DNA of 64,000 nucleotides, from the NCBI GenBank assembly GCA_963169195.1, contig CAUJDN010000103.1:1-64000 (forward strand). Reading direction: 5' to 3'. This document shows positions 1-64,000 of this stretch, in pieces. The notes beneath the pieces are model-generated. The model saw only the letters and a list, made by a program, of their open reading frames with translations, did no database searches and had not been told where the DNA came from. Every line of letters starts with the position of its first letter. Position 1 is the stretch's first letter. The position numbers and the translations under genes were made by a program. The stretch comes from Acidobacteriota bacterium (lineage in GTDB: Bacteria > Acidobacteriota > Vicinamibacteria > Vicinamibacterales > UBA2999).

Positions 1-1
1 C

Positions 2-571
<570 letters not shown>

Positions 572-583
572 GAAGGGCACGGA

Positions 584-643
584 CGTTCGAAGCACGGGCG
601 TTCGAAGCGCGGGCGTTCGAAGCACGGGCGTTCGAAGCACGGC
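584..643. repeat. 15-bp tandem repeat, four copies, with TTCGAA core
   Basis: Four abutting copies of CGTTCGAAGCACGGG (584-598, 599-613, 614-628, 629-643). The second copy has one A to G change and the last has one G to C change at its end. Each copy holds the palindrome TTCGAA. It starts 12 bases after the rpoC stop codon. Directly after it, 652-675 is three copies of an 8-mer of the form GGGTnnnn. Function unknown; it could be a slippage product or a protein-binding array. Confidence 0.85.
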
Positions 644-711
644 GTAGGGCTGGGTAATCGGGTAGCCGGGTGATTCGAGCCTGACGTGCTGCCTTGGCGA
701 TCCGGATCCCA

Positions 712-775
712 CGCGCCGGAGGCGCGCCCATGGCCCGGAGGGCGCCCCACGGAACGCCCACGGCGCGAAGCGCCG
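712..775. repeat. Cluster of three short GC hairpins between rpoC and the tauE-like gene
   Basis: Three stems with trinucleotide loops: CGCGCC-GGA-GGCGCG (712-726), GCCC-GGA-GGGC (733-743) and CGGCGC-GAA-GCGCCG (761-775). They lie between two convergent genes, so they could act as a bidirectional terminator, though no T-run follows. The last stem matches 17 of 18 bases of the reverse complement of a hairpin at 27033-27050, which suggests a dispersed repeat family. The spacer 572-779 shows no gene. Confidence 0.6.
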
Positions 776-779
776 CCTG

Positions 780-1694
780 CTACGCTTCCGCCATCCCCGG
801 CGCCTTCCGGGCGGCGGCCTTCTCGACCGCCGCGGAGCGCAGCATCGCCGAGGCGGTGTAGACCACCACGAGGATGACCAGCCAGCGCACCGCGTCGAGC
901 GGCAGCGACTTGACGATGTAGGCCGCGATGACCACGGCGAGCGGGCCACCCAGGGTGAAGGCGATCGCCGATCCCAGGTGATAGCGTTCGCGCCGGATGA
1001 ACTGCACGCTCCCGGTCGGCATCAGGAACGCGCAGGCGCCCATCATGATGGGGTACGCCGCGGCGGGGTTCATGCCGAGCAGGCTGATCATGATCAGGCA
1101 GGGCGCGTAGTAGCCGATCCCGAGCATCATCAGCGCGCCCAGCACCATCGAGATGCCGAAGGCCAGGCCCAGCTTCGCGGCGCCCAGGCCCAGGGCCGTG
1201 CCCGGCGGGGGGCCGATGCCCAGCAGCGACATGAGCATCAGGCCGGCGGCGCCGAAGAGCGCGGTCCCCATGCCGATCTGCACGCCCCGGCGCGGCAGCC
1301 CGGCGACGACACCCGCGCCGAGATACGCCCCGATGACGGCGGCCGCGATGATGGTGATGAGCGTGGTGAATTCCACCTCCACGATGGTGATGTAGATGAG
1401 CGCCTGGACCGCGGTGGGGATCACGTAGCCGACGTTGAGCGTGCCCGGAATCAGCTCGTCGGGCACGACCTTCCAGGCGCGTGCCATGGCGGTCGTTGTT
1501 GCATAGGAACCGATACCCAGCGTGTCGAAGAAGTTCGCGACGAACCCGATGCCGAGCGCCAGGGGCGTCGGCCGGGCGTCCCTGGCCCCGGGGCCCCGGG
1601 CCCGCCGCTCGCGGGCCACGTTGGCGTACCAGAACACCAGGTGACCGACGGCGATCAGGACGAGGGCGGCGAGCAGGATCGACTTGGCGTCCAT
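780..1694 (-). CDS. TauE/SafE-family membrane transporter
   Basis: A 304-residue integral membrane protein with about eight hydrophobic segments separated by short loops, matching the sulfite exporter TauE/SafE family (COG0730). The first half carries the glycine-rich segment around [22 protein letters not shown] and the second half the repeated counterpart around [20 protein letters not shown], as expected for the internally duplicated fold. Members move anionic sulfur or organic substrates across the inner membrane; the substrate here is not predictable. It is the last gene of a minus-strand group, only 13 bases after the response regulator. A TAGAAT box lies 10 bases before the ATG, so it may have its own start. 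Confidence 0.85.
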
Positions 1695-1704
1695 GAGTGA
1701 GCCG

Positions 1705-1710
1705 ATTCTA
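1705..1710 (-). promoter_or_regulatory. Possible -10 box for the tauE-like gene
   Basis: TAGAAT on the minus strand, 10 bases before the ATG at 1694. Its TAG is also the stop codon of the response regulator gene. No convincing -35 hexamer is visible 16-18 bases upstream. Confidence 0.35.
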
Positions 1711-2388
1711 CCCGACGAACTTGTACCCCGACCCGTGAATCGTCAGGATGTGCTCGGGCGCGTGGGGCGCCCGTTCGATCTTCTGCCGGAGCTTCGCCAC
1801 GAAGTTGTCGATGGTGCGGGTCGTGGGGAACTCCTCGTATCCCCAGACTTCGTTCAGGATCTGCTCGCGGGTCACGACCTGGCCCGTGTGCTGCACGAAA
1901 TAGCGCAGCAGCTCGAACTCGCGGGCCGTGAACTCGACGCGCGTCCTGCCCCGCCGCGCCTGGTGCAGCTGGAAGTCCACCTCGAGGTCGCCAATCCTCA
2001 CCGCGTCGGCGGCGGGCTTCTGCTGGCCCGCGCGCCGCAGCACGGCGCGCACCCGCGCGAGGAGCTCGGTGATGGAGAACGGCTTGGTGACGTAGTCGTC
2101 GGCCCCGAGCTCGAGGCCCAGGACCTTGTCCGTCTCGGCGGACCGCGCCGTCAGCATCACGATGGGGGTGGCGTTGGCCCGCGCCCGCAGCTCGCGGCAC
2201 ACGTCGAAGCCGCTCTTCCGCGGCAGCATGACGTCGAGGATGACGAGATCGGGCGACGTCGCCGCCGCCCTGGCGAGGCCCTCCTCGCCGTCGGTGGCCG
2301 TCACGACGTCGTAGCCCTCGAGCTCGAGGTTGTCACGCAGGCCGAGCAGCATCTGCGGCTCGTCCTCGATCACCAGAATGCGCTTCAT
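1708..2388 (-). CDS. OmpR/PhoB-family response regulator
   Basis: A 226-residue two-component regulator. The receiver domain occupies about residues 1-118 with the acidic pair at E8/D9, the phosphoacceptor D52 in the LVILDVMLP context, T80 and K102. A winged-helix DNA-binding domain follows from about residue 125 to the end (TAREFELLRYFVQHTGQVVTR; TIDNFVAKLRQKIE). The start at 2388 was chosen because GGGAG lies upstream and MKRILVIEDE is the usual N-terminus; the longer open frame upstream is not used. It overlaps the 3' end of the kinase gene by 56 bases, which points to tight co-expression as a kinase-regulator pair. Target genes are unknown. Confidence 0.93.
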   Translation of the reverse strand: MKRILVIEDEPQMLLGLRDNLELEGYDVVTATDGEEGLARAAATSPDLVILDVMLPRKSGFDVCRELRARANATPIVMLTARSAETDKVLGLELGADDYVTKPFSITELLARVRAVLRRAGQQKPAADAVRIGDLEVDFQLHQARRGRTRVEFTAREFELLRYFVQHTGQVVTREQILNEVWGYEEFPTTRTIDNFVAKLRQKIERAPHAPEHILTIHGSGYKFVG

Positions 2389-4114
2389 CGACGACTCCCT
2401 GAGAGGCCTGGATGGGGACGGGGAAGTGCAGTGTGAAGGTGGAGCCGCGGCCGGGCTCGCTCTCCACGCCGACATATCCGCCGTGCCCCCGCATGGTGTG
2501 ATCCACGATGGCCAGCCCGAGGCCAGTCCCCTGCGGGCCACCGCCCAGCTCGTGGTGCACGCGGTAGAACTTCCGGAAAATCCTGCGCTGCTCGCGACGC
2601 GCGATGCCGATGCCGTGGTCCCTGATCCGGACCACGACCTCCCCGTGGGCCGGCTGCACGGCGACGTCGATGCGCCGGCTGTCGCCCGAATACTTCATCG
2701 CATTGGCCAGCAGGTTCTCCACCGCCCGCTCGACCGCCACACCGTCGGCCATGACGGCCGGCAGGCCCGGCGTGACCGTCGCGGTGATTTCGAACTGCCC
2801 CTGCGAGAACTGGCGCTCCATCAGGTCCAGCACGTGCCGCACCAGCGGGCCGATATCCGTGGGCTCGAGCGTATACGGCCGGAGCCCCGCTTCCATCCGG
2901 GAGAAGTCCAGCAGGTTCTCGATGAGGCGCGTGAGCTTCCGGGCCTCGCCGTTGATGATCCGGTAGTACTCCTGCGCCCGGTCGGCGCTTCGGGCGCGGC
3001 CGAGCTCCAGCGTTTCGGCAAAGAGCTGGATGAGCGCGAGCGGCGTCTTCAGGTCGTGCGACACGGAGGCCACGAAGTTCGACTTGAGCTCGGCCAGCCG
3101 CACCTCGCGGGCCGCGGCGCCGGCGATGAGGAACACCCCGATGCCGAGCACGCCGGCCACGAGCAGCATCAGCACGAACTGCGGCCGTGTGCTGGCGCTG
3201 ACGATCTCGGGGATCGTCTGCTCGCCGTAGCTGGTCTGGAGACGCCAGATCTCCCGGTGCGCCTCGTAGGGCGCCGCGAACTCGAGCAGTTCCTTGTCGA
3301 AGAAGACCAGCGGGAACGTCCGCTCGTCCACCACGGCCCCCACAGCGCCCCCCTCGGTGGGCGCCACCGTGTTGCCACGGTCGTCCGCGAGCAAGACGCG
3401 AAGCGGCGGAAAGCCCGCCGGCTGCTGCAGCGCCCTGAGGTGCGAGCCGACCAGGGCGGGAAAGTACTCCCGGCGCAGGCGCTCGGCGTCCACGGCGAAC
3501 GCGATGAAGCTGGTCAGCTGCTCGCGCGCGGGTGTGGCCCATCGCAGCTGTGCCTGGATGTAGTGCTTGCGCCCGTGGAGCTCGTCGGCGAAGGCCACGA
3601 TGGCGCGCCGGCGCGTGGCCATGTCGCGCAACGTCGCCAGCAGGGCCCCCCCGCCTTCCGTGTCCTCGTGGAAACGCTGCCCGAGTGCCCCTTCCGGGGC
3701 CGTGAGGCTGGTGTGGTCGTACACCAGCCAGCGTCCGGTCGGGGCGCCCGGCTCGTCGGCGGCCCAGACGATGAACTCGTCGATGAAGGGGCTTTCGGCC
3801 AGGCCCTCGGCGAACACCGGATCGATGTACGCCAGGTCCAGCGGCTCCACGCGGGCCTGCGGGATGCCGAGCAGGACGCTGATGTGCGGGCGCTTGAGCG
3901 CGTTCTCGATGGACTTGGCCAGCCCGTCCACCGCGTCGCTGCTCAGCTGCCGCAGCACGACGGCCGAGGTCTGCTCGAGATCCTTCAGCGAGCGCGACTG
4001 GAAATAGAACAACACGGCGACCGGAATCGCGACAACGACCGCCAGGCCCAGGGCGAGGCGGATGCCGCGATCGTGGAGCATTTGGCTCCCCGCGATGGGA
4101 CGCGTGCCCCTCAT
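2333..4114 (-). CDS. Membrane sensor histidine kinase
   Basis: A 593-residue kinase. Transmembrane segments lie at about residues 19-38 and 313-334, framing a roughly 270-residue periplasmic sensor region with no recognised fold. The cytoplasmic part has a HisKA domain with H353 in SVSHDLKTPL and a HATPase domain with the N box (ENLLANAMKYS), G1 (RDHGIGIA) and G2 (GTGLGLAIVD). The start at 4114 is favoured by AAGGAGG six bases upstream, inside the end of the TPR gene. The C-terminus extends about 20 residues past the kinase fold and overlaps the regulator gene by 56 bases. Signal sensed: unknown. Confidence 0.93.
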   Translation of the reverse strand: MRGTRPIAGSQMLHDRGIRLALGLAVVVAIPVAVLFYFQSRSLKDLEQTSAVVLRQLSSDAVDGLAKSIENALKRPHISVLLGIPQARVEPLDLAYIDPVFAEGLAESPFIDEFIVWAADEPGAPTGRWLVYDHTSLTAPEGALGQRFHEDTEGGGALLATLRDMATRRRAIVAFADELHGRKHYIQAQLRWATPAREQLTSFIAFAVDAERLRREYFPALVGSHLRALQQPAGFPPLRVLLADDRGNTVAPTEGGAVGAVVDERTFPLVFFDKELLEFAAPYEAHREIWRLQTSYGEQTIPEIVSASTRPQFVLMLLVAGVLGIGVFLIAGAAAREVRLAELKSNFVASVSHDLKTPLALIQLFAETLELGRARSADRAQEYYRIINGEARKLTRLIENLLDFSRMEAGLRPYTLEPTDIGPLVRHVLDLMERQFSQGQFEITATVTPGLPAVMADGVAVERAVENLLANAMKYSGDSRRIDVAVQPAHGEVVVRIRDHGIGIARREQRRIFRKFYRVHHELGGGPQGTGLGLAIVDHTMRGHGGYVGVESEPGRGSTFTLHFPVPIQASQGVVDEAHSGDRGRAADAARPA

Positions 4115-4123
4115 TCGCCTCCT

Positions 4124-5452
4124 TCACGCACGCTTCAGCAGCTCCGCATTCAGCCAGTCGTGTACCTGCTGCCACCCGGCCAGGTCCGGCTTGTGGGTGA
4201 CCAGCGCCCACAGGATGGCGCTCGTGTCGGCCAGCAGTTGCCGCCGGCCGTCGCGCGGCATCGCCCCTGTCGCGCGCTGCAGCTCCGCCAGCGCTCCGGC
4301 CGCGTCGCCGGTGGCCAGCCGGCACAGGGCCAGCCGCGATCCCTGCACCGGACTTCGACCGGGATCCCGTGCCTGGCCCTGCCGGTACGCGGTGGTCGCG
4401 GCCTGGTACCGGCCCTGCAGGAACAGCGTGTGTCCCAGATTGTAATGGCCAAACGCCAGATTCGGTTCGAGTTCGATGACGCGGCGGAAGGCCGCCTCCG
4501 ATTCCGACAGGCGTCCCAGCTCCCGCGTCAACACCCCCAGGTTGTTCACCGCCTGCGGGTTGTCGGGGTCGATCCTGAGCTGTTGCTCGAAGGCCGTCAG
4601 CGCCTCGGTGGGGCGGTCGAGCTCGCCCAGCGTCGCGCCGAGGTTGCCCCAGGCGCCACCGAAGGACGGCAGCCGGTCGGCCGCCGCCTGGAACGCGGTG
4701 GCCGCCTCTTCCATGTGGTCGAGCCGCAGCCACGCCTTTCCGCGTTCGAAGCGCAGGGCCGCCCAGGCCGGCGCCAGCGCGATGGCTTCGTCCAGGTCTC
4801 GCGCGGCGCCATCCAGATCGTTGACTTCCTGACAGGCGCTGGCTGCCGCCAGCAGCGCAGGCGCCGTGCGGCCGTGGCCGAGCGCCTCGACGCACAGCCT
4901 CAGGCGCGCCGCGGGATCGGCCTCGCGGAACGCCGCAGCCAGGATGTCCCTGGTCACGGTGCCGGAGGTGGCGTCGGCCTTCGCTGGTGGAATCACGACG
5001 GGCTCCGGGGATGCCGCAACGCCGTCCACGACCTCTTCGATCCGGGCCACGGCAAAGATGCCCCGCAGCCGCAGGATTTCCTCGGCATGGCGTGCCGCCG
5101 GCCCCCGCTGCACGGTTGCCACCAGGCACGCGTGCCCGTGGGCGGCCAGCGATGCGTCCCACTCCGCCATCAGATACGACGCCTGCGTCGTGACCAGGCG
5201 CGTGTTCGAGGTCTGATGATTCTCGAACGCGCGATGCGCAGCGTCCGCCCAGACGATGACCGGGCCCGCAGGCAAGGGAGGGCACACGGGATACAGAAAC
5301 GGCCAATGCATGGCCGGCGGAGCCGTGATGACGTGGGCCTGCGGGCGCTCCCGCTGCAACTCGAGCAGCCGGGCCTGCCCTGCCGCGCGCAGCCGCGGCT
5401 CGTCGTCTCCGACCAGCAGGAAGAGCCGCGATGGACCGCGCTCGGCGTTCAT
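4124..5452 (-). CDS. TPR-repeat protein with uncharacterised N-terminal domain
   Basis: A 442-residue protein. The C-terminal part, about residues 180-430, contains tandem tetratricopeptide repeats (WGNLGATLGELDRPTEALTAFEQQLRIDPDNPQA is one unit, with repeated [AL]...G...[YF]..A patterns), a protein-protein interaction scaffold. The N-terminal 150 residues are not recognised; they include a hydrophobic PVIVWADAAHR strand that looks like a Walker B remnant, but no P-loop is present. The gene ends nine bases before the kinase start, so it probably forms an operon with the two-component pair and may feed or scaffold signalling. The start at 5452 was chosen over longer frames because a TATAGT box sits six bases upstream. 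Confidence 0.75.
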   Translation of the reverse strand: MNAERGPSRLFLLVGDDEPRLRAAGQARLLELQRERPQAHVITAPPAMHWPFLYPVCPPLPAGPVIVWADAAHRAFENHQTSNTRLVTTQASYLMAEWDASLAAHGHACLVATVQRGPAARHAEEILRLRGIFAVARIEEVVDGVAASPEPVVIPPAKADATSGTVTRDILAAAFREADPAARLRLCVEALGHGRTAPALLAAASACQEVNDLDGAARDLDEAIALAPAWAALRFERGKAWLRLDHMEEAATAFQAAADRLPSFGGAWGNLGATLGELDRPTEALTAFEQQLRIDPDNPQAVNNLGVLTRELGRLSESEAAFRRVIELEPNLAFGHYNLGHTLFLQGRYQAATTAYRQGQARDPGRSPVQGSRLALCRLATGDAAGALAELQRATGAMPRDGRRQLLADTSAILWALVTHKPDLAGWQQVHDWLNAELLKRA

Positions 5453-5458
5453 TCCCCC

Positions 5459-5464
5459 ACTATA
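5459..5464 (-). promoter_or_regulatory. -10 box of a probable leaderless promoter for the TPR-kinase-regulator operon
   Basis: TATAGT on the minus strand, separated by exactly six bases (GGGGGA) from the ATG at 5452. This spacing puts the transcription start on the start codon. No -35 match is visible. The same geometry recurs at other genes in this window. Confidence 0.5.
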
Positions 5465-5671
5465 GGGGACGGGCGGGCCAGGCGCCCGGCCGGGTGTGCC
5501 TGGACGTCTCGGATGGACGACGCGGCGCATGCTCCGGGGCCCGTGCCGGTGGCGGCAGGGATGGGCAGGGAAGGCGTGTGCGACGGACCAGCCCGGGCGT
5601 GGGGCACGGCGTGTGCTGGCCTGGCCCCGGGACGGGAGCCCTGGTCCTACCCCCGCCGGGTCCGAGCGGAG

Positions 5672-5701
5672 TTGCGCCTTGACGCCGGGGCGTGCTATCC
5701 T
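5672..5701 (+). promoter_or_regulatory. Candidate sigma-70-type promoter for the str operon
   Basis: TTGCGC at 5672-5677 and TATCCT at 5696-5701, spaced 18 bases, about 210 bases before the rpsL start. It is the best hexamer pair in the gap, but the match is moderate and the leader would be long. Confidence 0.35.
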
Positions 5702-5910
5702 CGTCAGGTTCTCGTGAGCCTGGGACACCCTATCTAGGCTCAGTTGCATCGTGACGCCATCGCGCATGGAGCGTCCGCCGATGCCGACAACACGAAAAAG
5801 TAGGGTTTCCTGCCCGAGGCGCCAAGTCCCACCGGACTTCCAGGCCTGGGGCGCCACAGCCGCCGTCACGGCGGCCGTGGGCGTATTTGCCGCTTGGAGT
5901 GGAGCGAAGC

Positions 5911-6285
5911 GTGCCGACGATCAGTCAGCTCGTCCGCAAGGGACGCGAACAGATTCGGTGGAAGACCAAGAGCCCTGCGCTGCAGGAGAGCCCGCAGAAG
6001 CGCGGCGTGTGTGTCCGCGTGTTCACGCAGACGCCCAAGAAGCCGAACTCGGCCCTCCGGAAGGTGGCCCGCGTCCGCCTCACGAACCAGATCGAGGTGA
6101 CGACCTACATCCCGGGCGTCGGCCACAACCTGCAGGAGCACTCGCTGGTGCTCGTGCGCGGCGGCCGCGTGAAGGACCTGCCCGGCGTGCGCTACCACGT
6201 CGTCCGCGGCACGCTCGACGCCGTGGGCGTCCAGGGCCGCAAGCAGGGCCGCTCGAAGTACGGCGCCAAGCGCCCGAAGCAGTAG
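5911..6285 (+). CDS. rpsL: 30S ribosomal protein S12
   Basis: S12, 124 residues, the decoding-centre protein of the small subunit. It has the invariant [11 protein letters not shown] segment and the [13 protein letters not shown] loop that contacts the A site and is the target of streptomycin-resistance changes; both are the sensitive, wild-type form. The start is the GTG at 5911, giving the family N-terminus [12 protein letters not shown]; an upstream in-frame ATG would add eight unlikely residues. It opens the str operon, followed by rpsG and fusA. Confidence 0.97.
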
Positions 6286-6291
6286 CCCCGG

Positions 6292-6326
6292 GACCCAGGA
6301 CCCAAGACCCAAGACCCAGGACCTCA
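6292..6326. repeat. Heptamer repeat GACCCAG/A in the rpsL-rpsG spacer
   Basis: Four abutting 7-mers, GACCCAG, GACCCAA, GACCCAA, GACCCAG (6292-6319), then a decayed unit GACCTCA (6320-6326). They fill most of the 52-base spacer. The last part supplies AGGA at 6326-6329, a possible weak ribosome-binding site for rpsG. Confidence 0.85.
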
Positions 6327-6337
6327 GGATCTTCTGT

Positions 6338-6811
6338 ATGCCGCGTAGACGAGAAATCGCGAAGCGTGAACTGCCGCCGGACGCCCTCTACGGGAGCCCG
6401 CTGGTGACGAAGTTCATCAACACCATCATGCTGGAGGGGCGCCGGTCGACGGCGGAGCGCATCCTGTATCAGAGCTTCGACATCATCAAGGAGCGCTCCG
6501 GCGACGATCCGCTGAAGATCTTCAAGAAGGCCGTGGACAACGTGAAGCCGGCGCTCGAGGTGAAGTCGCGGCGCGTGGGCGGCTCGAACTACCAGGTGCC
6601 CATCGAGGTGAACCCGAACCGCCGGCTCTCGCTCAGCATCCGGTGGCTGGTCAGCTACGCGCGATCGCGCGGCGACGGCAAGACGATGCAGGAGAAGCTG
6701 GCCAACGAGTTGCTCGACGCGGCCAACCTGCGCGGCGGCGCCGTGAAGAAGCGCGAGGACACGCACCGGATGGCCGAGGCCAACAAGGCCTTCGCGCACT
6801 ATCGCTGGTAG
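6338..6811 (+). CDS. rpsG: 30S ribosomal protein S7
   Basis: S7, 157 residues, primary binder of the 3' major domain of 16S rRNA and nucleator of the head of the small subunit. Signature stretches are [15 protein letters not shown] at the start, the [20 protein letters not shown] loop and [11 protein letters not shown]. Length is normal for the family. It lies between rpsL and fusA as in most bacteria. The likely ribosome-binding site is the AGGA left by the upstream repeat tract, eight bases before the ATG. Confidence 0.97.
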
Positions 6812-6829
6812 CGGCACGAGCGCCCCCAG

Positions 6830-6852
6830 GACCCAGGACCTCAAGACCTCAG
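6830..6852. repeat. Degenerate 7/8-mer repeat in the rpsG-fusA spacer
   Basis: One GACCCAG unit (6830-6836) followed by GACCTCA at 6837-6843 and again at 6845-6851, so the period slips from 7 to 8. The family is the same as in the rpsL-rpsG spacer. A separate GAAGGA ribosome-binding site for fusA follows at 6862-6867. Confidence 0.65.
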
Positions 6853-6870
6853 GACGACACGCGAAGGACC

Positions 6871-8982
6871 ATGGCACGTCAGGCCCCACTCGAACGGACG
6901 CGCAACATCGGCATCATGGCCCACATCGATGCCGGCAAGACGACCACGACCGAGCGCATCCTGTTCTATACCGGCATCACCTACAAGATCGGCGAGGTGC
7001 ACGAAGGTACCGCGGTGATGGACTGGATGGAGCAGGAGCAGGAGCGTGGCATCACGATCACGTCGGCGGCGACCACGTGCTTCTGGCGCGACCACCGGAT
7101 CAACATCATCGACACGCCCGGCCACGTGGACTTCACCGTGGAGGTCGAGCGGTCGCTGCGCGTGCTCGACGGTGCCGTGGCGGTCTTCGACGCGGTGTCC
7201 GGCGTGGAGCCGCAGTCCGAGACGGTGTGGCGGCAGGCCGACAAGTACCGTGTGCCGCGCGTGTGCTTCGTGAACAAGATGGACCGCATCGGGGCCGACT
7301 TCAAGGCGTGCCTGGCCCAGATCGAGTCGAAGCTCCAGGGCAACCCGGTGGCCATCCAGCTGCCCATCGGCGCCGAGGACAGGTTCAAGGGCGTCGTGGA
7401 CCTCATCGGCATGCGGTCGCTCACCTACAAGGACGAGACGATGGGCGCCGACTACATCGTCGGCGAGATTCCGGCCGACATGGTGGACGAGGCGCAGGCC
7501 TACCGCGAGAAGCTCATCGAGAAGGTGAGCGAGGCCGACGACAAGCTGCTCGAGAAGTACCTGGGCGGCGAAGCCATCACGGCTGACGAGATCAAGGCGG
7601 CCCTCCGCAGGCGCGTCATCGAGTCGGTCCGCAAGGAGGACGCCCCGTTCGTGCCCGTCATCTGCGGCTCGGCGTTCAAGAACAAGGGTGTGCAGCCGAT
7701 GCTCGACGCGGTGGTGGACTTCCTGCCGTCGCCCACCGACATCCCGCCGGTCACGGGCACCGACCCGAACGCGAAGGACGAAGACGCCCTCATCGAGCGG
7801 AGGGCCGACGACAAGGAGCCGTTCGCGGCCCTCGCGTTCAAGATCATGACCGACCCGTTCGTCGGCCAGCTCACGTTCTTCCGCGTGTATTCGGGCACGC
7901 TCAACGCGGGCTCCTCGGTGCTCAACTCCACGAAGGGCAAGACCGAGCGCGTGGGCCGTCTCCTCAAGATGCACGCGAACAAGCGCGAGGAGATCAAGGA
8001 GGTCCATGCCGGCGACATCGCCGCGGCCGTGGGCCTCAAGTCGGTCACGACCGGCGACACGCTGTGTGACGACAGGAAACCCGTCCTCCTCGAGTCGATG
8101 GAGTTCCCCGAGCCGGTGATCTCGCTCGCCATCGAGCCCAAGACCAAGGCCGACCAGGAGAAGCTCGGCCAGGGCATGAGCAAGCTGATGGGCGAGGATC
8201 CGACCTTCCGCGTCGCCACCGACGAGCAGACCGGGCAGGTGGTCATCCGCGGCATGGGCGAGCTGCATCTCGAGATCATCGTGGACCGCCTGAAGCGCGA
8301 GTTCGGCGTCGAGGCCACGGTGGGCAAGCCCCAGGTGGCCTACAAGGAGACGCTCACCGCGCCGGCCGAAGGCCATGGGCGGTTCGTCCGGCAGACCGGT
8401 GGCCGCGGCCAGTTCGGCGAGGCGAAGATCCGGCTCGTGCCGCTGCCGCCGGGCACGGGCTACCAGTTCGAGAACGAGATCGTCGGCGGCGCGGTGCCGA
8501 AGGAATACATCAAGCCGATCGATCAGGGCATCCAGGAGGCGCTCACGCGCGGCATCCTGGCGGGGTATCCCATCGACGACGTGCGCATCGAGCTCTACGA
8601 CGGGTCGTACCACGAGGTGGACTCGTCGGAGATGGCGTTCAAGATCGCCGGCTCGATGGCGTTCCAGGACGCGGCCAAGAAGGCCAGGCCGGTGCTCATG
8701 GAACCGATCATGCGCGTGGAAGTCGTCTGCCCGAAGGACTACCTGGGCGACGTGATGGGCAACCTGGCCTCGCGCCGGGGCCGCATCCAGGCGCAGGAGA
8801 ACCGCGGCGGCACCGAGATCATCTCGGCCCGCGTGCCGCTCAGCGACATGTTCGGCTACGCGACGGACCTCAGGTCGCGCACGCAGGGGCGCGCGACCTA
8901 CTCGATGCACTTCGATCGGTACGAGCAGGCGCCGAGCAACGTGAGCGAGGAAGTCATCGCGAGGGTGCAGGGGACGAAGTAG
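6871..8982 (+). CDS. fusA: Elongation factor G
   Basis: EF-G, 703 residues, the GTPase that drives translocation and, with RRF, ribosome recycling. The G domain has the P-loop AHIDAGKT (17-24), switch II DTPGH (81-85) with the catalytic histidine, and NKMD (135-138). Domains II to V follow, including the tip of domain IV around [12 protein letters not shown]. Length is standard. The start at 6871 has GAAGGA upstream; a longer open frame reaching into rpsG is not used. A second, divergent EF-G lies at 27352-29445, and tuf does not follow as it does in many bacteria. Confidence 0.98.
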
Positions 8983-9020
8983 CGGGGAGGGCCGGTCGCG
9001 GGACCCGACGAGTCAGCCGA

Positions 9021-9048
9021 CTCCCGACTCCCGACTCCCGACTCCCGA
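9021..9048. repeat. Perfect heptamer repeat CTCCCGA x4 in the fusA-rpsJ spacer
   Basis: Four identical, abutting 7-mers CTCCCGA (9021-9027, 9028-9034, 9035-9041, 9042-9048), with a partial unit before. It sits where tuf is often found. An AAGGA ribosome-binding site for rpsJ follows at 9050-9054. Confidence 0.9.
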
Positions 9049-9060
9049 CAAGGATCAGAG

Positions 9061-9390
9061 ATGCTGGGCGACAAGATTCGAATCCGTTTGAAGGCCTACG
9101 ACGCGCGCGTGCTCGACCAGAGCACGGGCGAGATCGTCGAGACGGCCAGGCGCACCGGGGCCCGGCTGGCGGGGCCCATCCCGCTGCCGACCGAGATCAA
9201 CAAGTGGACGGTCCTGCGTTCGCCGCACGTGGACAAGAAGTCGCGGGAGCAGTTCGAGATCCGGACGCACAAGCGCCTGATCGACATCTTCGAGCCGACG
9301 CCGCAGACCGTTGACGCGCTCATGAAGCTCGACCTGCCCGCGGGCGTGGACGTCGAGATCAAGGCGTTCGGCAAGGAACACGGGAAGTAA
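9061..9390 (+). CDS. rpsJ: 30S ribosomal protein S10
   Basis: S10 (also NusE), 109 residues, a head protein of the small subunit and partner of NusB/NusG in antitermination. It has the family core IRIRLKAYD near the start, [34 protein letters not shown] in the middle, and ends in IKAF plus a short tail. AAGGA lies six bases before the ATG. It opens the S10 block. Confidence 0.96.
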
Positions 9391-9402
9391 GGCGAGACCG
9401 AC

Positions 9403-10083
9403 ATGGTGACTGGAATCATCGGGAAGAAGGTCGGCATGACGCAGCTCTTCCTCGAGGACGGGACGCTCGAACCGGCGACCGTGCTCCAGGCGGGTCCGTG
9501 CGTCGTCGTCCAGGCGAAGACCGCGCAGACCGACGGGTACGAGGCGGTCCAGATCGGCTTCGTCGAGGGTCGGTACAAGGCCAACAGGCCCACGGCCGGC
9601 CACTTCAAGAAGGCCAACGTGCCCGCGACCCGCGTGCGCCGCGAGGTGCGGGTGGCCAGGGGCGCCGAGGCGCCGGCGCCGGGGGCACAGGTGCTGGTCT
9701 CGATCTTCAACCAGGGTGAGCGCGTGGACGTGGTCGGCACGAGCAAGGGCCACGGCTTCCAGGGCGTGGTCAAGCGTCACCACTTCGGCGGCGGCGACAA
9801 GACGCACGGCTCGATGTTCCACCGCGCGCCGGGCTCCATCGGCGCCTCGTCGTATCCGTCGCGGGTGCTGCCGGGCATGCGCGCGCACGGCCACATGGGC
9901 GTGGACCGCGTGACGGTGCGCAACCTGAAGGTGCTGAAGGTGGACGCCGAGAACAATCTCCTGCTCGTGAAGGGCGCGGTGCCCGGCGCCAACGGCGGCT
10001 ACGTGGTGATCCGGAAGGCCGTGGCGGCGAAGCCCGAGCCGCAGCCGCAGCTCCAGGAGAAGCCCAAGAAGGGCAAGAAGTAG
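9403..10083 (+). CDS. rplC: 50S ribosomal protein L3
   Basis: L3, 226 residues, an early assembly protein near the peptidyl-transferase centre. The N-terminal [13 protein letters not shown], the [17 protein letters not shown] segment and the long extension loop with [20 protein letters not shown] are all present, including the glutamine-containing loop region that is methylated in some bacteria. The C-terminus has a lysine/proline-rich tail of about 15 residues. Twelve bases after rpsJ. Confidence 0.96.
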
Positions 10084-10101
10084 GACGCAGGTGGCGCCGA
10101 T

Positions 10102-10128
10102 GACGCGGAGGACGCGGCCGGCGCGGCT
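10102..10128. repeat. Degenerate 9-mer repeat in the rplC-rplD spacer
   Basis: Three abutting 9-mers, GACGCGGAG, GACGCGGCC, GGCGCGGCT. The 81-base gap is the longest within the S10 block and contains no gene. The 9-base period differs from the 7-base period of neighbouring spacers. Confidence 0.55.
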
Positions 10129-10164
10129 GTGTAACCAGGACGATTGGCGAGCAGAGATACGACG

Positions 10165-10785
10165 ATGACCGTAGATGTGGTCAACGCACAGAACCAGAAG
10201 GTCGGCACCGTGTCGGTCAGCGACGAGGTGTTCGGCGGGCGCGTGAAGACGGACCTGATTCACGAGTCGGTGGTCCGCGCCAACGCGGCCGAGCGCCGCG
10301 GCACGCACGCCACGAAGAACCGCGCGCTGGTGAGCGGGAGCGGCAAGAAGCCGTGGCGCCAGAAGGGGACGGGCCGCGCGCGGGTGGGCGAGATCCGCAA
10401 CCCGCTGTGGCGCAAGGGTGGCACGGTCTTCGGCCCGCAGCCGCGGAGCTACGAGTACCAGCTGCCGAAGAAGGTGGAGAAGGGCGCGCTGCGCGCGGCG
10501 CTGGCCGAGAAGATCCAGGGCGGCGCCCTCATCGTGGTGGACGCGCTCGCGGCCGCCGAGGTGAAGACGAGGGCCGCGGTGGGCATGCTGAGGACGATGG
10601 GCGTGAGCGGCAAGGCGCTGCTGGTCGACGTGCGGCCGGACGAAAAGCTGGCCCTGTCGGTCCGCAATCTGCCCGGCGTGGCGCTGCTGCCGAGCAACCG
10701 CATCACGGCGCGCGACGTGGCCGCCACCAGGACGGTCGTCGTGACGCAGGCCGCGCTGCAGAAGCTGGAAGCGGCCCTCGGGTAG
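10165..10785 (+). CDS. rplD: 50S ribosomal protein L4
   Basis: L4, 206 residues, an rRNA-binding protein lining the exit tunnel and, in enterobacteria, the autoregulator of the S10 operon. The tunnel loop [34 protein letters not shown] is intact. The ATG at 10165 gives the normal N-terminus MTVDVVN; an in-frame TTG at 10144 with AGGA three bases before it would add seven residues and cannot be excluded. Only a weak ribosome-binding site precedes the ATG. Confidence 0.95.
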
Positions 10786-10787
10786 CC

Positions 10788-10821
10788 GGACCCAGGACCC
10801 CAGACCCAGGACCCAGGACCC
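10788..10821. repeat. Heptamer repeat GACCCAG running into the rplW start codon
   Basis: The 36-base spacer is made of GGACCCA, an 8-mer GGACCCCA, two GACCCAG units (10803-10816) and GACCC (10817-10821). The next A is the first base of the rplW ATG. AGGA at 10815-10818, created by the unit junction, is the only visible ribosome-binding site. Confidence 0.85.
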
Positions 10822-11112
10822 ATGAAACTCACCGATGTGATTCGCCGGCCGCTCGTCACCGAGAAGACCACGCTGCTCCGCGAGGACGGCAGGACCGTGG
10901 TGTTCGAGGTGGCGCGCGCCGCCAACAAGATCGACGTCAAGCGGGCGGTCGAGAAGCTGCTCGGCGCCAAGGTCGACGGCGTCCGCACTGCGAACACGCA
11001 GGGCAAGCTGAAGCGGCAGGGCCGCTTCGTCGGACGGCGCTCCGACTGGAAGAAGGCCTACGTCACGCTGAAGGCCGGCCAGAAGCTGCCGGACTTCCTG
11101 GAAGGGGCATAA
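10822..11112 (+). CDS. rplW: 50S ribosomal protein L23
   Basis: L23, 96 residues, located at the exit of the peptide tunnel and docking site for trigger factor and SRP. The family pattern [13 protein letters not shown]...[20 protein letters not shown] is clear. The start codon directly abuts the spacer repeat. Three bases separate its stop from rplB. Confidence 0.95.
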
Positions 11113-11115
11113 CCG

Positions 11116-11940
11116 ATGCCTATTCGCAAGTACAAGCCGACCTCCCCTGCCCGCCGACAGATGACGGTGCAGACCTTCGACGACATCACGACGGATCGTC
11201 CGTACAAGCCGCTCACCGAGCCGGCGAAGGCGTCGGGCGGGCGCAACAACACCGGGGAGCAGACGTCGTGGTGGCGGGGCGGCGGCCACAAGCGCCTGTA
11301 CCGCGTGATCGACTTCAAGCGGGACAAGCCGAACATCCCGGCGAAGGTCGCGACGATCGAGTACGACCCGAACCGCTCGGCCCGCATCGCGCTGGTGACC
11401 TACGCCGACGGCGAGAAGCGCTACATCCTGCAGCCCCTCGGGCTGAAGGTCGGCGACACCATCGTCGCGGGCGATGCCGTGGACATCCTGCCGGGCAACT
11501 GCCTGCCGCTCGGCCAGATTCCGCTCGGCACCATGGTGCACAACGTCGAGCTCAAGCCCGGCAAGGGGGGGCAGCTCGCCCGCAGCGCCGGGGCCGGCGT
11601 GCAGGTGGTGGCCAAGGAAGGCGACTACGTCTCGGTGAAGATGCCGTCGGGCGAAATCCGGAAGATCGCCCAGACCTGCCGCGCGACCATCGGCCAGGTG
11701 GGCAACCTCGATCACGAGAACGTCTCGATCGGCAAGGCCGGCCGCAGCCGCTGGCTGGGCAAGCGCCCGCACGTGCGCGGCGTGGCCATGAACCCGGTGG
11801 ATCACCCCCTCGGCGGCGGCGAGGGCAAGACCTCGGGCGGTCGTCATCCGGTGACGCCCTGGGGTGTCCCGACCAAGGGCTACAAGACGCGAACCCGCCG
11901 CCCGAGCGATGCGTTCATCGTGCAGCGGAGACCCAAGTAG
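11116..11940 (+). CDS. rplB: 50S ribosomal protein L2
   Basis: L2, 274 residues, required for subunit association and peptidyl transfer. The RNA-binding part has [15 protein letters not shown] and the C-terminal part has [30 protein letters not shown] with the conserved histidine. The loop before GGGHK reads [11 protein letters not shown], where most bacteria have a GRITVRHRGG-like sequence; I recall this variant as common in Acidobacteriota, so it supports the taxon guess. Confidence 0.97.
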
Positions 11941-11954
11941 GCCGGATCGCGCGA

Positions 11955-11995
11955 TCCCTGCTCCCTGATCCCTGACCCTGATCTCTGAGACCTGA
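11955..11995. repeat. Heptamer repeat TCCCTGA in the rplB-rpsS spacer
   Basis: Units TCCCTGC, TCCCTGA, TCCCTGA, then a 6-mer CCCTGA, TCTCTGA and GACCTGA, ending one base before the rpsS ATG. Same 7-base period as other spacers, different sequence. No ordinary ribosome-binding site is visible apart from GAGA inside the repeat. Confidence 0.8.
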
Positions 11996-11996
11996 T

Positions 11997-12302
11997 ATGA
12001 GCCGTTCACTGAAGAAGGGGCCGTTCGTCGACACCCACCTGCTCGAGAAGGTGGAGGCGATGAACCGCGCCAACGAGAAGAAGGTCGTCAAGACCTGGTC
12101 GCGCCGGTCGACGGTGATCCCCGAGATGGTGGGCCACACCCTGGCGGTGCACAACGGGCGGAAGTTCGTGCCCGTCTACGTCACCGAGAACATGGTGGGC
12201 CACAAGCTCGGCGAGTTCTCGCCGACGCGGCAGTTCCGGGGCCACGCGGCGAAGGCCGACAAGGCGGCGTCCTCGGCGCCGGCGGCCGGAGGAAAGGGCT
12301 AA
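11997..12302 (+). CDS. rpsS: 30S ribosomal protein S19
   Basis: S19, 101 residues, a head protein that pairs with S13 at the A-site finger bridge. N-terminus [12 protein letters not shown], then [22 protein letters not shown] and [16 protein letters not shown] are diagnostic. A short Ala/Lys tail is added at the C-terminus. Three bases before rplV. Confidence 0.96.
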
Positions 12303-12305
12303 GCC

Positions 12306-12740
12306 ATGGTGCAGGCAGCGGCGACGGCGAAGTACGTCCGCACCTCGGCCCAGAAGGCCGGCCTGGTGATGGACCTCATCCGCGGCAAGGACGTGAACCG
12401 GGCGCTCGCGGCCCTGCAGTTCAGCCGCAAGGCGGTGGCGCGCGACGTGGCCAAGGTGCTGCGCTCGGCCGTGGCCAACGCGCAGCAGAAGGAGGGCTTC
12501 GGCGGCGAGGTCGAGCGCCTCGTCGTGTCGAAGTGCCATGCCGACAACGGCCCGTCGATGAAGCGGGTGCGGCCGGCCCCGATGGGCCGGGCCTTCCGGA
12601 TCGTCAAGCGGACGACGCACCTGACGATCGAGGTGACCGAGCGGCCGCACGTCGTCAAGGCGGTGGGGACGGGGACCGACAAGCCGGCGAAGCGCGGGGG
12701 CGCGCGGGCGAAGACGTCGGCCCCGGCGGCCAAGGCGTAA
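12306..12740 (+). CDS. rplV: 50S ribosomal protein L22
   Basis: L22, 144 residues, with the beta-hairpin (VRPAPMGRAFRIVKRTTHLTI) that reaches into the exit tunnel and forms part of the macrolide site. The N-terminal AKYVRTSAQKAGLVMDLIRGKDV is typical. A tail of about 30 residues rich in Lys, Ala and Gly extends beyond the usual 110-residue core. Confidence 0.96.
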   Translation: MVQAAATAKYVRTSAQKAGLVMDLIRGKDVNRALAALQFSRKAVARDVAKVLRSAVANAQQKEGFGGEVERLVVSKCHADNGPSMKRVRPAPMGRAFRIVKRTTHLTIEVTERPHVVKAVGTGTDKPAKRGGARAKTSAPAAKA

Positions 12741-12752
12741 AGGGAGATCACT

Positions 12753-13472
12753 GTGGGCCAGAAAGTTCACCCGTACGGGTTCCGGATCGGGTTCAACAAG
12801 ACCTGGAAGTCGCGCTGGTTCGCCGACAAGGACTACGCGGACCTGCTGCACGAGGACCTGCTGCTCAAGCGCGACCTGAAGCGTCGCTTCCAGCACGCCG
12901 GCGTGGCGAAGGTGGAAATCGAGCGGGCCGCGAACAAGCTGAAGATCGACATCTACACCTCGCGTCCGGGCATCATCATCGGCCGCAAGGGGCAGGAGGT
13001 CGACAAGCTGAAGCAGGAGATCCAGAAGCGGACCAACCGCGAGGTCTTCATCAACATCCAGGAGATCCAGAAGCCGGAGCTCGACGCCCAGCTGGTGGGC
13101 GAGTCGGTCGCCATGCAGCTCGAGAAGCGCGTGGCGTTCCGCCGGGCGATGCGCAAGGCGGTCGAGTCGGCGCTGCGCTTCGGCGCGCGGGGCATCAAGG
13201 TGCGGGTGTCCGGCCGGCTGAACGGCGCGGAGATCGCGCGGTCCGAGTGGTACCTGCACGGGCAGCTGCCGCTGCAGACACTGCGCGCCGACATCGACTA
13301 CGGGTTCGCGGAGGCGAGCACGACCTACGGCCAGATTGGCGTGAAGGTGTGGCTTTACAAGGGCGAGCGGCTGACGCCGCGTGTCGGGCGCGAAGAGGAG
13401 TACGGCGGCCCGCGGGGCGACCGGGAGCGCGATCGCGGCCCGCGCCGGCCGAGGCCGGAGGCCCGCGGCTGA
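12753..13472 (+). CDS. rpsC: 30S ribosomal protein S3
   Basis: S3, 239 residues, forming the mRNA entry site. It starts with GTG ([13 protein letters not shown]), carries the KH-domain signature [20 protein letters not shown] and the C-terminal domain with [19 protein letters not shown]. An Arg/Gly/Glu-rich tail of about 30 residues follows the core. GGGAG is at the ribosome-binding position. Confidence 0.97.
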
Positions 13473-13504
13473 TCGCGGCCGATCGAGACTGAAGGATCGA
13501 CATC

Positions 13505-13930
13505 ATGTTGATGCCCAAGAAGGTGAAATTCCGCAAGCAGCAGCGCGGGCGGATGCGCGGCAAGGCGTGGCGCGGGTCGGACGTGTCGTTCGGCGACTAC
13601 GGCCTGAAGGCGCTGGAGCCCTGCTGGCTGACGGATCGGCAGATCGAGGCGGCGCGCGTCGCGATGACGCGCTTCATCAAGCGCGGCGGGAAGATCTGGG
13701 TCCGGGTGTTCCCGGACAAGCCGGTGACGAAGAAGCCGCAGGAGACGCGCATGGGCAAGGGCAAGGGCGCGCCCGAGGGCTGGGTGATGGTGATCCGCCC
13801 GGGCCGCATCCTCTTCGAGATGGAGGGGGTGTCGGAGCAGGAGGCGCGCCGCGCGATGGAGCTGGCCTCGGCCAAGCTCCCCATCAAGACGAAGTTCGCG
13901 ACGCGGTTCGCCGAGGAGAAGGTGTCATGA
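13505..13930 (+). CDS. rplP: 50S ribosomal protein L16
   Basis: L16, 141 residues, near the A-site tRNA. N-terminus [17 protein letters not shown]; the [25 protein letters not shown] stretch is the conserved rRNA-binding loop. The stop overlaps the rpmC start by four bases (ATGA), implying coupled translation. Confidence 0.96.
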
Positions 13931-14115
13931 AGGCGGTGGAGCTGAGGGATCTCGACGTCGACGGCCTGCGCGCCCGGGAGCAGGAGCTCGACGACCAGCT
14001 GTTCCGGATGCGCATCCAGAAGTCGCTGGGGCAGCTCGAGGCGCCGGGGACGATCAAGGGCGTGCGGCGGGACCTGGCGCGGATCAAGACCATTCTCAGA
14101 GAGAAGGCGAAGTAG
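13927..14115 (+). CDS. rpmC: 50S ribosomal protein L29
   Basis: L29, 62 residues, a helical-hairpin protein near the tunnel exit. The sequence [29 protein letters not shown] with the following helix up to [13 protein letters not shown] fits the family in length and pattern. The start is the ATG overlapping the rplP stop; the longer open frame in this phase is the shadow of rpsC/rplP. Two bases separate it from rpsQ. Confidence 0.94.
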
Positions 14116-14117
14116 TC

Positions 14118-14372
14118 ATGGCGGTGAAGGCAGAACTCCAGGGCGTGGTCGTCAGCGACAAGATGCAGAAGAGCGTCGTCGTGTCGGTCGAGCGCCGGGT
14201 GCAGCACCCGGTGTACGGCAAGACGCAGAAGCGGACGACGCGCTTCCTGGCGCACAACGAGGGTGACGCGGCGAAGGTCGGCGACCGGGTGGCGATTGCC
14301 GAGACCCGCCCGATGAGCGCCCGCAAGCGGTGGGCCGTGACGCGCATCGTCGAGCGCGCCACCCAGGTGTAG
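14118..14372 (+). CDS. rpsQ: 30S ribosomal protein S17
   Basis: S17, 84 residues, a primary 16S rRNA binder with an OB fold. The pattern GVVVSDKMQKSVVVSVERRVQHPVYGK and GDRVAIAETRPMSARKRWAV is characteristic. Length normal. Confidence 0.95.
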   Translation: MAVKAELQGVVVSDKMQKSVVVSVERRVQHPVYGKTQKRTTRFLAHNEGDAAKVGDRVAIAETRPMSARKRWAVTRIVERATQV

Positions 14373-14384
14373 GAGGAGGCGACG

Positions 14385-14753
14385 ATGATCCAGATGCGAT
14401 CGATCCTCGACGTCGCGGACAACTCCGGCGCGCGGAAGATCTCGGTGATCAACCCGCTCGGCGGCTCGGCCGGGCGCTACGCGTACCTGGGCGACGTGAT
14501 CACGGCGAACGTGAAGGAAGCGGCGCCGGAGTCGAACATCAAGAAGGGCCAGGTCGTGAAGGCCGTCGTCGTCCGCGTGCGCAAGGAGCAGCGGCGCAAG
14601 GACGGCAGCTACATCCGGTTCGACCGGAACGCGGCCGTGCTGATCAACGACAACCACGAGCCGATCGGCACGCGCGTCTTCGGCCCGGTGGCGCGCGAGC
14701 TGCGCGAGCGCCGGTTCATGAAGATCATCTCGCTCGCGCCCGAGGTGCTGTAG
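14385..14753 (+). CDS. rplN: 50S ribosomal protein L14
   Basis: L14, 122 residues, at the subunit interface. It begins [22 protein letters not shown] and contains [26 protein letters not shown], both invariant features. A GGAGG ribosome-binding site lies before the ATG. Two bases separate its stop from the rplX start. Confidence 0.97.
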
Positions 14754-14755
14754 CC

Positions 14756-15082
14756 ATGCCGTCGATGAGCATTCGGAAGAACGACCAGGTCGTCGTGCGG
14801 GCCGGGAAGGACCGCGGCAAGAAGGGCCGCGTCCTGATGGTGATCGCGGCGAGGAACCGGGTGGTGGTGGAGGGGGTGAACGTCATCAAGCGGCACACCC
14901 GCCCGAACCCCCAGAAGAACATCAAGGGGGGGATCGTCGAGCGCGAGGCCTCGATTCACGCCAGCAACGTGATGCTGATCGATCCGGAGAGCAACGAGGC
15001 GACCCGGGTCGGGCACAAGACGCTCCCGGACGGGCGCCGCGTGCGCATTGGCCGCAAGAGCGGCGCGGTGGTGGACAAATGA
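14756..15082 (+). CDS. rplX: 50S ribosomal protein L24
   Basis: L24, 108 residues, an assembly initiator of the large subunit. The KOW motif is seen in [24 protein letters not shown], followed by [13 protein letters not shown] and [20 protein letters not shown]. The ATG at 14756 is used; the longer frame to the left overlaps rplN. Its stop overlaps the rplE ATG by four bases. Confidence 0.95.
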
Positions 15083-15633
15083 AGTCGCAGATGACCCGCT
15101 TGCGCGAGAAGTATCAGAGGGACGTCGTGCCCGCGCTCCGCAAGGAGTTCGGCTACCCGAACGTCATGGCCGTGCCCCGCATCACCAAGGTGGTGGTCAA
15201 CATGGGCCTCGGCGAGGCCACGCAGAACGCCAAGGTGGTGGACACCGGGGCCGACGAGCTCGGCAAGATCACCGGGCAGAAGGCCGCCGTGCGGCGGGCG
15301 AAGAAGTCGATCGCGCAGTTCAAGGTGCGCCAGGGCATGCCCGTCGGCGCGATGGTCACGCTCCGCGGCGAGCGGATGTACGAGTTCCTGGACCGGCTGA
15401 TGAGCATCGCCCTGCCCCGGGTGCGGGACTTCCGCGGCGTGTCGGCGAAGGGCTTCGACGGCCGCGGTAACTACACGCTCGGCCTGCGCGACCAGCTGAT
15501 CTTCACGGAGATCGACTACCTGAAGGTGGACAAGGCCCGCGGCATGAACGTCTGCGTGGTCACCACCGCCAAGACCGACGCCGAGGCGCGCAAGCTCCTG
15601 CAGCTGCTGGGCATGCCGTTCCGGCAGAACTGA
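15079..15633 (+). CDS. rplE: 50S ribosomal protein L5
   Basis: L5, 184 residues, which binds 5S rRNA and contacts the P-site tRNA. Recognisable segments are [54 protein letters not shown] and [27 protein letters not shown]. Length normal. Start by ATGA overlap with rplX. Confidence 0.97.
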
Positions 15634-15647
15634 GAGAGGACATTTCC

Positions 15648-15833
15648 GTGGCCACGACCGCCAAGAAGGCTCGCGAGAAGAAGACGCTGAAGTTCAAGGT
15701 CCGTCACCGCAACCGGTGCCGCCGCTGCGGCCGGTCCCGCGCGTACCTCCGGAAGTTCGGCATGTGCCGGCTCTGCTTCCGCGAGCTGGCGCTGACGGGC
15801 GACGTCGCGGGCGTGACCAAGAGCAGCTGGTAG
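15648..15833 (+). CDS. rpsN: 30S ribosomal protein S14, zinc-binding short form
   Basis: S14 type Z, 61 residues, with a zinc ribbon formed by C24, C27, C40 and C43 (CRRC, CRLC). The C+ short form is the zinc-requiring version; no zinc-free paralogue is in the window. The start is the GTG at 15648 after GAGAGGA. Confidence 0.95.
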
Positions 15834-15844
15834 AGCCAGAGTTA

Positions 15845-15858
15845 GCCGAGAGCCGAGA
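15845..15858. repeat. Two heptamers GCCGAGA in the rpsN-rpsH spacer
   Basis: GCCGAGA at 15845-15851 and 15852-15858, with related flanks. A short member of the 7-base-period set; on its own it would not be notable. Confidence 0.5.
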
Positions 15859-15867
15859 GCAGCAGCT

Positions 15868-16281
15868 ATGACTGATCCGATTGCCGACATGCTGACGCGG
15901 ATTCGCAACGCCGTGCACGCGAGGCACGCGCGCGTGGACCTGCCCGCGTCCAACCTGAAGACCGAGATTGCGAAGATCCTGCAGGACGAGGGCTACATCG
16001 CGGGCTACAAGCTCGTCGAGGCGCCCTCCGAGCGGCCCGGCAAGGCCCCGCGGCAGGTGATGCGCGTGTTCCTGAAGTACGGCCCCGGCGGGCAGAAGGT
16101 CATCTCCGGCCTCGAGCGGGTGAGCCGCCCCGGGCGTCGGGTCTATGCGGGCCGCGAGGGCGTCCCCCCGGTCCTCGGCGGGCTGGGCGTGAACATCCTC
16201 ACGACGTCGCGGGGCGTGATGACCGGGCGAGCGGCGCAGAAGGCCGGCGTCGGCGGCGAGATCCTCTGCAACGTGTGGTGA
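15868..16281 (+). CDS. rpsH: 30S ribosomal protein S8
   Basis: S8, 137 residues, a central-domain 16S rRNA binder and in E. coli the repressor of the spc operon. [15 protein letters not shown] at the start and [33 protein letters not shown] at the end are textbook. Length normal. Confidence 0.97.
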
Positions 16282-16285
16282 CGCC

Positions 16286-16822
16286 ATGTCGAGAATCGGA
16301 AAGAAGCCAATCGCCATCCCGAAAGGGGTCACCGTCAAGGTCGACGGCGGCACCGTCGAGGTGAAGGGCCCGAAGGGCCAGATGACGCAGCCCCTGCCCC
16401 CGGGCGTGACGGCCGCCGTCGAGGACGGCCAGCTGCTCACCCGGAAGGCAGCCGACCTGCGCGAGTACGACAAGTTCCACGGCCTCGCCCGGAGCCTCGT
16501 GAGCAACGCCGTGCTGGGCGTGACCGAGGGCTGGAAGAAGGAGCTGGACATCGTCGGCGTGGGCTATCGCGCCGAGATGAAGGGAAAGCAGATCGTGCTG
16601 GCCCTCGGCTACTCGCACCCCGTCGTGTTCGACGTGCCGGCGGGCATCGACGTCGTCATCGAGAAGCAGACGCACATCACGGTCACCGGCGTGGACCGCC
16701 AGCTGGTGGGCCAGGTCGCCGCGAACCTGCGTCGCCTGCGCAAGCCCGATCCGTACCAGCAGAAGGGCGTGCGCTACACGGGGGAAGTGCTGAAGAAGAA
16801 GGCCGGCAAGACCGGCGCGTAA
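16286..16822 (+). CDS. rplF: 50S ribosomal protein L6
   Basis: L6, 178 residues, near the sarcin-ricin loop, with two similar domains. [17 protein letters not shown] at the start and [32 protein letters not shown] near the end are diagnostic. Four bases after rpsH. Confidence 0.97.
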
Positions 16823-16841
16823 TCGATCAACTGGTGAGCGT

Positions 16842-17216
16842 ATGAGAATCCAGACCAAGGAAGACCGCCGGGACCGGATCAAGTTCCGCATCCGGAAGCG
16901 CCTGCAGGGGACCGCAGAGCTGCCCCGGCTGAGCGTGTTCCGGAGCGGCGCGCACATCTACGTGCAGGTGATCGACGACCTGGCCGGCCGGACGCTGGCC
17001 GCGGCTTCGAGCGTGGAGCCGGCGGTGAAGGCACGGCTGGCCGAGGGGGCGCGCGGCGGCAACCGGAAGGGCGCGGCAGCGGTGGGCCAGGCGATTGCCG
17101 AGCGCCTGAAGGAGAAGGGCATCACGCGCGTGGTGTTCGACCGGAACGGGTTCCTGTACCACGGGCGCGTGCGCACCGTGGCCGAGGCGGCGCGGCAAGC
17201 CGGCCTTCAGTTCTGA
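16842..17216 (+). CDS. rplR: 50S ribosomal protein L18
   Basis: L18, 124 residues, a 5S rRNA binder. The pattern [29 protein letters not shown] and the end [28 protein letters not shown] match the family. Length normal. Confidence 0.96.
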
Positions 17217-17237
17217 GGCGGAAGGCAAAAGGCAGAA
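17217..17237. repeat. Three heptamers GGCRRAA filling the rplR-rpsE spacer
   Basis: GGCGGAA, GGCAAAA and GGCAGAA abut from the base after the rplR stop to three bases before the rpsE ATG. Apart from those three bases the whole spacer is repeat. The units contain purine runs (GGAAGG) that can act as the ribosome-binding site. Confidence 0.75.
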
Positions 17238-17240
17238 CGT

Positions 17241-17762
17241 ATGCGGACACGCGAGAAGATTGACCCGGGCCAGCTCGAGATCAAGGACACGGTGGTGTCC
17301 ATCAACCGCGTCACCAAGGTGGTCAAGGGCGGCAAGAACCTGAGTTTCAGCGCGCTGGTGGTCGTCGGCGATGGCCACGGCGTGGTGGGCTACGGCGTCG
17401 GCAAGGCCAAGGAGGTGCCCTCGGCCATCAAGAAGGGCATCGAGGCGGCCAAGAAGAACCTCATTCGCGTGCCGCTCAAGGGGACGACCGTGCCGCACCC
17501 GGTGGTCGGGCGCTTCGGTGCCGGGCGGGTGCTGCTGAAGCCGGCTCCCGAGGGCACCGGCATCATTGCAGGCGGCGCGGTGCGCGCCGTCGTGGAGTCG
17601 GCAGGCGTCTCGAACGTGCTGACCAAGTCGCTCGGGACGGCCAACCCGCACAACGTGGTGCGCGCGGCGTTCACGGCGCTGCAGCAGCTGAAGGACCCGG
17701 CCCTGGTGGCACGCCTGCGCGGCAAGGACGCCGAGGAGTTGAGCGCGCCCGGGCGTGCGTAG
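17241..17762 (+). CDS. rpsE: 30S ribosomal protein S5
   Basis: S5, 173 residues, which affects decoding fidelity and mRNA entry. It shows [54 protein letters not shown] and a normal C-terminus. Length normal. Confidence 0.97.
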
Positions 17763-17774
17763 GGACGAACGACC

Positions 17775-17966
17775 ATGGCTGAGCAGGCGACCAAGAAGCT
17801 GAAGATCACGCTGGTCCGGAGCCCGATCGGGTTCAACCGGACGCAGGCGGCCACCGTCCAGGGGATGGGCCTTCGCAAGATCCGCCATACGGTGGAGCTG
17901 CCGGATACGCCCGAGACCCGGGGGATGATCCACAAGGTGCGCCACCTCGTCGAGGTGGTGGAGTAG
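17775..17966 (+). CDS. rpmD: 50S ribosomal protein L30
   Basis: L30, 63 residues. The core [27 protein letters not shown] followed by [23 protein letters not shown] is standard. It sits between rpsE and rplO as usual. Confidence 0.94.
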
Positions 17967-17970
17967 AGAC

Positions 17971-18414
17971 ATGAGCCTCAACAATCTCAAGCCGGCCGCC
18001 GGGTCGAAGTTCAGCCGCAAGCGCGTGGGGCGCGGTCCCGGATCGGGCAACGGCAAGACGGCCGGCCGCGGCAACAAGGGCGCGCAGTCGCGCTCGGGCT
18101 ACTCGTACAAGCGCGGGTTCGAGGGCGGCCAGATGCCGCTGCACCGGCGGGTGCCGAAGCGCGGCTTCAACAACGCGGATTTCCGCACGGCGTACGAGGT
18201 AGTGAACCTCGACCAGATCGAGGCGCGCTTCGATACCGGGGCGACGGTGAATCCCGACACCTTGCGCGCGGCGGGACTGGTCAACAGCCGCCAGCCCGTG
18301 AAGGTGCTGGCGCGCGGCGACGTGACCAAGGCGCTGACGGTGCAGGCGCACAAGTTCAGCGGCAAGGCGGCCGAGAAGATCGCCGCGGCGGGTGGTACCG
18401 CCCAGGCCATCTAG
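17971..18414 (+). CDS. rplO: 50S ribosomal protein L15
   Basis: L15, 147 residues, with the Gly/Arg/Lys-rich N-terminal extension ([27 protein letters not shown]) that threads through 23S rRNA and the globular C-terminal domain. Four bases after rpmD and 24 bases before secY. Confidence 0.96.
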
Positions 18415-18438
18415 CGATCGGTATTCGAGGCGACTCCC

Positions 18439-19827
18439 GTGGTCGAAAGCCTGAGAAATCTGTTTGCCGTCGCGGACCTGCGGAACCGGGTGCTCTTCAC
18501 GCTCGGCCTGCTGGCGATCTATCGCGTCGGCATCTTCATCCCGACGCCGGGCGTGAACCCCGAGGCCCTGGAGGTGCTGGCGCAGCAGGCGCAGAACACC
18601 ATGCTCGGCCTCTACAACATGTTCACCGGCGGCGCGCTCGCGCGGGTGACCATCTTCGCGCTCGGGGTGATGCCGTACATCAGCGCATCGATCATCCTCC
18701 AGCTGCTCACGGTCGTCTGGCCCTACCTCGAGCGGCTGTCGAAGGAGGGCGAGCTCGGCCGGCGGAAGATCACGCAGTACACGCGGTACCTGACCCTCGT
18801 GCTGGCCGCCGTCCAGTCGATGGGCATCGCCATCTGGCTCGAGCGCAATACCGACATCCCCGGCGGGCTGCCGCTGGTGTACGACCCGGGCTGGGGCTTC
18901 CGCCTCGGCGCCGTGCTGACGCTCACGACGGGCACCATGTTCATCATGTGGCTCGGCGAGCAGATCACCGAGCGCGGCATCGGCAACGGGATGTCGCTCA
19001 TCATCTTCGCGGGCATCGTGGTCGGGCTGCCGAGCGCGGCCATCGCCACCTTCGACCAGATGCGCACCGGGCAGATGAGCCTGCTGATCGTGGCGTTCCT
19101 GGTGCTGCTGATGGTGCTGGTCATCGCGGCCATCATCTACGTGGAGCGCGCGCACCGGCGGATCACCGTGCAGTACGCCAAGCGCGTGGTGGGCCGGCGC
19201 CAGTACGGCGGCTCCAGCACGCACATCCCGCTCAAGGTGAACACGGGCGGCGTCATTCCCGTGATCTTCGCCAGCTCGATCCTGACGTTCCCGGGGACGT
19301 TCGCCGGCGTGCTGCAGGCGGGCGGCTGGGCCGACGCCGTCGTGCGCCAGTTGCAGTACGGCATGCCGCTGTACAACCTGCTGTACGTCACGCTCATCAT
19401 CTTCTTCGCATACTTCTACACGGCCATCATCTTCAACCCGGACGACGTGGCCGAGAACATGCGGAAGTACGGCGGGTTCATCCCGGGCATCCGGCCGGGC
19501 AAGCGCACGGCGGAGTACATCGACACCATCCTGGCGCGCATCACGCTGGTGGGCGCCGTGTACCTGTCGCTGGTGGCCATCCTGCCGGAGTTCCTGCTGA
19601 CCGGGTTCAAGGTGGCGCCCATCCCCTTCATCGGCGAGTCGCTGGACGCGCTGCTCCCGCGGTTCGTCACGGAGGGCCTGAACGTGCAGTTCTTCTTCGG
19701 CGGTACCTCGCTGCTCATCGTCGTGGGGGTGGCCATGGACACCGTGAACCAGGTGGAGTCGCAGCTCATCATGCGGCACTACGACGGATTCATGAAGAAG
19801 ACGCGGATTCGCGGGCGTCGCGGGTGA
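18439..19827 (+). CDS. secY: Protein translocase subunit SecY
   Basis: SecY, 462 residues, the channel of the Sec translocon in the inner membrane. Ten transmembrane helices can be counted; the plug region, PYISASIILQLLTVVWP in TM2, and the cytoplasmic loops RRITVQYAKRVVGRRQ and NPDDVAENMRKYGGFIPGIRPG are conserved. The start is GTG at 18439 (MVESLRNLFAVADLRNR). Location at the end of the spc block is standard. secE and secG are not in the window. Confidence 0.97.
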   Translation: MVESLRNLFAVADLRNRVLFTLGLLAIYRVGIFIPTPGVNPEALEVLAQQAQNTMLGLYNMFTGGALARVTIFALGVMPYISASIILQLLTVVWPYLERLSKEGELGRRKITQYTRYLTLVLAAVQSMGIAIWLERNTDIPGGLPLVYDPGWGFRLGAVLTLTTGTMFIMWLGEQITERGIGNGMSLIIFAGIVVGLPSAAIATFDQMRTGQMSLLIVAFLVLLMVLVIAAIIYVERAHRRITVQYAKRVVGRRQYGGSSTHIPLKVNTGGVIPVIFASSILTFPGTFAGVLQAGGWADAVVRQLQYGMPLYNLLYVTLIIFFAYFYTAIIFNPDDVAENMRKYGGFIPGIRPGKRTAEYIDTILARITLVGAVYLSLVAILPEFLLTGFKVAPIPFIGESLDALLPRFVTEGLNVQFFFGGTSLLIVVGVAMDTVNQVESQLIMRHYDGFMKKTRIRGRRG

Positions 19828-19831
19828 GGAC

Positions 19832-20521
19832 GTGGCGCTCAACGTGGTGATGCTGGGGCCTCCGGGCGCCGGCAAGGGCACGCAGGCCGAGCGGTTCGCG
19901 CGGGAGCACGGCATCCCGAAGATCTCGACGGGGGACATCCTCCGCGAGGCGGTGCAGAGCGGCAGCGAGCTCGGCCGGGCGGTCGAGGCGGTGATGGAGC
20001 GGGGCGAGCTGGTGAGCGACGAGCTCATCACCGGTATCGTCCGGGAGCGGCTGGGGCGGCCGGACGTCGCAGGCGGGTTCGTGCTGGACGGCTTCCCGCG
20101 AACCGTGCCGCAGGCGGAGGCGCTCGACGGCATCGTGGCCGGTCGTCACCCGCTCATCGTCATCGAGATGCAGGTGCCCGACGAAGAGCTCGTCCGGCGG
20201 GTCCAGGCGCGGCGCGTGTGCAGGGCGTGCGGGACCAACGTGTCGGCGTTCGGGTCCAACCCGTCGGCGGTGGTTCGCTGCGAGACGTGCGGTGGGGAGC
20301 TCGTGACCCGCTCCGACGACACCGAGGCGGTGGTGCGCGAGCGGTTGCGGGTGTACTGGCGGGACACGCGGCCCATGATCGAGTACTACGGCCGGCGCCC
20401 CACGTTCCGGGCCATCGACGGGGCGCAGGGGCCCGATGAGGTGTGGCAGGCGCTGGTCGGCGCCGTCATGGCGGTCGCGGCCGAGGCGGGGTTGTCGGTG
20501 CCACCGGGGGCCCGGCCGTGA
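19832..20521 (+). CDS. adk: Adenylate kinase, zinc-type LID
   Basis: Adenylate kinase, 229 residues, converts ATP + AMP to 2 ADP. P-loop GPPGAGKGT lies at 9-17, AMP-binding ISTGDILREA at 31-40 and DGFPRT at 86-91. The LID domain carries C130, C133, C150 and C153, a four-cysteine zinc site typical of many non-enteric bacteria. A short extra C-terminal tail is present. GTG start. The stop overlaps the GTG start of map. Confidence 0.96.
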   Translation: MALNVVMLGPPGAGKGTQAERFAREHGIPKISTGDILREAVQSGSELGRAVEAVMERGELVSDELITGIVRERLGRPDVAGGFVLDGFPRTVPQAEALDGIVAGRHPLIVIEMQVPDEELVRRVQARRVCRACGTNVSAFGSNPSAVVRCETCGGELVTRSDDTEAVVRERLRVYWRDTRPMIEYYGRRPTFRAIDGAQGPDEVWQALVGAVMAVAAEAGLSVPPGARP

Positions 20522-21288
20522 TCAACTGCCGATCGGCGGCGGAACTGGAGCGGCTGGCCCGGGTCAACGCCCTCGTGGCGCGGGTGCTGGCCGAGCTGAT
20601 GGGCGCGGTGGCGCCCGGCACGACGACGCGGGCCCTGGACCGGCTGGCCGAGCAGCGGCTGGTGGAGGCTGGCGCGGCGCCGGCGTTCAAGGGGTATCAC
20701 GGGTATCCCGCGACCATCTGCGCGTCGGTGAACGAGCAGGTGATCCACGGGATCCCGAACGACCGGAAGCTCGTCGAGGGCGACATCGTGTCCATCGACA
20801 TGGGCGCCCGGCTGGACGGCTTCTACGGGGACTCGGCGGTCACCGTGCCGGTGGGGCGCATCTCGCCGGAGGCCGAGCGGCTGCTCGCGGTGACGCAGGC
20901 GGCGCTCGAGCGGGCCCTCGCGGTGGTGCGCGCGGGTGCGCGGGTGCACGACATCGGGGCGGCGGTCCAGCAGCACGTCGAGGCGCAGGGGTACTCGGTG
21001 GTCCGCGAGTTCGTGGGACACGGGATTGGGACCTCGCTCCACGAGGAGCCACAGATTCCGAACTACGGCACGGCGGGCCGCGGCGCCCGGCTGGCCGAAG
21101 GGATGGTGCTGGCCATCGAGCCGATGGTCAACGCAGGGAAGGCCGCGGTGAAGGTGCTGTCGGACGGCTGGACGGCCGTGACGAAGGACGGCAGCCTCTC
21201 GGCGCACTTCGAGCACACGGTGGCCGTGACGGCGACGGGCTGCCGGGTGCTGACGCTGCGGGATCAGGCGGTGGCCGAGGCGGTGTGA
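20518..21288 (+). CDS. map: Type I methionine aminopeptidase
   Basis: MetAP type Ia, 256 residues, removes N-terminal Met from nascent proteins. All five metal ligands are present: D94, D105, H168, E201 and E232, as are the substrate histidine H77 region (VIHGIP) and HGIGTSLHEEPQIPNYG. The start is the GTG overlapping the adk stop, giving a normal length; an upstream in-frame start lies inside adk. Overlaps infA by four bases, so adk-map-infA are probably translationally coupled. Confidence 0.95.
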   Translation: MINCRSAAELERLARVNALVARVLAELMGAVAPGTTTRALDRLAEQRLVEAGAAPAFKGYHGYPATICASVNEQVIHGIPNDRKLVEGDIVSIDMGARLDGFYGDSAVTVPVGRISPEAERLLAVTQAALERALAVVRAGARVHDIGAAVQQHVEAQGYSVVREFVGHGIGTSLHEEPQIPNYGTAGRGARLAEGMVLAIEPMVNAGKAAVKVLSDGWTAVTKDGSLSAHFEHTVAVTATGCRVLTLRDQAVAEAV

Positions 21289-21488
21289 CCGAGGCCGAGG
21301 GCACGGTGATCGAGCTGCTGCCGAGCGAGCTCGTGAAGGTCGTGCTCGAGGGCGGGCGGCACCAGGTGATCGCGCATCACGCGGACCCGGTGCGGCGGAA
21401 CTACGTGAGGCTCGTGGTCGGGGATCGCGTCCGCGTGGCGCTGATGGCGAACGACCGGGGTCGCGGGCGGGTGCTTGAGAGGCTGTGA
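21285..21488 (+). CDS. infA: Translation initiation factor IF-1 (divergent)
   Basis: A 67-residue OB-fold protein in the exact infA position between map and rpmJ. It keeps EAEGTVIELLPSELVKVVLEGGRHQVIAH, NYVRLVVGDRVRVAL and RGRV, aligning with IF-1 from the EGTV strand to the end. Differences from typical IF-1: the first residues (usually AKED) are shortened, the HISGKMR loop reads HHADPVR, and YDLTRGRI reads NDRGRGRV. The start is the GTG overlapping the map stop. Function as IF-1 is inferred from position and fold pattern. Confidence 0.85.
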   Translation: MTEAEGTVIELLPSELVKVVLEGGRHQVIAHHADPVRRNYVRLVVGDRVRVALMANDRGRGRVLERL

Positions 21489-21500
21489 ACGGAGCGAGCG

Positions 21501-21614
21501 ATGAAGGTACGAGCGTCAGTCAAGAAGATCTGCGACAAGTGCAAGATCGTGCGCCGTCGCGGGATCGTGCGGGTGATCTGCACGAACCAGAAGCACAAGC
21601 AGCGGCAAGGATAG
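21501..21614 (+). CDS. rpmJ: 50S ribosomal protein L36
   Basis: L36, 37 residues, with a zinc ribbon: C11, C14, C27 and H32. [20 protein letters not shown] is the standard beginning. The start ATG follows GGAGCGAGCG. It is the zinc-dependent C+ form, like rpsN and rpsD here. Confidence 0.95.
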
Positions 21615-21626
21615 AGGCGAGGACCT

Positions 21627-22001
21627 ATGGCACGCATTTCAGGTGTCGATCTGCCCCGCAACAAGCGCGTGGAGATCGGGCTCACGTACATCTTCGGGAT
21701 CGGGCGCTACCGCTCGAACCGGATCCTCGAGGCGGCCGGGGTGAGCCCCGATGCCCGCGTGAAGGATCTCTCCGACGACGACGTGCGGAAGATCAGCCGG
21801 GTGATCGAGGAGCAGGGCGGGGTGGAGGGCGATCTGCGCAAGGAGATCTCGCTCAACATCAAGCGGCTCATCGAGATTGGCAGCTTCCGCGGCAGCCGGC
21901 ACCGCCGGAACCTGCCGGCCCGGGGACAGCGCACGCGCACCAACGCGCGCACGCGCAAGGGCCCGCGCAAGGGCGCGGTCGCCAAGAAGAAGACGGTGTA
22001 G
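21627..22001 (+). CDS. rpsM: 30S ribosomal protein S13
   Basis: S13, 124 residues, a head protein bridging to the large subunit. [26 protein letters not shown] and the basic tail [25 protein letters not shown] are diagnostic. First gene of the alpha block. Confidence 0.97.
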
Positions 22002-22008
22002 GTAGGCC

Positions 22009-22443
22009 ATGGCAAAAGCAGAGAGCACGGGCGCCGGTGCGGGGAAGGAAACCACCCGCAAGAAGAAGACGTTCAAGAAGCGCGGCGAGAAGCGGATCGT
22101 GCACCACGGGTTCGTGCACATCCAGGCCTCGTTCAACAACACGCTGGTGACCATCACCGACGCCGAGGGCGCGGTGGTCTCGTGGTCGAGCGCGGGCGCC
22201 ATCGGGTTCAAGGGATCGCGCAAGGGCACGCCGTTCGCCGCCACCCAGGCCGCGCTGACGGCGACCAACGCCGCCAAGACCTTCGGCATGCGCTCGTGCG
22301 ACGTGCTGGTCAAGGGGCCCGGATCGGGCCGCGAGTCGGCCATCCGCGCGCTCTCGACCGCCGGGCTCGAGGTGAAGTCCATCCGCGACGTCACCCCGAT
22401 TCCGCACAACGGTTGCCGGCCGCCGAAGCGGCGGCGGGTGTAG
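22009..22443 (+). CDS. rpsK: 30S ribosomal protein S11
   Basis: S11, 144 residues, on the platform near the E site. After a Lys/Thr-rich N-terminal extension of about 25 residues comes [20 protein letters not shown] and the C-terminal [18 protein letters not shown]. Slightly longer than average because of the N-terminal tail. Confidence 0.96.
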
Positions 22444-22447
22444 CGCG

Positions 22448-22475
22448 CGTGAACCTGGAACGCTGAACTGACAAG
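22448..22475. repeat. Heptamer-period repeat nnnGAAC in the rpsK-rpsD spacer
   Basis: CGTGAAC, CTGGAAC and GCTGAAC abut (22448-22468), followed by TGACAAG, which provides an AAGG site. Only the GAAC half of each unit is conserved, so this could be an older, decayed array. Confidence 0.6.
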
Positions 22476-22487
22476 GATCGAACAAGC

Positions 22488-23114
22488 ATGGCTCGTTACA
22501 ACGGACCTGTCTGCCGTCTCTGCCGCCGCGAGGGCATGAAGCTGTTCCTCAAGGGCGAACGGTGCTACACCGAGAAGTGCGCCATCGAGAAGCGCAACAT
22601 GCCGCCGGGCCAGCACGGCCGGGCGCGCCGCGCGAAGATGGTGGGCTACGGCGTGCAGCTGCGCGAGAAGCAGAAGGTGAAGCGCATCTACGGCGTGCTG
22701 GAGGACCAGTTCCGCCGTTACTTCGAGCAGGCGGACCGCACCCGCGGGATCACCGGCGAGACGCTGCTGCAGCTGCTCGAACGGCGCCTCGACAACGCCG
22801 TCTACCGCCTGGGCTTCGCGACCTCGCGCCCGCAGGCGCGGCAGCTGGTGCGACACGGCCACTTCCTGGTCAACGGCAGGAAGGTCGACATTCCCTCGTA
22901 CTCGCTGAAGGCGGGCGACGTGGTGACGGTGCGCGAGAGCAGCCGCCAGAACGCGTCGATCCTGCACGCGATGGACGAGGTGAAGGGCCGCGGCATTCCC
23001 GAGTGGCTCAATCTCGAGGGCCCGATGGGCGGCAAGGTGATGTCGATGCCCACGCGCGAGCAGATCAACCTGCCCGTGCAGGAGCAGCTCATCGTCGAGT
23101 TGTACAGCAAGTAG
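22488..23114 (+). CDS. rpsD: 30S ribosomal protein S4, zinc-containing
   Basis: S4, 208 residues, a primary binder of the 16S 5' domain and, in E. coli, the alpha operon repressor. The N-terminal zinc knuckle uses C9, C12, C26 and C31. The S4 RNA-binding domain follows ([41 protein letters not shown]). Length normal. Confidence 0.97.
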
Positions 23115-23295
23115 GGTGAGGCCGGGACCGGGGTCCCGGCGCTCCCGATCGCGCACGGAGCGCCGGGGCTTCAGCCCCGGCGGATTCCGCCAGCCCACGG
23201 CCCGCAGCTCGTCAGACCTGCAGCGGGAGGCCGGGGGCCGTAACCCGCAGGTCTGGAGGCCGGGCTGCCGGCCCGTTTGGCGAAAGGACATCACG
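23115..23295. other. rpsD-rpoA spacer with a chain of hairpins
   Basis: This 181-base spacer is unusually long for the alpha operon. It contains, in order: GGGACC/GGTCCC (23124-23137), a perfect 10-bp stem CCGGCGCTCC/GGAGCGCCGG (23136-23166), a 9-bp stem CGCCGGGGC-TTCA-GCCCCGGCG (23161-23182), and CAGACCTGC/GCAGGTCTG (23213-23255). The second and third share bases, so they are mutually exclusive. They could modulate readthrough or processing before rpoA. No gene is seen. An AAAGGA ribosome-binding site for rpoA lies at 23283-23288. Confidence 0.6.
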
Positions 23296-24276
23296 ATGCT
23301 CTGGAAAGGTTTTCAGCGCCCCAAGCGCCTCGACTTCGAACGCGAGACGCTGACCGACCGGTTCGGGCGCTTCTACGCGCAGCCGTTCGAACGCGGATTC
23401 GGCACCACGGTGGGCAACGCCCTCCGCCGCGTGCTGCTCTCGTCCATCGAGGGCGCGGCCATCACGGCCGTGCAGATCGACGGCGTGCTCCACGAATTCT
23501 CGCCCATCAAGGGCGTGGTCGAGGATGCGACCGACATCATCCTCAACCTCAAGCAGCTGCCGCTCAAGTGCCACGTGGACCACACCAAGACGCTGACCGT
23601 GCGCGTGGACAAGCCGGGCCCGGTGCGCGCCAGGGACATCGAGGTGGACCAGGACGTGGAGATCCTCGAGCCCGACGCCCACATCGCCACCGTGTCGGAG
23701 GGCGGCAAGCTCCACATGCAGCTCCGCGTGAAGCGCGGGCGCGGCTACATCGCGGCCGATCGCAACTTCGACGAGGATCTCGGCATCGGCTGGATCCCGA
23801 TCGACTCGGTGCACTCGCCCGTGAAGAAGGTCAACTACCTCGTCGAGTCGGCGCGCGTCGGGCAGGCGACCGACTACGACAAGCTCACCCTCGAGGTCTG
23901 GACCAACGGATCGGTCACGCCGGGCGACGCGGTGTCGCTGGCGGCCAAGCTCGTGCGCGACCATCTCAACATCTTCATCAACCTCGAAGACGAGGACGAG
24001 GACGAGGCGGACGTGGCCACCGAACCGGCGCGCCTGGGCGTCGCCAACGAGCACCTCGACAAGAGTGTCGAGGAGCTCGAGCTCTCGGTGCGGTCGTACA
24101 ACTGCCTGAAGAACGCCAACATCCGCACGATTCGTGAGCTCGTGCAGAAGAGCGAGACCGACATGCTGAAGACGAAGAACTTCGGCCGGAAGTCGCTCAA
24201 CGAGATCAAGGAGATCCTGCAGACGATGGGCCTCAGTCTCGGCATGAAGCTGGACCAGCCCTCGGCGGCGGAGTAG
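23296..24276 (+). CDS. rpoA: RNA polymerase alpha subunit
   Basis: Alpha subunit, 326 residues, dimerises to nucleate RNA polymerase. The N-terminal domain has [28 protein letters not shown], followed by an acidic linker ([13 protein letters not shown]) and the C-terminal domain, [30 protein letters not shown], which binds UP elements and activators. The ATG at 23296 with AAAGGA upstream gives the family N-terminus [12 protein letters not shown]; longer frames run into the spacer hairpins. Confidence 0.97.
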
Positions 24277-24298
24277 CTCCGGTCAGGGAACAGACGCC

Positions 24299-24910
24299 AT
24301 GCGCCACCGTAATGCACACCGGAAGCTCGGCCGGGTCACCGAGCACCGCATCGCGCTCCTTCGCAACCAGGCGACGGCGCTGCTGATGCACGAGCGCATC
24401 GAGACGACGGTGCCGAAGGCCAAGGAGCTGCGGCCGTTCGTCGAGCGCATCATCACCATCGCCAAGCGCGGCGTGAAGGCGGCCGACCCGAAGGGCAGGA
24501 CCCTCTCGGCCCGGCGCCTCGTGATGCGCGACGTCCACAACGAGGACGTGGTCACCAAGCTCTTCGACGAGCTGGCCCCGCGGTTCGAGTCGCGGCCGGG
24601 CGGCTATACGCGCATCCTCAAGCTGGGGCACCGGCGCGGCGATGCCGCCGAGGTCGCGCAGATCGAGCTCGTCGGCAGCGAGTTCGACCCGAAGAAGGCC
24701 GAGGCCGAGCGCAAGGCTTCGGAGGAGGCCGCCCAGGCGGAAGGCGCCAAGACGCAGAAGAGCGTGGGCGAGCGGCTCCGCTCCGCGGCCGAGCGGCTGC
24801 GAGGCGGCAAGAAGGCCAAGGGCGAGGCCGGCGCAAAGTCCAAGGCGAGCCGCCCCGCCCGGGGAACCGCCAAGAAGACGACGACACCGCGCAAGGCCGG
24901 CGGGTCGTAG
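24299..24910 (+). CDS. rplQ: 50S ribosomal protein L17 with long basic tail
   Basis: L17, 203 residues. The core, about residues 1-122, is typical ([62 protein letters not shown]). A tail of about 80 residues rich in Ala, Lys, Glu and Arg follows, roughly 75 residues longer than E. coli L17. Extended L17 tails exist in other phyla; the role is unknown. It ends the ribosomal superoperon. Confidence 0.95.
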
Positions 24911-24936
24911 GCCACAAACGGCAGCTTCCGGAGTCC

Positions 24937-24977
24937 TGAGGTTCCGGGGTTCGGGGTTCTCCCGGCCCGGAGCCTCA
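24937..24977 (+). terminator. Hairpin after the ribosomal superoperon
   Basis: TGAGGTTCCGGG (24937-24948) pairs with CCCGGAGCCTCA (24966-24977), 12 bp with one G-U, loop of 17. A second stem CCGGCC/GGCCGG is at 24995-25010. No T-run follows, so this would be a stem-only or Rho-assisted end. The remaining bases up to 25141 hold only a weak extended -10-like TGCCATACT (25063-25071). Confidence 0.45.
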
Positions 24978-25141
24978 GACCCGTTCCACCCTGTCCGGCC
25001 GCACGGCCGGCCCTCCTCGTCCGTCCGTCTCACCCGAATTCACTCGTGCGTCACGCGCGGGATGCCATACTGAAGACGCCCGTGCGCGGGCCATCGGGCA
25101 CGTCGCGTCCAGGAGCCGCCACCACGCGTCTCAAGAGTCAG

Positions 25142-26986
25142 ATGTCCCACGCGATTCCCCGCCTGCTGCCGGCGGTCATGGCAGCCTCGTTCGTCGCCGT
25201 CCTGGCCGGCCGCCAGTCGTCCCGGCCGGCGGAGCAGCCCGAGCAGCCGATTTTCCGGGCCACGGTGGATCTGGTCCGTGTGGACGTCTCGGTCACCGGG
25301 AGAGATGACGAGCCGGTCACCGATCTGCAAGCCTCCGACTTCATCGTCACCGAGGATGACGTGCCGCAGACGGTGGAGACGGTGCAATTCGTCCGGATCG
25401 ACGGGCAGCGGTACGAGGACACGGGCGAGTCGCTGGAGATTCGCGGGCCCTCGCAGGCCCGCGTCGAGGCCGCCCGGGAGGACGTGCGGCTCTTCGCCGT
25501 CCTGCTGGACGACTACCACATCGACCGCCACCCGACCATCACCATTCCGTTGAGGCGGGCGCTCGAGAGTTTCGTGGAGCAGCTGCAGCCGACCGACCTG
25601 GTGGCGATCATGGACCCGCTGACCACCCTCGACAGCCTCCGGTTCACGCGCAACAAGGCCGAGCTGCTGGAACGCGTCCGGGCGTTCGAAGGCCGGCGCG
25701 GGTTGCTGTTTCCGGTCAGGAGCCCCGTCGAGGAGGCCCAGGTGTCCCAGCGCAATGTCTTCGAGCTGCGCGCGGCGGTGACGCTGTCGGCCCTCGAGGC
25801 GGTGGCGACGCACCTCGGCGGACTTCGCGAGGGCCGGAAGTCCGTCCTGTTCGTCAGCCAGGGGCCCCCGGTGGGCACGCCGGGCAGCGTGGTCTACCCG
25901 CGCCTGGACGCCGCACTGCAGGCCGCCAATCGCGGCAACGTCACCGTCCACGTGCTCGACCCGCGCCCGCTCGGCTCGGCGCCGTTCGGCGGGGCCGAGG
26001 CGCTGCGCCGGCTGTCGGCGGAAACCGGCGGGCGCGCCATCGTGAACACGAACAACCCGGAAGCCGGCCTCGGGCAGGTTTTTGCCGACGCAAGCGCGTA
26101 CTACCTCGTCGGCTACTCGCCGAGCCGCCAGCTGGCCGACGGGAAGTTTCACAAGATCAACGTGGGCGTGAAGCGATCGGGCGTCCGCGTGGCGGCGCGC
26201 CGCGGGTACTGGGCCCCCACCGAGGCCGAGCTCAACCCGGAGCCGCCACCACCACCCGACCTGCCGCTCAACGACGCACTGCGGGCGCTGGTCGAGCCCG
26301 CAGACGGCCGGCAGATCGAGCTCTGGGTGGGCAGCGAGCCAGCCGGCGGCGCGCGGACGTCGCTGCGCGTCACGTGGGAGCTGTCGAGCCGGCTGACGGA
26401 TGGCGAGGCGCCGGCGACCGTCGAGGTCGAGCCCGTCACACGCACCGGCACCTCGCTGGGCGACGCACAGCGCATCGCGGCGCCGCCGAAGGCCGGCGCT
26501 GTTCCGACGATCGCGTCGTTCGCCCTCGATCCCGGGCCCGCGGCGCTGCGACTCACGGTACGCACCGCGGGCGGTGCCGTCGTGGACCGCTGGACCCAGA
26601 CACTGGTCGTGCCGGACTACGCCGGCGCGGCGCTGACGCTCGGCACGCCGCGCGTGTACCGCACACGAACCCTGGCCGAGACTCGTGCATTCAACGCCGA
26701 TCCGGCGCCGACGCCCTCAGCCTCCCGCCGCTTCCGGCGAACCGACCGCCTGGTGATCGACGTCCCCTACCAGGCCACCACGGGCACGCCCCAGGTCCGC
26801 GCGCAGCTGACCAACAGGGACGGACAGCCCCTGGCGCCGCTGACCGTCAGCACGCCAACTGAGGGGGTGGCTCGCGTGGTCATGCCGCTGGCCAGCCTGG
26901 CGCCGAGCACGTACACGGTGCGCGTGGAGGTCTCGGCCGGCGATGCCGAAGGGACGCAGGTCGTGGCGTTCACGGTGTCGCAGTGA
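25142..26986 (+). CDS. Secreted VWFA-related protein (acidobacterial family)
   Basis: A 614-residue protein with a signal peptide (hydrophobic stretch about residues 8-22) and no lipobox cysteine. Residues 35-80 (FRATVDLVRVDVSVTGRDDEPVTDLQASDFIVTED) match the start of the VWFA-related Acidobacterial domain (TIGR03436), followed by a von Willebrand A-like fold with RLFAVLLDDYHI where a MIDAS site would sit. After a PEPPPPPD linker, the C-terminal 250 residues look like beta-sandwich repeats. Such proteins are numerous in Acidobacteriota and are presumed to act in the periplasm or at the cell surface; no function is established. The ATG at 25142 was chosen because it starts the signal peptide. 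Confidence 0.82.
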   Translation: MSHAIPRLLPAVMAASFVAVLAGRQSSRPAEQPEQPIFRATVDLVRVDVSVTGRDDEPVTDLQASDFIVTEDDVPQTVETVQFVRIDGQRYEDTGESLEIRGPSQARVEAAREDVRLFAVLLDDYHIDRHPTITIPLRRALESFVEQLQPTDLVAIMDPLTTLDSLRFTRNKAELLERVRAFEGRRGLLFPVRSPVEEAQVSQRNVFELRAAVTLSALEAVATHLGGLREGRKSVLFVSQGPPVGTPGSVVYPRLDAALQAANRGNVTVHVLDPRPLGSAPFGGAEALRRLSAETGGRAIVNTNNPEAGLGQVFADASAYYLVGYSPSRQLADGKFHKINVGVKRSGVRVAARRGYWAPTEAELNPEPPPPPDLPLNDALRALVEPADGRQIELWVGSEPAGGARTSLRVTWELSSRLTDGEAPATVEVEPVTRTGTSLGDAQRIAAPPKAGAVPTIASFALDPGPAALRLTVRTAGGAVVDRWTQTLVVPDYAGAALTLGTPRVYRTRTLAETRAFNADPAPTPSASRRFRRTDRLVIDVPYQATTGTPQVRAQLTNRDGQPLAPLTVSTPTEGVARVVMPLASLAPSTYTVRVEVSAGDAEGTQVVAFTVSQ

Positions 26987-27351
26987 CGGGAGGCCTTCGG
27001 TAGGCCGCGCTCCGCGCGGTGAGCCTCTGGTGGGCGGCGCTCCGCGCCGTGGGCCTTCTGATGTGGAGATTCGCGGGTTGGGTGCCGCATGACCATGGTG
27101 CGTCGGGAGCGGTTCCGAGGGTTCTCCTTTGTCCGTCGGCCGGCCCGGTGACCGGGTGAGCGCCGCCCACACAAAGCCCGTCAACGCACAGGCCACCCCG
27201 TGACGATGCGTGGCTTCGGCGCGCCGCGTTGGCGCTGGCGCAAGGCGTGGCCCACGGAGGGGTAGTGCCGACGTGCCAGGCGGCCTCGTGACGCCCGGCG
27301 CCGGTGAGTCCGAGAGCCCTGCCCAGAGGCCTCTGCGTCATCTGCGGCCCA
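26987..27351. other. Convergent intergenic region with TCC-loop hairpin repeats
   Basis: The VWFA gene (+) and the EF-G-like gene (-) end here. At 26990-27060 a unit of 30-31 bases is repeated 2.3 times. Each full copy holds a perfect stem with TCC loop: CCGCGC-TCC-GCGCGG (27005-27019) and CGGCGC-TCC-GCGCCG (27035-27049). The second matches the reverse complement of 760-777 at 17 of 18 bases. The remaining 290 bases contain no gene I can support; open frames there lack codon character and ribosome-binding sites. Confidence 0.6.
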
Positions 27352-29445
27352 TCACGCCTCCGGCTCGGCGGCCTGTCCGCGCTCGACCTTGGCCGCGGCG
27401 ATGATCTTCTGCTGCTGGTGCGACGGGACCTCGTCGTAATGCGAGTACTCCATGTGGTAGGATCCGCGGCCGCCGGTCACCGACGTGAGGTGCTGCTCGT
27501 AGGTCAGCATCTCGGCCATCGGCACCTGCGCCTTGATGACCGTCATCTGGCCGCGTGGTTCCATGCCCGAGATCCGGCCGCGGCGGCCGTTCAGGTCGCC
27601 CATGAGGTCCCCGGCGTAGTCGCTGGGCGCATAGACCTCGACGTTCATGATGGGCTCGAGCAGCGTGGGCCGGGCCTTCGACATCCCGTCCTTGAACGCC
27701 AGCCAGCCGGCGGTCTTGAATGACAGCTCGTTCGAATCCACGTCGTGGTACTGCCCGTCGGTGAGCACCACGCGGAAGTCCACGACCGGGTAGCCGGCCA
27801 GGTAGCCGCGAAGGCGCGACTCCTGGATGCCCTTTTCCACGGCGGGGATGAACTGCCGCGGGATGGCCCCGCCGAAGATCTCGTCCACGAACTCGAAGTC
27901 GCTGCCGCGCGGGAGCGGCTCCATGCGGATCTTGCAGTCGCCGAACTGGCCGTGGCCGCCGGTCTGCTTCTTGTGGCGCCCATGAGCCTCGACGCGTGCG
28001 GTGATGGTCTCCCGGTACGGGATGCGCGGCGGCTTGAGGTTGACCTCCACGCCGAAGCGGCGCTTCAGCTTCGCCACCGTGACCTCGATGTGCAGCTGGC
28101 CCTGGCCGGCCAGCAGCAACTCGTGCGTCTGCGGGTCGCGCGCGTAGCGGATGGTGCCGTCCTCCTCTTCGAGCCGGTGCATCGCGGTGCTGATCTTGTC
28201 CTCATCGCCGCGGCTCTTGGGTTCGATGGCGTAGGACAGGACGGGCTCGGGGAAGCTGATCGGCGGGAACGCGACGCCCGCGGCCTTGTCGGCCAGCGTG
28301 TCGTTGGTACGGGTGTCCTTCAGCTTGGCCACGGCGCCCAGGTCCCCCGCCTTGATCTCCGGCACGGCCACCTGGGTCTTGCCCTGCAGCACGGCCAGGT
28401 GACCCAGGCGCTCCTGTGTGCCGCGCGTGAGATTCGTGACCGTGGAGTCGGACTTGAGCGCGCCCTGGTAGACGCGGAACAGCGTGATGCGGCCGGCGAA
28501 CTGATCGGCGACGGTCTTCCACACGAACGCGGCGTACGGGGCCTTTTCGTCGGTGCCGCGCGTCACACCCTGCCCGTCGCTCACGGCCTTGAACGGGCGC
28601 TCCGCCGGTGACGGCGTCCAAGCCAGGAGGGCATCGAGCAGGGGCTGCGTGCCGACGTTCTGGAGGCCCGACGTGCACACCAGCGGGAAGATCCGCGCGT
28701 CGGCCGTGGCCTTGCGGAGGCCCGACGCCAGCTCCTCGCTGGTGAGCGTGCCGGCCTCGAAGAAGTGCTCCATGAGCCCCTCGTCGGCCTCCGCCACCAT
28801 CTCGATCAGGGCCTCCCGCGCGGCCGCGACCTCGGCTTCCATCGCGCCCGGCACGGGGCCCTCCGTGACGCGGCTGGACCCGTCGGCCGGGAACGTGAAC
28901 GCCTTCAGGCCGACGAGATCCACCACGCCCGTGAAGTGCTTTTCCTCGCCGATGGGCAGCTGGATGGGGACGATGGCGCGCCCGAGGGACTGGCGCAGCG
29001 ACTCGAGCGTGCGGTCGAGAGATGCGCGATCGCGGTCCAGGCGATTGACACACACGAGACGGGGCAGCGCCAGTTCGTCGGCGGCGTGCCAGGCCTTTTC
29101 GGTCTGCACCTCGACGCCCGCCACCGCGTCCACCACCACCAGGGCGGCATCGGCCACGTGCAGCGCCGCCCGCGTGTCGGCGAAGAAGTTCCCGAACCCG
29201 GGCGTGTCGATGAGGTTGACCTTGGTCTTGTTCCACTCGGCGTGCGCCAGGCTGGCGCCGAGCGTGTGCTTGCGGGCGATTTCCTCTTCGTCGTAATCGG
29301 TGACCGTCGTGCCATCGTCCACCAGGCCGAGCCGGTTGACCATGCCGGCCGCGAACAACAGCGCAGACACCAGCTGCGTCTTCCCGCATCCGCCGTGGCC
29401 AACCACGGCCACGTTGCGGATGCTGGCAGCGTCGTAAACCTTCAT
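27352..29445 (-). CDS. EF-G-like translation GTPase with altered GTPase motifs
   Basis: A 697-residue paralogue of EF-G with all five domains. The G domain departs from fusA at every catalytic motif: the P-loop is GHGGCGKT (16-23) instead of AHIDAGKT, switch II is DTPGF (80-84), so the catalytic histidine is Phe, and the guanine motif is NRLD (134-137). Domain IV retains KKQTGGHGQFGDCKIRMEPL. EF-G-like families of this type occur in several phyla and are often of unknown function or specialised in one of the two EF-G roles. It lies far from the str operon, behind the MacB-like genes. A TATGAT -10 box is 46 bases before the start, and GGGGAGG is at the ribosome-binding position. Confidence 0.88.
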   Translation of the reverse strand: MKVYDAASIRNVAVVGHGGCGKTQLVSALLFAAGMVNRLGLVDDGTTVTDYDEEEIARKHTLGASLAHAEWNKTKVNLIDTPGFGNFFADTRAALHVADAALVVVDAVAGVEVQTEKAWHAADELALPRLVCVNRLDRDRASLDRTLESLRQSLGRAIVPIQLPIGEEKHFTGVVDLVGLKAFTFPADGSSRVTEGPVPGAMEAEVAAAREALIEMVAEADEGLMEHFFEAGTLTSEELASGLRKATADARIFPLVCTSGLQNVGTQPLLDALLAWTPSPAERPFKAVSDGQGVTRGTDEKAPYAAFVWKTVADQFAGRITLFRVYQGALKSDSTVTNLTRGTQERLGHLAVLQGKTQVAVPEIKAGDLGAVAKLKDTRTNDTLADKAAGVAFPPISFPEPVLSYAIEPKSRGDEDKISTAMHRLEEEDGTIRYARDPQTHELLLAGQGQLHIEVTVAKLKRRFGVEVNLKPPRIPYRETITARVEAHGRHKKQTGGHGQFGDCKIRMEPLPRGSDFEFVDEIFGGAIPRQFIPAVEKGIQESRLRGYLAGYPVVDFRVVLTDGQYHDVDSNELSFKTAGWLAFKDGMSKARPTLLEPIMNVEVYAPSDYAGDLMGDLNGRRGRISGMEPRGQMTVIKAQVPMAEMLTYEQHLTSVTGGRGSYHMEYSHYDEVPSHQQQKIIAAAKVERGQAAEPEA

Positions 29446-29491
29446 AGGCGGGAAGCCTCCCCGGGCGCGTCAGACGTCCGTCACTGGGGAA

Positions 29492-29497
29492 ATCATA
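29492..29497 (-). promoter_or_regulatory. Possible -10 box for the EF-G-like gene
   Basis: TATGAT on the minus strand, 46 bases before the ATG at 29445, inside the 87-base gap behind the permease gene. No -35 hexamer stands out in the GC-rich sequence upstream. Confidence 0.3.
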
Positions 29498-29532
29498 TGC
29501 CAGGTGCGGGCGCGTGCGGGCGGGTGCGTCCC

Positions 29533-30837
29533 TTATTCGTAGCGCAGCGCCTCGATGGGGTCCATGCGCGAGGCGCGCCAGGCGGGCAGCATCCCGAAGA
29601 ACACGCCGACCGAGGCCGAGAACCCGAGGCCGAGCGCGAACGACCACCAGGGCAGGGAAACCGGGAAGCCGGACAGCAGGTTCACCAGCAGGCCGATGCC
29701 GCTGCCGAGCAGGACGCCCAGGATCCCGCCGACGCTCGTGAGGACGACGGCCTCGATCAGGAACTGCGTGAGGATTTCCAGGCGACGCGCACCGATGGCC
29801 TTCCGGACGCCGATCTCCCGCGTGCGCTCGGTCACCGAGATGGTCATGATGGCCATCACGCCGATGCCGCCCACCATCAGGGCAATCGACGAGATGACGA
29901 CCAGGGACAGCAGGACGGCCTGGGAGATCTGTTCCCAGACCTTCAGCACCGCGTCCTGGGTGACCAGATCGAAGTCATTCGGCTTGTCGAGCGTCAGCCC
30001 GTGGCGGATGCGCATGATGGCCTCGACCTCGCGCATGGCGTCCTCGCGGGTGGCGTTGTCGTGCGGCACGACGGCGATCATGACGGCCTGGCCGCCGAAG
30101 GGCCCGCTCCGCACACGCTCGTTCCCGAACTGCTTGCGGAAGGCCGTGTAGGGGATGATCGCGAAATCGTCCTGGCCCAGGCTGAACCCGCCGGCCGCCG
30201 GGCGTTTGTCCACGACGCCGATCACCGCGTAGTCGAGCGCGCCGATGCGGATGCGCTTGCCGATGGGGTCGATGCCGCGGGGCTCGAACAGGGCCTGGTA
30301 GGGCCCGTAGCCGATGACTGCCACGCGGCGGCGGCGCAGCACCTCCTGCTCGGTGAAGGTCCGCCCGGCGAACATCGTCGCGAAATTCACGTCCACGAAG
30401 CGCTCGCTGGTGCCCATGACGGCGGCCGGCCGGGTCCGCTCGCCCTCGTAGAACATCCGCTCCATCGTCGGCTGGGGCGGGCCCGCGCCGAGCCAGGTGT
30501 CCACGATGGCCACCGAGGGCGCCAGGCGGCGGATGGCCTCCCCGTCCTCGACGGTCAGGCTCGGCCGCCGGATCAACTCCAGGAACGAGGCGCCCGACGA
30601 GAAGCTGACCGCGCCAAAGCGCTGGACGAAGATGGTCTTGGGTCCCAGCGCCGCGATGGAGTCGCGGAGCGACGTGTCGAAGCCGCGGATGAGGGACGTC
30701 ATCCCCACGATCGACGTGACGCCGATCACCACGCCCAGCACCGTGAGCGCCGAGCGCATCTTGTTGGACCGCAGCGTCTCGAACGCCATCCGGGCGGTCT
30801 CGCGCAGCAGGCCGGCCTGTCGGGTGAGGGAGACCAC
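29533..30837 (-). CDS. MacB-type ABC transporter permease (second copy)
   Basis: A 434-residue permease with the MacB/FtsX layout: one N-terminal transmembrane helix (after RSNKMRSALTVLGVVIGV), a large periplasmic domain with the MacB core, then three C-terminal helices and the family end WRASRMDPIEALRYE. No ATP-binding domain is fused. The GTG at 30837 overlaps the previous stop region with two bases between; an internal ATG (30789) is an alternative start. It probably pairs with the neighbouring permease as a heterodimer. Confidence 0.85.
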   Translation of the reverse strand: MVSLTRQAGLLRETARMAFETLRSNKMRSALTVLGVVIGVTSIVGMTSLIRGFDTSLRDSIAALGPKTIFVQRFGAVSFSSGASFLELIRRPSLTVEDGEAIRRLAPSVAIVDTWLGAGPPQPTMERMFYEGERTRPAAVMGTSERFVDVNFATMFAGRTFTEQEVLRRRRVAVIGYGPYQALFEPRGIDPIGKRIRIGALDYAVIGVVDKRPAAGGFSLGQDDFAIIPYTAFRKQFGNERVRSGPFGGQAVMIAVVPHDNATREDAMREVEAIMRIRHGLTLDKPNDFDLVTQDAVLKVWEQISQAVLLSLVVISSIALMVGGIGVMAIMTISVTERTREIGVRKAIGARRLEILTQFLIEAVVLTSVGGILGVLLGSGIGLLVNLLSGFPVSLPWWSFALGLGFSASVGVFFGMLPAWRASRMDPIEALRYE

Positions 30838-30839
30838 GG

Positions 30840-32063
30840 CTACTCGCGCCTCAGCGCCTCGATGGGATCCAGCAGGGCCGCGCGCCGCGCCGGATACCAT
30901 CCGAAGAACAGGCCCACGAGGGCGGTGATGGCGACGCCGAGGGCGACCGACCATGTCTCCACGGACGCGGGCACCGGCGTCAGCGTGCCAATCGTCATCG
31001 CGAAGAGCGCGCCGAGCGCGACGCCGATGATGCCGCCGGTCAGCGAGAGCGTCACCGACTCGGTGAGCACCTGCGACATGATGTCACGCCGCTTGGCGCC
31101 CAGCGCCTTCCTCAGCCCGATCTCGCGCGTGCGCTCACTCACCACCATCAGCATGATGTTCATGATGACGATGCCGCCCACGACGAGCGAGAGGCCGACG
31201 ATGCCGACGAGCACCACGGCAATGCCGGCGGTCGCCTGCCGGAAGATGCCCAGGATCGAATCGGAGGCCAGCATCCCGAAGTTGTCCGGCTCGGCGGGCT
31301 TGAGCCGGCGTTCCACCCGGAGCGCGACGCGCGCCTCGTCCTTGGCCTGCTGCACCAGCGCGGCGTCGCGCGGGCGCACCATCAGCTGCAACGACTGCCG
31401 CGACCCGAACAGCTTCTGGTACGCCCCGAGCGGGATCACGACGAACTCGTCCAGCGAATTGCCCAGCGCCGCGCCCTTCTTGGCCGAGACCCCGACCACG
31501 CGGAAGTTCACCCCGGCGATGCGCACCGGCTTGTCGATCGGATCCGCACCGCCGAACAGCCGATCCGCCACCTGCCAGCCCAGCAGGGCGACCGGCCGCT
31601 TCCGTCGGATCTCGACCGGGCTGATCATCCGCCCGCGCTCGGCATCGAAGGTGGTGAAGTCCAGGTACTCCTCCGTGACCCCCTGCACCTGGATGGATTC
31701 GAGCTCCTCGTCCCGGTAGGCGACGCGCGTGCGCTGCTGGGCCTGCGCCATCACCGAGCTCACCGCCGTGCTGAAACGCCGGACCGCGGCCGCGTCCTCG
31801 AGCGTGACGTTCGGATTGCTGCGCTGGCGCTCGAACTCGTCCTCGTTCTGCGTGAACCCCGTCCGCTGGATCACGAACGAATCGGCGCCCAGGTCGGACA
31901 CGATCGCATCGGTGACCGCGCCGTTCACGCCGGTGATGAGCGCCACCACCGTGATGATCGACGACACGGCCACGATGTTCCCGAGCAGGGTGAGGAGCGA
32001 CCGGAGCTTGTTCGCCCAGATGGACGAGAGCGCCAGCCGCACCGATTCGAGGATCTGGGACAT
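30840..32063 (-). CDS. MacB-type ABC transporter permease (first copy)
   Basis: A 407-residue permease of the same MacB/FtsX type: TM1 near residues 20-45, periplasmic MacB core, TM2-4 in the last 150 residues with SERTREIGLRKALGAKRRDI between them, ending PARRAALLDPIEALRRE. The two permeases are clearly related but not near-identical. Located 9 bases after the HlyD-type adaptor, so same operon. These systems act as mechanotransmitters that move peptides or lipoproteins in the periplasm rather than across the inner membrane. Confidence 0.88.
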   Translation of the reverse strand: MSQILESVRLALSSIWANKLRSLLTLLGNIVAVSSIITVVALITGVNGAVTDAIVSDLGADSFVIQRTGFTQNEDEFERQRSNPNVTLEDAAAVRRFSTAVSSVMAQAQQRTRVAYRDEELESIQVQGVTEEYLDFTTFDAERGRMISPVEIRRKRPVALLGWQVADRLFGGADPIDKPVRIAGVNFRVVGVSAKKGAALGNSLDEFVVIPLGAYQKLFGSRQSLQLMVRPRDAALVQQAKDEARVALRVERRLKPAEPDNFGMLASDSILGIFRQATAGIAVVLVGIVGLSLVVGGIVIMNIMLMVVSERTREIGLRKALGAKRRDIMSQVLTESVTLSLTGGIIGVALGALFAMTIGTLTPVPASVETWSVALGVAITALVGLFFGWYPARRAALLDPIEALRRE

Positions 32064-32072
32064 GGCCCGGCC

Positions 32073-33470
32073 CTAGCCGCCCACGCGCACCCGCACCCCC
32101 GAACCGCCACCAGCCGAGGTCGAGCCCGCATCGCCGGTGTTCACGACATCGCCCTCGTACATGCCCCGCACCGACTCGAATGGCCCGGTGATCACCCGGT
32201 CGCCCTCCTGCAGGCCGGAGAGCGCCTCGAGATACCGCTCGCCGGCGATGCCCAGCGTGACCCTGGTGAAGGCGGCCTTGCCGTCGCGGATGACGAACAC
32301 GCCCTCGGTTTCCTCGCGTTTCTGGCCGGGCTCGAGCTCCGTCGTGATGGCGGCCGAGACCGGGGTGGCGGCCTGCGGCCCGAACTGCCAGCGCGGCTTC
32401 GGCGGCCGCGGCTCCGGAATGATGTTGCCCTTCTCGTCGTAGAGCAGCTCGCGGACGGTCAGCGCCTGGATGGGCACCGACAGCGCGTTGGCGCGCGTGG
32501 CCGTGGTGATCTCCGCGGTGCAGGTGAATCCCGGGCGAACCTCCGGAATCTGCCCGTCGATGGTGACGGTGACCTTGAAGTTCGTCGCGGTCCTCGCCGT
32601 GGACCCGGCGGTCGCGGTCTGCTGGATCGGGCTGTTCCCGATCTCGGTGACCTTGCCGGTGAACGTCCTGTCCGGGATGGCGTCGATCGCCACCTTGGCG
32701 GGCTGGCCCAGCTGCACGAAGGGGATGTCGGTCTCGTCCACTTCGATCTCGGCCTCGATGACGGACATGTCGGCCACCGTCAGCAGGACCGTACCGGCGT
32801 TGTTCATGGTGCCGACGACCACGTTCTCGCCCTCCTCGATGTTCCGCCGCGTGACGATGCCGTCGAAGGGGGCCTCGAAGCGGACCTGCGACAGCGAGTG
32901 GCGGCTGCTCTGCAGGCCGGCCTCCTGCTGGCGCATCTGGGTCTCGCGGTTCTTGATCTCCTGTTCCCGCGCCGCGAGGTCGCTCTCGCGCATCTCCACC
33001 TCGGCCTGGGCGCGCTCGAGGGCCTCGCGTGTCGTCAGCCCGGACTGGTTCAGCTCCTGCTGCCGCTTCAGGGCCTGCCGGGCGAGATCCAGGTTGGCGC
33101 GCGCGCTCTGGAGGGAGGCGCGCGACTGATCGAGCGCGGTCCGTGCGCCCGCGACCGCCGCTTCGTCGCGTCGCACGGCCGCCTCGGCGATGACGGCGTC
33201 GATCTGGAGGAGGAACTGGCCGGCCTTGACGCGCTCGCCCTCGTTCACCGCGAGCCGGGTCACGCGCCCCATCGACTGGGCGCTGATGTTCACGGTCTTC
33301 TGCGGCTCGATCTTGCCCGATGCCGACACGATGGCCTCGAGATCGCGACGCTGGATGGTCTCCGCCGAGACCGTGACACCCCGGTCCTGGCGCCGGCTCG
33401 CGATGAATGCCACGATGCCGCCGATCGCGATCAGCGCGAGAACCGCCCACACCCATTTCCTGCGAAGCAC
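32073..33470 (-). CDS. HlyD/MacA-type periplasmic adaptor protein
   Basis: A 465-residue membrane-fusion protein. An N-terminal anchor lies at residues 5-24. A lipoyl half-domain (IEPQKTVNISAQSMGRVTRLAVNEGERVKAGQ) is followed by a coiled-coil hairpin at about residues 95-195 with Ala/Gln/Arg heptads, the second lipoyl half (FEAPFDGIVTRRNIEEGENV), a beta-barrel and a membrane-proximal domain. The tail is rich in Gly and Ser. With the two MacB-like permeases it should form a tripartite exporter that needs an outer-membrane channel and an ATPase, neither of which is here. Confidence 0.9.
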   Translation of the reverse strand: MLRRKWVWAVLALIAIGGIVAFIASRRQDRGVTVSAETIQRRDLEAIVSASGKIEPQKTVNISAQSMGRVTRLAVNEGERVKAGQFLLQIDAVIAEAAVRRDEAAVAGARTALDQSRASLQSARANLDLARQALKRQQELNQSGLTTREALERAQAEVEMRESDLAAREQEIKNRETQMRQQEAGLQSSRHSLSQVRFEAPFDGIVTRRNIEEGENVVVGTMNNAGTVLLTVADMSVIEAEIEVDETDIPFVQLGQPAKVAIDAIPDRTFTGKVTEIGNSPIQQTATAGSTARTATNFKVTVTIDGQIPEVRPGFTCTAEITTATRANALSVPIQALTVRELLYDEKGNIIPEPRPPKPRWQFGPQAATPVSAAITTELEPGQKREETEGVFVIRDGKAAFTRVTLGIAGERYLEALSGLQEGDRVITGPFESVRGMYEGDVVNTGDAGSTSAGGGSGVRVRVGG

Positions 33471-33471
33471 G

Positions 33472-34152
33472 CTAGGACCCTCCCATCACAGCCACACCGA
33501 CCGTCACCATGACCGCCACAAGTACATAGACACTCAGCAGGCGGCCCAGGTACCGCCGCGACGGCCGACCCGTGGCCGCCGCAACGCCGAGCGCCAGCAG
33601 CCACATCCACCACAGTCCGAAGACGTCGATGGTCCCGAACAGCCGCGCCGCCACCGTGCCCTCCTCGAGCATCGGCAGGAACACCGCCAGGTTGGTCGGG
33701 CTCGTGATCGACTCCCTCAGGTAATGAAGCGGCGTCGCGACGAGTTGCTGAACGACCAGGACGACGGAGGCATGTACGCTCACCGCCAGGGCCGCCGGCC
33801 AGGGCAGGCGGCCTCCATCGGCACGGGCCAGGATCATCAGGCCGGCCGCGACCAGCAGCGTGACCGGCGGGGTCAGCAGGAGCCGCCCGCCGCTGGTTAC
33901 ATAAGTGCCGTACGGCGGCGAATTCTGTAATCTCGAGTAGTGCGCCTCGTCCACGTGGCCGCCCAGGGCCTCGACGACCCGGACGCGCTCATCGACGAGG
34001 GCCTGCCGTCCGATTCCCGTAAGGAGAAGCCCGGTCGCCAGGGTCAGCCAGATCAGGAGAAGCGCGATCCAGGCTGCCAGAGAGGTTGGGGCAGCCACGA
34101 GGGCCGCCATGGTGGAGCGGGGACGCCACAGCACGCCCGCGATGTGCCGCAT
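33472..34152 (-). CDS. YIP1-like integral membrane protein
   Basis: A 226-residue protein with about five hydrophobic segments, beginning RPRSTMAALVAAPT, a pattern seen in bacterial YIP1-domain proteins often found next to MacA/MacB genes. Its role is unknown. One base separates its stop from the adaptor start, so it is the first gene of the export operon. A TATAAG box lies upstream on the minus strand with AGGA at a loose ribosome-binding position. Confidence 0.6.
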   Translation of the reverse strand: MRHIAGVLWRPRSTMAALVAAPTSLAAWIALLLIWLTLATGLLLTGIGRQALVDERVRVVEALGGHVDEAHYSRLQNSPPYGTYVTSGGRLLLTPPVTLLVAAGLMILARADGGRLPWPAALAVSVHASVVLVVQQLVATPLHYLRESITSPTNLAVFLPMLEEGTVAARLFGTIDVFGLWWMWLLALGVAAATGRPSRRYLGRLLSVYVLVAVMVTVGVAVMGGS

Positions 34153-34180
34153 TCGAGACCAGATCCTGTTTCTGCTTATA

Positions 34181-34195
34181 CGACGCCAGGCGTCG
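34181..34195. promoter_or_regulatory. Perfect 15-bp palindrome in a divergent promoter region
   Basis: CGACGCCAGGCGTCG is a 7-bp perfect inverted repeat around a central A. It lies between the YIP1-like operon (-) and the outer-membrane barrel gene (+), just upstream of the TTGACA box of the latter and next to TATAAG of the former. This is where a dimeric repressor would bind both promoters. Confidence 0.45.
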
Positions 34196-34204
34196 GCAGG
34201 TTTC

Positions 34205-34234
34205 TTGACAGCTTTTCAAACGGCTGAATAGGAT
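34205..34234 (+). promoter_or_regulatory. Sigma-70-type promoter of the outer-membrane barrel gene
   Basis: Consensus TTGACA at 34205-34210 and TAGGAT at 34229-34234, spacer 18. Transcription would start near 34241, 55 bases before the ATG at 34296. The -10 box overlaps the more upstream in-frame ATG (34233), which argues against that start. Confidence 0.55.
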
Positions 34235-34295
34235 GGACTTCCCGACTCGCCCTGCCAGGTTCTCCGTCCATTCGATCTTTCAAAAATACTCTTTT

Positions 34296-35315
34296 ATGGC
34301 TTCAAAAACCACTGGCGGCCCCACCTGGGCCATTTTGGCTGCGGCCTGCGCCCTCGCTGGGGTGGCCCAGGCGCAGCCCCTTGGCACGCGCGCCAATGGC
34401 ATGGCTCAGGCCTTCGTGGCGGTCGCCGACGATGCGTCGTCGGTCTACTGGAACCCGGCCGGGATGGCCACCGGGGCGTACGTCAGTTTTGTCCTGGATT
34501 TCGGGGCTGGCGACAGCCTGCCGGGCGGGTCCCGCGGACCGGAGGCAGGCTCGAAGGGCAATGCCCGCCTGCTGGCCTTCACGCTGCCGCCCCTGGGCGT
34601 CAGCTATTACCGGCTTTCGCATGTGACCGCGGGACCCGATGAGGCTGCAGAACCGACGGGGCCAAGCCGAGAAGAAGGTCGGCGAAGTGTGCAGCGCCTG
34701 ACGACGTCGCACCTCGGGGTGACGCTGGCCCAGTCCTTGAATCAGTGGGTCGTGGTGGCGGGGACGGTCAAGCTGGTCCGGGGGGAGGTGTCGCGGGGCC
34801 TGGTGGGTCTGGCGGGTGTCTCGGATGCCCTGGATGCTGCGGATGGCCTGCCTCATGACGCCACCTCCCGGGCGGATGTGGACGCCGGTGCCATGCTCGC
34901 GGTGGATCGCTGGCGGGTGGGGGTTGTGGCGCGCAATCTGACGACGCCGTCGTTCGAAGGGCCGGACGGAGGCGCGTCGGTGGAGTTGGAGCGGGAGGTC
35001 CGGCTCGGCGTGGCCTGGGGCCATGGCTGGCCGGGCACGTCCCGCGTGGTCGTGTCCGCCGATGCGGACCTCACGGAGCGGTCCGCGCCCGGTGGGGACC
35101 GGCGGGACATTGCTGCGGGCGTCGAGACCTGGTGGCTCGGCCAGCGTCTGGGGGTTCGGGGCGGCGTGCGGGGCAGCACCGCGGGTGCGGCACGGCCGGT
35201 GCTGGCCACGGGCGTATCCGCGGCTTTGACGTCCGGGTTCTTCGTGGAGGCGCACGTGGCCGGCGGCGACCGGGGCGGGCGCTCGTGGAGCATTGGCGCG
35301 AGGGTCACGTTCTAG
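34296..35315 (+). CDS. Outer-membrane beta-barrel protein, FadL/PorV-like
   Basis: A 339-residue secreted protein. A signal peptide (residues 1-27, cut after VAQAQ) is followed by PLGTRANGMAQAFVAVADDASSVYWNPAGMA, the N-terminal hallmark shared by FadL/PorV and TraF-like barrel families. Alternating hydrophobic beta-strands continue to the C-terminal phenylalanine, the usual barrel insertion signal. Function may be transport of hydrophobic compounds or secretion-related; the family is broad. The start was placed by the promoter and signal peptide. It stands 48 bases upstream of pilB, but a CCGGGAC/GTCCCGG stem (35317-35337) separates them. Confidence 0.7.
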   Translation: MASKTTGGPTWAILAAACALAGVAQAQPLGTRANGMAQAFVAVADDASSVYWNPAGMATGAYVSFVLDFGAGDSLPGGSRGPEAGSKGNARLLAFTLPPLGVSYYRLSHVTAGPDEAAEPTGPSREEGRRSVQRLTTSHLGVTLAQSLNQWVVVAGTVKLVRGEVSRGLVGLAGVSDALDAADGLPHDATSRADVDAGAMLAVDRWRVGVVARNLTTPSFEGPDGGASVELEREVRLGVAWGHGWPGTSRVVVSADADLTERSAPGGDRRDIAAGVETWWLGQRLGVRGGVRGSTAGAARPVLATGVSAALTSGFFVEAHVAGGDRGGRSWSIGARVTF

Positions 35316-35316
35316 G

Positions 35317-35337
35317 CCGGGACGGTCGGAGTCCCGG
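35317..35337 (+). terminator. Hairpin between the barrel gene and pilB
   Basis: A 7-bp stem, CCGGGAC and GTCCCGG, with a 7-base loop, two bases after the barrel gene stop codon. No T-run follows, so termination is tentative. pilB starts 26 bases later without a recognisable promoter of its own. Confidence 0.35.
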
Positions 35338-35363
35338 GGCGAGGGTGCGGTTCAGAACACGTC

Positions 35364-37133
35364 ATGGCGGTCAGGATTGGGGAACTGCTTCTCAAGGAGA
35401 AGCGCATCTCGGCGGAACAGCTCCAGGACGCGCTGACGTACCAACGGCAGCACGGCGGGAAGCTGGGCGGCAACCTGGTGAAGCTGGGCTACATCCAGGA
35501 TGACGAGATCACGGCCCTGCTGTCGAAGCAGTACGGCGTGCCGTCCATCGCGCTGGGGCAGTTCGAGATCGACGCGGCCGTCATCAAGCTGGTGCCGGCC
35601 GAGACCGCGCGCAAGTACCAGATCATCCCGCTCAGCCGCTCCGGGGCCACGCTCACCATCGCGATGACCGACCCGACGAACGTCTTCGCCATGGACGACG
35701 TGAAGTTCATGACGGGCTACAACGTCGAGCCCGTCGTGGCGTCGGAGACCGGCGTGGCGGAGGCCATCGAGAAGTACTACGGCATCGCGCCGCCCGTGTC
35801 GGCCACGGGACGCGGCGGGATCATGGGGCCGGTGCCTTCGGAGAGCGCGCTCGAGATGGCCACGAAGGCGCTCGAGGAGATGCCCGTCGACGTGGGCGAG
35901 GTCGAGGTCATGGAGGACCTCGAGGAGATCAGCGCCGAGGCGCTGGCGCGACAGGGCGAGGAAGCGCCGGTCATCAAGCTGGTGAACGTCATCCTGATGT
36001 CGGCCATTTCCAAGGGCGCGAGCGACATCCACATCGAGCCGTACGAGAAGGAGTACCGGGTCCGGTACCGCATCGACGGCATCCTCTACAACGTGATGTC
36101 GCCCACGCTGAAGATGCGCGACGCGATCACGTCGCGCATCAAGATCATGGCGAAGCTGGACATCGCCGAGAAGCGGCTGCCCCAGGACGGCCGCATCAAG
36201 ATCCGGTTCAGCGACAACGGCGTCAGCAAGGACATCGACTTCCGTGTCTCGTGCCTGCCGACGCTGTTCGGCGAGAAGATCGTCATGCGCCTGCTCGACA
36301 AGGGCAAGCTGATGCTCGACATGACGAAGCTCGGCTTCGAGCCCGAGTCGCTGCGGAAGCTCGAGACCCAGATCCAGAAGCCCTGGGGCATGGTGCTCGT
36401 CACGGGCCCGACGGGCAGCGGCAAGACCAACACGCTCTACTCGTCCATCTCGCGCATCAACACGCCCGAGACCAACATCATGACGGCGGAGGATCCGGTC
36501 GAGTTCAACCTGCCGGGCGTGAACCAGGTGCAGGTCCGCGAGAACATCGGCCTGAACTTCGCCGCCGCGCTGCGCAGCTTCCTGCGCCAGGATCCGAACA
36601 TCATCCTCGTCGGCGAGATCCGCGACTTCGAGACGGCAGAGATCGCCGTGAAGGCGGCGCTCACGGGCCACCTCGTGCTCTCGACGCTGCACACGAACGA
36701 CGCGCCGAGCACCATCAACCGCCTGATGAACATGGGCATCGAGCCGTTCCTGGTGGCGAGCTCGCTGAACCTGGTGTGCGCCCAGCGGCTCGTGCGGCGG
36801 GTCTGTTCGAACTGCAGGGAGCCCGAGGACCTGCCGGCGCCGGCGCTCGAGCAGATCGGGTTCACCAGCGACGAGGCGCGGACGGTGAAGGCGTTCCGCG
36901 GCAAGGGCTGCGACAAGTGCAACGGCACCGGCTACAAGGGGCGCGTCGGCCTGTACGAGGTGATGGAGATCACCGACGAGCTCCGCGAGCTGGTGCTCGT
37001 GGGCGCCTCCTCGCTCGAGCTGCGCCGGAAGGCCATCGAGGAGGGGATGATCACCCTGCGCGGCAGCGGCCTCAGGAAGATCAAGGACGGCGTGACCTCG
37101 GTCGAGGAAGTGCTGCGGGAAACGGTCAGGTAG
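35364..37133 (+). CDS. pilB: Type IV pilus assembly ATPase PilB
   Basis: PilB, 589 residues, the hexameric cytoplasmic motor that extends the pilus. The N-terminal MshEN/GspE-like domain (LLLKEKRISAEQLQDAL) covers about 1-150. The ATPase core has Walker A GPTGSGKT (348-355), the Asp box and Walker B (ILVGEIRDFETAEIA), the His box (LVLSTLHTNDA), and a C-terminal tetracysteine zinc site (CSNC, CDKC). It opens the pil cluster with pilT five bases downstream. Confidence 0.95.
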   Translation: MAVRIGELLLKEKRISAEQLQDALTYQRQHGGKLGGNLVKLGYIQDDEITALLSKQYGVPSIALGQFEIDAAVIKLVPAETARKYQIIPLSRSGATLTIAMTDPTNVFAMDDVKFMTGYNVEPVVASETGVAEAIEKYYGIAPPVSATGRGGIMGPVPSESALEMATKALEEMPVDVGEVEVMEDLEEISAEALARQGEEAPVIKLVNVILMSAISKGASDIHIEPYEKEYRVRYRIDGILYNVMSPTLKMRDAITSRIKIMAKLDIAEKRLPQDGRIKIRFSDNGVSKDIDFRVSCLPTLFGEKIVMRLLDKGKLMLDMTKLGFEPESLRKLETQIQKPWGMVLVTGPTGSGKTNTLYSSISRINTPETNIMTAEDPVEFNLPGVNQVQVRENIGLNFAAALRSFLRQDPNIILVGEIRDFETAEIAVKAALTGHLVLSTLHTNDAPSTINRLMNMGIEPFLVASSLNLVCAQRLVRRVCSNCREPEDLPAPALEQIGFTSDEARTVKAFRGKGCDKCNGTGYKGRVGLYEVMEITDELRELVLVGASSLELRRKAIEEGMITLRGSGLRKIKDGVTSVEEVLRETVR

Positions 37134-37138
37134 GACAT

Positions 37139-38293
37139 ATGGCGACATTGCCGAGTCTCGTGGATCTCTTGAGGATGGCCGTGGACATGGGGGCGTCGGA
37201 CCTCCACCTGTCGATCGACTCGCCGCCGCAGGTGCGCGTGCACGGGGACCTGGTGCGGATGACCTTCGGGCCGCTGACGCCGACCGACACCAACGCGCTC
37301 ACCTACAGCGTGCTGAGCGACGCGCAGAAGAAGCGCTTCGAGGAGACGCAGGAGCTCGACTGCTCGTTCGGCATCAAGGGCCTGGCGCGCTTCCGCTGCA
37401 ACATGTACAACCAGAAGGGCGCGGTGGCCGCGGCCTACCGCCAGATCCCCGAGCGCATCCGCGGCTTCGACGAACTCCAGCTGCCGGCCGTCATCTCGAA
37501 GCTCGCCGACCGGCCCCGGGGGCTGGTCCTCGTCACCGGCCCGACCGGCAGCGGCAAGTCCACCACGCTGGCCGCGATGATCGACAAGATCAACACCCAG
37601 CAGAAGGGGCACATCCTCACCATCGAGGATCCGATCGAGTACCTGCACCAGCACAAGGGCTGCATGGTGAACCAGCGCGAGGTGCACAGCGACACGCAGA
37701 GCTTCGGCAACGCGCTGCGCGCCGCGCTGCGCGAGGACCCGGACGTGGTGCTCATCGGCGAAATGCGCGACCTGGAGACCGTCGAGTCGGCCCTGCGCAT
37801 CGCCGAGACGGGCCACCTGACGTTCGCGACCCTGCACACCAACTCGGCCGCCTCGACGATCAACCGCATCATCGACCAGTTCCCGGCCCACCAGCAGGCG
37901 CAGATCCGCACGCAGCTGTCGCTGGTGCTCGAGGGCATCGTCTGTCAGAGCCTGCTGCCGAAGGCCAGCGGCGACGGGCGCGTCGTGGCGATGGAGATCA
38001 TGGTTCCCACGCCGGGCATCCGCAACCTGATCCGCGAGGACAAGGTGCACCAGATCTACTCCGCCATGCAGACCGGGCAGGAGAAGCTCGGCATGCAGAC
38101 GATGAACCAGTCGCTCGCGACGCTGTACTTCCGGCGGCAGATCACCCTCGAGACCGCGGTTGGCGCGTCGTCGAACCGCGAGGAGCTGCACGAGATGATC
38201 AATCGCGGCGTGGGCGTGGTGCCGGGCGCGGGACTGAGCCGCGCGGGAGGGTCTGTCGCCGGCGTGCGCGCGGGCCGCCCGATGGGGCAGTAG
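37139..38293 (+). CDS. pilT: Type IV pilus retraction ATPase PilT
   Basis: PilT, 384 residues, powers pilus retraction and twitching. PAS-like N-terminal domain (GASDLHLSIDSPPQVRVHGDL), Walker A GPTGSGKS (133-140), Walker B VVLIGEMRDLETVESA and the His box TFATLHTNSAASTINRIIDQFP. The AIRNLIRE-type helix reads GIRNLIREDKVHQIYSAMQTGQ. The C-terminus has a Gly/Ala-rich addition. The start at 37139 has GTAGGA upstream; the longer open frame overlaps pilB. Confidence 0.95.
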   Translation: MATLPSLVDLLRMAVDMGASDLHLSIDSPPQVRVHGDLVRMTFGPLTPTDTNALTYSVLSDAQKKRFEETQELDCSFGIKGLARFRCNMYNQKGAVAAAYRQIPERIRGFDELQLPAVISKLADRPRGLVLVTGPTGSGKSTTLAAMIDKINTQQKGHILTIEDPIEYLHQHKGCMVNQREVHSDTQSFGNALRAALREDPDVVLIGEMRDLETVESALRIAETGHLTFATLHTNSAASTINRIIDQFPAHQQAQIRTQLSLVLEGIVCQSLLPKASGDGRVVAMEIMVPTPGIRNLIREDKVHQIYSAMQTGQEKLGMQTMNQSLATLYFRRQITLETAVGASSNREELHEMINRGVGVVPGAGLSRAGGSVAGVRAGRPMGQ

Positions 38294-38311
38294 CGATGAA
38301 CGGAGACTGAC

Positions 38312-39523
38312 ATGGCGACGTTTGCGTTTTCCGGGAGGACCCGCGGCGGCGAGGCCGTGGCGGGCGAGCGGATCGGTGACTCGATGGACGCCGTCGCGGC
38401 GGCCCTCCGGCGCGAGCAGATCCAGGTCACGCGCATCACGCCCGTCGCCGCGAAGGCGGCGGCGCCGGCGAAGCTGCGGGCCCGGGGCGTGCCGTCGAAG
38501 AACCTGGCGGTGTTCACCCGGCAGTTCTCGGTGATGATCGACGCCGGCCTGCCGCTCGTGCAGTGCCTGGACATCCTCGGCAACCAGGAAGACCACAAGT
38601 ACTTCCAGCAGGTCATCCTGCAGACCCGCACGGACGTCGAGGGCGGCCAGTCGCTGGCCGACGCCATGAAGCGCCACCCGAAGGTGTTCGACGCCCTCTA
38701 CACGAACATGATTGCCGCGGGCGAGGCGGGCGGCATCCTCGACACCATCCTCAAGCGCCTGGCGGTGTACATCGAGAAGGCCGTCAAGCTGAAGTCGCAG
38801 GTCCAGTCCGCGATGATCTACCCGGTGGCGGTGATCGTCATCGCCGCCGTCGTCGTCGGCGTCATCCTGTGGAAGGTCATCCCGACCTTCGCCTCCCTCT
38901 TCGCGGGGTTGGGCGCCGAGCTGCCGCTGCCCACGCGCATCGTCATCGCGCTCAGCAACAACCTGATCCGCTTCATGCCGTTCGTCATCGTCGGGCTGGT
39001 GGCGGGCGGGTACGCGCTGCGGCAGTACTATGCCACCGAGAAGGGCCGCCGCGTGATCGACGGGTTGCTGCTCAAGCTGCCCATCCTGGGCCCCATCCTC
39101 CGGAAGATCGCGGTCGCGCGCTTCTGCCGGACGCTGTCCACCCTCATGGCGTCGGGCGTGCCCATTCTCGACGGCCTGGACATCACGGCCCGGACGGCCG
39201 GCAATGCCATCATCGAGGACGCCATCCAGGTGACGCGCAAGAGCATCGAGCGCGGCGAGACCATCGCGGCGCCGCTCAAGGAGACCGGCGTCTTCCCGGG
39301 CATGGTGGTCCAGATGATCGGCGTCGGCGAGGCGACCGGCGCCCTCGACACGATGCTGGCGAAGATCGCGGACTTCTACGAGGAAGAGGTGGATACGGCC
39401 GTGGCGGGCATGCTGACCCTGCTCGAGCCGGTGATGATCGCGTTCCTCGGCGGTGTCGTGGGCGGCATCGTCATCGCGATGTACCTGCCGATCTTCGGCC
39501 TGATCAGCAAGCTGGCCGGATGA
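38312..39523 (+). CDS. pilC: Type IV pilus inner-membrane platform protein PilC
   Basis: PilC/GspF, 403 residues, the inner-membrane platform linking motor ATPases to pilin assembly. Two homologous GspF domains are seen: FTRQFSVMIDAGLPLVQCLDIL at about 68-90 and FCRTLSTLMASGVPILDGLDI at about 270-290. Three transmembrane segments are apparent, the last near the C-terminus (EPVMIAFLGGVVGGIVIAMYLPIF). Its stop overlaps the pilS start (ATGA). Confidence 0.95.
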   Translation: MATFAFSGRTRGGEAVAGERIGDSMDAVAAALRREQIQVTRITPVAAKAAAPAKLRARGVPSKNLAVFTRQFSVMIDAGLPLVQCLDILGNQEDHKYFQQVILQTRTDVEGGQSLADAMKRHPKVFDALYTNMIAAGEAGGILDTILKRLAVYIEKAVKLKSQVQSAMIYPVAVIVIAAVVVGVILWKVIPTFASLFAGLGAELPLPTRIVIALSNNLIRFMPFVIVGLVAGGYALRQYYATEKGRRVIDGLLLKLPILGPILRKIAVARFCRTLSTLMASGVPILDGLDITARTAGNAIIEDAIQVTRKSIERGETIAAPLKETGVFPGMVVQMIGVGEATGALDTMLAKIADFYEEEVDTAVAGMLTLLEPVMIAFLGGVVGGIVIAMYLPIFGLISKLAG

Positions 39524-41238
39524 CCGGGTCCTGGCTCCGGCAGCGCCTCGCGGCACACACCGCGCTGCGGCTGGTCGTGGCCACGGTGTTGCTGGGGCTG
39601 GCGGTGATGGTGCAGGTGCGCGCGCCGGGCGCCCTGCCCATCAACCCGTTCTTCGTCCTGATCGGCGCGACCTTCGCCGTCAGCATGGCCCTGCTGGCGT
39701 CCCTGCGGGCGGTGGATCGCCACCCGTGGCTGGCCGGCGTGCACTTCGGCATCGACGCGGTGCTCGTCTCCGCGTGCGTCTCTCTGACCGGCGGCATCAA
39801 CAGCCTCTTCACCACGCTGTACGTCCTGCCGATTGTCGCGGCCAGCACGGCACAGCTGCGCCGGGGCGGCCTGCAGATGGCCGCCCTCACCGGCGTCCTG
39901 TTCGTGAGCGTGGTCATCGCGCAGTACCGCGTCGCGTCGGGCGCCCTCGACCTGCCGTTCCTCTCTCCCGGTCCGGGCGAACTGCCGGACCCCACGGTGG
40001 CCCTCTACACGGTCGGCCTCAACATCTTCGGGTTCTTCGCCGTGGCGCTGCTCAGCGGGTCGCTGGCCGAGCGGGCCCGCCGCGCGGACGTGCGGCTCGA
40101 GCGTGCCACCGAGGAGATCGCGGACCTGCAGGCGTTCAACCAGTACGTCATCGACAACCTCCCGAGCGGGCTGGCGACGACAGACGCGCAGAACCGGCTG
40201 CTCACCTTCAACCGGTCCGCAATGACCATCACCGGGCTCACCGGGGAACTGCCCATCGGCCGCCCAGCGCCCGAGGTCCTGAAGCTGTCGGCGGACTTCT
40301 CGGCCAACCTCTCCGACGAGTTGGTGAAGGCCCGCAGCAAGCGGACGGACTACGAGTACCGGCGACCCGACGGCAAGGCAATCGAGATCGGCCTCAGCGT
40401 GGCGGCCCTGCCCCTTCCGGACGGCGGCCGCGGCTACCTCTACACCTTCCAGGACGTGACCGAGGTGAAGCGCATCGAGCGAACCGCGCGCCTGCAGCAG
40501 CGCCTCGCCGCGGTCGGTGAGATGGCGGCAGGCATCGCGCACGAGATCCGCAACCCCCTCGCGTCGATGTCGGGGTCCATGCAGATGCTGCGGCAGGAGC
40601 TGTCGCTCTCCGGTGATCAGGCCCAGCTGATGGACATCGTGCTGAGGGAATCGGAGCGGTTGAACCAGACGATCAAGTCGTTCCTCGCCTATGCGCGGCC
40701 GCAGAAGCTCCAGGTGACGCGCCTCGACCTCCGGACCGTCGTGGGCGAGACGGGCATGCTGCTGCGCAACAGCCCCGAAGTCGCGGCGAAGCACCGGATC
40801 GAGGTCACCCTGCCCGCGCACGAGGTGCCCGTGGACGGGGACGAGAGCCAGCTGCGCCAGATCCTCTGGAACCTGGCGACCAATGGCCTGCGCGCCATGC
40901 CCGAGGGGGGTGAGCTGCGGCTGGCGGCCCGCACGGAGCCCGGCTCGAATGGGATGCGGCAGGCCGTGATGGAGGTGGCCGACCGCGGCGTCGGCATCCC
41001 GCCGGAGGACATCGACGGGATCTTCCAGCCCTTTCGGGGATCGTTCGGCCGGGGGACCGGGCTGGGCCTCGCCATCGTCCATCGCATCGTGACCGACTAT
41101 GGCGGCCGCATCGACGTCCAGTCGACGCCCGGCGAGGGCACCACCTTCACGGTCCGCTTCCCGAGCCCAGCCGCGGGGACGTTGCCGGCTGGCACCGTCA
41201 GCGACGCGCCACCCGCGCCGGCACACGCGCAAAAGTAG
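39520..41238 (+). CDS. pilS: PilS-type sensor histidine kinase
   Basis: A 572-residue kinase. About six transmembrane helices occupy residues 15-180, as in PilS, which senses pilin in the membrane. A PAS domain follows (about 205-315), then HisKA with H341 in AAGIAHEIRNPLASMSGSMQML and HATPase (RQILWNLATNGLRAM; DRGVGIPPEDIDGIF; GTGLGLAIVH). It overlaps pilC by four bases and precedes pilR, so the PilS assignment rests on topology and position. Confidence 0.9.
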   Translation: MTGSWLRQRLAAHTALRLVVATVLLGLAVMVQVRAPGALPINPFFVLIGATFAVSMALLASLRAVDRHPWLAGVHFGIDAVLVSACVSLTGGINSLFTTLYVLPIVAASTAQLRRGGLQMAALTGVLFVSVVIAQYRVASGALDLPFLSPGPGELPDPTVALYTVGLNIFGFFAVALLSGSLAERARRADVRLERATEEIADLQAFNQYVIDNLPSGLATTDAQNRLLTFNRSAMTITGLTGELPIGRPAPEVLKLSADFSANLSDELVKARSKRTDYEYRRPDGKAIEIGLSVAALPLPDGGRGYLYTFQDVTEVKRIERTARLQQRLAAVGEMAAGIAHEIRNPLASMSGSMQMLRQELSLSGDQAQLMDIVLRESERLNQTIKSFLAYARPQKLQVTRLDLRTVVGETGMLLRNSPEVAAKHRIEVTLPAHEVPVDGDESQLRQILWNLATNGLRAMPEGGELRLAARTEPGSNGMRQAVMEVADRGVGIPPEDIDGIFQPFRGSFGRGTGLGLAIVHRIVTDYGGRIDVQSTPGEGTTFTVRFPSPAAGTLPAGTVSDAPPAPAHAQK

Positions 41239-41241
41239 AAT
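41236..41241 (+). promoter_or_regulatory. Possible leaderless -10 box before pilR
   Basis: TAGAAT, six bases before the pilR ATG; its TAG is the pilS stop codon. No -35 match. It may be coincidental, since pilR is presumably also read from upstream. Confidence 0.3.
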
Positions 41242-41247
41242 GCCTGC

Positions 41248-42663
<1,416 letters not shown>

Positions 42664-42736
42664 TGCGGAGCTGCACGGCACTGGACACGGCCCACCGACC
42701 AATTCGCGTGCCCTGACAGATACTGGCACACCCGCT

Positions 42737-42751
42737 TGACAGGAACTGTCA
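42737..42751 (+). promoter_or_regulatory. Candidate PilR enhancer site
   Basis: TGACAG-GAA-CTGTCA, a perfect inverted repeat, with another TGACAG 23 bases upstream at 42714. It lies about 125-160 bases before the -24 element, a normal distance for an enhancer-binding protein. The TGTC content recalls described P. aeruginosa PilR sites; assignment to PilR is inference. Confidence 0.45.
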
Positions 42752-42872
42752 GCGCCTTCACGGGGCGGCACCTGCCCCGGCCGCCGGAGACATGCACCCA
42801 ATCGCCTCTAAGTGCATGGAACCACACACCTTGGCAGCCCGGAACGCCTGTCGTCCTTTCTGGCCAGCCCGT

Positions 42873-42888
42873 TGGTACGCGGGTTGCT
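42873..42888 (+). promoter_or_regulatory. Sigma-54 promoter of pilA
   Basis: TGGTACG-N4-TTGCT: GG at 42874-42875 and GC at 42886-42887 are separated by exactly ten bases, and only one base departs from the TGGCACG-N4-TTGCW consensus. Transcription would start near 42898, giving a leader of about 110 bases. Confidence 0.78.
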
Positions 42889-43006
42889 CATGGATGGGCC
42901 GAGCGGACGCCGCCAACCGAACGGGCGGCGTCGGCACCGGGAAGACGACAGCAACAGCAACAGGGCAGTCAACGGTTCACAACGTCGATTCTGGGGGACA
43001 ACGAAC

Positions 43007-43552
43007 ATGCGTATTCGCGACAACAAGGGCTTCACGCTCATCGAGCTGCTGATCGTGGTGGCCATCATCGGCATCATCGCCGCCATCGCGGTGCCGGGCC
43101 TGCTGAGCGCCCGCCGCTCGGGCAACGAGGCCTCGGCCATCGGCTCGCTCCGCGCCATCACCAGCTCGCAGCAGGCGTACGCGTCGACGTGCGCCCTGGG
43201 CTTCTATGCTGAGCAGCTGCCGACGTTGGCAGTCGCGCCGGCTGCTGGTGGCGCGCCGTTCATCAGCCCGGACCTCGGCGTGGCCGTCGCGGTCGACAAG
43301 AGCGGCTACACGGTGACGATGGACGGCGCGACTGACGGAGCGAACCCGGTCAATCCGCTGGCGACCTGCAACGGTTTTGCTCAGGGTGATGTGACGAGCT
43401 CCTGGTACGCGACGGCGGAGCCCGTGTCGCCCGGTGCGACGGGCACCCGCTACTTCTGGGTGGGCACGCTTGGTACGATCTTCGCGGACACGATCGCCGT
43501 CCCCTCGACCGACGGGATGGACCCCGCCCCGGGCGGCGCGCCGATCCAGTAA
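43007..43552 (+). CDS. pilA: Major type IV pilin PilA
   Basis: A 181-residue type IVa prepilin. The leader is eight residues long (ending KG), with cleavage before F9; the mature N-terminus FTLIELLIVVAIIGIIAAIAVPGLL has the required Glu at mature position 5. The C-terminal domain has exactly two cysteines, C62 and C121, likely forming a disulfide. The start at 43007 has GGGGGA nine bases upstream. Preceded by a sigma-54 promoter and followed by a hairpin, so it is probably a strong single-gene transcript. Confidence 0.95.
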   Translation: MRIRDNKGFTLIELLIVVAIIGIIAAIAVPGLLSARRSGNEASAIGSLRAITSSQQAYASTCALGFYAEQLPTLAVAPAAGGAPFISPDLGVAVAVDKSGYTVTMDGATDGANPVNPLATCNGFAQGDVTSSWYATAEPVSPGATGTRYFWVGTLGTIFADTIAVPSTDGMDPAPGGAPIQ

Positions 43553-43585
43553 GCGCTCGAGTCCTCTGACACGGGGACAGGGCAG

Positions 43586-43616
43586 CGGGCGCGGTTTCCT
43601 CCAGGGGCCGCGCCCG
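43586..43616 (+). terminator. Hairpin after pilA
   Basis: CGGGCGCGG (43586-43594) pairs with CCGCGCCCG (43608-43616), 9 bp, 13-base loop. No T-run follows. Position 34 bases after the pilA stop suits an end or stabiliser of the pilA mRNA. Confidence 0.55.
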
Positions 43617-43667
43617 TCGCCTGTACGGCATGCCCGGACCCCGGCGCTGGTGGCCACCCGCACGGCT

Positions 43668-43673
43668 TATAAT
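43668..43673 (+). promoter_or_regulatory. Leaderless promoter box of the VKOR-DsbA gene
   Basis: Perfect TATAAT, exactly six bases before the ATG at 43680. No -35 hexamer is seen in the GC-rich upstream sequence. It indicates that the gene is transcribed separately from pilA with little or no leader. Confidence 0.55.
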
Positions 43674-43679
43674 TCGCCC

Positions 43680-44888
43680 ATGGTGCGCTGGTTCCTCGGG
43701 TTTGCCGCACTCGGCCTGGCCGCCTCGTCTGCGTCCACGTGGGTGCACTATCGGCTCATCAACGACCCGACCTACGCGAGCGTCTGCGACGTGAACAGCA
43801 CGTTCAGCTGCAGCCAGGCGTACACCAGCGCCTACGGCTCGTTCGGGGGCGTTCCGGTGGCGCTACTCGGCATGCTGTTCTTCCTGTTCGTGATCGGGCT
43901 CGTCGTGCTCTGCAGACCATCGGCCGCGGCCTCGGCCAACCTTCCCGGGTACGTCTTTGCGGCGTCCACGCTGGGTCTGGCGGTGGTGCTCTACCTCGGG
44001 TACGCGTCGTATTTCATGCTGGAGACCGTGTGCCTGCTCTGCGTGGGTACCTACGTCGCCGTCATCGGGCTGTTCCTCACATCGGGAGCAGCCGCAAAGG
44101 ATCCCATGACCAGCCTTCCCGCCCGCGCCGCGCGCGATCTCCGCACGCTCCTCCGGACCCCGGCGGCCCTGTCGGCCGCGCTGCTGTTCATCGGCGGGGC
44201 CATTGCCACCATCCTCCTCTTCCCGGGCGGCTCGGTTTCGGCGGCGCCGGAGCCGGTTGCCGGACAGGCGCCGGCCGCGACCGTGCCGACCGCCGATGCG
44301 GCGCGCGTGAAGGAGTTCGAAGGCTGGCTCGCCCAGCAGCCCCGCGAGCCCGTCATTGTCCCGAACGACGGGGCGGCCGTCGTCATCCTGAAGTTCAACG
44401 ACTACCAGTGCCCCGCCTGCGGGCAGACGCACCGCGAGTACAAGCCGGTCTTCGAGAAGTGGGCGAAGCAGGCGCCGGGCAGGATCAAGGTCGTCTCCAG
44501 GGACTATCCCCTGGAGCGCGAGTGCAACGCGGCGCTGGCCACCGACGTGCACCCCGCGTCCTGTGACGCGGCCGTGGCCGTGCGGCTCGCTCGCGAGAAG
44601 GGCAGGGGCGAGGCGATGGAGGACTGGCTGTTCGCGAACCAGCCGGCCATGACGCCCGCCTCGGTTCGGCAGGCCGCCCGTGACGTGGGCGGCGTCACCG
44701 ACATGGACGCGCGGTACGCCGCCACGCTGGCGCTGGTCCGCGGCGATACGCAGCAGGGCGCGCAGATGAAGGTCACCGGGACGCCCACGTTCTTCATGAA
44801 CGGCATGCGCCTGCCCGGGCTGCGCCCCGAGTTCTTCGACGCCGCCATCGCCTGGGAGCTGCGCCGCGTGGGAGGCGGAGGCAAGTAG
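43680..44888 (+). CDS. VKOR-DsbA fusion, disulfide bond formation
   Basis: A 402-residue fusion. The N-terminal part (1-135) is a vitamin K epoxide reductase domain with four transmembrane helices, loop cysteines C36 and C44 (CDVNSTFSC) and the active pair C118-x2-C121 (CLLC). A further hydrophobic segment at about 164-183 leads to a periplasmic thioredoxin/DsbA-like domain with C244-P-A-C247 and the cis-proline loop VTGTPTFF (P369). VKOR would re-oxidise the DsbA-like half using quinones, replacing DsbB. Its place between pilA and the pilus ABC genes, and the cysteine pairs in pilA and the minor pilins, suggest a role in pilin folding; that is inference. Confidence 0.88.
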   Translation: MVRWFLGFAALGLAASSASTWVHYRLINDPTYASVCDVNSTFSCSQAYTSAYGSFGGVPVALLGMLFFLFVIGLVVLCRPSAAASANLPGYVFAASTLGLAVVLYLGYASYFMLETVCLLCVGTYVAVIGLFLTSGAAAKDPMTSLPARAARDLRTLLRTPAALSAALLFIGGAIATILLFPGGSVSAAPEPVAGQAPAATVPTADAARVKEFEGWLAQQPREPVIVPNDGAAVVILKFNDYQCPACGQTHREYKPVFEKWAKQAPGRIKVVSRDYPLERECNAALATDVHPASCDAAVAVRLAREKGRGEAMEDWLFANQPAMTPASVRQAARDVGGVTDMDARYAATLALVRGDTQQGAQMKVTGTPTFFMNGMRLPGLRPEFFDAAIAWELRRVGGGGK

Positions 44889-44889
44889 C

Positions 44890-45840
44890 GTGGCGGCGAT
44901 AGAGACCGAGGACCTGTCCAAGGACTTTCTCGTCGGGTTCTGGCGTCCGCGGCCCTATCGCGCGCTGGATCGCCTGACGCTCTCGGTCGCCGAGGGTGAG
45001 GTATTCGGCTTCCTCGGGCCAAACGGCGCGGGGAAGAGCACCACCCTCAAGCTCCTCATGCAGCTGCTCTACCCGACATCGGGGACGGCGCATATCCTGG
45101 GCCGGCCCGCCGGCGATGCGTCCGTCAAGCAGCGCATCGGATTCCTCCCCGAGAACCCCTACTTCTACGATCACCTGACGGCGGAGGAGCTGCTCTCGTA
45201 CTTCGCCCGGCTCTTCGGGCTGCGCGGCGCCGATGTGGCGCGGCGCGTGTCGAGCGTGCTCGACGATGTGGGCATTGCCTCGGAACGACGGCTGCGGCTG
45301 CGCCAGTACTCGAAGGGGATGATCCAGCGCGTGGGCCTGGCGCAGGCGCTCCTGAACGAGCCCGACGTCGTGTTCCTCGACGAGCCCATGTCGGGCCTCG
45401 ACCCGCTGGGCCGCCGCCACGTCAGGCAGATCATGCTCCGGTTGCGCGACCGCGGCTGCACCGTGTTCTTCTCGTCGCACATCCTGTCCGATGCGGAGGC
45501 CCTGTGCAGCCGGGTGGCGATTCTGGCCCAGGGGCGCCTCGTGGCGTCGGGACACCTCTCCGAGATCCTGGCCTTCGAGCTCCGCGGATGGGAGCTGGTG
45601 GTCGCCAACCTGTCCGACGCGCTGCGTGCCGCGATCGCGCCGCGTGTGCGCGGCATCACCGCGCTCGCGCGCGGGCGCTTCACCATCGAGCTGCCGCCCG
45701 AGGAGTCGCCCGACCGCTTCCTGCACGAGCTCGGCAGCCGTGGGGCACAGGTCGTCTCGCTGAACCCGCTGCGCGAGACGCTCGAGGACTACTTCGTGCA
45801 GTCGGTTGGCGCCGTCGAGTCGCGGCAGACCGGGTTGTAG
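44890..45840 (+). CDS. ABC transporter ATP-binding protein (PilH-like)
   Basis: A 316-residue ATPase of the ABC-2 class. Walker A GPNGAGKS at 43-50, signature YSKGM at 140-144, Walker B VVFLDEP at 160-166, then the D-loop and switch histidine (FFSSHIL). A C-terminal regulatory domain of about 90 residues follows. GTG start one base after the VKOR-DsbA stop. In Myxococcus xanthus the pil cluster contains PilH (ATPase) and PilI (permease) at the same relative place, required for pilus formation; the PilH equivalence rests on order and type only. Confidence 0.85.
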   Translation: MAAIETEDLSKDFLVGFWRPRPYRALDRLTLSVAEGEVFGFLGPNGAGKSTTLKLLMQLLYPTSGTAHILGRPAGDASVKQRIGFLPENPYFYDHLTAEELLSYFARLFGLRGADVARRVSSVLDDVGIASERRLRLRQYSKGMIQRVGLAQALLNEPDVVFLDEPMSGLDPLGRRHVRQIMLRLRDRGCTVFFSSHILSDAEALCSRVAILAQGRLVASGHLSEILAFELRGWELVVANLSDALRAAIAPRVRGITALARGRFTIELPPEESPDRFLHELGSRGAQVVSLNPLRETLEDYFVQSVGAVESRQTGL

Positions 45841-45842
45841 CG

Positions 45843-46649
45843 ATGCGATCCATGGCGCTGGTGGCGCAGGCGGTCTTCAAGGAGTCGGTGCGCGACCGGG
45901 TGCCCTACTCGATGGTCGCCTTTGCCGTGCTGATCATCGCGGCCTCCTACCTGATCAGCCAGCTGACCGCGGGCCAGGACATGAAGATCCTCAAGGATCT
46001 CGGCCTGGCGGCCATCGCGGCGTTCGGGCTGCTCATCGCCGTGTTCATCGGCATCAACCTGGTCTCGAAGGAGGTGGAGCGGCGCAGCGTCTTCGCCGTC
46101 CTGGCCAAGCCGCTCAGCCGCCCCCAGTTCATCCTGGGCAAGTACTTCGGCCTGGTGCTGACGCTCGTCGTCAACCTGTCCGTCATGACGCTGGCGTTCT
46201 ACGCCGTGCTGCTCTACGTGGATTTCACCACGGACCCGCTGTTGAAGACCGCCTGGCCGGCGCCGGCGCTCGACCCGCGGCTCGTCGTCGCCGTCATCCT
46301 GATCGTCGCCGAGCTGATGCTGGTGACGGCCATCGCGCTGTTCTTCTCGACCTTCGCCAGCCCCCTGCTCTCGGCGCTCCTGACCCTCGGGGTGTGGGTG
46401 GCCGGGCACTTCAATGCGGATCTCCGCAATTTCGAAACGGTCCTCGACGTGAGGCCGGTCGCACTGCTGGCCCGTGCCGTGTACTACGCGTTGCCGAACC
46501 TGGCGCCGTTCAACGTTCGCGCCGAGGTCGTGCACGGCGTGGCGGTGCCAGTCTCGCACACTGCGCTGACCCTGGCGTACGCGGCGGTCTACATCAGCAT
46601 TCTGCTCTTCGGCGCCATCGCCGTCTTCCGGCGGAGGGACTTCAAGTGA
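45843..46649 (+). CDS. ABC-2 type permease (PilI-like)
   Basis: A 268-residue membrane protein with six predicted transmembrane helices in the ABC-2 permease arrangement; the N-terminal FKESVRDRVPYSM and the VSKEVERRSVFAVLAKPLSRPQFILGKYFG coupling-helix motif are typical of the ABC-2 transporter (NosY-like) family. Two bases after the ATPase gene, so they form one transporter. Substrate unknown; see the M. xanthus PilI comparison at the ATPase entry. Confidence 0.82.
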   Translation: MRSMALVAQAVFKESVRDRVPYSMVAFAVLIIAASYLISQLTAGQDMKILKDLGLAAIAAFGLLIAVFIGINLVSKEVERRSVFAVLAKPLSRPQFILGKYFGLVLTLVVNLSVMTLAFYAVLLYVDFTTDPLLKTAWPAPALDPRLVVAVILIVAELMLVTAIALFFSTFASPLLSALLTLGVWVAGHFNADLRNFETVLDVRPVALLARAVYYALPNLAPFNVRAEVVHGVAVPVSHTALTLAYAAVYISILLFGAIAVFRRRDFK

Positions 46650-46677
46650 GGCGTCCCTCGGGCCTCGAGGCGGCGCG

Positions 46678-47601
46678 GTGAAGGCCCGCAACCGCGGCCT
46701 CATCGCAGGCGTGCTGCTGCTGTTCGCGGCGTCGGTGGGGATCCAGGCCGTGCGGGATCGCGACCGCGTCCCCTTCGAACCGCCGGGAGGCATGCTCTGG
46801 ATCCAGTCCGGCACCGCCATGAAGCGCATGGCGCTCGGCTTCGACACCCTCGTGGCGGACCTCTACTGGATTCGCGCCGTCGTGTACTACGGCGGCCAGC
46901 GGCTCCGAGACCGATCGGAACGCAGCTACGACCTGCTGTACCCCATGCTCGACCTCGTCACCACGCTCGACCCGCGGTTCAAGGTGGCGTATCGCTTCGG
47001 CGCGATCTTCCTGACCGAGGGGTACCCCGACGGCCCTGGCCGCCCCGACCAGGCCATCGCCCTGCTCGAGAACGGCCTGAAGCGGGACGGCGAGCGCTGG
47101 GAGTACATGCACGACATCGGCTTCATCTACTACTGGTGGCTTCGGGACTACTCGAAGGCGGCGGAGTGGTTCGAGCGCGGCGGAAAGGCCCCAGGCGGTC
47201 CCGAGTGGCTCGTCTCCCTGGCCGCCACGACTCTGGCGGTCGGTGGCGACCGGCACTCGTCGCGCACCATGTGGCGCCAGCTGTACGAGAACGCCGACAG
47301 CGAATGGATTCGATCGAGCGCCGAACAGCGACTGCTGCAGCTCGAGGCCATGGACGTCATCGACCAGTTGAACCTCGTCGCGGAGCGCTATGCGGCGCGC
47401 GAAGGGCGGGTGGCACCGAGCTGGCCGGCCCTGGTGCAGGGCGAGCGCCTGCGCGGCATCCCGATCGATCCCGCCGGCGTGCCCTACGTGATCAACCCGG
47501 TCACCGGGCGTGTCGGCCTGGCCGAGGACTCCCCCTTGTGGCCGTTGCCCGAGGAACCGCGGGCGTTGAGTCCGGTGCAAACGCCGGGGCCGCCGTCATG
47601 A
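46678..47601 (+). CDS. Membrane-anchored TPR-like protein in the pil cluster
   Basis: A 307-residue protein with one N-terminal transmembrane anchor (about residues 7-23) and helical repeats resembling TPRs (PMLDLVTTLDPRFKVAYRFGAIFL; AIALLENGLKRDGERWEYMHDIGFIYYWWLRDYSKAAEWFERG). Many aromatic residues line these helices. The C-terminal segment (IPIDPAGVPYVINPVTGRV) resembles the end of a pseudopilin-like or GspG-like domain. GTG start after GAGG; its stop overlaps pilD. Position suggests an accessory factor of the ABC pair or pilus assembly, possibly comparable to PilG of M. xanthus, but no sequence proof is available. Confidence 0.6.
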   Translation: MKARNRGLIAGVLLLFAASVGIQAVRDRDRVPFEPPGGMLWIQSGTAMKRMALGFDTLVADLYWIRAVVYYGGQRLRDRSERSYDLLYPMLDLVTTLDPRFKVAYRFGAIFLTEGYPDGPGRPDQAIALLENGLKRDGERWEYMHDIGFIYYWWLRDYSKAAEWFERGGKAPGGPEWLVSLAATTLAVGGDRHSSRTMWRQLYENADSEWIRSSAEQRLLQLEAMDVIDQLNLVAERYAAREGRVAPSWPALVQGERLRGIPIDPAGVPYVINPVTGRVGLAEDSPLWPLPEEPRALSPVQTPGPPS

Positions 47602-48374
47602 CGGCGCCTCTCTCCCTGCTGGTGCTTTCCGGTGTCCTCGGCCTCGCCATCGGCAGCTTCCTGAACGTCGTGATCTACCGCCTGCCGCTCGGGCAGTCGC
47701 TGGCGACGCCTCCCTCCACTTGCCCGTCGTGCCGCGCGCGGCTCCGGTGGATTGACAACATCCCGGTGCTGTCGTGGATGTTCCTCGGCGGGAGGTGCCA
47801 CCATTGCCGTGCGCCCATCTCCATCCAGTACCCGCTCGTGGAGCTGGTCACGGGCGCGCTCTTCGTGCTGGTGACGTGGCTGACGCCCCTGGGGCCGCTC
47901 CTGGCGGCGCGCCTCGTGCTGGTCCTCATCCTCATCGTCCTGTTCGGGATCGACCTCCATCACCAGATCCTCCCGAATGCCATCACGCTGCCAGGCATCG
48001 GCATCGGCTTCCTGTTCAGCCTCGCCGGACCGCCGGGCTGGCTGGACAGCCTCCTGGGCATCCTGCTCGGCGGCGGCGTGCTCTATGCCATCGCCTGGAC
48101 CTACTACGCCGTGCGGCACGAAGAGGGCCTCGGGATGGGCGATGTGAAGATGCTCGCGATGATTGGGGCCTTTCTTGGATGGAAGGCCGTGCTGGTGACG
48201 CTCATCCTGTCGTCGTTTGCCGGGGCGATCGTCGGCCTCGGCATCATCGCCTTCACCCGGGGCAGCATGCGCCTCGCGCTGCCGTTCGGCACGTTCCTCT
48301 CGCTGGGCGCCCTGGCGGCGATGCTCGTCGGCGAGCCGCTCGTCACCTGGTACGCCGGCTTCTTCGTCCCATGA
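47598..48374 (+). CDS. pilD: Prepilin peptidase PilD
   Basis: A 258-residue inner-membrane aspartic protease that cleaves and N-methylates prepilins. The N-terminal zinc-binding loop uses C42, C45, C67 and C70 (CPSC, CHHC), marking the bifunctional form. Catalytic aspartates are D119 (GIDLHHQILPN) and D182 in GMGDVKM. About seven to eight transmembrane helices. Start overlaps the previous stop by four bases. Confidence 0.94.
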   Translation: MTAPLSLLVLSGVLGLAIGSFLNVVIYRLPLGQSLATPPSTCPSCRARLRWIDNIPVLSWMFLGGRCHHCRAPISIQYPLVELVTGALFVLVTWLTPLGPLLAARLVLVLILIVLFGIDLHHQILPNAITLPGIGIGFLFSLAGPPGWLDSLLGILLGGGVLYAIAWTYYAVRHEEGLGMGDVKMLAMIGAFLGWKAVLVTLILSSFAGAIVGLGIIAFTRGSMRLALPFGTFLSLGALAAMLVGEPLVTWYAGFFVP

Positions 48375-48402
48375 CGCGCCGGGACCCGCCAGGCCACCTG
48401 TC

Positions 48403-49644
48403 GTGCCAACGCTGACCATCGCCGGCTACGCGCTGCTCGGCATCACGGCCATCATGGTGCTCGTCCTGATGGCCCTGCTCGTGTCACTGGTTCGCATGTC
48501 GCGCATGTCGAGACACGCGAAGGACACACGCGTCGAGACCTCGGTGATGTCGGCCGCGCTGCAGGAGGCGCTGATGCGCCTCAAGGCACAGGAGCGTGCC
48601 ATGGCCGCCCGCGCCGAGGCCTCGGAGCAACTCTCGAACCAGATCATCAGCGGCGTTGGCGCCGGCCTGATCGTGGTGGATCGCGATGGGGTGGTGCGGA
48701 TCGTGAATCCCGCCGCCCGGCGCATCCTCGGCCTTGAGGGCGACGGGCACGGCGTCACCCTGACCAGCCTTCTCTCCGGCAGTGCCCCGCTGGCGGAGGT
48801 CATCACCAATGCGCTGCGGACCGGCGTGCCGGTCGTGCGCCGCCAGCTCCGCCTCGACGGACGGCCGTCGCACCTGGGTGTCAGCGTCTCGCCGCTTGCA
48901 GGGCCGGATGGCGCGTTGCAGGCGGCGGTGTGCCTGTTCACCGACCTGACGGAGGTCGTCGAGCTGGAAGAGCAGCTGCGGCTGAAGGAGGCGCTGGCGG
49001 GAGTCGGGGAACTGACGGCGGGGCTGGCGCACGAGTTCAGGAACGGACTGGCGACCATCCACGGCTATGCGCGCCTGCTCGATCCCTCACGCCTGCCCGT
49101 GGGCTACCGCCCGTACGTGGAAGGCATCCGGCAGGAGACCACTGCCCTTGGCGAAGTGGTGACCAACTTCCTGAACTTCGCGCGGCCGGAGCCCTTGAGC
49201 CTCGTGCCCGTCGATCTGGGCGCCGTCGTCGATCGGGCCGCGTCGGACCTCGCCGTCGAGGCGGGGCGCATCGAGCGCGCGGGCACGTTCGGGCAGGTGC
49301 TGGGCGACGAGGTGCTCTTGCGCCAGGCCATCAGCAACCTGTTGCGCAACAGTCTCGAGGCCTGCGCGACGGCCGGCATCGAGCCCTTCATCCGCGTGCG
49401 GGGCGTTGCCGAGCCGCCCCACCTGCGCATCAGCATCGAGGACAATGGCCCGGGCATTGTTGCCGATGCACTGCCGCGCATCTTCAGGCCGTTCGTCACG
49501 ACCCGGGCGCAGGGAACCGGCCTGGGCCTGGCGATCGTCCAGAAGGTGATCGTCTCGCACAACGGCCGCATTGCCGCGGCCAATCGGCCAGGGGGCGGCG
49601 CGGAGTTCCGCATTCAGCTGCCGCTGGCCACCACCACGCGATAA
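48403..49644 (+). CDS. Second PilS-like histidine kinase
   Basis: A 413-residue kinase with a single N-terminal transmembrane helix (about residues 8-30), a coiled region, a PAS domain (about 78-190), HisKA with H210 in AGLAHEFRNGLATIHGYARLL and HATPase (RQAISNLLRNSLEAC; EDNGPGIV; GTGLGLAIVQ). Note EFRNGL in place of the usual EIRNPL around the histidine. GTG start. It follows pilD as PilS2 does in M. xanthus, and its likely partner is the sigma-54 activator at 52739. Confidence 0.87.
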   Translation: MPTLTIAGYALLGITAIMVLVLMALLVSLVRMSRMSRHAKDTRVETSVMSAALQEALMRLKAQERAMAARAEASEQLSNQIISGVGAGLIVVDRDGVVRIVNPAARRILGLEGDGHGVTLTSLLSGSAPLAEVITNALRTGVPVVRRQLRLDGRPSHLGVSVSPLAGPDGALQAAVCLFTDLTEVVELEEQLRLKEALAGVGELTAGLAHEFRNGLATIHGYARLLDPSRLPVGYRPYVEGIRQETTALGEVVTNFLNFARPEPLSLVPVDLGAVVDRAASDLAVEAGRIERAGTFGQVLGDEVLLRQAISNLLRNSLEACATAGIEPFIRVRGVAEPPHLRISIEDNGPGIVADALPRIFRPFVTTRAQGTGLGLAIVQKVIVSHNGRIAAANRPGGGAEFRIQLPLATTTR

Positions 49645-49666
49645 TTGCGCGCTCATCTGCCCGTGC

Positions 49667-49687
49667 GGCGCGCGGTTTCTGCGCGCC
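49667..49687 (+). terminator. Hairpin after the second kinase
   Basis: GGCGCGC (49667-49673) and GCGCGCC (49681-49687), 7 bp with a 7-base loop containing TTT. No downstream T-run. The 142-base gap up to the pilV-like gene holds no other gene. Confidence 0.35.
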
Positions 49688-49786
49688 ACACGAGCCGTGC
49701 CACATCCCACCAGCTGTTTTCCAGGTGGATTCCGCGTGTCGCGGTCGCCCCGGAGCCGCGGCGTGCCGCTTGCACTTCCCGGTGGC

Positions 49787-50281
49787 ATGACGACGGACAC
49801 GACGCGCGTATCCGAGCGGGGCATCACCCTCGTCGAGGCGGTGGTGGCCGCGAGCCTTCTCCTGACGCTGGCTGGCGGCGTCGCCTATCTCTTTCTCCTG
49901 GCTCATCGCTTTGCCATCGCCGCCGAGCAGGCGACCGTTGCCCTGGCTGCCACGGCCAGTCGCCTCGAGACGCTGGCGGCAGTCCCCTGGGCGTACGACC
50001 TGGCCGGTGGCGAACCCGAGGCGCATGCGCTCGATCTGTCCCCGCCAGACGTCCTGGATCGGAATACGGCGGGCTTCTCCGACCTTGTGGACGCCACGGG
50101 GATGCCGGTGGATGCCGACCGTGACGTCCAGCCGGCCTTTGCCCGCCGGTGGGCGCTGCTGCCGCTCGACGGCGACGCCTCGAGTAGCCGCGCCATCGAG
50201 GTCTGCACGTTCGCCTGGCCCGCACCGCCCGGAGCGCCTCCGCTCGTGTGCCTGGCCTCCGCTCGCACGAGGCAGCCATGA
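49787..50281 (+). CDS. Minor pseudopilin, PilV-like
   Basis: A 164-residue prepilin-like protein. The leader is 12 residues (ending SERG), the mature N-terminus ITLVEAVVAASLLLTLAGGVAYLFLL has Glu at position 5. The rest has no recognised domain; the PilV label is based on size and order (first of three). ATG at 49787; longer in-frame starts overlap the kinase. Its stop overlaps the next ATG. Confidence 0.78.
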   Translation: MTTDTTRVSERGITLVEAVVAASLLLTLAGGVAYLFLLAHRFAIAAEQATVALAATASRLETLAAVPWAYDLAGGEPEAHALDLSPPDVLDRNTAGFSDLVDATGMPVDADRDVQPAFARRWALLPLDGDASSSRAIEVCTFAWPAPPGAPPLVCLASARTRQP

Positions 50282-51414
50282 GCGCGCGGGGGTTCACGCT
50301 CGTGGAACTGCTGATCGCCACGGTGATCACGCTGCTGGTCGTGGCCGGCGCGCTGATGATCGCCGCGTCCGCGCGCTCGACGTTCCTGGTGGAGCCCGCC
50401 GCGCTCGACACGGCGAGGCGGCTGCGCGAGGGGACGGATGCCCTGGCGAGCGCGCTCCGGAGTGCGGGCGGTGCCCTGGCGGCAGGCGATGGCGTGGAAT
50501 GGCTGGGCTCGAGTGTTCCGGCCGTCTGGCCGCTCACCGACCTCGACGGGGGGCCATCTTCCTCGTTTGCCGCCCTCTGGGTGCTGAGCGCAGTGGGTGA
50601 GGGCGGCCGCGGTCGGATCCTCACGTCGGCTGCCGCACCCGGCGCCGCGCTCACGCTCGACACGGCGAGCGGCTCCTGCCCGCTGACGGCGGCCGTGTGT
50701 GGCCTCGACGTGGGCGACGCGGCCGTCGTGTTCGACGGCCGCGGGCACTTTGACGTGTTCGAGGTCGGCGTCGTGTCGGCGTCGCTTGGCCTGGTGACGC
50801 CGTCGGCGCCGTTGTCCCGCGCGTACGCGGCCGGCAGCTGGGTCGTGGAGGCCCGGGCCGACCGCTTCGGTCTGGTAAGGCAGCCGGACGGGTCCCGGAC
50901 ACTCACGCGCGTCACCTGGGCAGGGGCCCGCGAGCCCATTGTCGACGGAGTCACGGCGATCGACATCGACGTGTGGGGCCAGGCCGAGGTGCCGCGGCTT
51001 CGCGATGCGGCCACGGGCACGGGCCTGACCACCTATGGGCTGCACCCGCCTGCGGCAGACGCCGTGGACGACACCGGGTTCTGGCCCGACGGCGAGCACT
51101 GCATGACGGCGCGAAGCGGCGGCCTGCCGGTGACACGCCTGGCGGACCGGACGGCCGACCTCACGGGCCTGGCGCGGCTGGGGCCGGCCGATTTCGCCGA
51201 TGGGCCGTGGTGCCCGCGCGACGGGTCGGCGGGCGCGTTCGACGCCGACTTGTTCCGCATCCGGCGTATCGACCTGCGCCTGCGCGTGGAGGTGCGATCG
51301 GCGACGTTCCGCGGGCCCGCGGGGCGGCTGTTCGCCCGCGGTGGCACGGCGGCCGACCCCCGCCACTGGGTCACGGATCGCGCGCTGAGCCTCAGCGTCG
51401 CGTTGAATCGTTGA
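50278..51414 (+). CDS. Minor pseudopilin, PilW-like
   Basis: A 378-residue prepilin-like protein with a five-residue leader (MSARG) and mature FTLVELLIATVITLLVVAGALMI, Glu at position 5. The large C-terminal region, rich in beta-type sequence, has several cysteines, among them pairs at GSCPLTAAVCG and others further on. Size and position between PilV- and PilX-like genes suggest PilW. ATGA overlap with the preceding gene. Confidence 0.78.
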   Translation: MSARGFTLVELLIATVITLLVVAGALMIAASARSTFLVEPAALDTARRLREGTDALASALRSAGGALAAGDGVEWLGSSVPAVWPLTDLDGGPSSSFAALWVLSAVGEGGRGRILTSAAAPGAALTLDTASGSCPLTAAVCGLDVGDAAVVFDGRGHFDVFEVGVVSASLGLVTPSAPLSRAYAAGSWVVEARADRFGLVRQPDGSRTLTRVTWAGAREPIVDGVTAIDIDVWGQAEVPRLRDAATGTGLTTYGLHPPAADAVDDTGFWPDGEHCMTARSGGLPVTRLADRTADLTGLARLGPADFADGPWCPRDGSAGAFDADLFRIRRIDLRLRVEVRSATFRGPAGRLFARGGTAADPRHWVTDRALSLSVALNR

Positions 51415-51425
51415 GGAGCCCGGCC

Positions 51426-52139
51426 ATGCCTGCACCGTCGAGCCGAGGTATTGCGCTCATCACGGTCCTGCTGATCACCAGCATCGTGTTCACGATGGCC
51501 CTCGGGCTGTCGCTCATCGTCTCGGTGGATCACCTGGCCGTGCGCAACCATCGCGAGTCGGCAACCCTGCTGCAGGCGGCCGATGCGGGCATCGAACTGG
51601 CCGCGAGGGCGATGGCGCAGGCCCCGGACTGGAACCAGGTGCTGGCGGGCGGCGCGCAGGCCGCGGCCGCGGACGGGCCTCCTTCAGGCACGCGCCAGAT
51701 CGAGGCGGGCGAGCCGCTGGATCTCGGCGCGCAGACGAACCTGCTCAACTGCGGTGTGATCGCGGGGTGCAGCACAACCGATCTGCAGGCCATCACCGAG
51801 GAACGGCCATGGGGTGCGGACAACCCGCATTGGCGGCCTTTCCTGTATGGCCCGCTGCGGAGTTTCGCGGCCTATCGCTTCGCGGGATCGGTCTACGTCA
51901 TCGTCTGGGTGGCCGACGACGGGAGGGAGATCGATGGGGAGCCGGAACAGGATGGGCCCGTGGGTGCGCCGGGCCACGGCGTGGTGCGCGTGCGCGCCGA
52001 CGCCTTCGGGCGGGGCGAGGGCCGACGGGCCGTCGAAGCCGAACTCGTTCGCGTCTGCCGGCCCGACTCCACATCGTCTGGCTGCGTGCCCGGCATTCGT
52101 GTGCAATCCTGGCGCGATGTGAGGCGGGCCGTTCCTTGA
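51426..52139 (+). CDS. Minor pseudopilin, PilX/GspK-like, lacking Glu5
   Basis: A 237-residue protein with a prepilin-type N-terminus: leader ending SSRG, mature IALITVLLITSIVFTMALGLSLIV. Position 5 is Thr, not Glu, as in tip pseudopilins of the GspK/PilX type. Downstream it has the PilX-like VRNHRESATLLQAADAGIELAARAM helix. Two cysteine pairs occur (CGVIAGC; CRPDSTSSGC). Ends the pseudopilin group. Confidence 0.75.
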   Translation: MPAPSSRGIALITVLLITSIVFTMALGLSLIVSVDHLAVRNHRESATLLQAADAGIELAARAMAQAPDWNQVLAGGAQAAAADGPPSGTRQIEAGEPLDLGAQTNLLNCGVIAGCSTTDLQAITEERPWGADNPHWRPFLYGPLRSFAAYRFAGSVYVIVWVADDGREIDGEPEQDGPVGAPGHGVVRVRADAFGRGEGRRAVEAELVRVCRPDSTSSGCVPGIRVQSWRDVRRAVP

Positions 52140-52164
52140 TTTCGGTGCCGCCGAGTCGTACGAT
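52136..52164 (+). promoter_or_regulatory. Leaderless sigma-70-type promoter of the small secreted protein gene
   Basis: TTGATT at 52136-52141 and TACGAT at 52159-52164, spacer 17, then exactly six bases to the ATG at 52171. The -35 box overlaps the stop codon of the pilX-like gene. Confidence 0.6.
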
Positions 52165-52170
52165 CCGCCC

Positions 52171-52737
52171 ATGAAGCACCGCGTCGTTCTCGTCGCCGCG
52201 ATCCTGGCCACGCACGCCGGATGGGCACACGCGCAATCGCTCGCGGATGTCGCCAGGGCCGAACAGAGCCGGCGGAAGACTCAGCAGCAGCCGGCGAAGG
52301 TCTATACCAACGACGACCTGAAGCCGGACTTCTCCCAGCCCGCCGCGCCGGCGGCGGGGAGCACGGCGGCGACCGGCACGACGGCCACAACCGGGAAGCC
52401 TGCCGCCGAGGGGGCCGCGTCCGCGGCGCCCGCTGCCCCGGCCACGCCCCAGCGGGACCAGGCGTACTGGTTCGGCCGCATCACCGAAGCGCGCAGCCAG
52501 CTGGAGCGGAGCCGGACGTTCGCGACCGCCCTGCAGAACCGCATCGACGCGCTGATGACCGACTTCATCAACCGCGACAACCCGGTGGAGCGCTCGGGCA
52601 TCGAGCAGGAGCGCATCAAGGCCCTCGCGGAGCTCGATCGGGTGCGGAAGGACATCGAGGCTCAGACGAAGGCCATCGCGGACATCGAAGACGAGGCGCG
52701 CCGCGCGGGCGTGCCGCCGGGCTGGCTGCGGTCCTGA
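52171..52737 (+). CDS. Small secreted protein of unknown function
   Basis: A 188-residue protein with a clear signal peptide (cleavage after AHAQ, about residue 22), then SLADVARAEQSRRKTQ, a pattern I have seen in short acidobacterial proteins of unknown function. A low-complexity Ala/Thr/Pro region (about 55-95) leads to a helical, probably coiled-coil C-terminal half (YWFGRITEARSQLERSRTF...DRVRKDIEAQTKAIADIEDEARRAGVPPGWLR). No function can be assigned. Likely periplasmic and co-located with the pilus regulators. Confidence 0.6.
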   Translation: MKHRVVLVAAILATHAGWAHAQSLADVARAEQSRRKTQQQPAKVYTNDDLKPDFSQPAAPAAGSTAATGTTATTGKPAAEGAASAAPAAPATPQRDQAYWFGRITEARSQLERSRTFATALQNRIDALMTDFINRDNPVERSGIEQERIKALAELDRVRKDIEAQTKAIADIEDEARRAGVPPGWLRS

Positions 52738-52738
52738 C

Positions 52739-54154
52739 GTGGACCGAACCCCACGCGGCGCCGAGCCCGTCCTCCTCGTCGAGGACAAGGATTCGTTGCG
52801 CACGATGCTGCGCCACGCGCTCGAAGGACAGGGATACGCGGTCGTCGAGGCGCGTGACGAGTCCGAGGCGCGCGCCGCGCTCGGTCAGTCGCTGCCCGCG
52901 GTCGTCCTCTCCGATCTGAAGCTGCCGGACGGCGACGGCTTCGGTGTGCTGCGGGCCGCCAAGGACGCGGACCCCGACATGCCGGTCGTGGTGATGACCG
53001 CCTACGGGTCCATCCAGGACGCGGTGGCGGCGATGAAGGACGGGGCGCTCGACTTCCTCGCCAAGCCGATCGACCCCGAGCACCTGCTGCTCGTGATCGA
53101 TCGCGCGCTGGCGCAGCGCCGGATCCTCAGCGAGTACAACCTGCTGAAGGAGGAGGCCGCGAAGCGGCGGGGCATGCCCGCCATCATCGGCGAGTCGCCG
53201 GCCATCCGGCACACCATGCAGGCCGTGCAGCGCGCGGCCGGCTCCGAGACGACGGTGCTTCTCGAGGGCGAGAGCGGCACGGGCAAGGAACTGTTCGCGC
53301 GCGCGCTCCATGCGCTCAGCGAGCGAGCCTCGGGCCCGTTCGTCGCCATCAACTGCGCCGCCATCCCCGACACCCTGCTCGAGGCCGAGCTCTTCGGCTA
53401 CGAGAAGGGCGCCTTCACGGGGGCGACCCAGCGCAAGCCGGGCCGCTTCGAGCTCGCCCAGCGGGGTACGCTCTTCCTGGACGAAGTCGGGGAGTTGCCG
53501 CTTGCACTGCAGGCCAAGCTGCTTCGGGCGATTGAAACCCGGCGATTCGAGCGCCTGGGTGGAACCAGCACCATCCAGGTCGACGTGCGACTGGTGGCCG
53601 CGACGAATCGGGGCCTGCGTCAGGCGGTGGCGGCGCGGCAGTTTCGGGAGGATCTGTATTTCCGCTTGTCGGTCTTTCCGGTCGGCATTCCGCCGCTGCG
53701 CGACCGGCGCGAGGACATCCCGCTGCTGGCGCGGCACTTCGTCGAGCACACGTGCCGCGAGATGGGACGCAAGCCCCTGACCCTGAGCGATCGGGCCATG
53801 GAAGTACTCGGCAGCCATGCCTGGCCCGGCAACGTGCGGGAACTCCAGAACGCCATCGAGCGGGCCGTCATCCTCGCCGAGGGCGAGACGATCCACCCGG
53901 GGCACCTGAACGTGAAGGCCACGACGATTCCGGCGACCCCGGCCCAGGACCCCTGGGATGGCATCGACCTGGGCGGGAGCCTGTCCGAAGCCCTGGCACG
54001 TGTCACGGCGGAGGCCGAGCGCCGGAAGGTCGCACGCGCGATTCGTGAGGCCGGTGGCGACCGGGCCAGGGCGGCCGACCTGCTGCAGGTGGGCTACAAG
54101 GCGTTGCTGGCGAAGGTCAAGGACCTCGGAATCGAGGCCGACCTGAAGGGCTGA
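52739..54154 (+). CDS. Second PilR-like sigma-54 activator
   Basis: A 471-residue NtrC-family regulator: receiver domain with D59 and K109, AAA+ domain with Walker A GESGTGKE (177-184) and GAFTGA (224-229), and a C-terminal Fis-type HTH (ARAADLLQVGYKALLAKVKDLGI). GTG start one base after the preceding stop. It is about as long as PilR but clearly a different paralogue. Together with the kinase at 48403 it probably forms a PilS2/PilR2-type pair for the minor pilin genes or other sigma-54 targets. Confidence 0.9.
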   Translation: MDRTPRGAEPVLLVEDKDSLRTMLRHALEGQGYAVVEARDESEARAALGQSLPAVVLSDLKLPDGDGFGVLRAAKDADPDMPVVVMTAYGSIQDAVAAMKDGALDFLAKPIDPEHLLLVIDRALAQRRILSEYNLLKEEAAKRRGMPAIIGESPAIRHTMQAVQRAAGSETTVLLEGESGTGKELFARALHALSERASGPFVAINCAAIPDTLLEAELFGYEKGAFTGATQRKPGRFELAQRGTLFLDEVGELPLALQAKLLRAIETRRFERLGGTSTIQVDVRLVAATNRGLRQAVAARQFREDLYFRLSVFPVGIPPLRDRREDIPLLARHFVEHTCREMGRKPLTLSDRAMEVLGSHAWPGNVRELQNAIERAVILAEGETIHPGHLNVKATTIPATPAQDPWDGIDLGGSLSEALARVTAEAERRKVARAIREAGGDRARAADLLQVGYKALLAKVKDLGIEADLKG

Positions 54155-54165
54155 CGCGGACCCCG

Positions 54166-55254
54166 TCAGCGGATGCCGATCTCGCGCAGGGCCTGTTTCA
54201 ATTCCTTCTCGGTGACGTCCGTCAGTGCCGTGGTCGCGCCCAACCGGGTGGCCGCGATGAAATGGAGCGTGCCGGCCACGACCTTCTTGTCGCGCCTCGT
54301 GGCCGCCGCCACGTCCGTGGCTTTCAGATCCGAGACCGGCGGCAGGGGCCCGAGTTCGAGGATCAGCGCCTTGATGGCGCTGGCTGCGTCCACGGGCGTG
54401 AGGCCACGGCGGGCGCCCAGGCTGGCCGCGGCCATCATGCCGTAGGCCACGGCCTCCCCGTGCCGGAAGCGCCGGTAGTCGGTGACGGCCTCCAGCGCGT
54501 GGCCGACCGTGTGGCCGAAATTCAGGATGCGCCGCAGGCTCGACTCGCGCTCGTCACGGGACACGATCTCCGCCTTGATCCGGCACGACGGCGCGATCAC
54601 CGATTCCAGGGCGCCCGGCTCGTGCGCGAACAGGGCGTCGCGCGTCGTGCGCACCAGGGCGAAGAGCGCCGGGTCGGCGATGACGCCGTATTTGATGACC
54701 TCGTACAGCCCGGCGCGGAACTCGCGTCGCGGCAGCGTCGACAGGACGAGCGGATCCGCCACGACCAAACGCGGCGGGTGGAAGGCGCCGATGAGGTTCT
54801 TGCCGAGCGGATGGTTGACGCCGACCTTGCCGCCGATGGCGCTATCCACTTGCGCCAGGAGCGTGGTGGGGACGTGGACGAGGCGGACGCCGCGCAGGTA
54901 CGTGGCCGCGGCAAACCCGACCAGGTCGCCGATGACCCCGCCGCCGAGGGCGACGATGATCACCGACCGATCGGCGGCCGCCCTGATCAGCGCGTCGTAG
55001 ACGCGGCCGACGGTCTGCAGGGTCTTCGATCGCTCGCCATCGGGCACGAGCACGGGCTCGCGGCGTTTGCCCCGGAGGAGCGGCCTGACCCGTGCGCCCT
55101 GCATGGCCCACACCGTGGGGCTCGACACGACAATCCGCTGCGGGCCCAAGCCGGCCGCGTCGAGCAGCGACTCGAGGCCGTCGAGCACGCCGGCGCCGAC
55201 AATGACGGGGTAGGTGCCCGCCGATGCGGTCACCTCGATGCGCGTCGCGGGCAT
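54166..55254 (-). CDS. aroB: 3-dehydroquinate synthase
   Basis: AroB, 362 residues, second enzyme of the shikimate pathway, converts DAHP to 3-dehydroquinate with NAD and a divalent metal. NAD-binding GGGVIGDLVGFAAATYLRGV, substrate loop VGVNHPLGKNLIGAFHPP, and metal-ligand regions RRILNFGHTVGHALE and FRHGEAVAYGM are intact. Length normal. The ATG at 55254 is used; the longer open frame is antisense to nadB. Divergent from nadB with 24 bases between. Confidence 0.96.
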   Translation of the reverse strand: MPATRIEVTASAGTYPVIVGAGVLDGLESLLDAAGLGPQRIVVSSPTVWAMQGARVRPLLRGKRREPVLVPDGERSKTLQTVGRVYDALIRAAADRSVIIVALGGGVIGDLVGFAAATYLRGVRLVHVPTTLLAQVDSAIGGKVGVNHPLGKNLIGAFHPPRLVVADPLVLSTLPRREFRAGLYEVIKYGVIADPALFALVRTTRDALFAHEPGALESVIAPSCRIKAEIVSRDERESSLRRILNFGHTVGHALEAVTDYRRFRHGEAVAYGMMAAASLGARRGLTPVDAASAIKALILELGPLPPVSDLKATDVAAATRRDKKVVAGTLHFIAATRLGATTALTDVTEKELKQALREIGIR

Positions 55255-55264
55255 GTCGGACAGG

Positions 55265-55271
55265 TAGAATA
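55265..55271. promoter_or_regulatory. Shared divergent -10 element between aroB and nadB
   Basis: The heptamer TAGAATA reads TAGAAT on the plus strand (8 bases before the nadB GTG) and TATTCT on the minus strand (10 bases before the aroB ATG at 55254). With only 24 bases between the start codons, both genes would have nearly leaderless transcripts. No clear -35 boxes are seen; they would lie in the opposite coding region. Confidence 0.5.
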
Positions 55272-55278
55272 ACACTCT

Positions 55279-56859
55279 GTGAACCGGCGGGCGGACTTCG
55301 TCATCATCGGCAGCGGCATCGCCGGCCTGCGTGCCGCCGTCGATCTGGCGGCCCGTGGTGACGTCGTGCTGCTGACCAAGGCCGATCCCACCGAGAGCAA
55401 CACCGGCTACGCGCAGGGCGGCATCGCCGCCGCGGTGGGCCCCGACGATCATCCCGATCTCCACTTCGCCGACACCATGGCCGCCGGCGACGGCCTCTGT
55501 GCGGCGGCGGCCGTGCGCGTCCTGGTGGACGAGGGACCGCGATACGTGCGGGAACTGACCGAGTGGGGCGTGCGGTTCGATCGCTCTCCCGACGGTGCCA
55601 TTGCCCTCGCGCGCGAAGCCGCGCACGCCGTGAGGCGGGTGCTGCACGCCGCCGATGCCACGGGCCGCGAAATCGGCCGCGCGCTCTGGAACAAGGCGCG
55701 ACAGGCCGGCCGCATCGAGGTGCTCAACCACACCCGCGCCGTCGCGCTCATCGTCGAGGACGGCGCCTGCGCAGGCGTCCGCTATGTCCGCGCTGGAGGC
55801 GGCCGGGAGCATGGCGGGGAGGTACGCGCGCGGGGCCTGCTGCTGGCGACCGGCGGAGCGGGCCAGGTGTTCAGCGACACGACCAACCCGCCGATTGCCA
55901 CCGGAGACGGGGTCTGTCTCGCCTGGCAGGCCGGTGCCCGCGTGGCCGACCTCGAGTTCGTCCAGTTCCACCCGACCGCCCTCAACGTGCCTGGCTCGCC
56001 ACGCGTGTTGCTCTCCGAGGCGCTGCGCGGCGAGGGTGCGCGGCTGGTGAACGTCGCCGGTGAACGGTTCACCGGACGCTACGAGCCGGCAGGCGACCTG
56101 GCGTCGCGCGACCGCGTCTCGCGGGCCATCGTGCGCGAGGTGGCCCGGACGGGCCAGCCGGTATTCCTGTCGCTGCAGCACCTGGACGCGACCACGGTGC
56201 ACGCGCGGTTCCCGACCGCGTCGGCCGCGTGCCGTGCCGTGGGCCTGGACCTGGCGCGGGACCGCATCCCGGTCGGTCCGGCCGCGCACTACGTCATGGG
56301 CGGCGTGGAGACCGACCTGTGGGGACGCACCACGTTGCCGGGACTCTTCGCGGCCGGTGAGGTCGCCTGCACCGGCGTGCACGGCGCCAACCGGCTCGCC
56401 AGCAACTCGCTGCTCGAGGGGTTGGTGTTCGGGGCGCGTGCCGCGGCGGCCATGCAGGAGCGGCCGTACGCCGGCGCCCTGGCGGCGCAGGTTCGTGACT
56501 GGACCGACGCTCCCGCAGACGTGCTCGGCGATCCGGCCGGCCCTGGCGCACCGGGCGAGGACGAGATCCGCCGCTTGATGTGGGATGCGGTCGGCCTCGT
56601 GCGTGACGGCCGCGGCCTCGAGCAGGCCGTCACGACCCTCTCATCCGCGATCGCGACGCTCGACACGCCCCCTCCAGACGGCGCGTCGGAGGCCGACTGG
56701 CGGCGGCGGAGCCTCGTGACCGTCGGCTGGCTCATCGCCCGCGCCGCCCTCCGGCGGGCCGAGTCGCGCGGCGGCCACTTCCGCGCGGACTTCCCCCAGC
56801 GTGACGATGTACACTGGTCGGCTCATATCGTGGAGCGGAGCCGGCACCGAAGCTTATGA
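55279..56859 (+). CDS. nadB: L-aspartate oxidase
   Basis: NadB, 526 residues, FAD enzyme oxidising L-aspartate to iminoaspartate for NAD synthesis. N-terminal FAD motif VIIGSGIAGLRAAVDLA; NTGYAQGGIAAAVG; EFVQFHPTAL; HYVMGGVETDLWGRTTLPGLFAAGEVACTGVHGANRLASNSLLEGLVFG; and the helical C-terminal domain. GTG start. nadA and nadC are not in the window. The stop overlaps proS by four bases. Confidence 0.95.
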   Translation: MNRRADFVIIGSGIAGLRAAVDLAARGDVVLLTKADPTESNTGYAQGGIAAAVGPDDHPDLHFADTMAAGDGLCAAAAVRVLVDEGPRYVRELTEWGVRFDRSPDGAIALAREAAHAVRRVLHAADATGREIGRALWNKARQAGRIEVLNHTRAVALIVEDGACAGVRYVRAGGGREHGGEVRARGLLLATGGAGQVFSDTTNPPIATGDGVCLAWQAGARVADLEFVQFHPTALNVPGSPRVLLSEALRGEGARLVNVAGERFTGRYEPAGDLASRDRVSRAIVREVARTGQPVFLSLQHLDATTVHARFPTASAACRAVGLDLARDRIPVGPAAHYVMGGVETDLWGRTTLPGLFAAGEVACTGVHGANRLASNSLLEGLVFGARAAAAMQERPYAGALAAQVRDWTDAPADVLGDPAGPGAPGEDEIRRLMWDAVGLVRDGRGLEQAVTTLSSAIATLDTPPPDGASEADWRRRSLVTVGWLIARAALRRAESRGGHFRADFPQRDDVHWSAHIVERSRHRSL

Positions 56860-58322
56860 GCAACAACCAAGGCAAGAGCGGAGAGGCGTTCATCAAGGAG
56901 ATCACGCCCCAGACCGAGGACTTTTCACGCTGGTACCTGGACGTCGTGCGCAAGGCGGAACTGGCCGACTACTCGCCCGTCAAGGGCTGCATGGTCATCC
57001 GGCCCTACGGGTACGCCATCTGGGAGCTCATCCAGCGCCAGCTGGACGATCGATTCAAGGCGACCGGGCACGTCAACGCCTACTTCCCGCTCTTCATCCC
57101 CGAGGGCCTCCTCCTGAGGGAGGCCGAGCACGTCGAGGGCTTTGCGCCGCAGGTGGCCTGGGTCACGAAAGGCGGGACCGAGGACCTCGAGGAGAAGCTC
57201 ATCGTCCGGCCGACGTCCGAGACGATCTTCGGCGTCATGTACCAGAAGTGGATCCAGTCGTGGCGCGACCTGCCGGTGCTCATCAACCAGTGGGCGAACG
57301 TGGTGCGCTGGGAAAAGGTGACGCGGCCCTTCCTGCGGACCACCGAGTTCCTCTGGCAGGAAGGGCACACGGCCCACGAGACGGCCGAGGAGGCGCAGGA
57401 GGAGACGCTCAAGATTCTGGCGCTCTACAAGGAGTTCTGCGAGAACGTGCTCGCCATGCCGGTCGTCGATGGGCAGAAGAGCGAGAGCGAGAAGTTCGCG
57501 GGCGCGTCGAAGACCTACTCCATCGAGGCTCTCATGGGCGACGGCCGCGCGCTGCAGGCCGGCACCTCGCACGACCTCGGGCAGAACTTCGCCAAGGCGT
57601 TCGAGATCCAGTTCCAGGGACGCGACAAGACGCTGCAGTACGCCTGGACCACGTCGTGGGGCGTCTCGACGCGGCTGGTCGGCGGCGTCATCATGACGCA
57701 CGGCGACGACAGCGGGCTCATCCTGCCGCCCCGCGTGGCCCCCTGGCAGGTGGTCATCGTGCCGATTCCACGAGGCAACTGGAAGGAGACGGTGCTTCCG
57801 AAGTGCGAGGCGATCCGCGACCAGCTGAAGGCGGCCGGCATCCGCGTGAAGCTCGACGCCGACGACAGCAATACGCCGGGGTGGAAGTTCTCGGAGTACG
57901 AGATGCGCGGCGTGCCGCTCAGGCTGGAGATTGGCCCGAAGGACATCGAGAAGTCGTCGGTGTTCGCCGCCAGGCGCGACACGCGTGCCAAGCAGGCGCT
58001 GCCCATGGAGGGGCTCGCGGCCACGGTCACCGCGCTCCTCGATGAGATCCAGGCGGCGCTGCTCGCGCGCGCCCGGGCATTTCGCGACAGCCACACCTCG
58101 GCGACGACGAGCTACGAGGAGTTCAAGGCTGTCATGGAGGGTCGCCCGGGCTTCGTCCAGTCGCCCTGGTGCGGCGACGCCCAGTGCGAGGCCGACATCA
58201 AGTCGGAGACGCAGGCGACCATCCGGAACATCCCGTTCGGATTCGAGGCCGCGCCATCGGCGCCCTGCATCAAGTGTGGCCGCCCGGCAGTGGCGACGCC
58301 GTGGTTTGCGAAGGCGTACTGA
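56856..58322 (+). CDS. proS: Prolyl-tRNA synthetase, eukaryote/archaeal-type
   Basis: ProRS of the short class (ProS type 3), 488 residues: no editing insertion between motifs 2 and 3, and a C-terminal zinc-binding-like domain (CGDAQCEAD...CIKCGRPA) ending in KAY, the typical terminal tyrosine. Motif 2 is seen in NVVRWEKVTRPFLRTTEFLWQEGHTAH, motif 3 in the TTSWGVSTRLVGGVIMTHGDD segment. It is the only ProRS in view. Start by ATGA overlap with nadB. Confidence 0.95.
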   Translation: MSNNQGKSGEAFIKEITPQTEDFSRWYLDVVRKAELADYSPVKGCMVIRPYGYAIWELIQRQLDDRFKATGHVNAYFPLFIPEGLLLREAEHVEGFAPQVAWVTKGGTEDLEEKLIVRPTSETIFGVMYQKWIQSWRDLPVLINQWANVVRWEKVTRPFLRTTEFLWQEGHTAHETAEEAQEETLKILALYKEFCENVLAMPVVDGQKSESEKFAGASKTYSIEALMGDGRALQAGTSHDLGQNFAKAFEIQFQGRDKTLQYAWTTSWGVSTRLVGGVIMTHGDDSGLILPPRVAPWQVVIVPIPRGNWKETVLPKCEAIRDQLKAAGIRVKLDADDSNTPGWKFSEYEMRGVPLRLEIGPKDIEKSSVFAARRDTRAKQALPMEGLAATVTALLDEIQAALLARARAFRDSHTSATTSYEEFKAVMEGRPGFVQSPWCGDAQCEADIKSETQATIRNIPFGFEAAPSAPCIKCGRPAVATPWFAKAY

Positions 58323-58369
58323 CCCACGACCCAAGACCCAAGTCCCAAGACCCAAGTCCCAAGACCCAA
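58321..58369. repeat. Heptamer repeat GACCCAA/GTCCCAA, seven copies, after proS
   Basis: Seven abutting 7-mers: GACCCAC, then GACCCAA at 58328, 58335, 58349 and 58363, alternating with GTCCCAA at 58342 and 58356. The first unit overlaps the proS stop codon. It is the same family as the GACCCAG/A array between rpsL and rpsG, 52 kb away, and lies just before the terminator stem. Confidence 0.9.
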
Positions 58370-58375
58370 GACAAA

Positions 58376-58407
58376 AAGGGCGGGCCCCCTTCAGGGAGCC
58401 CGCCCTT
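58376..58407. terminator. Bidirectional terminator between proS and the OmpA-type gene
   Basis: A 14-base arm (58376-58389, starting AAGGGCGGGC) pairs with 58394-58407 (ending CCCGCCCTT) with one mismatch and a TTCA loop. A-run before (58373-58377) and TTCTT after give T-runs on both strands. This is the clearest intrinsic terminator in the window. Confidence 0.85.
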
Positions 58408-58429
58408 CTTCGTCTCGCTGATGCTCCGC

Positions 58430-60067
58430 CTACTGCAGGCGGACCGTCAAGGCGGCGCGACGGTTCAGGCGGCGCGTCTCCTCGCGGCTGTTGTCGTGCT
58501 TCGGACGTTCCTCGCCGTAGCTGACGGTCTGCAGACGATCCGCGCTGACGCCGCGGCCAGTGAGGTAGTCGCGCACGGCCGCCGCGCGACGCTCGCCGAG
58601 GGCGAGGTTGTACTCGGTCGTGCCGATGTTGCAGGTGTGGCCTTCGACCGTGAGTCTGAGCGTGCGATCCTCGGTCATGGCTTTGATCGCGTCATCCAGG
58701 ACGCGCGTGGCTTCCGGCCGAAGCGAGTAGCGGTCGAAGTCGAAGTGCACGTCCTCGAACGTGTACTCCTTGCGCGGCGGCTGCGTGCACTGGATTGTCA
58801 CCGTATCGCTCGCCGTGCCGCCCTTGCCATCGTTCACCGTCACGGTGACGGGCACGGCGCCGGGCTGCGCCGGGCACGTGAACTGCGTCTGCCGGTCTGC
58901 CGCATTGGCGAACGTTCCCGTCGGGGCGGTCCACCGGTAGCTGAGCGTGTCGCCGTCCGGATCGTTGGCGTCGGCCGTGACGGTGGAGTTCTGGCCCACC
59001 TGGACCGTGCAGGGCTCGCAGCGTGCCTTCACCGTCGGGGGACGGTTCGCGGGCGGTGGCGGCGGTGGCGGTGGCGGTGGTGCGGGCGGCGGCGGTGGTG
59101 CCCAGTAGCGCACGCCAGGGTGGTAGCCCAGGCGCACCTGGAAGCCCAGGCGATCGCCGCCGTTGCTGGTGAAGGCGCTGATGCCCTGGCGCTTGATGTG
59201 GCTCAGACCGACCGTGCCGCCCGCGCCCGCGTAGAAGCCGTTGGCGCCGTGGTACTGCACGCCCAGGAACACGTCGGCGGGACGATCCACGTCCCACGAG
59301 GTCGGCGGACCGCCGATGACCGCGATCTGCGGCCCCGTGAACGTGACGGTGTTGTCGAAGTAGTACTCGCCCGAGAGCTCGCCGAACATCTTGAGGCGGG
59401 AGCGGCTCGGGAAGCCGAGACCCACGCCATACCGGAAGCCGTGGCTCAGCTCGTACTCGTCGGGGCTGGACCGGAAGCGCAGGCCACCGTAACCGGCCAG
59501 GTCGACCATCGATCCGATCTCACGGCTCAGGATGCCGTCGAGGATGACGTCGGGCTTGCCCGTGCCGAGCCCGTCGTCGGAGCTGGCCGTGGGAACCTTG
59601 ACGGCGGCGCGTACCGCGAAGGCCACGCCGTTGTTCGTGGCCTGCGAGACCACGTTGAACTTCGCCCCCACGGTGATGTCACCGAATCCGGTCCGCCAGC
59701 CGTCGTTGACGGGGTAATCCATCGGCTGGCCGCCTTCCGCGACCGGCCGCCGATCGGCGTCGATACGCCGCTGCACGGCGACGGCGCCGAACAGCTCGAT
59801 ACGGTCCGTGGCTCCGAACGCGAACATCCCGCTGAAGTCCGAGATGTCCGAGAAGCCCTCCGAGCGGTCGAAGTTGATGCGGGCCGCCATCCCAGACACC
59901 CTGCCCTTGGGGAGCGTTTCACCCAGGGGCACGAACCAGAGGCCGGTGTCGCCGATGATGGTGCTGCTCGCGGGGCGCGTTTCCTGGTCCGCGGACTGCG
60001 CCCACCCAGGAGCAGTCGCCACCAGGCTGATTGCCACGCATGTGGCCAAGCCGCGAAGGATACTCAT
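58430..60067 (-). CDS. OmpA-family outer-membrane protein with PKD-like domain
   Basis: A 545-residue protein. Signal peptide (1-24), a beta-barrel of about 300 residues, a proline-only linker with more than a dozen Pro residues, a PKD/Ig-like domain (NRPPTVKARCEPCTVQVGQNSTVTADANDPDGDTLSYRW) with several cysteines, then the OmpA C-terminal peptidoglycan-binding domain (EDVHFDFDRYSLRPEATRVL; NLALGERRAAAVRDYL). It anchors the outer membrane to the cell wall. The start was chosen at 60067 where a promoter abuts the ATG and the signal peptide begins. Confidence 0.88.
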   Translation of the reverse strand: MSILRGLATCVAISLVATAPGWAQSADQETRPASSTIIGDTGLWFVPLGETLPKGRVSGMAARINFDRSEGFSDISDFSGMFAFGATDRIELFGAVAVQRRIDADRRPVAEGGQPMDYPVNDGWRTGFGDITVGAKFNVVSQATNNGVAFAVRAAVKVPTASSDDGLGTGKPDVILDGILSREIGSMVDLAGYGGLRFRSSPDEYELSHGFRYGVGLGFPSRSRLKMFGELSGEYYFDNTVTFTGPQIAVIGGPPTSWDVDRPADVFLGVQYHGANGFYAGAGGTVGLSHIKRQGISAFTSNGGDRLGFQVRLGYHPGVRYWAPPPPPAPPPPPPPPPPANRPPTVKARCEPCTVQVGQNSTVTADANDPDGDTLSYRWTAPTGTFANAADRQTQFTCPAQPGAVPVTVTVNDGKGGTASDTVTIQCTQPPRKEYTFEDVHFDFDRYSLRPEATRVLDDAIKAMTEDRTLRLTVEGHTCNIGTTEYNLALGERRAAAVRDYLTGRGVSADRLQTVSYGEERPKHDNSREETRRLNRRAALTVRLQ

Positions 60068-60073
60068 AGGCCG

Positions 60074-60103
60074 ATGATAAGGCCCGCAATCGCGGGAAGT
60101 CAA
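60074..60103 (-). promoter_or_regulatory. Strong leaderless promoter of the OmpA-type gene
   Basis: On the minus strand: TTGACT (60098-60103), spacer 18, TATCAT (60074-60079), then six bases to the ATG at 60067. The spacer holds the inverted repeat CCCGC/GCGGG (60083-60096). A near-consensus promoter with this spacing places +1 on the A of the start codon. Confidence 0.75.
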
Positions 60104-60117
60104 ACACAGTCGAGACT

Positions 60118-60975
60118 TTACGGGGACGTCTCCCCTTCGTCCATCTTTTTGGATTTTCCGAAGAGCCACGCCACCAGGATACCCAGCAGATAGAGCAGGA
60201 TCATCGGCGCCGCCATCAGGGTCTGGACGACCATGCTGCCATCAGGGGTGACCACGGCGGCGACCACGAAGATGAGGAGGACGGCGTACTTGATGTTCCT
60301 GAGCAGGAAGCCCGCCGTGACGATGCCCAGCCTGGCCAGCACGAACATCAGCACCGGCATCTGGAAGACCAGCCCCATCGCGAGCAGCAGCTTCACGTAC
60401 AGGCCGAACACCGGGTCGATGCGGGGAGTGAATTCGATGAACTCGTTGGTGAAGCCCGCGAAGAACCGCCAGGCGGCGGGGAACAGCACGTAGTGCGCGA
60501 AGGCGGCGCCCGCGATGAAGAGGGTCGACGAGGAGACAACGAAGGGGATGGCGAGCTTCTTCTCGCGCGCGTAGAGGCCGGGTGCGATGAACAGCCAGAC
60601 CTGCAGCATCACGTACGGCGACGAGATGAGCAGCCCCGCGACGGCCGCGATCTTGATGTAGAGGAAGAACCCTTCACCCGGCTCGGTGTAAATAAGTCTT
60701 CCGCCCGGCACGTCGGCGACGAGGCGCGCGTACACGAACGCGACGATGCGCTCGATGAAACCGAAGGCGGCGAGGAATCCGACCAGGAGCGCGACGACGG
60801 CGTGGGTGATGCGGCGGCGGAGCTCGTCGAGGTGCTCGAGGAACGTCATCCGCCCGTCGAGCGGGTCCTCCTCGTCACCGAACGGTGAGCTTGCGTCACC
60901 GCGCTCCGGGGCGTAGGGCTGAGGCGACTCCTCGTCCCGCCGCGCGGGGCTGTTGGGGAACGGCACCAGCGCCAT
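60118..60975 (-). CDS. tatC: Sec-independent protein translocase TatC
   Basis: TatC, 285 residues, binds twin-arginine signal peptides in the inner membrane. Core from MTFLEHLDELRRRI with six transmembrane helices, and the conserved segment PYVMLQVWLFIAPGLYAREKK and QMPVLMFVLARLGIV. An N-terminal cytoplasmic extension of 42 residues, rich in Pro, Asp and Glu, precedes the core; I kept the upstream ATG because the family often has such tails, but the ATG at 60849 is possible. Nine bases after tatA. Confidence 0.95.
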   Translation of the reverse strand: MALVPFPNSPARRDEESPQPYAPERGDASSPFGDEEDPLDGRMTFLEHLDELRRRITHAVVALLVGFLAAFGFIERIVAFVYARLVADVPGGRLIYTEPGEGFFLYIKIAAVAGLLISSPYVMLQVWLFIAPGLYAREKKLAIPFVVSSSTLFIAGAAFAHYVLFPAAWRFFAGFTNEFIEFTPRIDPVFGLYVKLLLAMGLVFQMPVLMFVLARLGIVTAGFLLRNIKYAVLLIFVVAAVVTPDGSMVVQTLMAAPMILLYLLGILVAWLFGKSKKMDEGETSP

Positions 60976-60984
60976 GGCGTCGGG

Positions 60985-61260
60985 CTATCGGGAGACGGTC
61001 TGGCTCGGGGCCGCGTTATCGGGCGTGACGGGGGCGGCCTCGGCTTCGGCCTTGCGGGCGGCCGCTGCGGCCGAGTCCTTCTGCTCCTCGAGCCTGATCT
61101 CCTGCTCGAGGGTGTTCTGCAGATCGTTTGACGCCTTCTTGAACTCGTTCAGGCTGCGGCCGAGGGACTTGCCGAGCTCGGGGAGCTTCCTGGGGCCGAA
61201 GATGATGAGCGCGATCACCAGGATGATGATCAGCTCGGGCATGCCAATGGAACCAAACAT
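60985..61260 (-). CDS. tatA: Sec-independent translocase TatA/TatB-type protein
   Basis: A 91-residue TatA/B protein: one transmembrane helix (about residues 8-22) followed by the hinge and amphipathic helix [27 protein letters not shown] and a charged tail. TatA versus TatB cannot be decided from sequence alone; if no other copy exists it may serve both roles with the adjacent TatC. The ATG at 61260 begins the conserved [16 protein letters not shown] lies about 63 bases upstream as a possible -10 box. Confidence 0.85.
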
Positions 61261-61348
61261 GGTACTGCTCCAGTTGCGAGTCGAAGCGGCCGGCGGGCCG
61301 ACCCTGACGTCCAGGGTGCAGTATACCCCACCCGCTCCGTGGAAATCC

Positions 61349-61377
61349 TTGCCGGGTCGGGGGTTATTGGTTAGCAT
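61349..61377 (+). promoter_or_regulatory. Leaderless promoter of the processing protease gene
   Basis: TTGCCG (61349-61354), spacer 17, TAGCAT (61372-61377), then six bases to the ATG at 61384. Same geometry as the promoters of the OmpA-type gene and the gene at 52171. Confidence 0.62.
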
Positions 61378-61383
61378 CGCCCT

Positions 61384-63000
61384 ATGCGTACGCAGTCGGT
61401 TCTGGCGGCCATCCTGGCCGTGGCCGGATCAGCTGTTGCCGGCGGGATGTTCGGGACCAGTGCCCTGGCCACGCAGGACCGCGTGCCGGAGCATTACCGC
61501 ACGTTCACGGCGGCGCTGGCGGCCGTCCAGTCCCAGTACGCGGAGGAGGTCGAATCCGACCGGCTCGTCTACGGCGCCATCAACGGGATGCTCCAGACGC
61601 TGGACCCACACTCGAGCTTCATGGACCCGCGCAGCTACGCGCAGATGCGGGAGCGGCAGGAGGGGCGCTACTTCGGCCTCGGCATCACCATCCAGGCGCC
61701 GAACGGCGACATCACGGCCGTGCGCGTCTTCGAAGGCTCGCCGGCGCACGACAAGGGCATTCGCCGCGGCGACGTCATTGCCGAGATCGAGGGCCAGGGC
61801 ACCAAGGGCTGGACCACGGAGGACGCGGTCGCCAAGCTGCGGGGGCCGAAAGGCACGTTTGTCAACATCGGCATCCGCCGGAAGGGCCTCGAGGCGCTGA
61901 TCCCGATGGCCGTGATGCGCGACCAGGTGAGCATCCCGAGCCTCTCGGCCGTCTTCATGATCGACGAGCAGACCGGCTACGTCGGCATTTCCGACTTCGC
62001 CGAGCACACCGACGAGGACCTGGGCGAGGCGCTCGAGACGCTCACCAGGAGGGGGATGACGCGCCTGGTGCTGGACCTGCGCAGCAACCCGGGCGGCCAG
62101 CTCGATCAGGCCATTCGCATCACGAACCGCTTCGTGCCGAAGGGCTCGATGGTCGTCTACACCCGGGGCCGCGTGCCGAACGCCGATCAGGACTACCGGG
62201 CCACCGACACGCCCGAATACACCGACATTCCCATGATCACGCTGGTCAACCGCAGCAGCGCCAGCGCGTCGGAGATCGTGTCGGGCGCGCTCCAGGACTA
62301 CGACCGCTCGCTCATCATCGGCGAGACGACGTTCGGCAAGGCGCTGGTGCAGTCGGTCTATCGCGTCAGCGGCGGCGCCGGCCTCGCGCTGACCACGGCA
62401 CGGTATTACACGCCGAGCGGCCGCCTCATCCAGCGGCCATGGGACGGGACCTTCGACGAGTACCTCACCTACACGATGAAGGATCAGCGCGCGCGCACGC
62501 ACTCGCCGGACCAGCTGAAGTACACGACGGGCGGCCGGAAGGTCTATTCGGGCGGCGGCATCGAGCCGGACGAGCGCTTCGACGGTCCGATCGAGGGCTT
62601 CAACCCGACGCGGTTCGGACGCTCGCTGTTCAATCGCGGCCTGTTCGCCTCCTATGCCGAGCAGTTCTACTTCGAGGGCGACACCCGCCCGGGCGCGAAG
62701 GCCACGGGCTTCAAGTACGTCAAGCGCGACTTCGAGGTCACGCCGGCCATGCTGGGGGAGTTCAGGGCCTTCGTCGCCGGACGGAACCTGAAGATCGAGG
62801 AGGACGCGTGGACGAAGGACGCCGACTTCATCCGCGCGATGATTCGCTTCGAGATCGATCAGGCCATCTTCGACATCGCCACCGCCCGCCGGCGCTTGAT
62901 CACCGCCGACCCCCAGGCGCGCTTCGCGCTCTCGCGCTTCCCCGAAGCCGAGAAGCTCGTGAACCTCTCGCGGAGCCGTCCCGGCCCAGTAGGGCAGTAG
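61384..63000 (+). CDS. C-terminal processing peptidase (S41 family)
   Basis: A 538-residue secreted S41 protease. Signal peptide, helical N-domain, PDZ domain (about 88-175), then the protease core with the Ser-Lys dyad S294 (SASASEI) and K319 (TTFGKALVQ), 25 residues apart as in Prc/CtpA. The C-terminal 180 residues extend past the usual CtpA length and look helical. It trims C-termini of periplasmic proteins. It is divergent from the tat genes. Confidence 0.92.
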
Positions 63001-63018
63001 ACCCCAAAATATTGGGGT
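63001..63018 (+). terminator. Short AT-looped hairpin after the protease gene
   Basis: ACCCCAA (63001-63007) pairs with TTGGGGT (63012-63018) around AATA, directly after the stop codon. Followed by TTCGCCTT. A weak terminator at best. Confidence 0.4.
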
Positions 63019-63030
63019 TCGCCTTCCGCC

Positions 63031-63059
63031 TTGCCACAAGGGGAAGGGCTTGCTAGACT
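63031..63059 (+). promoter_or_regulatory. Sigma-70-type promoter of smc
   Basis: TTGCCA (63031-63036) and TAGACT (63054-63059), spacer 17. Transcription would start near 63066, about 25 bases before the smc ATG. No clear ribosome-binding site follows. Confidence 0.55.
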
Positions 63060-63090
63060 GGCCGGCGGTTTCCCTCTCAGCCGACCTGCC

Positions 63091-64000
63091 ATGCGTCTCG
63101 AACGTCTCGAACTGTCCGGTTTCAAGTCCTTTTCCGACCGATCCGAGCTCTCCTTCGACGAGGGCGTGACGGCCATCGTCGGCCCCAACGGCTGCGGCAA
63201 GAGCAACGTGGCCGACGCCCTTACCTGGGTGCTGGGCGAGCAGAGCGCCAAGAGCCTGCGGGGCGAGAAGATGGAGGACGTCATCTTCAGCGGGTCGGAC
63301 GCGCGCAAGCCGACCGGCGCGGCCGAGGTCCGGCTGAGGTTGAGCGGCGTCATCGTGCCGCCCTCGCTCGACAAGGAGGTGGGCCACCAGGCGTCCGGCA
63401 ACGGGCACGGGCATCACGCGGGGGCCGAGGGCAGCGGACTCGGGTCGATGGTGGGCCTGGACACGCCCCCGACGCGCGAGGTCGAGGTCACCCGACGGCT
63501 GTTCCGATCGGGCGAGAGCGAGTATTTGATTGACGGCCATCAGTGCCGGCTCAAGGACATCCACGAGCTGATGATGGACACGGGCCTGGGCGCCAAGGCC
63601 TACGCCATCATCGAGCAGGGCAAGATCGGCATGATCCTCAGCTCGCGGCCGACCGATCGACGACAGCTGATCGAGGAAGCCGCGGGCATCACGAAGTACA
63701 AGGTCCGCCGCCGCGCCGCGGAGCTGAAGCTGGAGGCCGCGCAGCAGAACCTCACGCGCCTCGACGACATCGTCTACGAGGTCGAGAAGCAGAAGGGCGC
63801 GCTGAAGCGCCAGGCGGCGAAGGCGCGGCGCTATACGCGGCTCCGCGACGAGATGCGGCGGTGGGAGAAGGTGCTGTTCGCGCGCCGCTACCGGACGCTG
63901 GCCGAGGCCATCGACACGGCGCGGGCGCGGCTGGCCGACGCCCGCCGCACCGAGACCTCGGCGGCCGCGCGCCTGGCGGAAGTCGAGACGGTCCTGGCCA
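63091..64000 (+). CDS. smc: Chromosome segregation protein SMC, N-terminal part (cut by window end)
   Basis: The first 303 residues of SMC, the condensin ATPase. MRLERLELSGFKSFSDRSEL is the canonical start, Walker A is GPNGCGKS (31-38), followed by FSGSDARKPTGAAEVRL, YLIDGHQCRLKDIHELMMDTGLGAKAYAIIEQGKIGMILSSRP and the start of the first coiled coil. Between residues 86 and 127 there is an extra Gly/His-rich stretch (ASGNGHGHHAGAEGSG) not found in typical SMC heads. The gene continues beyond the window. Confidence 0.96.
   Translation, partial: MRLERLELSGFKSFSDRSELSFDEGVTAIVGPNGCGKSNVADALTWVLGEQSAKSLRGEKMEDVIFSGSDARKPTGAAEVRLRLSGVIVPPSLDKEVGHQASGNGHGHHAGAEGSGLGSMVGLDTPPTREVEVTRRLFRSGESEYLIDGHQCRLKDIHELMMDTGLGAKAYAIIEQGKIGMILSSRPTDRRQLIEEAAGITKYKVRRRAAELKLEAAQQNLTRLDDIVYEVEKQKGALKRQAAKARRYTRLRDEMRRWEKVLFARRYRTLAEAIDTARARLADARRTETSAAARLAEVETVLA

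Follow-up and report, generated by a model that had tools for sequence, protein, structure and literature searches.

Intergenic heptamer repeats are known from Xanthomonas, Nostoc and Beggiatoaceae, and the array that we describe here fits this class. According to the available portion of Rehm et al. 2015 (PMC4692102), the GGGAATC and GGGGA(C/T)T heptads of Xanthomonas and Nostoc form G-quadruplexes (G4) in vitro and have an unknown function, and a shared function of their flanking genes was tested for. The accessible text of MacGregor 2015 (PMC4679880) places TAACTGA direct repeats in Beggiatoaceae, some Cyanobacteria and Bacteroidetes. As described in the available parts of these two papers, Mrazek et al. 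2007 found heptamers to be the commonest long unit in many genomes, and polymerase slippage was proposed. When we searched 5.39 million open-access papers for five exact repeat strings, the sole match was a plant EST paper, and no dedicated study of heptad repeats in Acidobacteria was among the matches listed.

The array lies in a stretch of 64,000 nucleotides (the window) from an Acidobacteriota draft genome, G000 (5.0 Mb, 135 contigs, 97% complete). When EF-G of the window was set against 16 named genomes, the seven highest bit scores (63-68% identity) went to genomes labelled Acidobacteria, Acidobacteriota or Terriglobia, apart from one labelled Actinomycetota whose scaffold name is Acidobacteria. 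Genes were called with our own codon-usage script rather than a standard annotator.

A heptad array between proS and a hairpin

Direct reading of the + strand gives seven heptads followed by a partial unit, in the order GACCCAC, GACCCAA, GACCCAA, GTCCCAA, GACCCAA, GTCCCAA, GACCCAA and then GAC. TRF reports the same interval, with a period of 7, 7.4 copies, 88% matches and a score of 83. The array and its neighbours are as follows.

56856-58322, + strand: proS, prolyl-tRNA synthetase (Pfam ProRS-C_1, HGTP_anticodon and tRNA-synt_2b)
58321-58372, + strand: GACCCAA/GTCCCAA heptad array, its first unit overlapping the proS stop (direct reading, TRF and shuffles)
58376-58407, no strand assigned: GC-rich hairpin (predicted fold and pattern scan)
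58430-60169, - strand: convergent gene with OmpA and PKD/Big_9 domains (Pfam)

The first heptad shares its GA with the proS stop codon TGA (58320-58322), and five A lie directly 3' of the array, followed by the strong hairpin. Direct reading, TRF and the hairpin fold thus bear out the original prediction, made from the sequence alone, of a seven-copy array between the proS stop and a terminator. Of the predicted extent, 58321-58375, the start inside the stop codon stands, whereas the end had taken in three bases of the A run. The further suggestion of a 14-base super-period, left by duplication of a two-unit block, did not hold up: the second bases of the units run A A A T A T A, and chance alone gives a pair of T at this spacing in 5 of 21 placements, so that the super-period is not significant. 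The array itself is real and far beyond chance. With up to 2 mismatches allowed, GWCCCAAGWCCCAA matches 14 times in the window, where 100 shuffles gave 0.77 matches on average and never more than 4, so that this locus has the several head-to-tail 7-nt units, beyond chance, of an intergenic heptameric repeat.

The predicted fold of 58320-58415 has an energy of -34.2 kcal/mol (z -4.5), with the hairpin at 58376-58407. Read on the - strand, which faces the OmpA-type gene, the hairpin is followed by TTTTT; its counterpart on the + strand is a weaker TTCTT. The terminator pattern scan reported a terminator on the - strand only, with a shorter stem at 58375-58392. The array RNA is predicted to be nearly unpaired, its centroid having no pairs, and the array therefore lacks the palindromic unit of REP/RAYT elements. 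Scans of the window matched no Rfam family and found no tRNA. The array probably does little more than lengthen the spacer between stop codon and terminator, with little or no specific function.

Five further arrays, found by TRF and placed by Pfam matches of the flanking genes, cluster in gaps of the str/S10 region.

6287-6323, + strand: GACCCAG/GACCCAA array, rpsL-rpsG gap
6827-6855, + strand: CAGGACCT/CAAGACCT octad-type array, rpsG-fusA gap
9017-9049, + strand: GACTCCC array, fusA-rpsJ gap
10788-10822, + strand: GGACCCA array, rplD-rplW gap, reaching into the rplW start codon
11953-11996, + strand: GATCCCT array, rplB-rpsS gap

The window also holds a 15-nt tandem repeat, GCACGGGCGTTCGAA, with 4.4 copies in a convergent gap (577-642), and a dispersed repeat of about 60 bp with a GC-rich palindrome (23121-23183), which looks REP-like and has short matches at many places in the congeners G001 and G004.

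GACCCAA arrays across the genome

Counts of 14-mers, of doublets, of CCTARGTCCTARGTCCTA and of three-unit arrays in the phylum, here and below, are whole-genome counts. A 464 kb sample of G000 comprises the window and four contigs that carry GACCCAA matches; its GACCCAA density is biased upward because the contigs were chosen in this way.

The genome-wide search called for with the original prediction revealed further copies. With one mismatch allowed, the 14-mer GACCCAAGACCCAA matches 56 times in G000, against 4 matches for the reversed pattern, and these 56 matches merge into 22 arrays; the sister genome G004 has 35. None of the 57 arrays lies inside a called gene, in genomes whose DNA is about 90% coding, and they occupy 55 gaps. 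GACCCAA is therefore over-represented in intergenic DNA at many loci, as in described intergenic heptameric repeats. Looser patterns do enter genes on occasion (one of seven matches in the G000 sample and one of two in G003). GACCCAA arrays occur at both 5' and 3' sites and, as predicted, are not confined to ribosomal genes or to 5' positions. Because further copies exist, none of the 57 is genic and both ends of genes are used, neither outcome that would have spoken against the prediction (copies restricted to the window, or random placement that includes genes) was observed.

By gap class, 40 of the 57 arrays are co-directional, 9 convergent and 6 divergent, and 2 lie at contig edges. The 40 co-directional arrays are a median of 50 nt from the stop codon and 40.5 nt from the next start (p 0.37), and thus do not show the position just upstream of start codons that characterizes TAACTGA. 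Their C-rich strand is the sense strand in 26 of 40 cases (p 0.08). This strand bias, together with the nearly unstructured RNA predicted at proS, would suit a 3'-UTR element, in which a C-rich, G-poor and mostly unpaired RNA serves as a Rho-loading or protein-binding stretch before the terminator. Such a role is nevertheless highly unlikely: the C-rich strand is antisense in 14 of the 40 arrays, a further 6 arrays occupy divergent gaps, the bias pooled across families, looser patterns included, is 38 of 64 (p 0.17), and a hairpin is already present at proS. Two congeners without an array at this site, G001 and G002, keep a GC-rich hairpin there (by eye).

Two units are the commonest copy number (28 arrays), with a steady fall to eight (one array) and no peak at four among the 57; in these counts, runs of fewer than two units are invisible and composite arrays are counted short. 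A four-unit preference is accordingly rejected. These numbers bear on the possibility of a G-quadruplex in the complementary (GGGTCTT)n strand that would act on transcription or replication, an idea raised for GGGAATC of Xanthomonas. The proS array could form one in principle, as all seven of its units hold CCC and the - strand therefore has seven G-tracts, with 4-nt loops. A G4 motif is present in 34 of the 57 arrays when 10 nt are added on each side, and 30 of the 83 G4 motifs in the 464 kb sample fall in the roughly 10% of DNA that is intergenic. However, 23 of the 57 arrays lack the motif, the copy numbers fall from two without a mode at four, unlike those of Xanthomonas in the available text of PMC4692102, and other words of the genus (CCTARGT, AAGTGAG and AATCGTC) have no G-tracts. 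We consider a quadruplex element unlikely.

A mobile element with shared flanks was also rejected: when the sequences beside the 57 arrays were compared by eye, they had little in common except further words from the same vocabulary. The exception is a pair of G000 arrays, on contigs C119 and C2, that are followed by the same sequence, probably because the gene is present twice or because the draft contains overlapping strains.

Several words in one genome

The positional claim of the original prediction stood and its two-unit duplication did not. It was also incomplete, as GACCCAA is one of several intergenic words of 7-9 nt in G000. We scored local periods in gaps of at least 25 nt from the 464 kb sample (score threshold of 10), with shuffled gaps as the control. 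A period of 7 was found in 15 of 249 gaps, 8 in 12 and 9 in 7, against none in the shuffled gaps for each, and a period of 10 in 11 gaps against one. In the same sample, neither lag 7 nor lag 8 rose above expectation in the bulk autocorrelation of all intergenic DNA (z 0.7 and 1.0).

Octads of the AGAACCCC/AGAACCTC type outnumber GACCCAA in G000, with 473 exact doublets against 56 fourteen-mers for which a mismatch was allowed. Some arrays of G004 are composites of heptads and octads, for example AAGACCTC-AAGACCCC-AAGACCC. Octads lie between convergent genes in 7 of 19 cases (G000 and G004 together), compared with 57 of 375 gaps (p 0.02); this apparent enrichment may reflect either tolerance where no promoter lies, or function. 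Units made up of a single purine block and a single pyrimidine block are commoner than expected (33 of 51, where permutation gives 13.5; p 0.05 when tested by family), a pattern that plain slippage does not predict and that is suggestive only.

GACTCCC-type arrays are found inside called genes in three of the six arrays sampled. One of these genes encodes a DNA polymerase III alpha type protein (Pfam), in which the array reads in frame as RESGAGSRES; the other two arrays are in one called gene without a Pfam match. Both genes lie on contig C88 of G000, at about 23424-28759 (L167 3424-8759, - strand), with the gene lacking a Pfam match upstream. We take the polymerase gene to be DnaE2-like, and its upstream neighbour is presumably ImuB-like, judged by its position. 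An error-prone polymerase is a candidate agent of repeat turnover.

Opposite-strand partners seen for 19 of 24 CCTARGW arrays proved to be an artefact, as a pattern this loose picks up a single array on each of its strands. The gap-class counts from this pattern were doubled and were not used; the stricter CCTARGTCCTARGTCCTA pattern is unaffected.

Private vocabularies among congeners

Each array-rich genome has its own small set of words, and the same site can carry a different word in a relative. AGAACCYC doublets number 473 in G000 and 460 in G004, which the proS tree resolves as sisters, and are absent from the other 57 of 59 genomes. The reversed octad pattern (AAGACYCC), which resembles another word of both genomes, has 24 matches in G000 and 141 in G004. 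GGGAGRC doublets number 442 in G003, against 1 in G000, 8 in G004, 0 in G001, 0 in G002 and 4 in G005, and CCTARGTCCTARGTCCTA (CCTARGT type) has 170 matches in G003 and none in ten other genomes. In samples of gaps of at least 20 nt from this one genus, arrays of 7-9-mers are present in 28 of 262 gaps in G000, 20 of 113 in G004, 30 of 97 in G003, 2 of 79 in G001 and 0 of 99 in G002, with shuffled controls giving one gap in G000 and none in the others. No intergenic array was found in 200 kb of G002. The congener genomes are drafts, and that of G004 is 87% complete.

Individual gaps show the same replacement. The proS gap has GACCCAA in G000 and G004, differently arranged in G004, and a CCAGCCCT-type 8-mer array in G003, with no array in G001 or G002; by eye, the more distant proS loci include a heptad-like run in G052 and a longer repeat in G008. 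Between rpsL and rpsG we found GACCCAA in G000, CCAGACCT in G003, GAGCCTA in G001 and no array in G002. No match to rpsG was found in the G004 draft, which seems to lack the str operon. Between rplC and rplD, G000 has 81 nt, with weak repeats of period 9, compared with 6-9 nt in three congeners. Eight distinct array sites of G004 could be paired with the G000 sequence compared, and by eye six bear arrays in both genomes with other copy numbers, a comparison that leans towards sharing because much of the compared G000 sequence was taken around its own arrays. At proS and at other orthologous gaps of G000 and G004, array length thus varies between relatives, as in known intergenic heptameric repeats. 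Replacement of one word by another between congeners was not found in the available portions of PMC4692102 or PMC4679880.

In two other genomes, the rpsL-rpsG and rpsG-fusA gaps of L219 (G045) and the rpsG-fusA gap of L224 (G029) have heptad-like arrays followed by a near-reverse-complement run (by eye), and these gaps could form a long hairpin.

Genome-private words that recur at many gaps would be explained if each species had its own protein or small RNA that binds the arrays by sequence, as has been suggested for TAACTGA in Beggiatoaceae. Neither the start side nor the stop side is preferred among the 40 co-directional arrays, however, and several unrelated words and unit lengths coexist within one genome; we regard this analogy as quite unlikely to apply.

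Distribution in the phylum

Three-unit GACCCAA arrays are present in 13 of 396 genomes of the phylum, as are arrays of the reversed heptad AACCCAG. GACCCAA is therefore not a conserved signal, and a conserved phylum-wide motif is rejected. The total number of matches is higher for GACCCAA (241 against 103), mostly owing to one genus. Two genomes of genus g122, in the same phylum and not in the same class (G172 and G227), have 135 and 40 three-unit matches, probably through independent spread of the same word far from the family of the window.

Across phyla, 82 exact arrays at 80 loci, among at least 113 stretches, fall 43 inside and 39 outside a longest-ORF layout. This division is crude: none of the six frames of the heptad contains a stop, and two G004 arrays placed in gaps by the codon-based caller were scored as inside. 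In AT-rich Kordia, among the loci listed, 11 of 11 GACCCAA arrays are outside this crude layout (L040, L045, L048, L054, L065-L067, L092, L100, L105 and L108).

Proposed origin and turnover of the arrays

We favour, with a probability of about 0.6, the reading that the proS array is a fast-turnover, largely neutral intergenic repeat that grew by slippage after its word had spread within the genome. A word would become established at many gaps of one genome, either through site-to-site copying or because it was seeded again and again. Each local copy would then grow, shrink and mutate by replication slippage, as the copy-number differences between the sister genomes suggest, and arrays would persist mainly where the reading frame stays intact, in gaps and occasionally inside genes. 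The arrays themselves would be nearly neutral. With the runs mostly confined to gaps, and with other words or none in the corresponding gaps of related species, the array resembles rapidly evolving spacer DNA of a familiar type more than it does a conserved control signal.

Slippage by itself leaves unexplained why a single word turns up in gap after gap while a related species uses a different one. This distribution requires either site-to-site copying or selection that favours a particular word in each species. One conceivable source of copying is a mobile carrier, either a reverse transcriptase or a REP-associated tyrosine transposase (RAYT). The Y1_Tnp domain (PF01797) was found in each of the five array-bearing genomes tested, and the two array-poor genomes gave no match (Fisher p 0.048, uncorrected for kinship and genome size). 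Other repeats lie near the 5' side at 2 of 10 Y1_Tnp loci (a 9-mer in G000 and a 12-mer at its G004 counterpart), and at 3 of the 10 there are heptad arrays at a distance of between 250 nt and 2 kb. None of the 10 loci examined, of 24 matches, has a heptad or octad array within 250 nt, and these repeats do not flank the transposase gene as in REP/RAYT systems; the association may therefore reflect genome size. Several Y1_Tnp loci are flanked by palindromes of their own (by eye). The reverse transcriptase domain RVT_1 (PF00078) has no match in G000, G002, G003, G004, G005 or G028 and one match in the array-poor G001 (drafts 87-100% complete). A carrier of either kind is very improbable.

An active, trans-acting process might instead write one or a few words of 7-9 nt into about 10-30% of the gaps of a genome and swap words between sisters without a recognisable reverse transcriptase, the words spreading by site-to-site copying and not by independent slippage. 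We hold this broader proposal to be possible, if doubtful.

On its own the proS array is ordinary for its kind, and it is the genome-private vocabularies that deserve attention. The contrast between congeners, from 0 of 99 to 30 of 97 gaps and with differing words, could matter: it opens the old question of why bacteria have heptamer repeats to a test, in which close relatives that carry arrays and close relatives that lack them are compared for a gene that differs.

Comparison with known heptamer repeats

As far as the available text of PMC4692102 goes, the arrays of this genus resemble the heptads of Xanthomonas and Nostoc in being tandem and genome-wide, in having a C/G tract and in being mostly intergenic, often near gene ends, with few in genes. 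They differ in their words, in the lack of a four-unit preference and in the presence of 8- and 9-mers besides 7-mers. As to G4-capable G-tracts, the picture here is mixed: a G4 motif is present in 34 of 57 arrays and the proS sequence has seven G-tracts, and other words of the genus lack G-tracts.

TAACTGA, in the accessible part of PMC4679880, is similar in that its intergenic heptads are patchy across phyla and also occur in ribosomal operons, and in that some genomes have it mixed with other heptamers. In its main host, however, TAACTGA lies mostly just upstream of start codons, whereas here the stop and start sides are used about equally. Finally, the work of Mrazek et al. 2007, as far as the accessible accounts of it go, was a survey of many genomes, whereas ours is a comparison of congeners.
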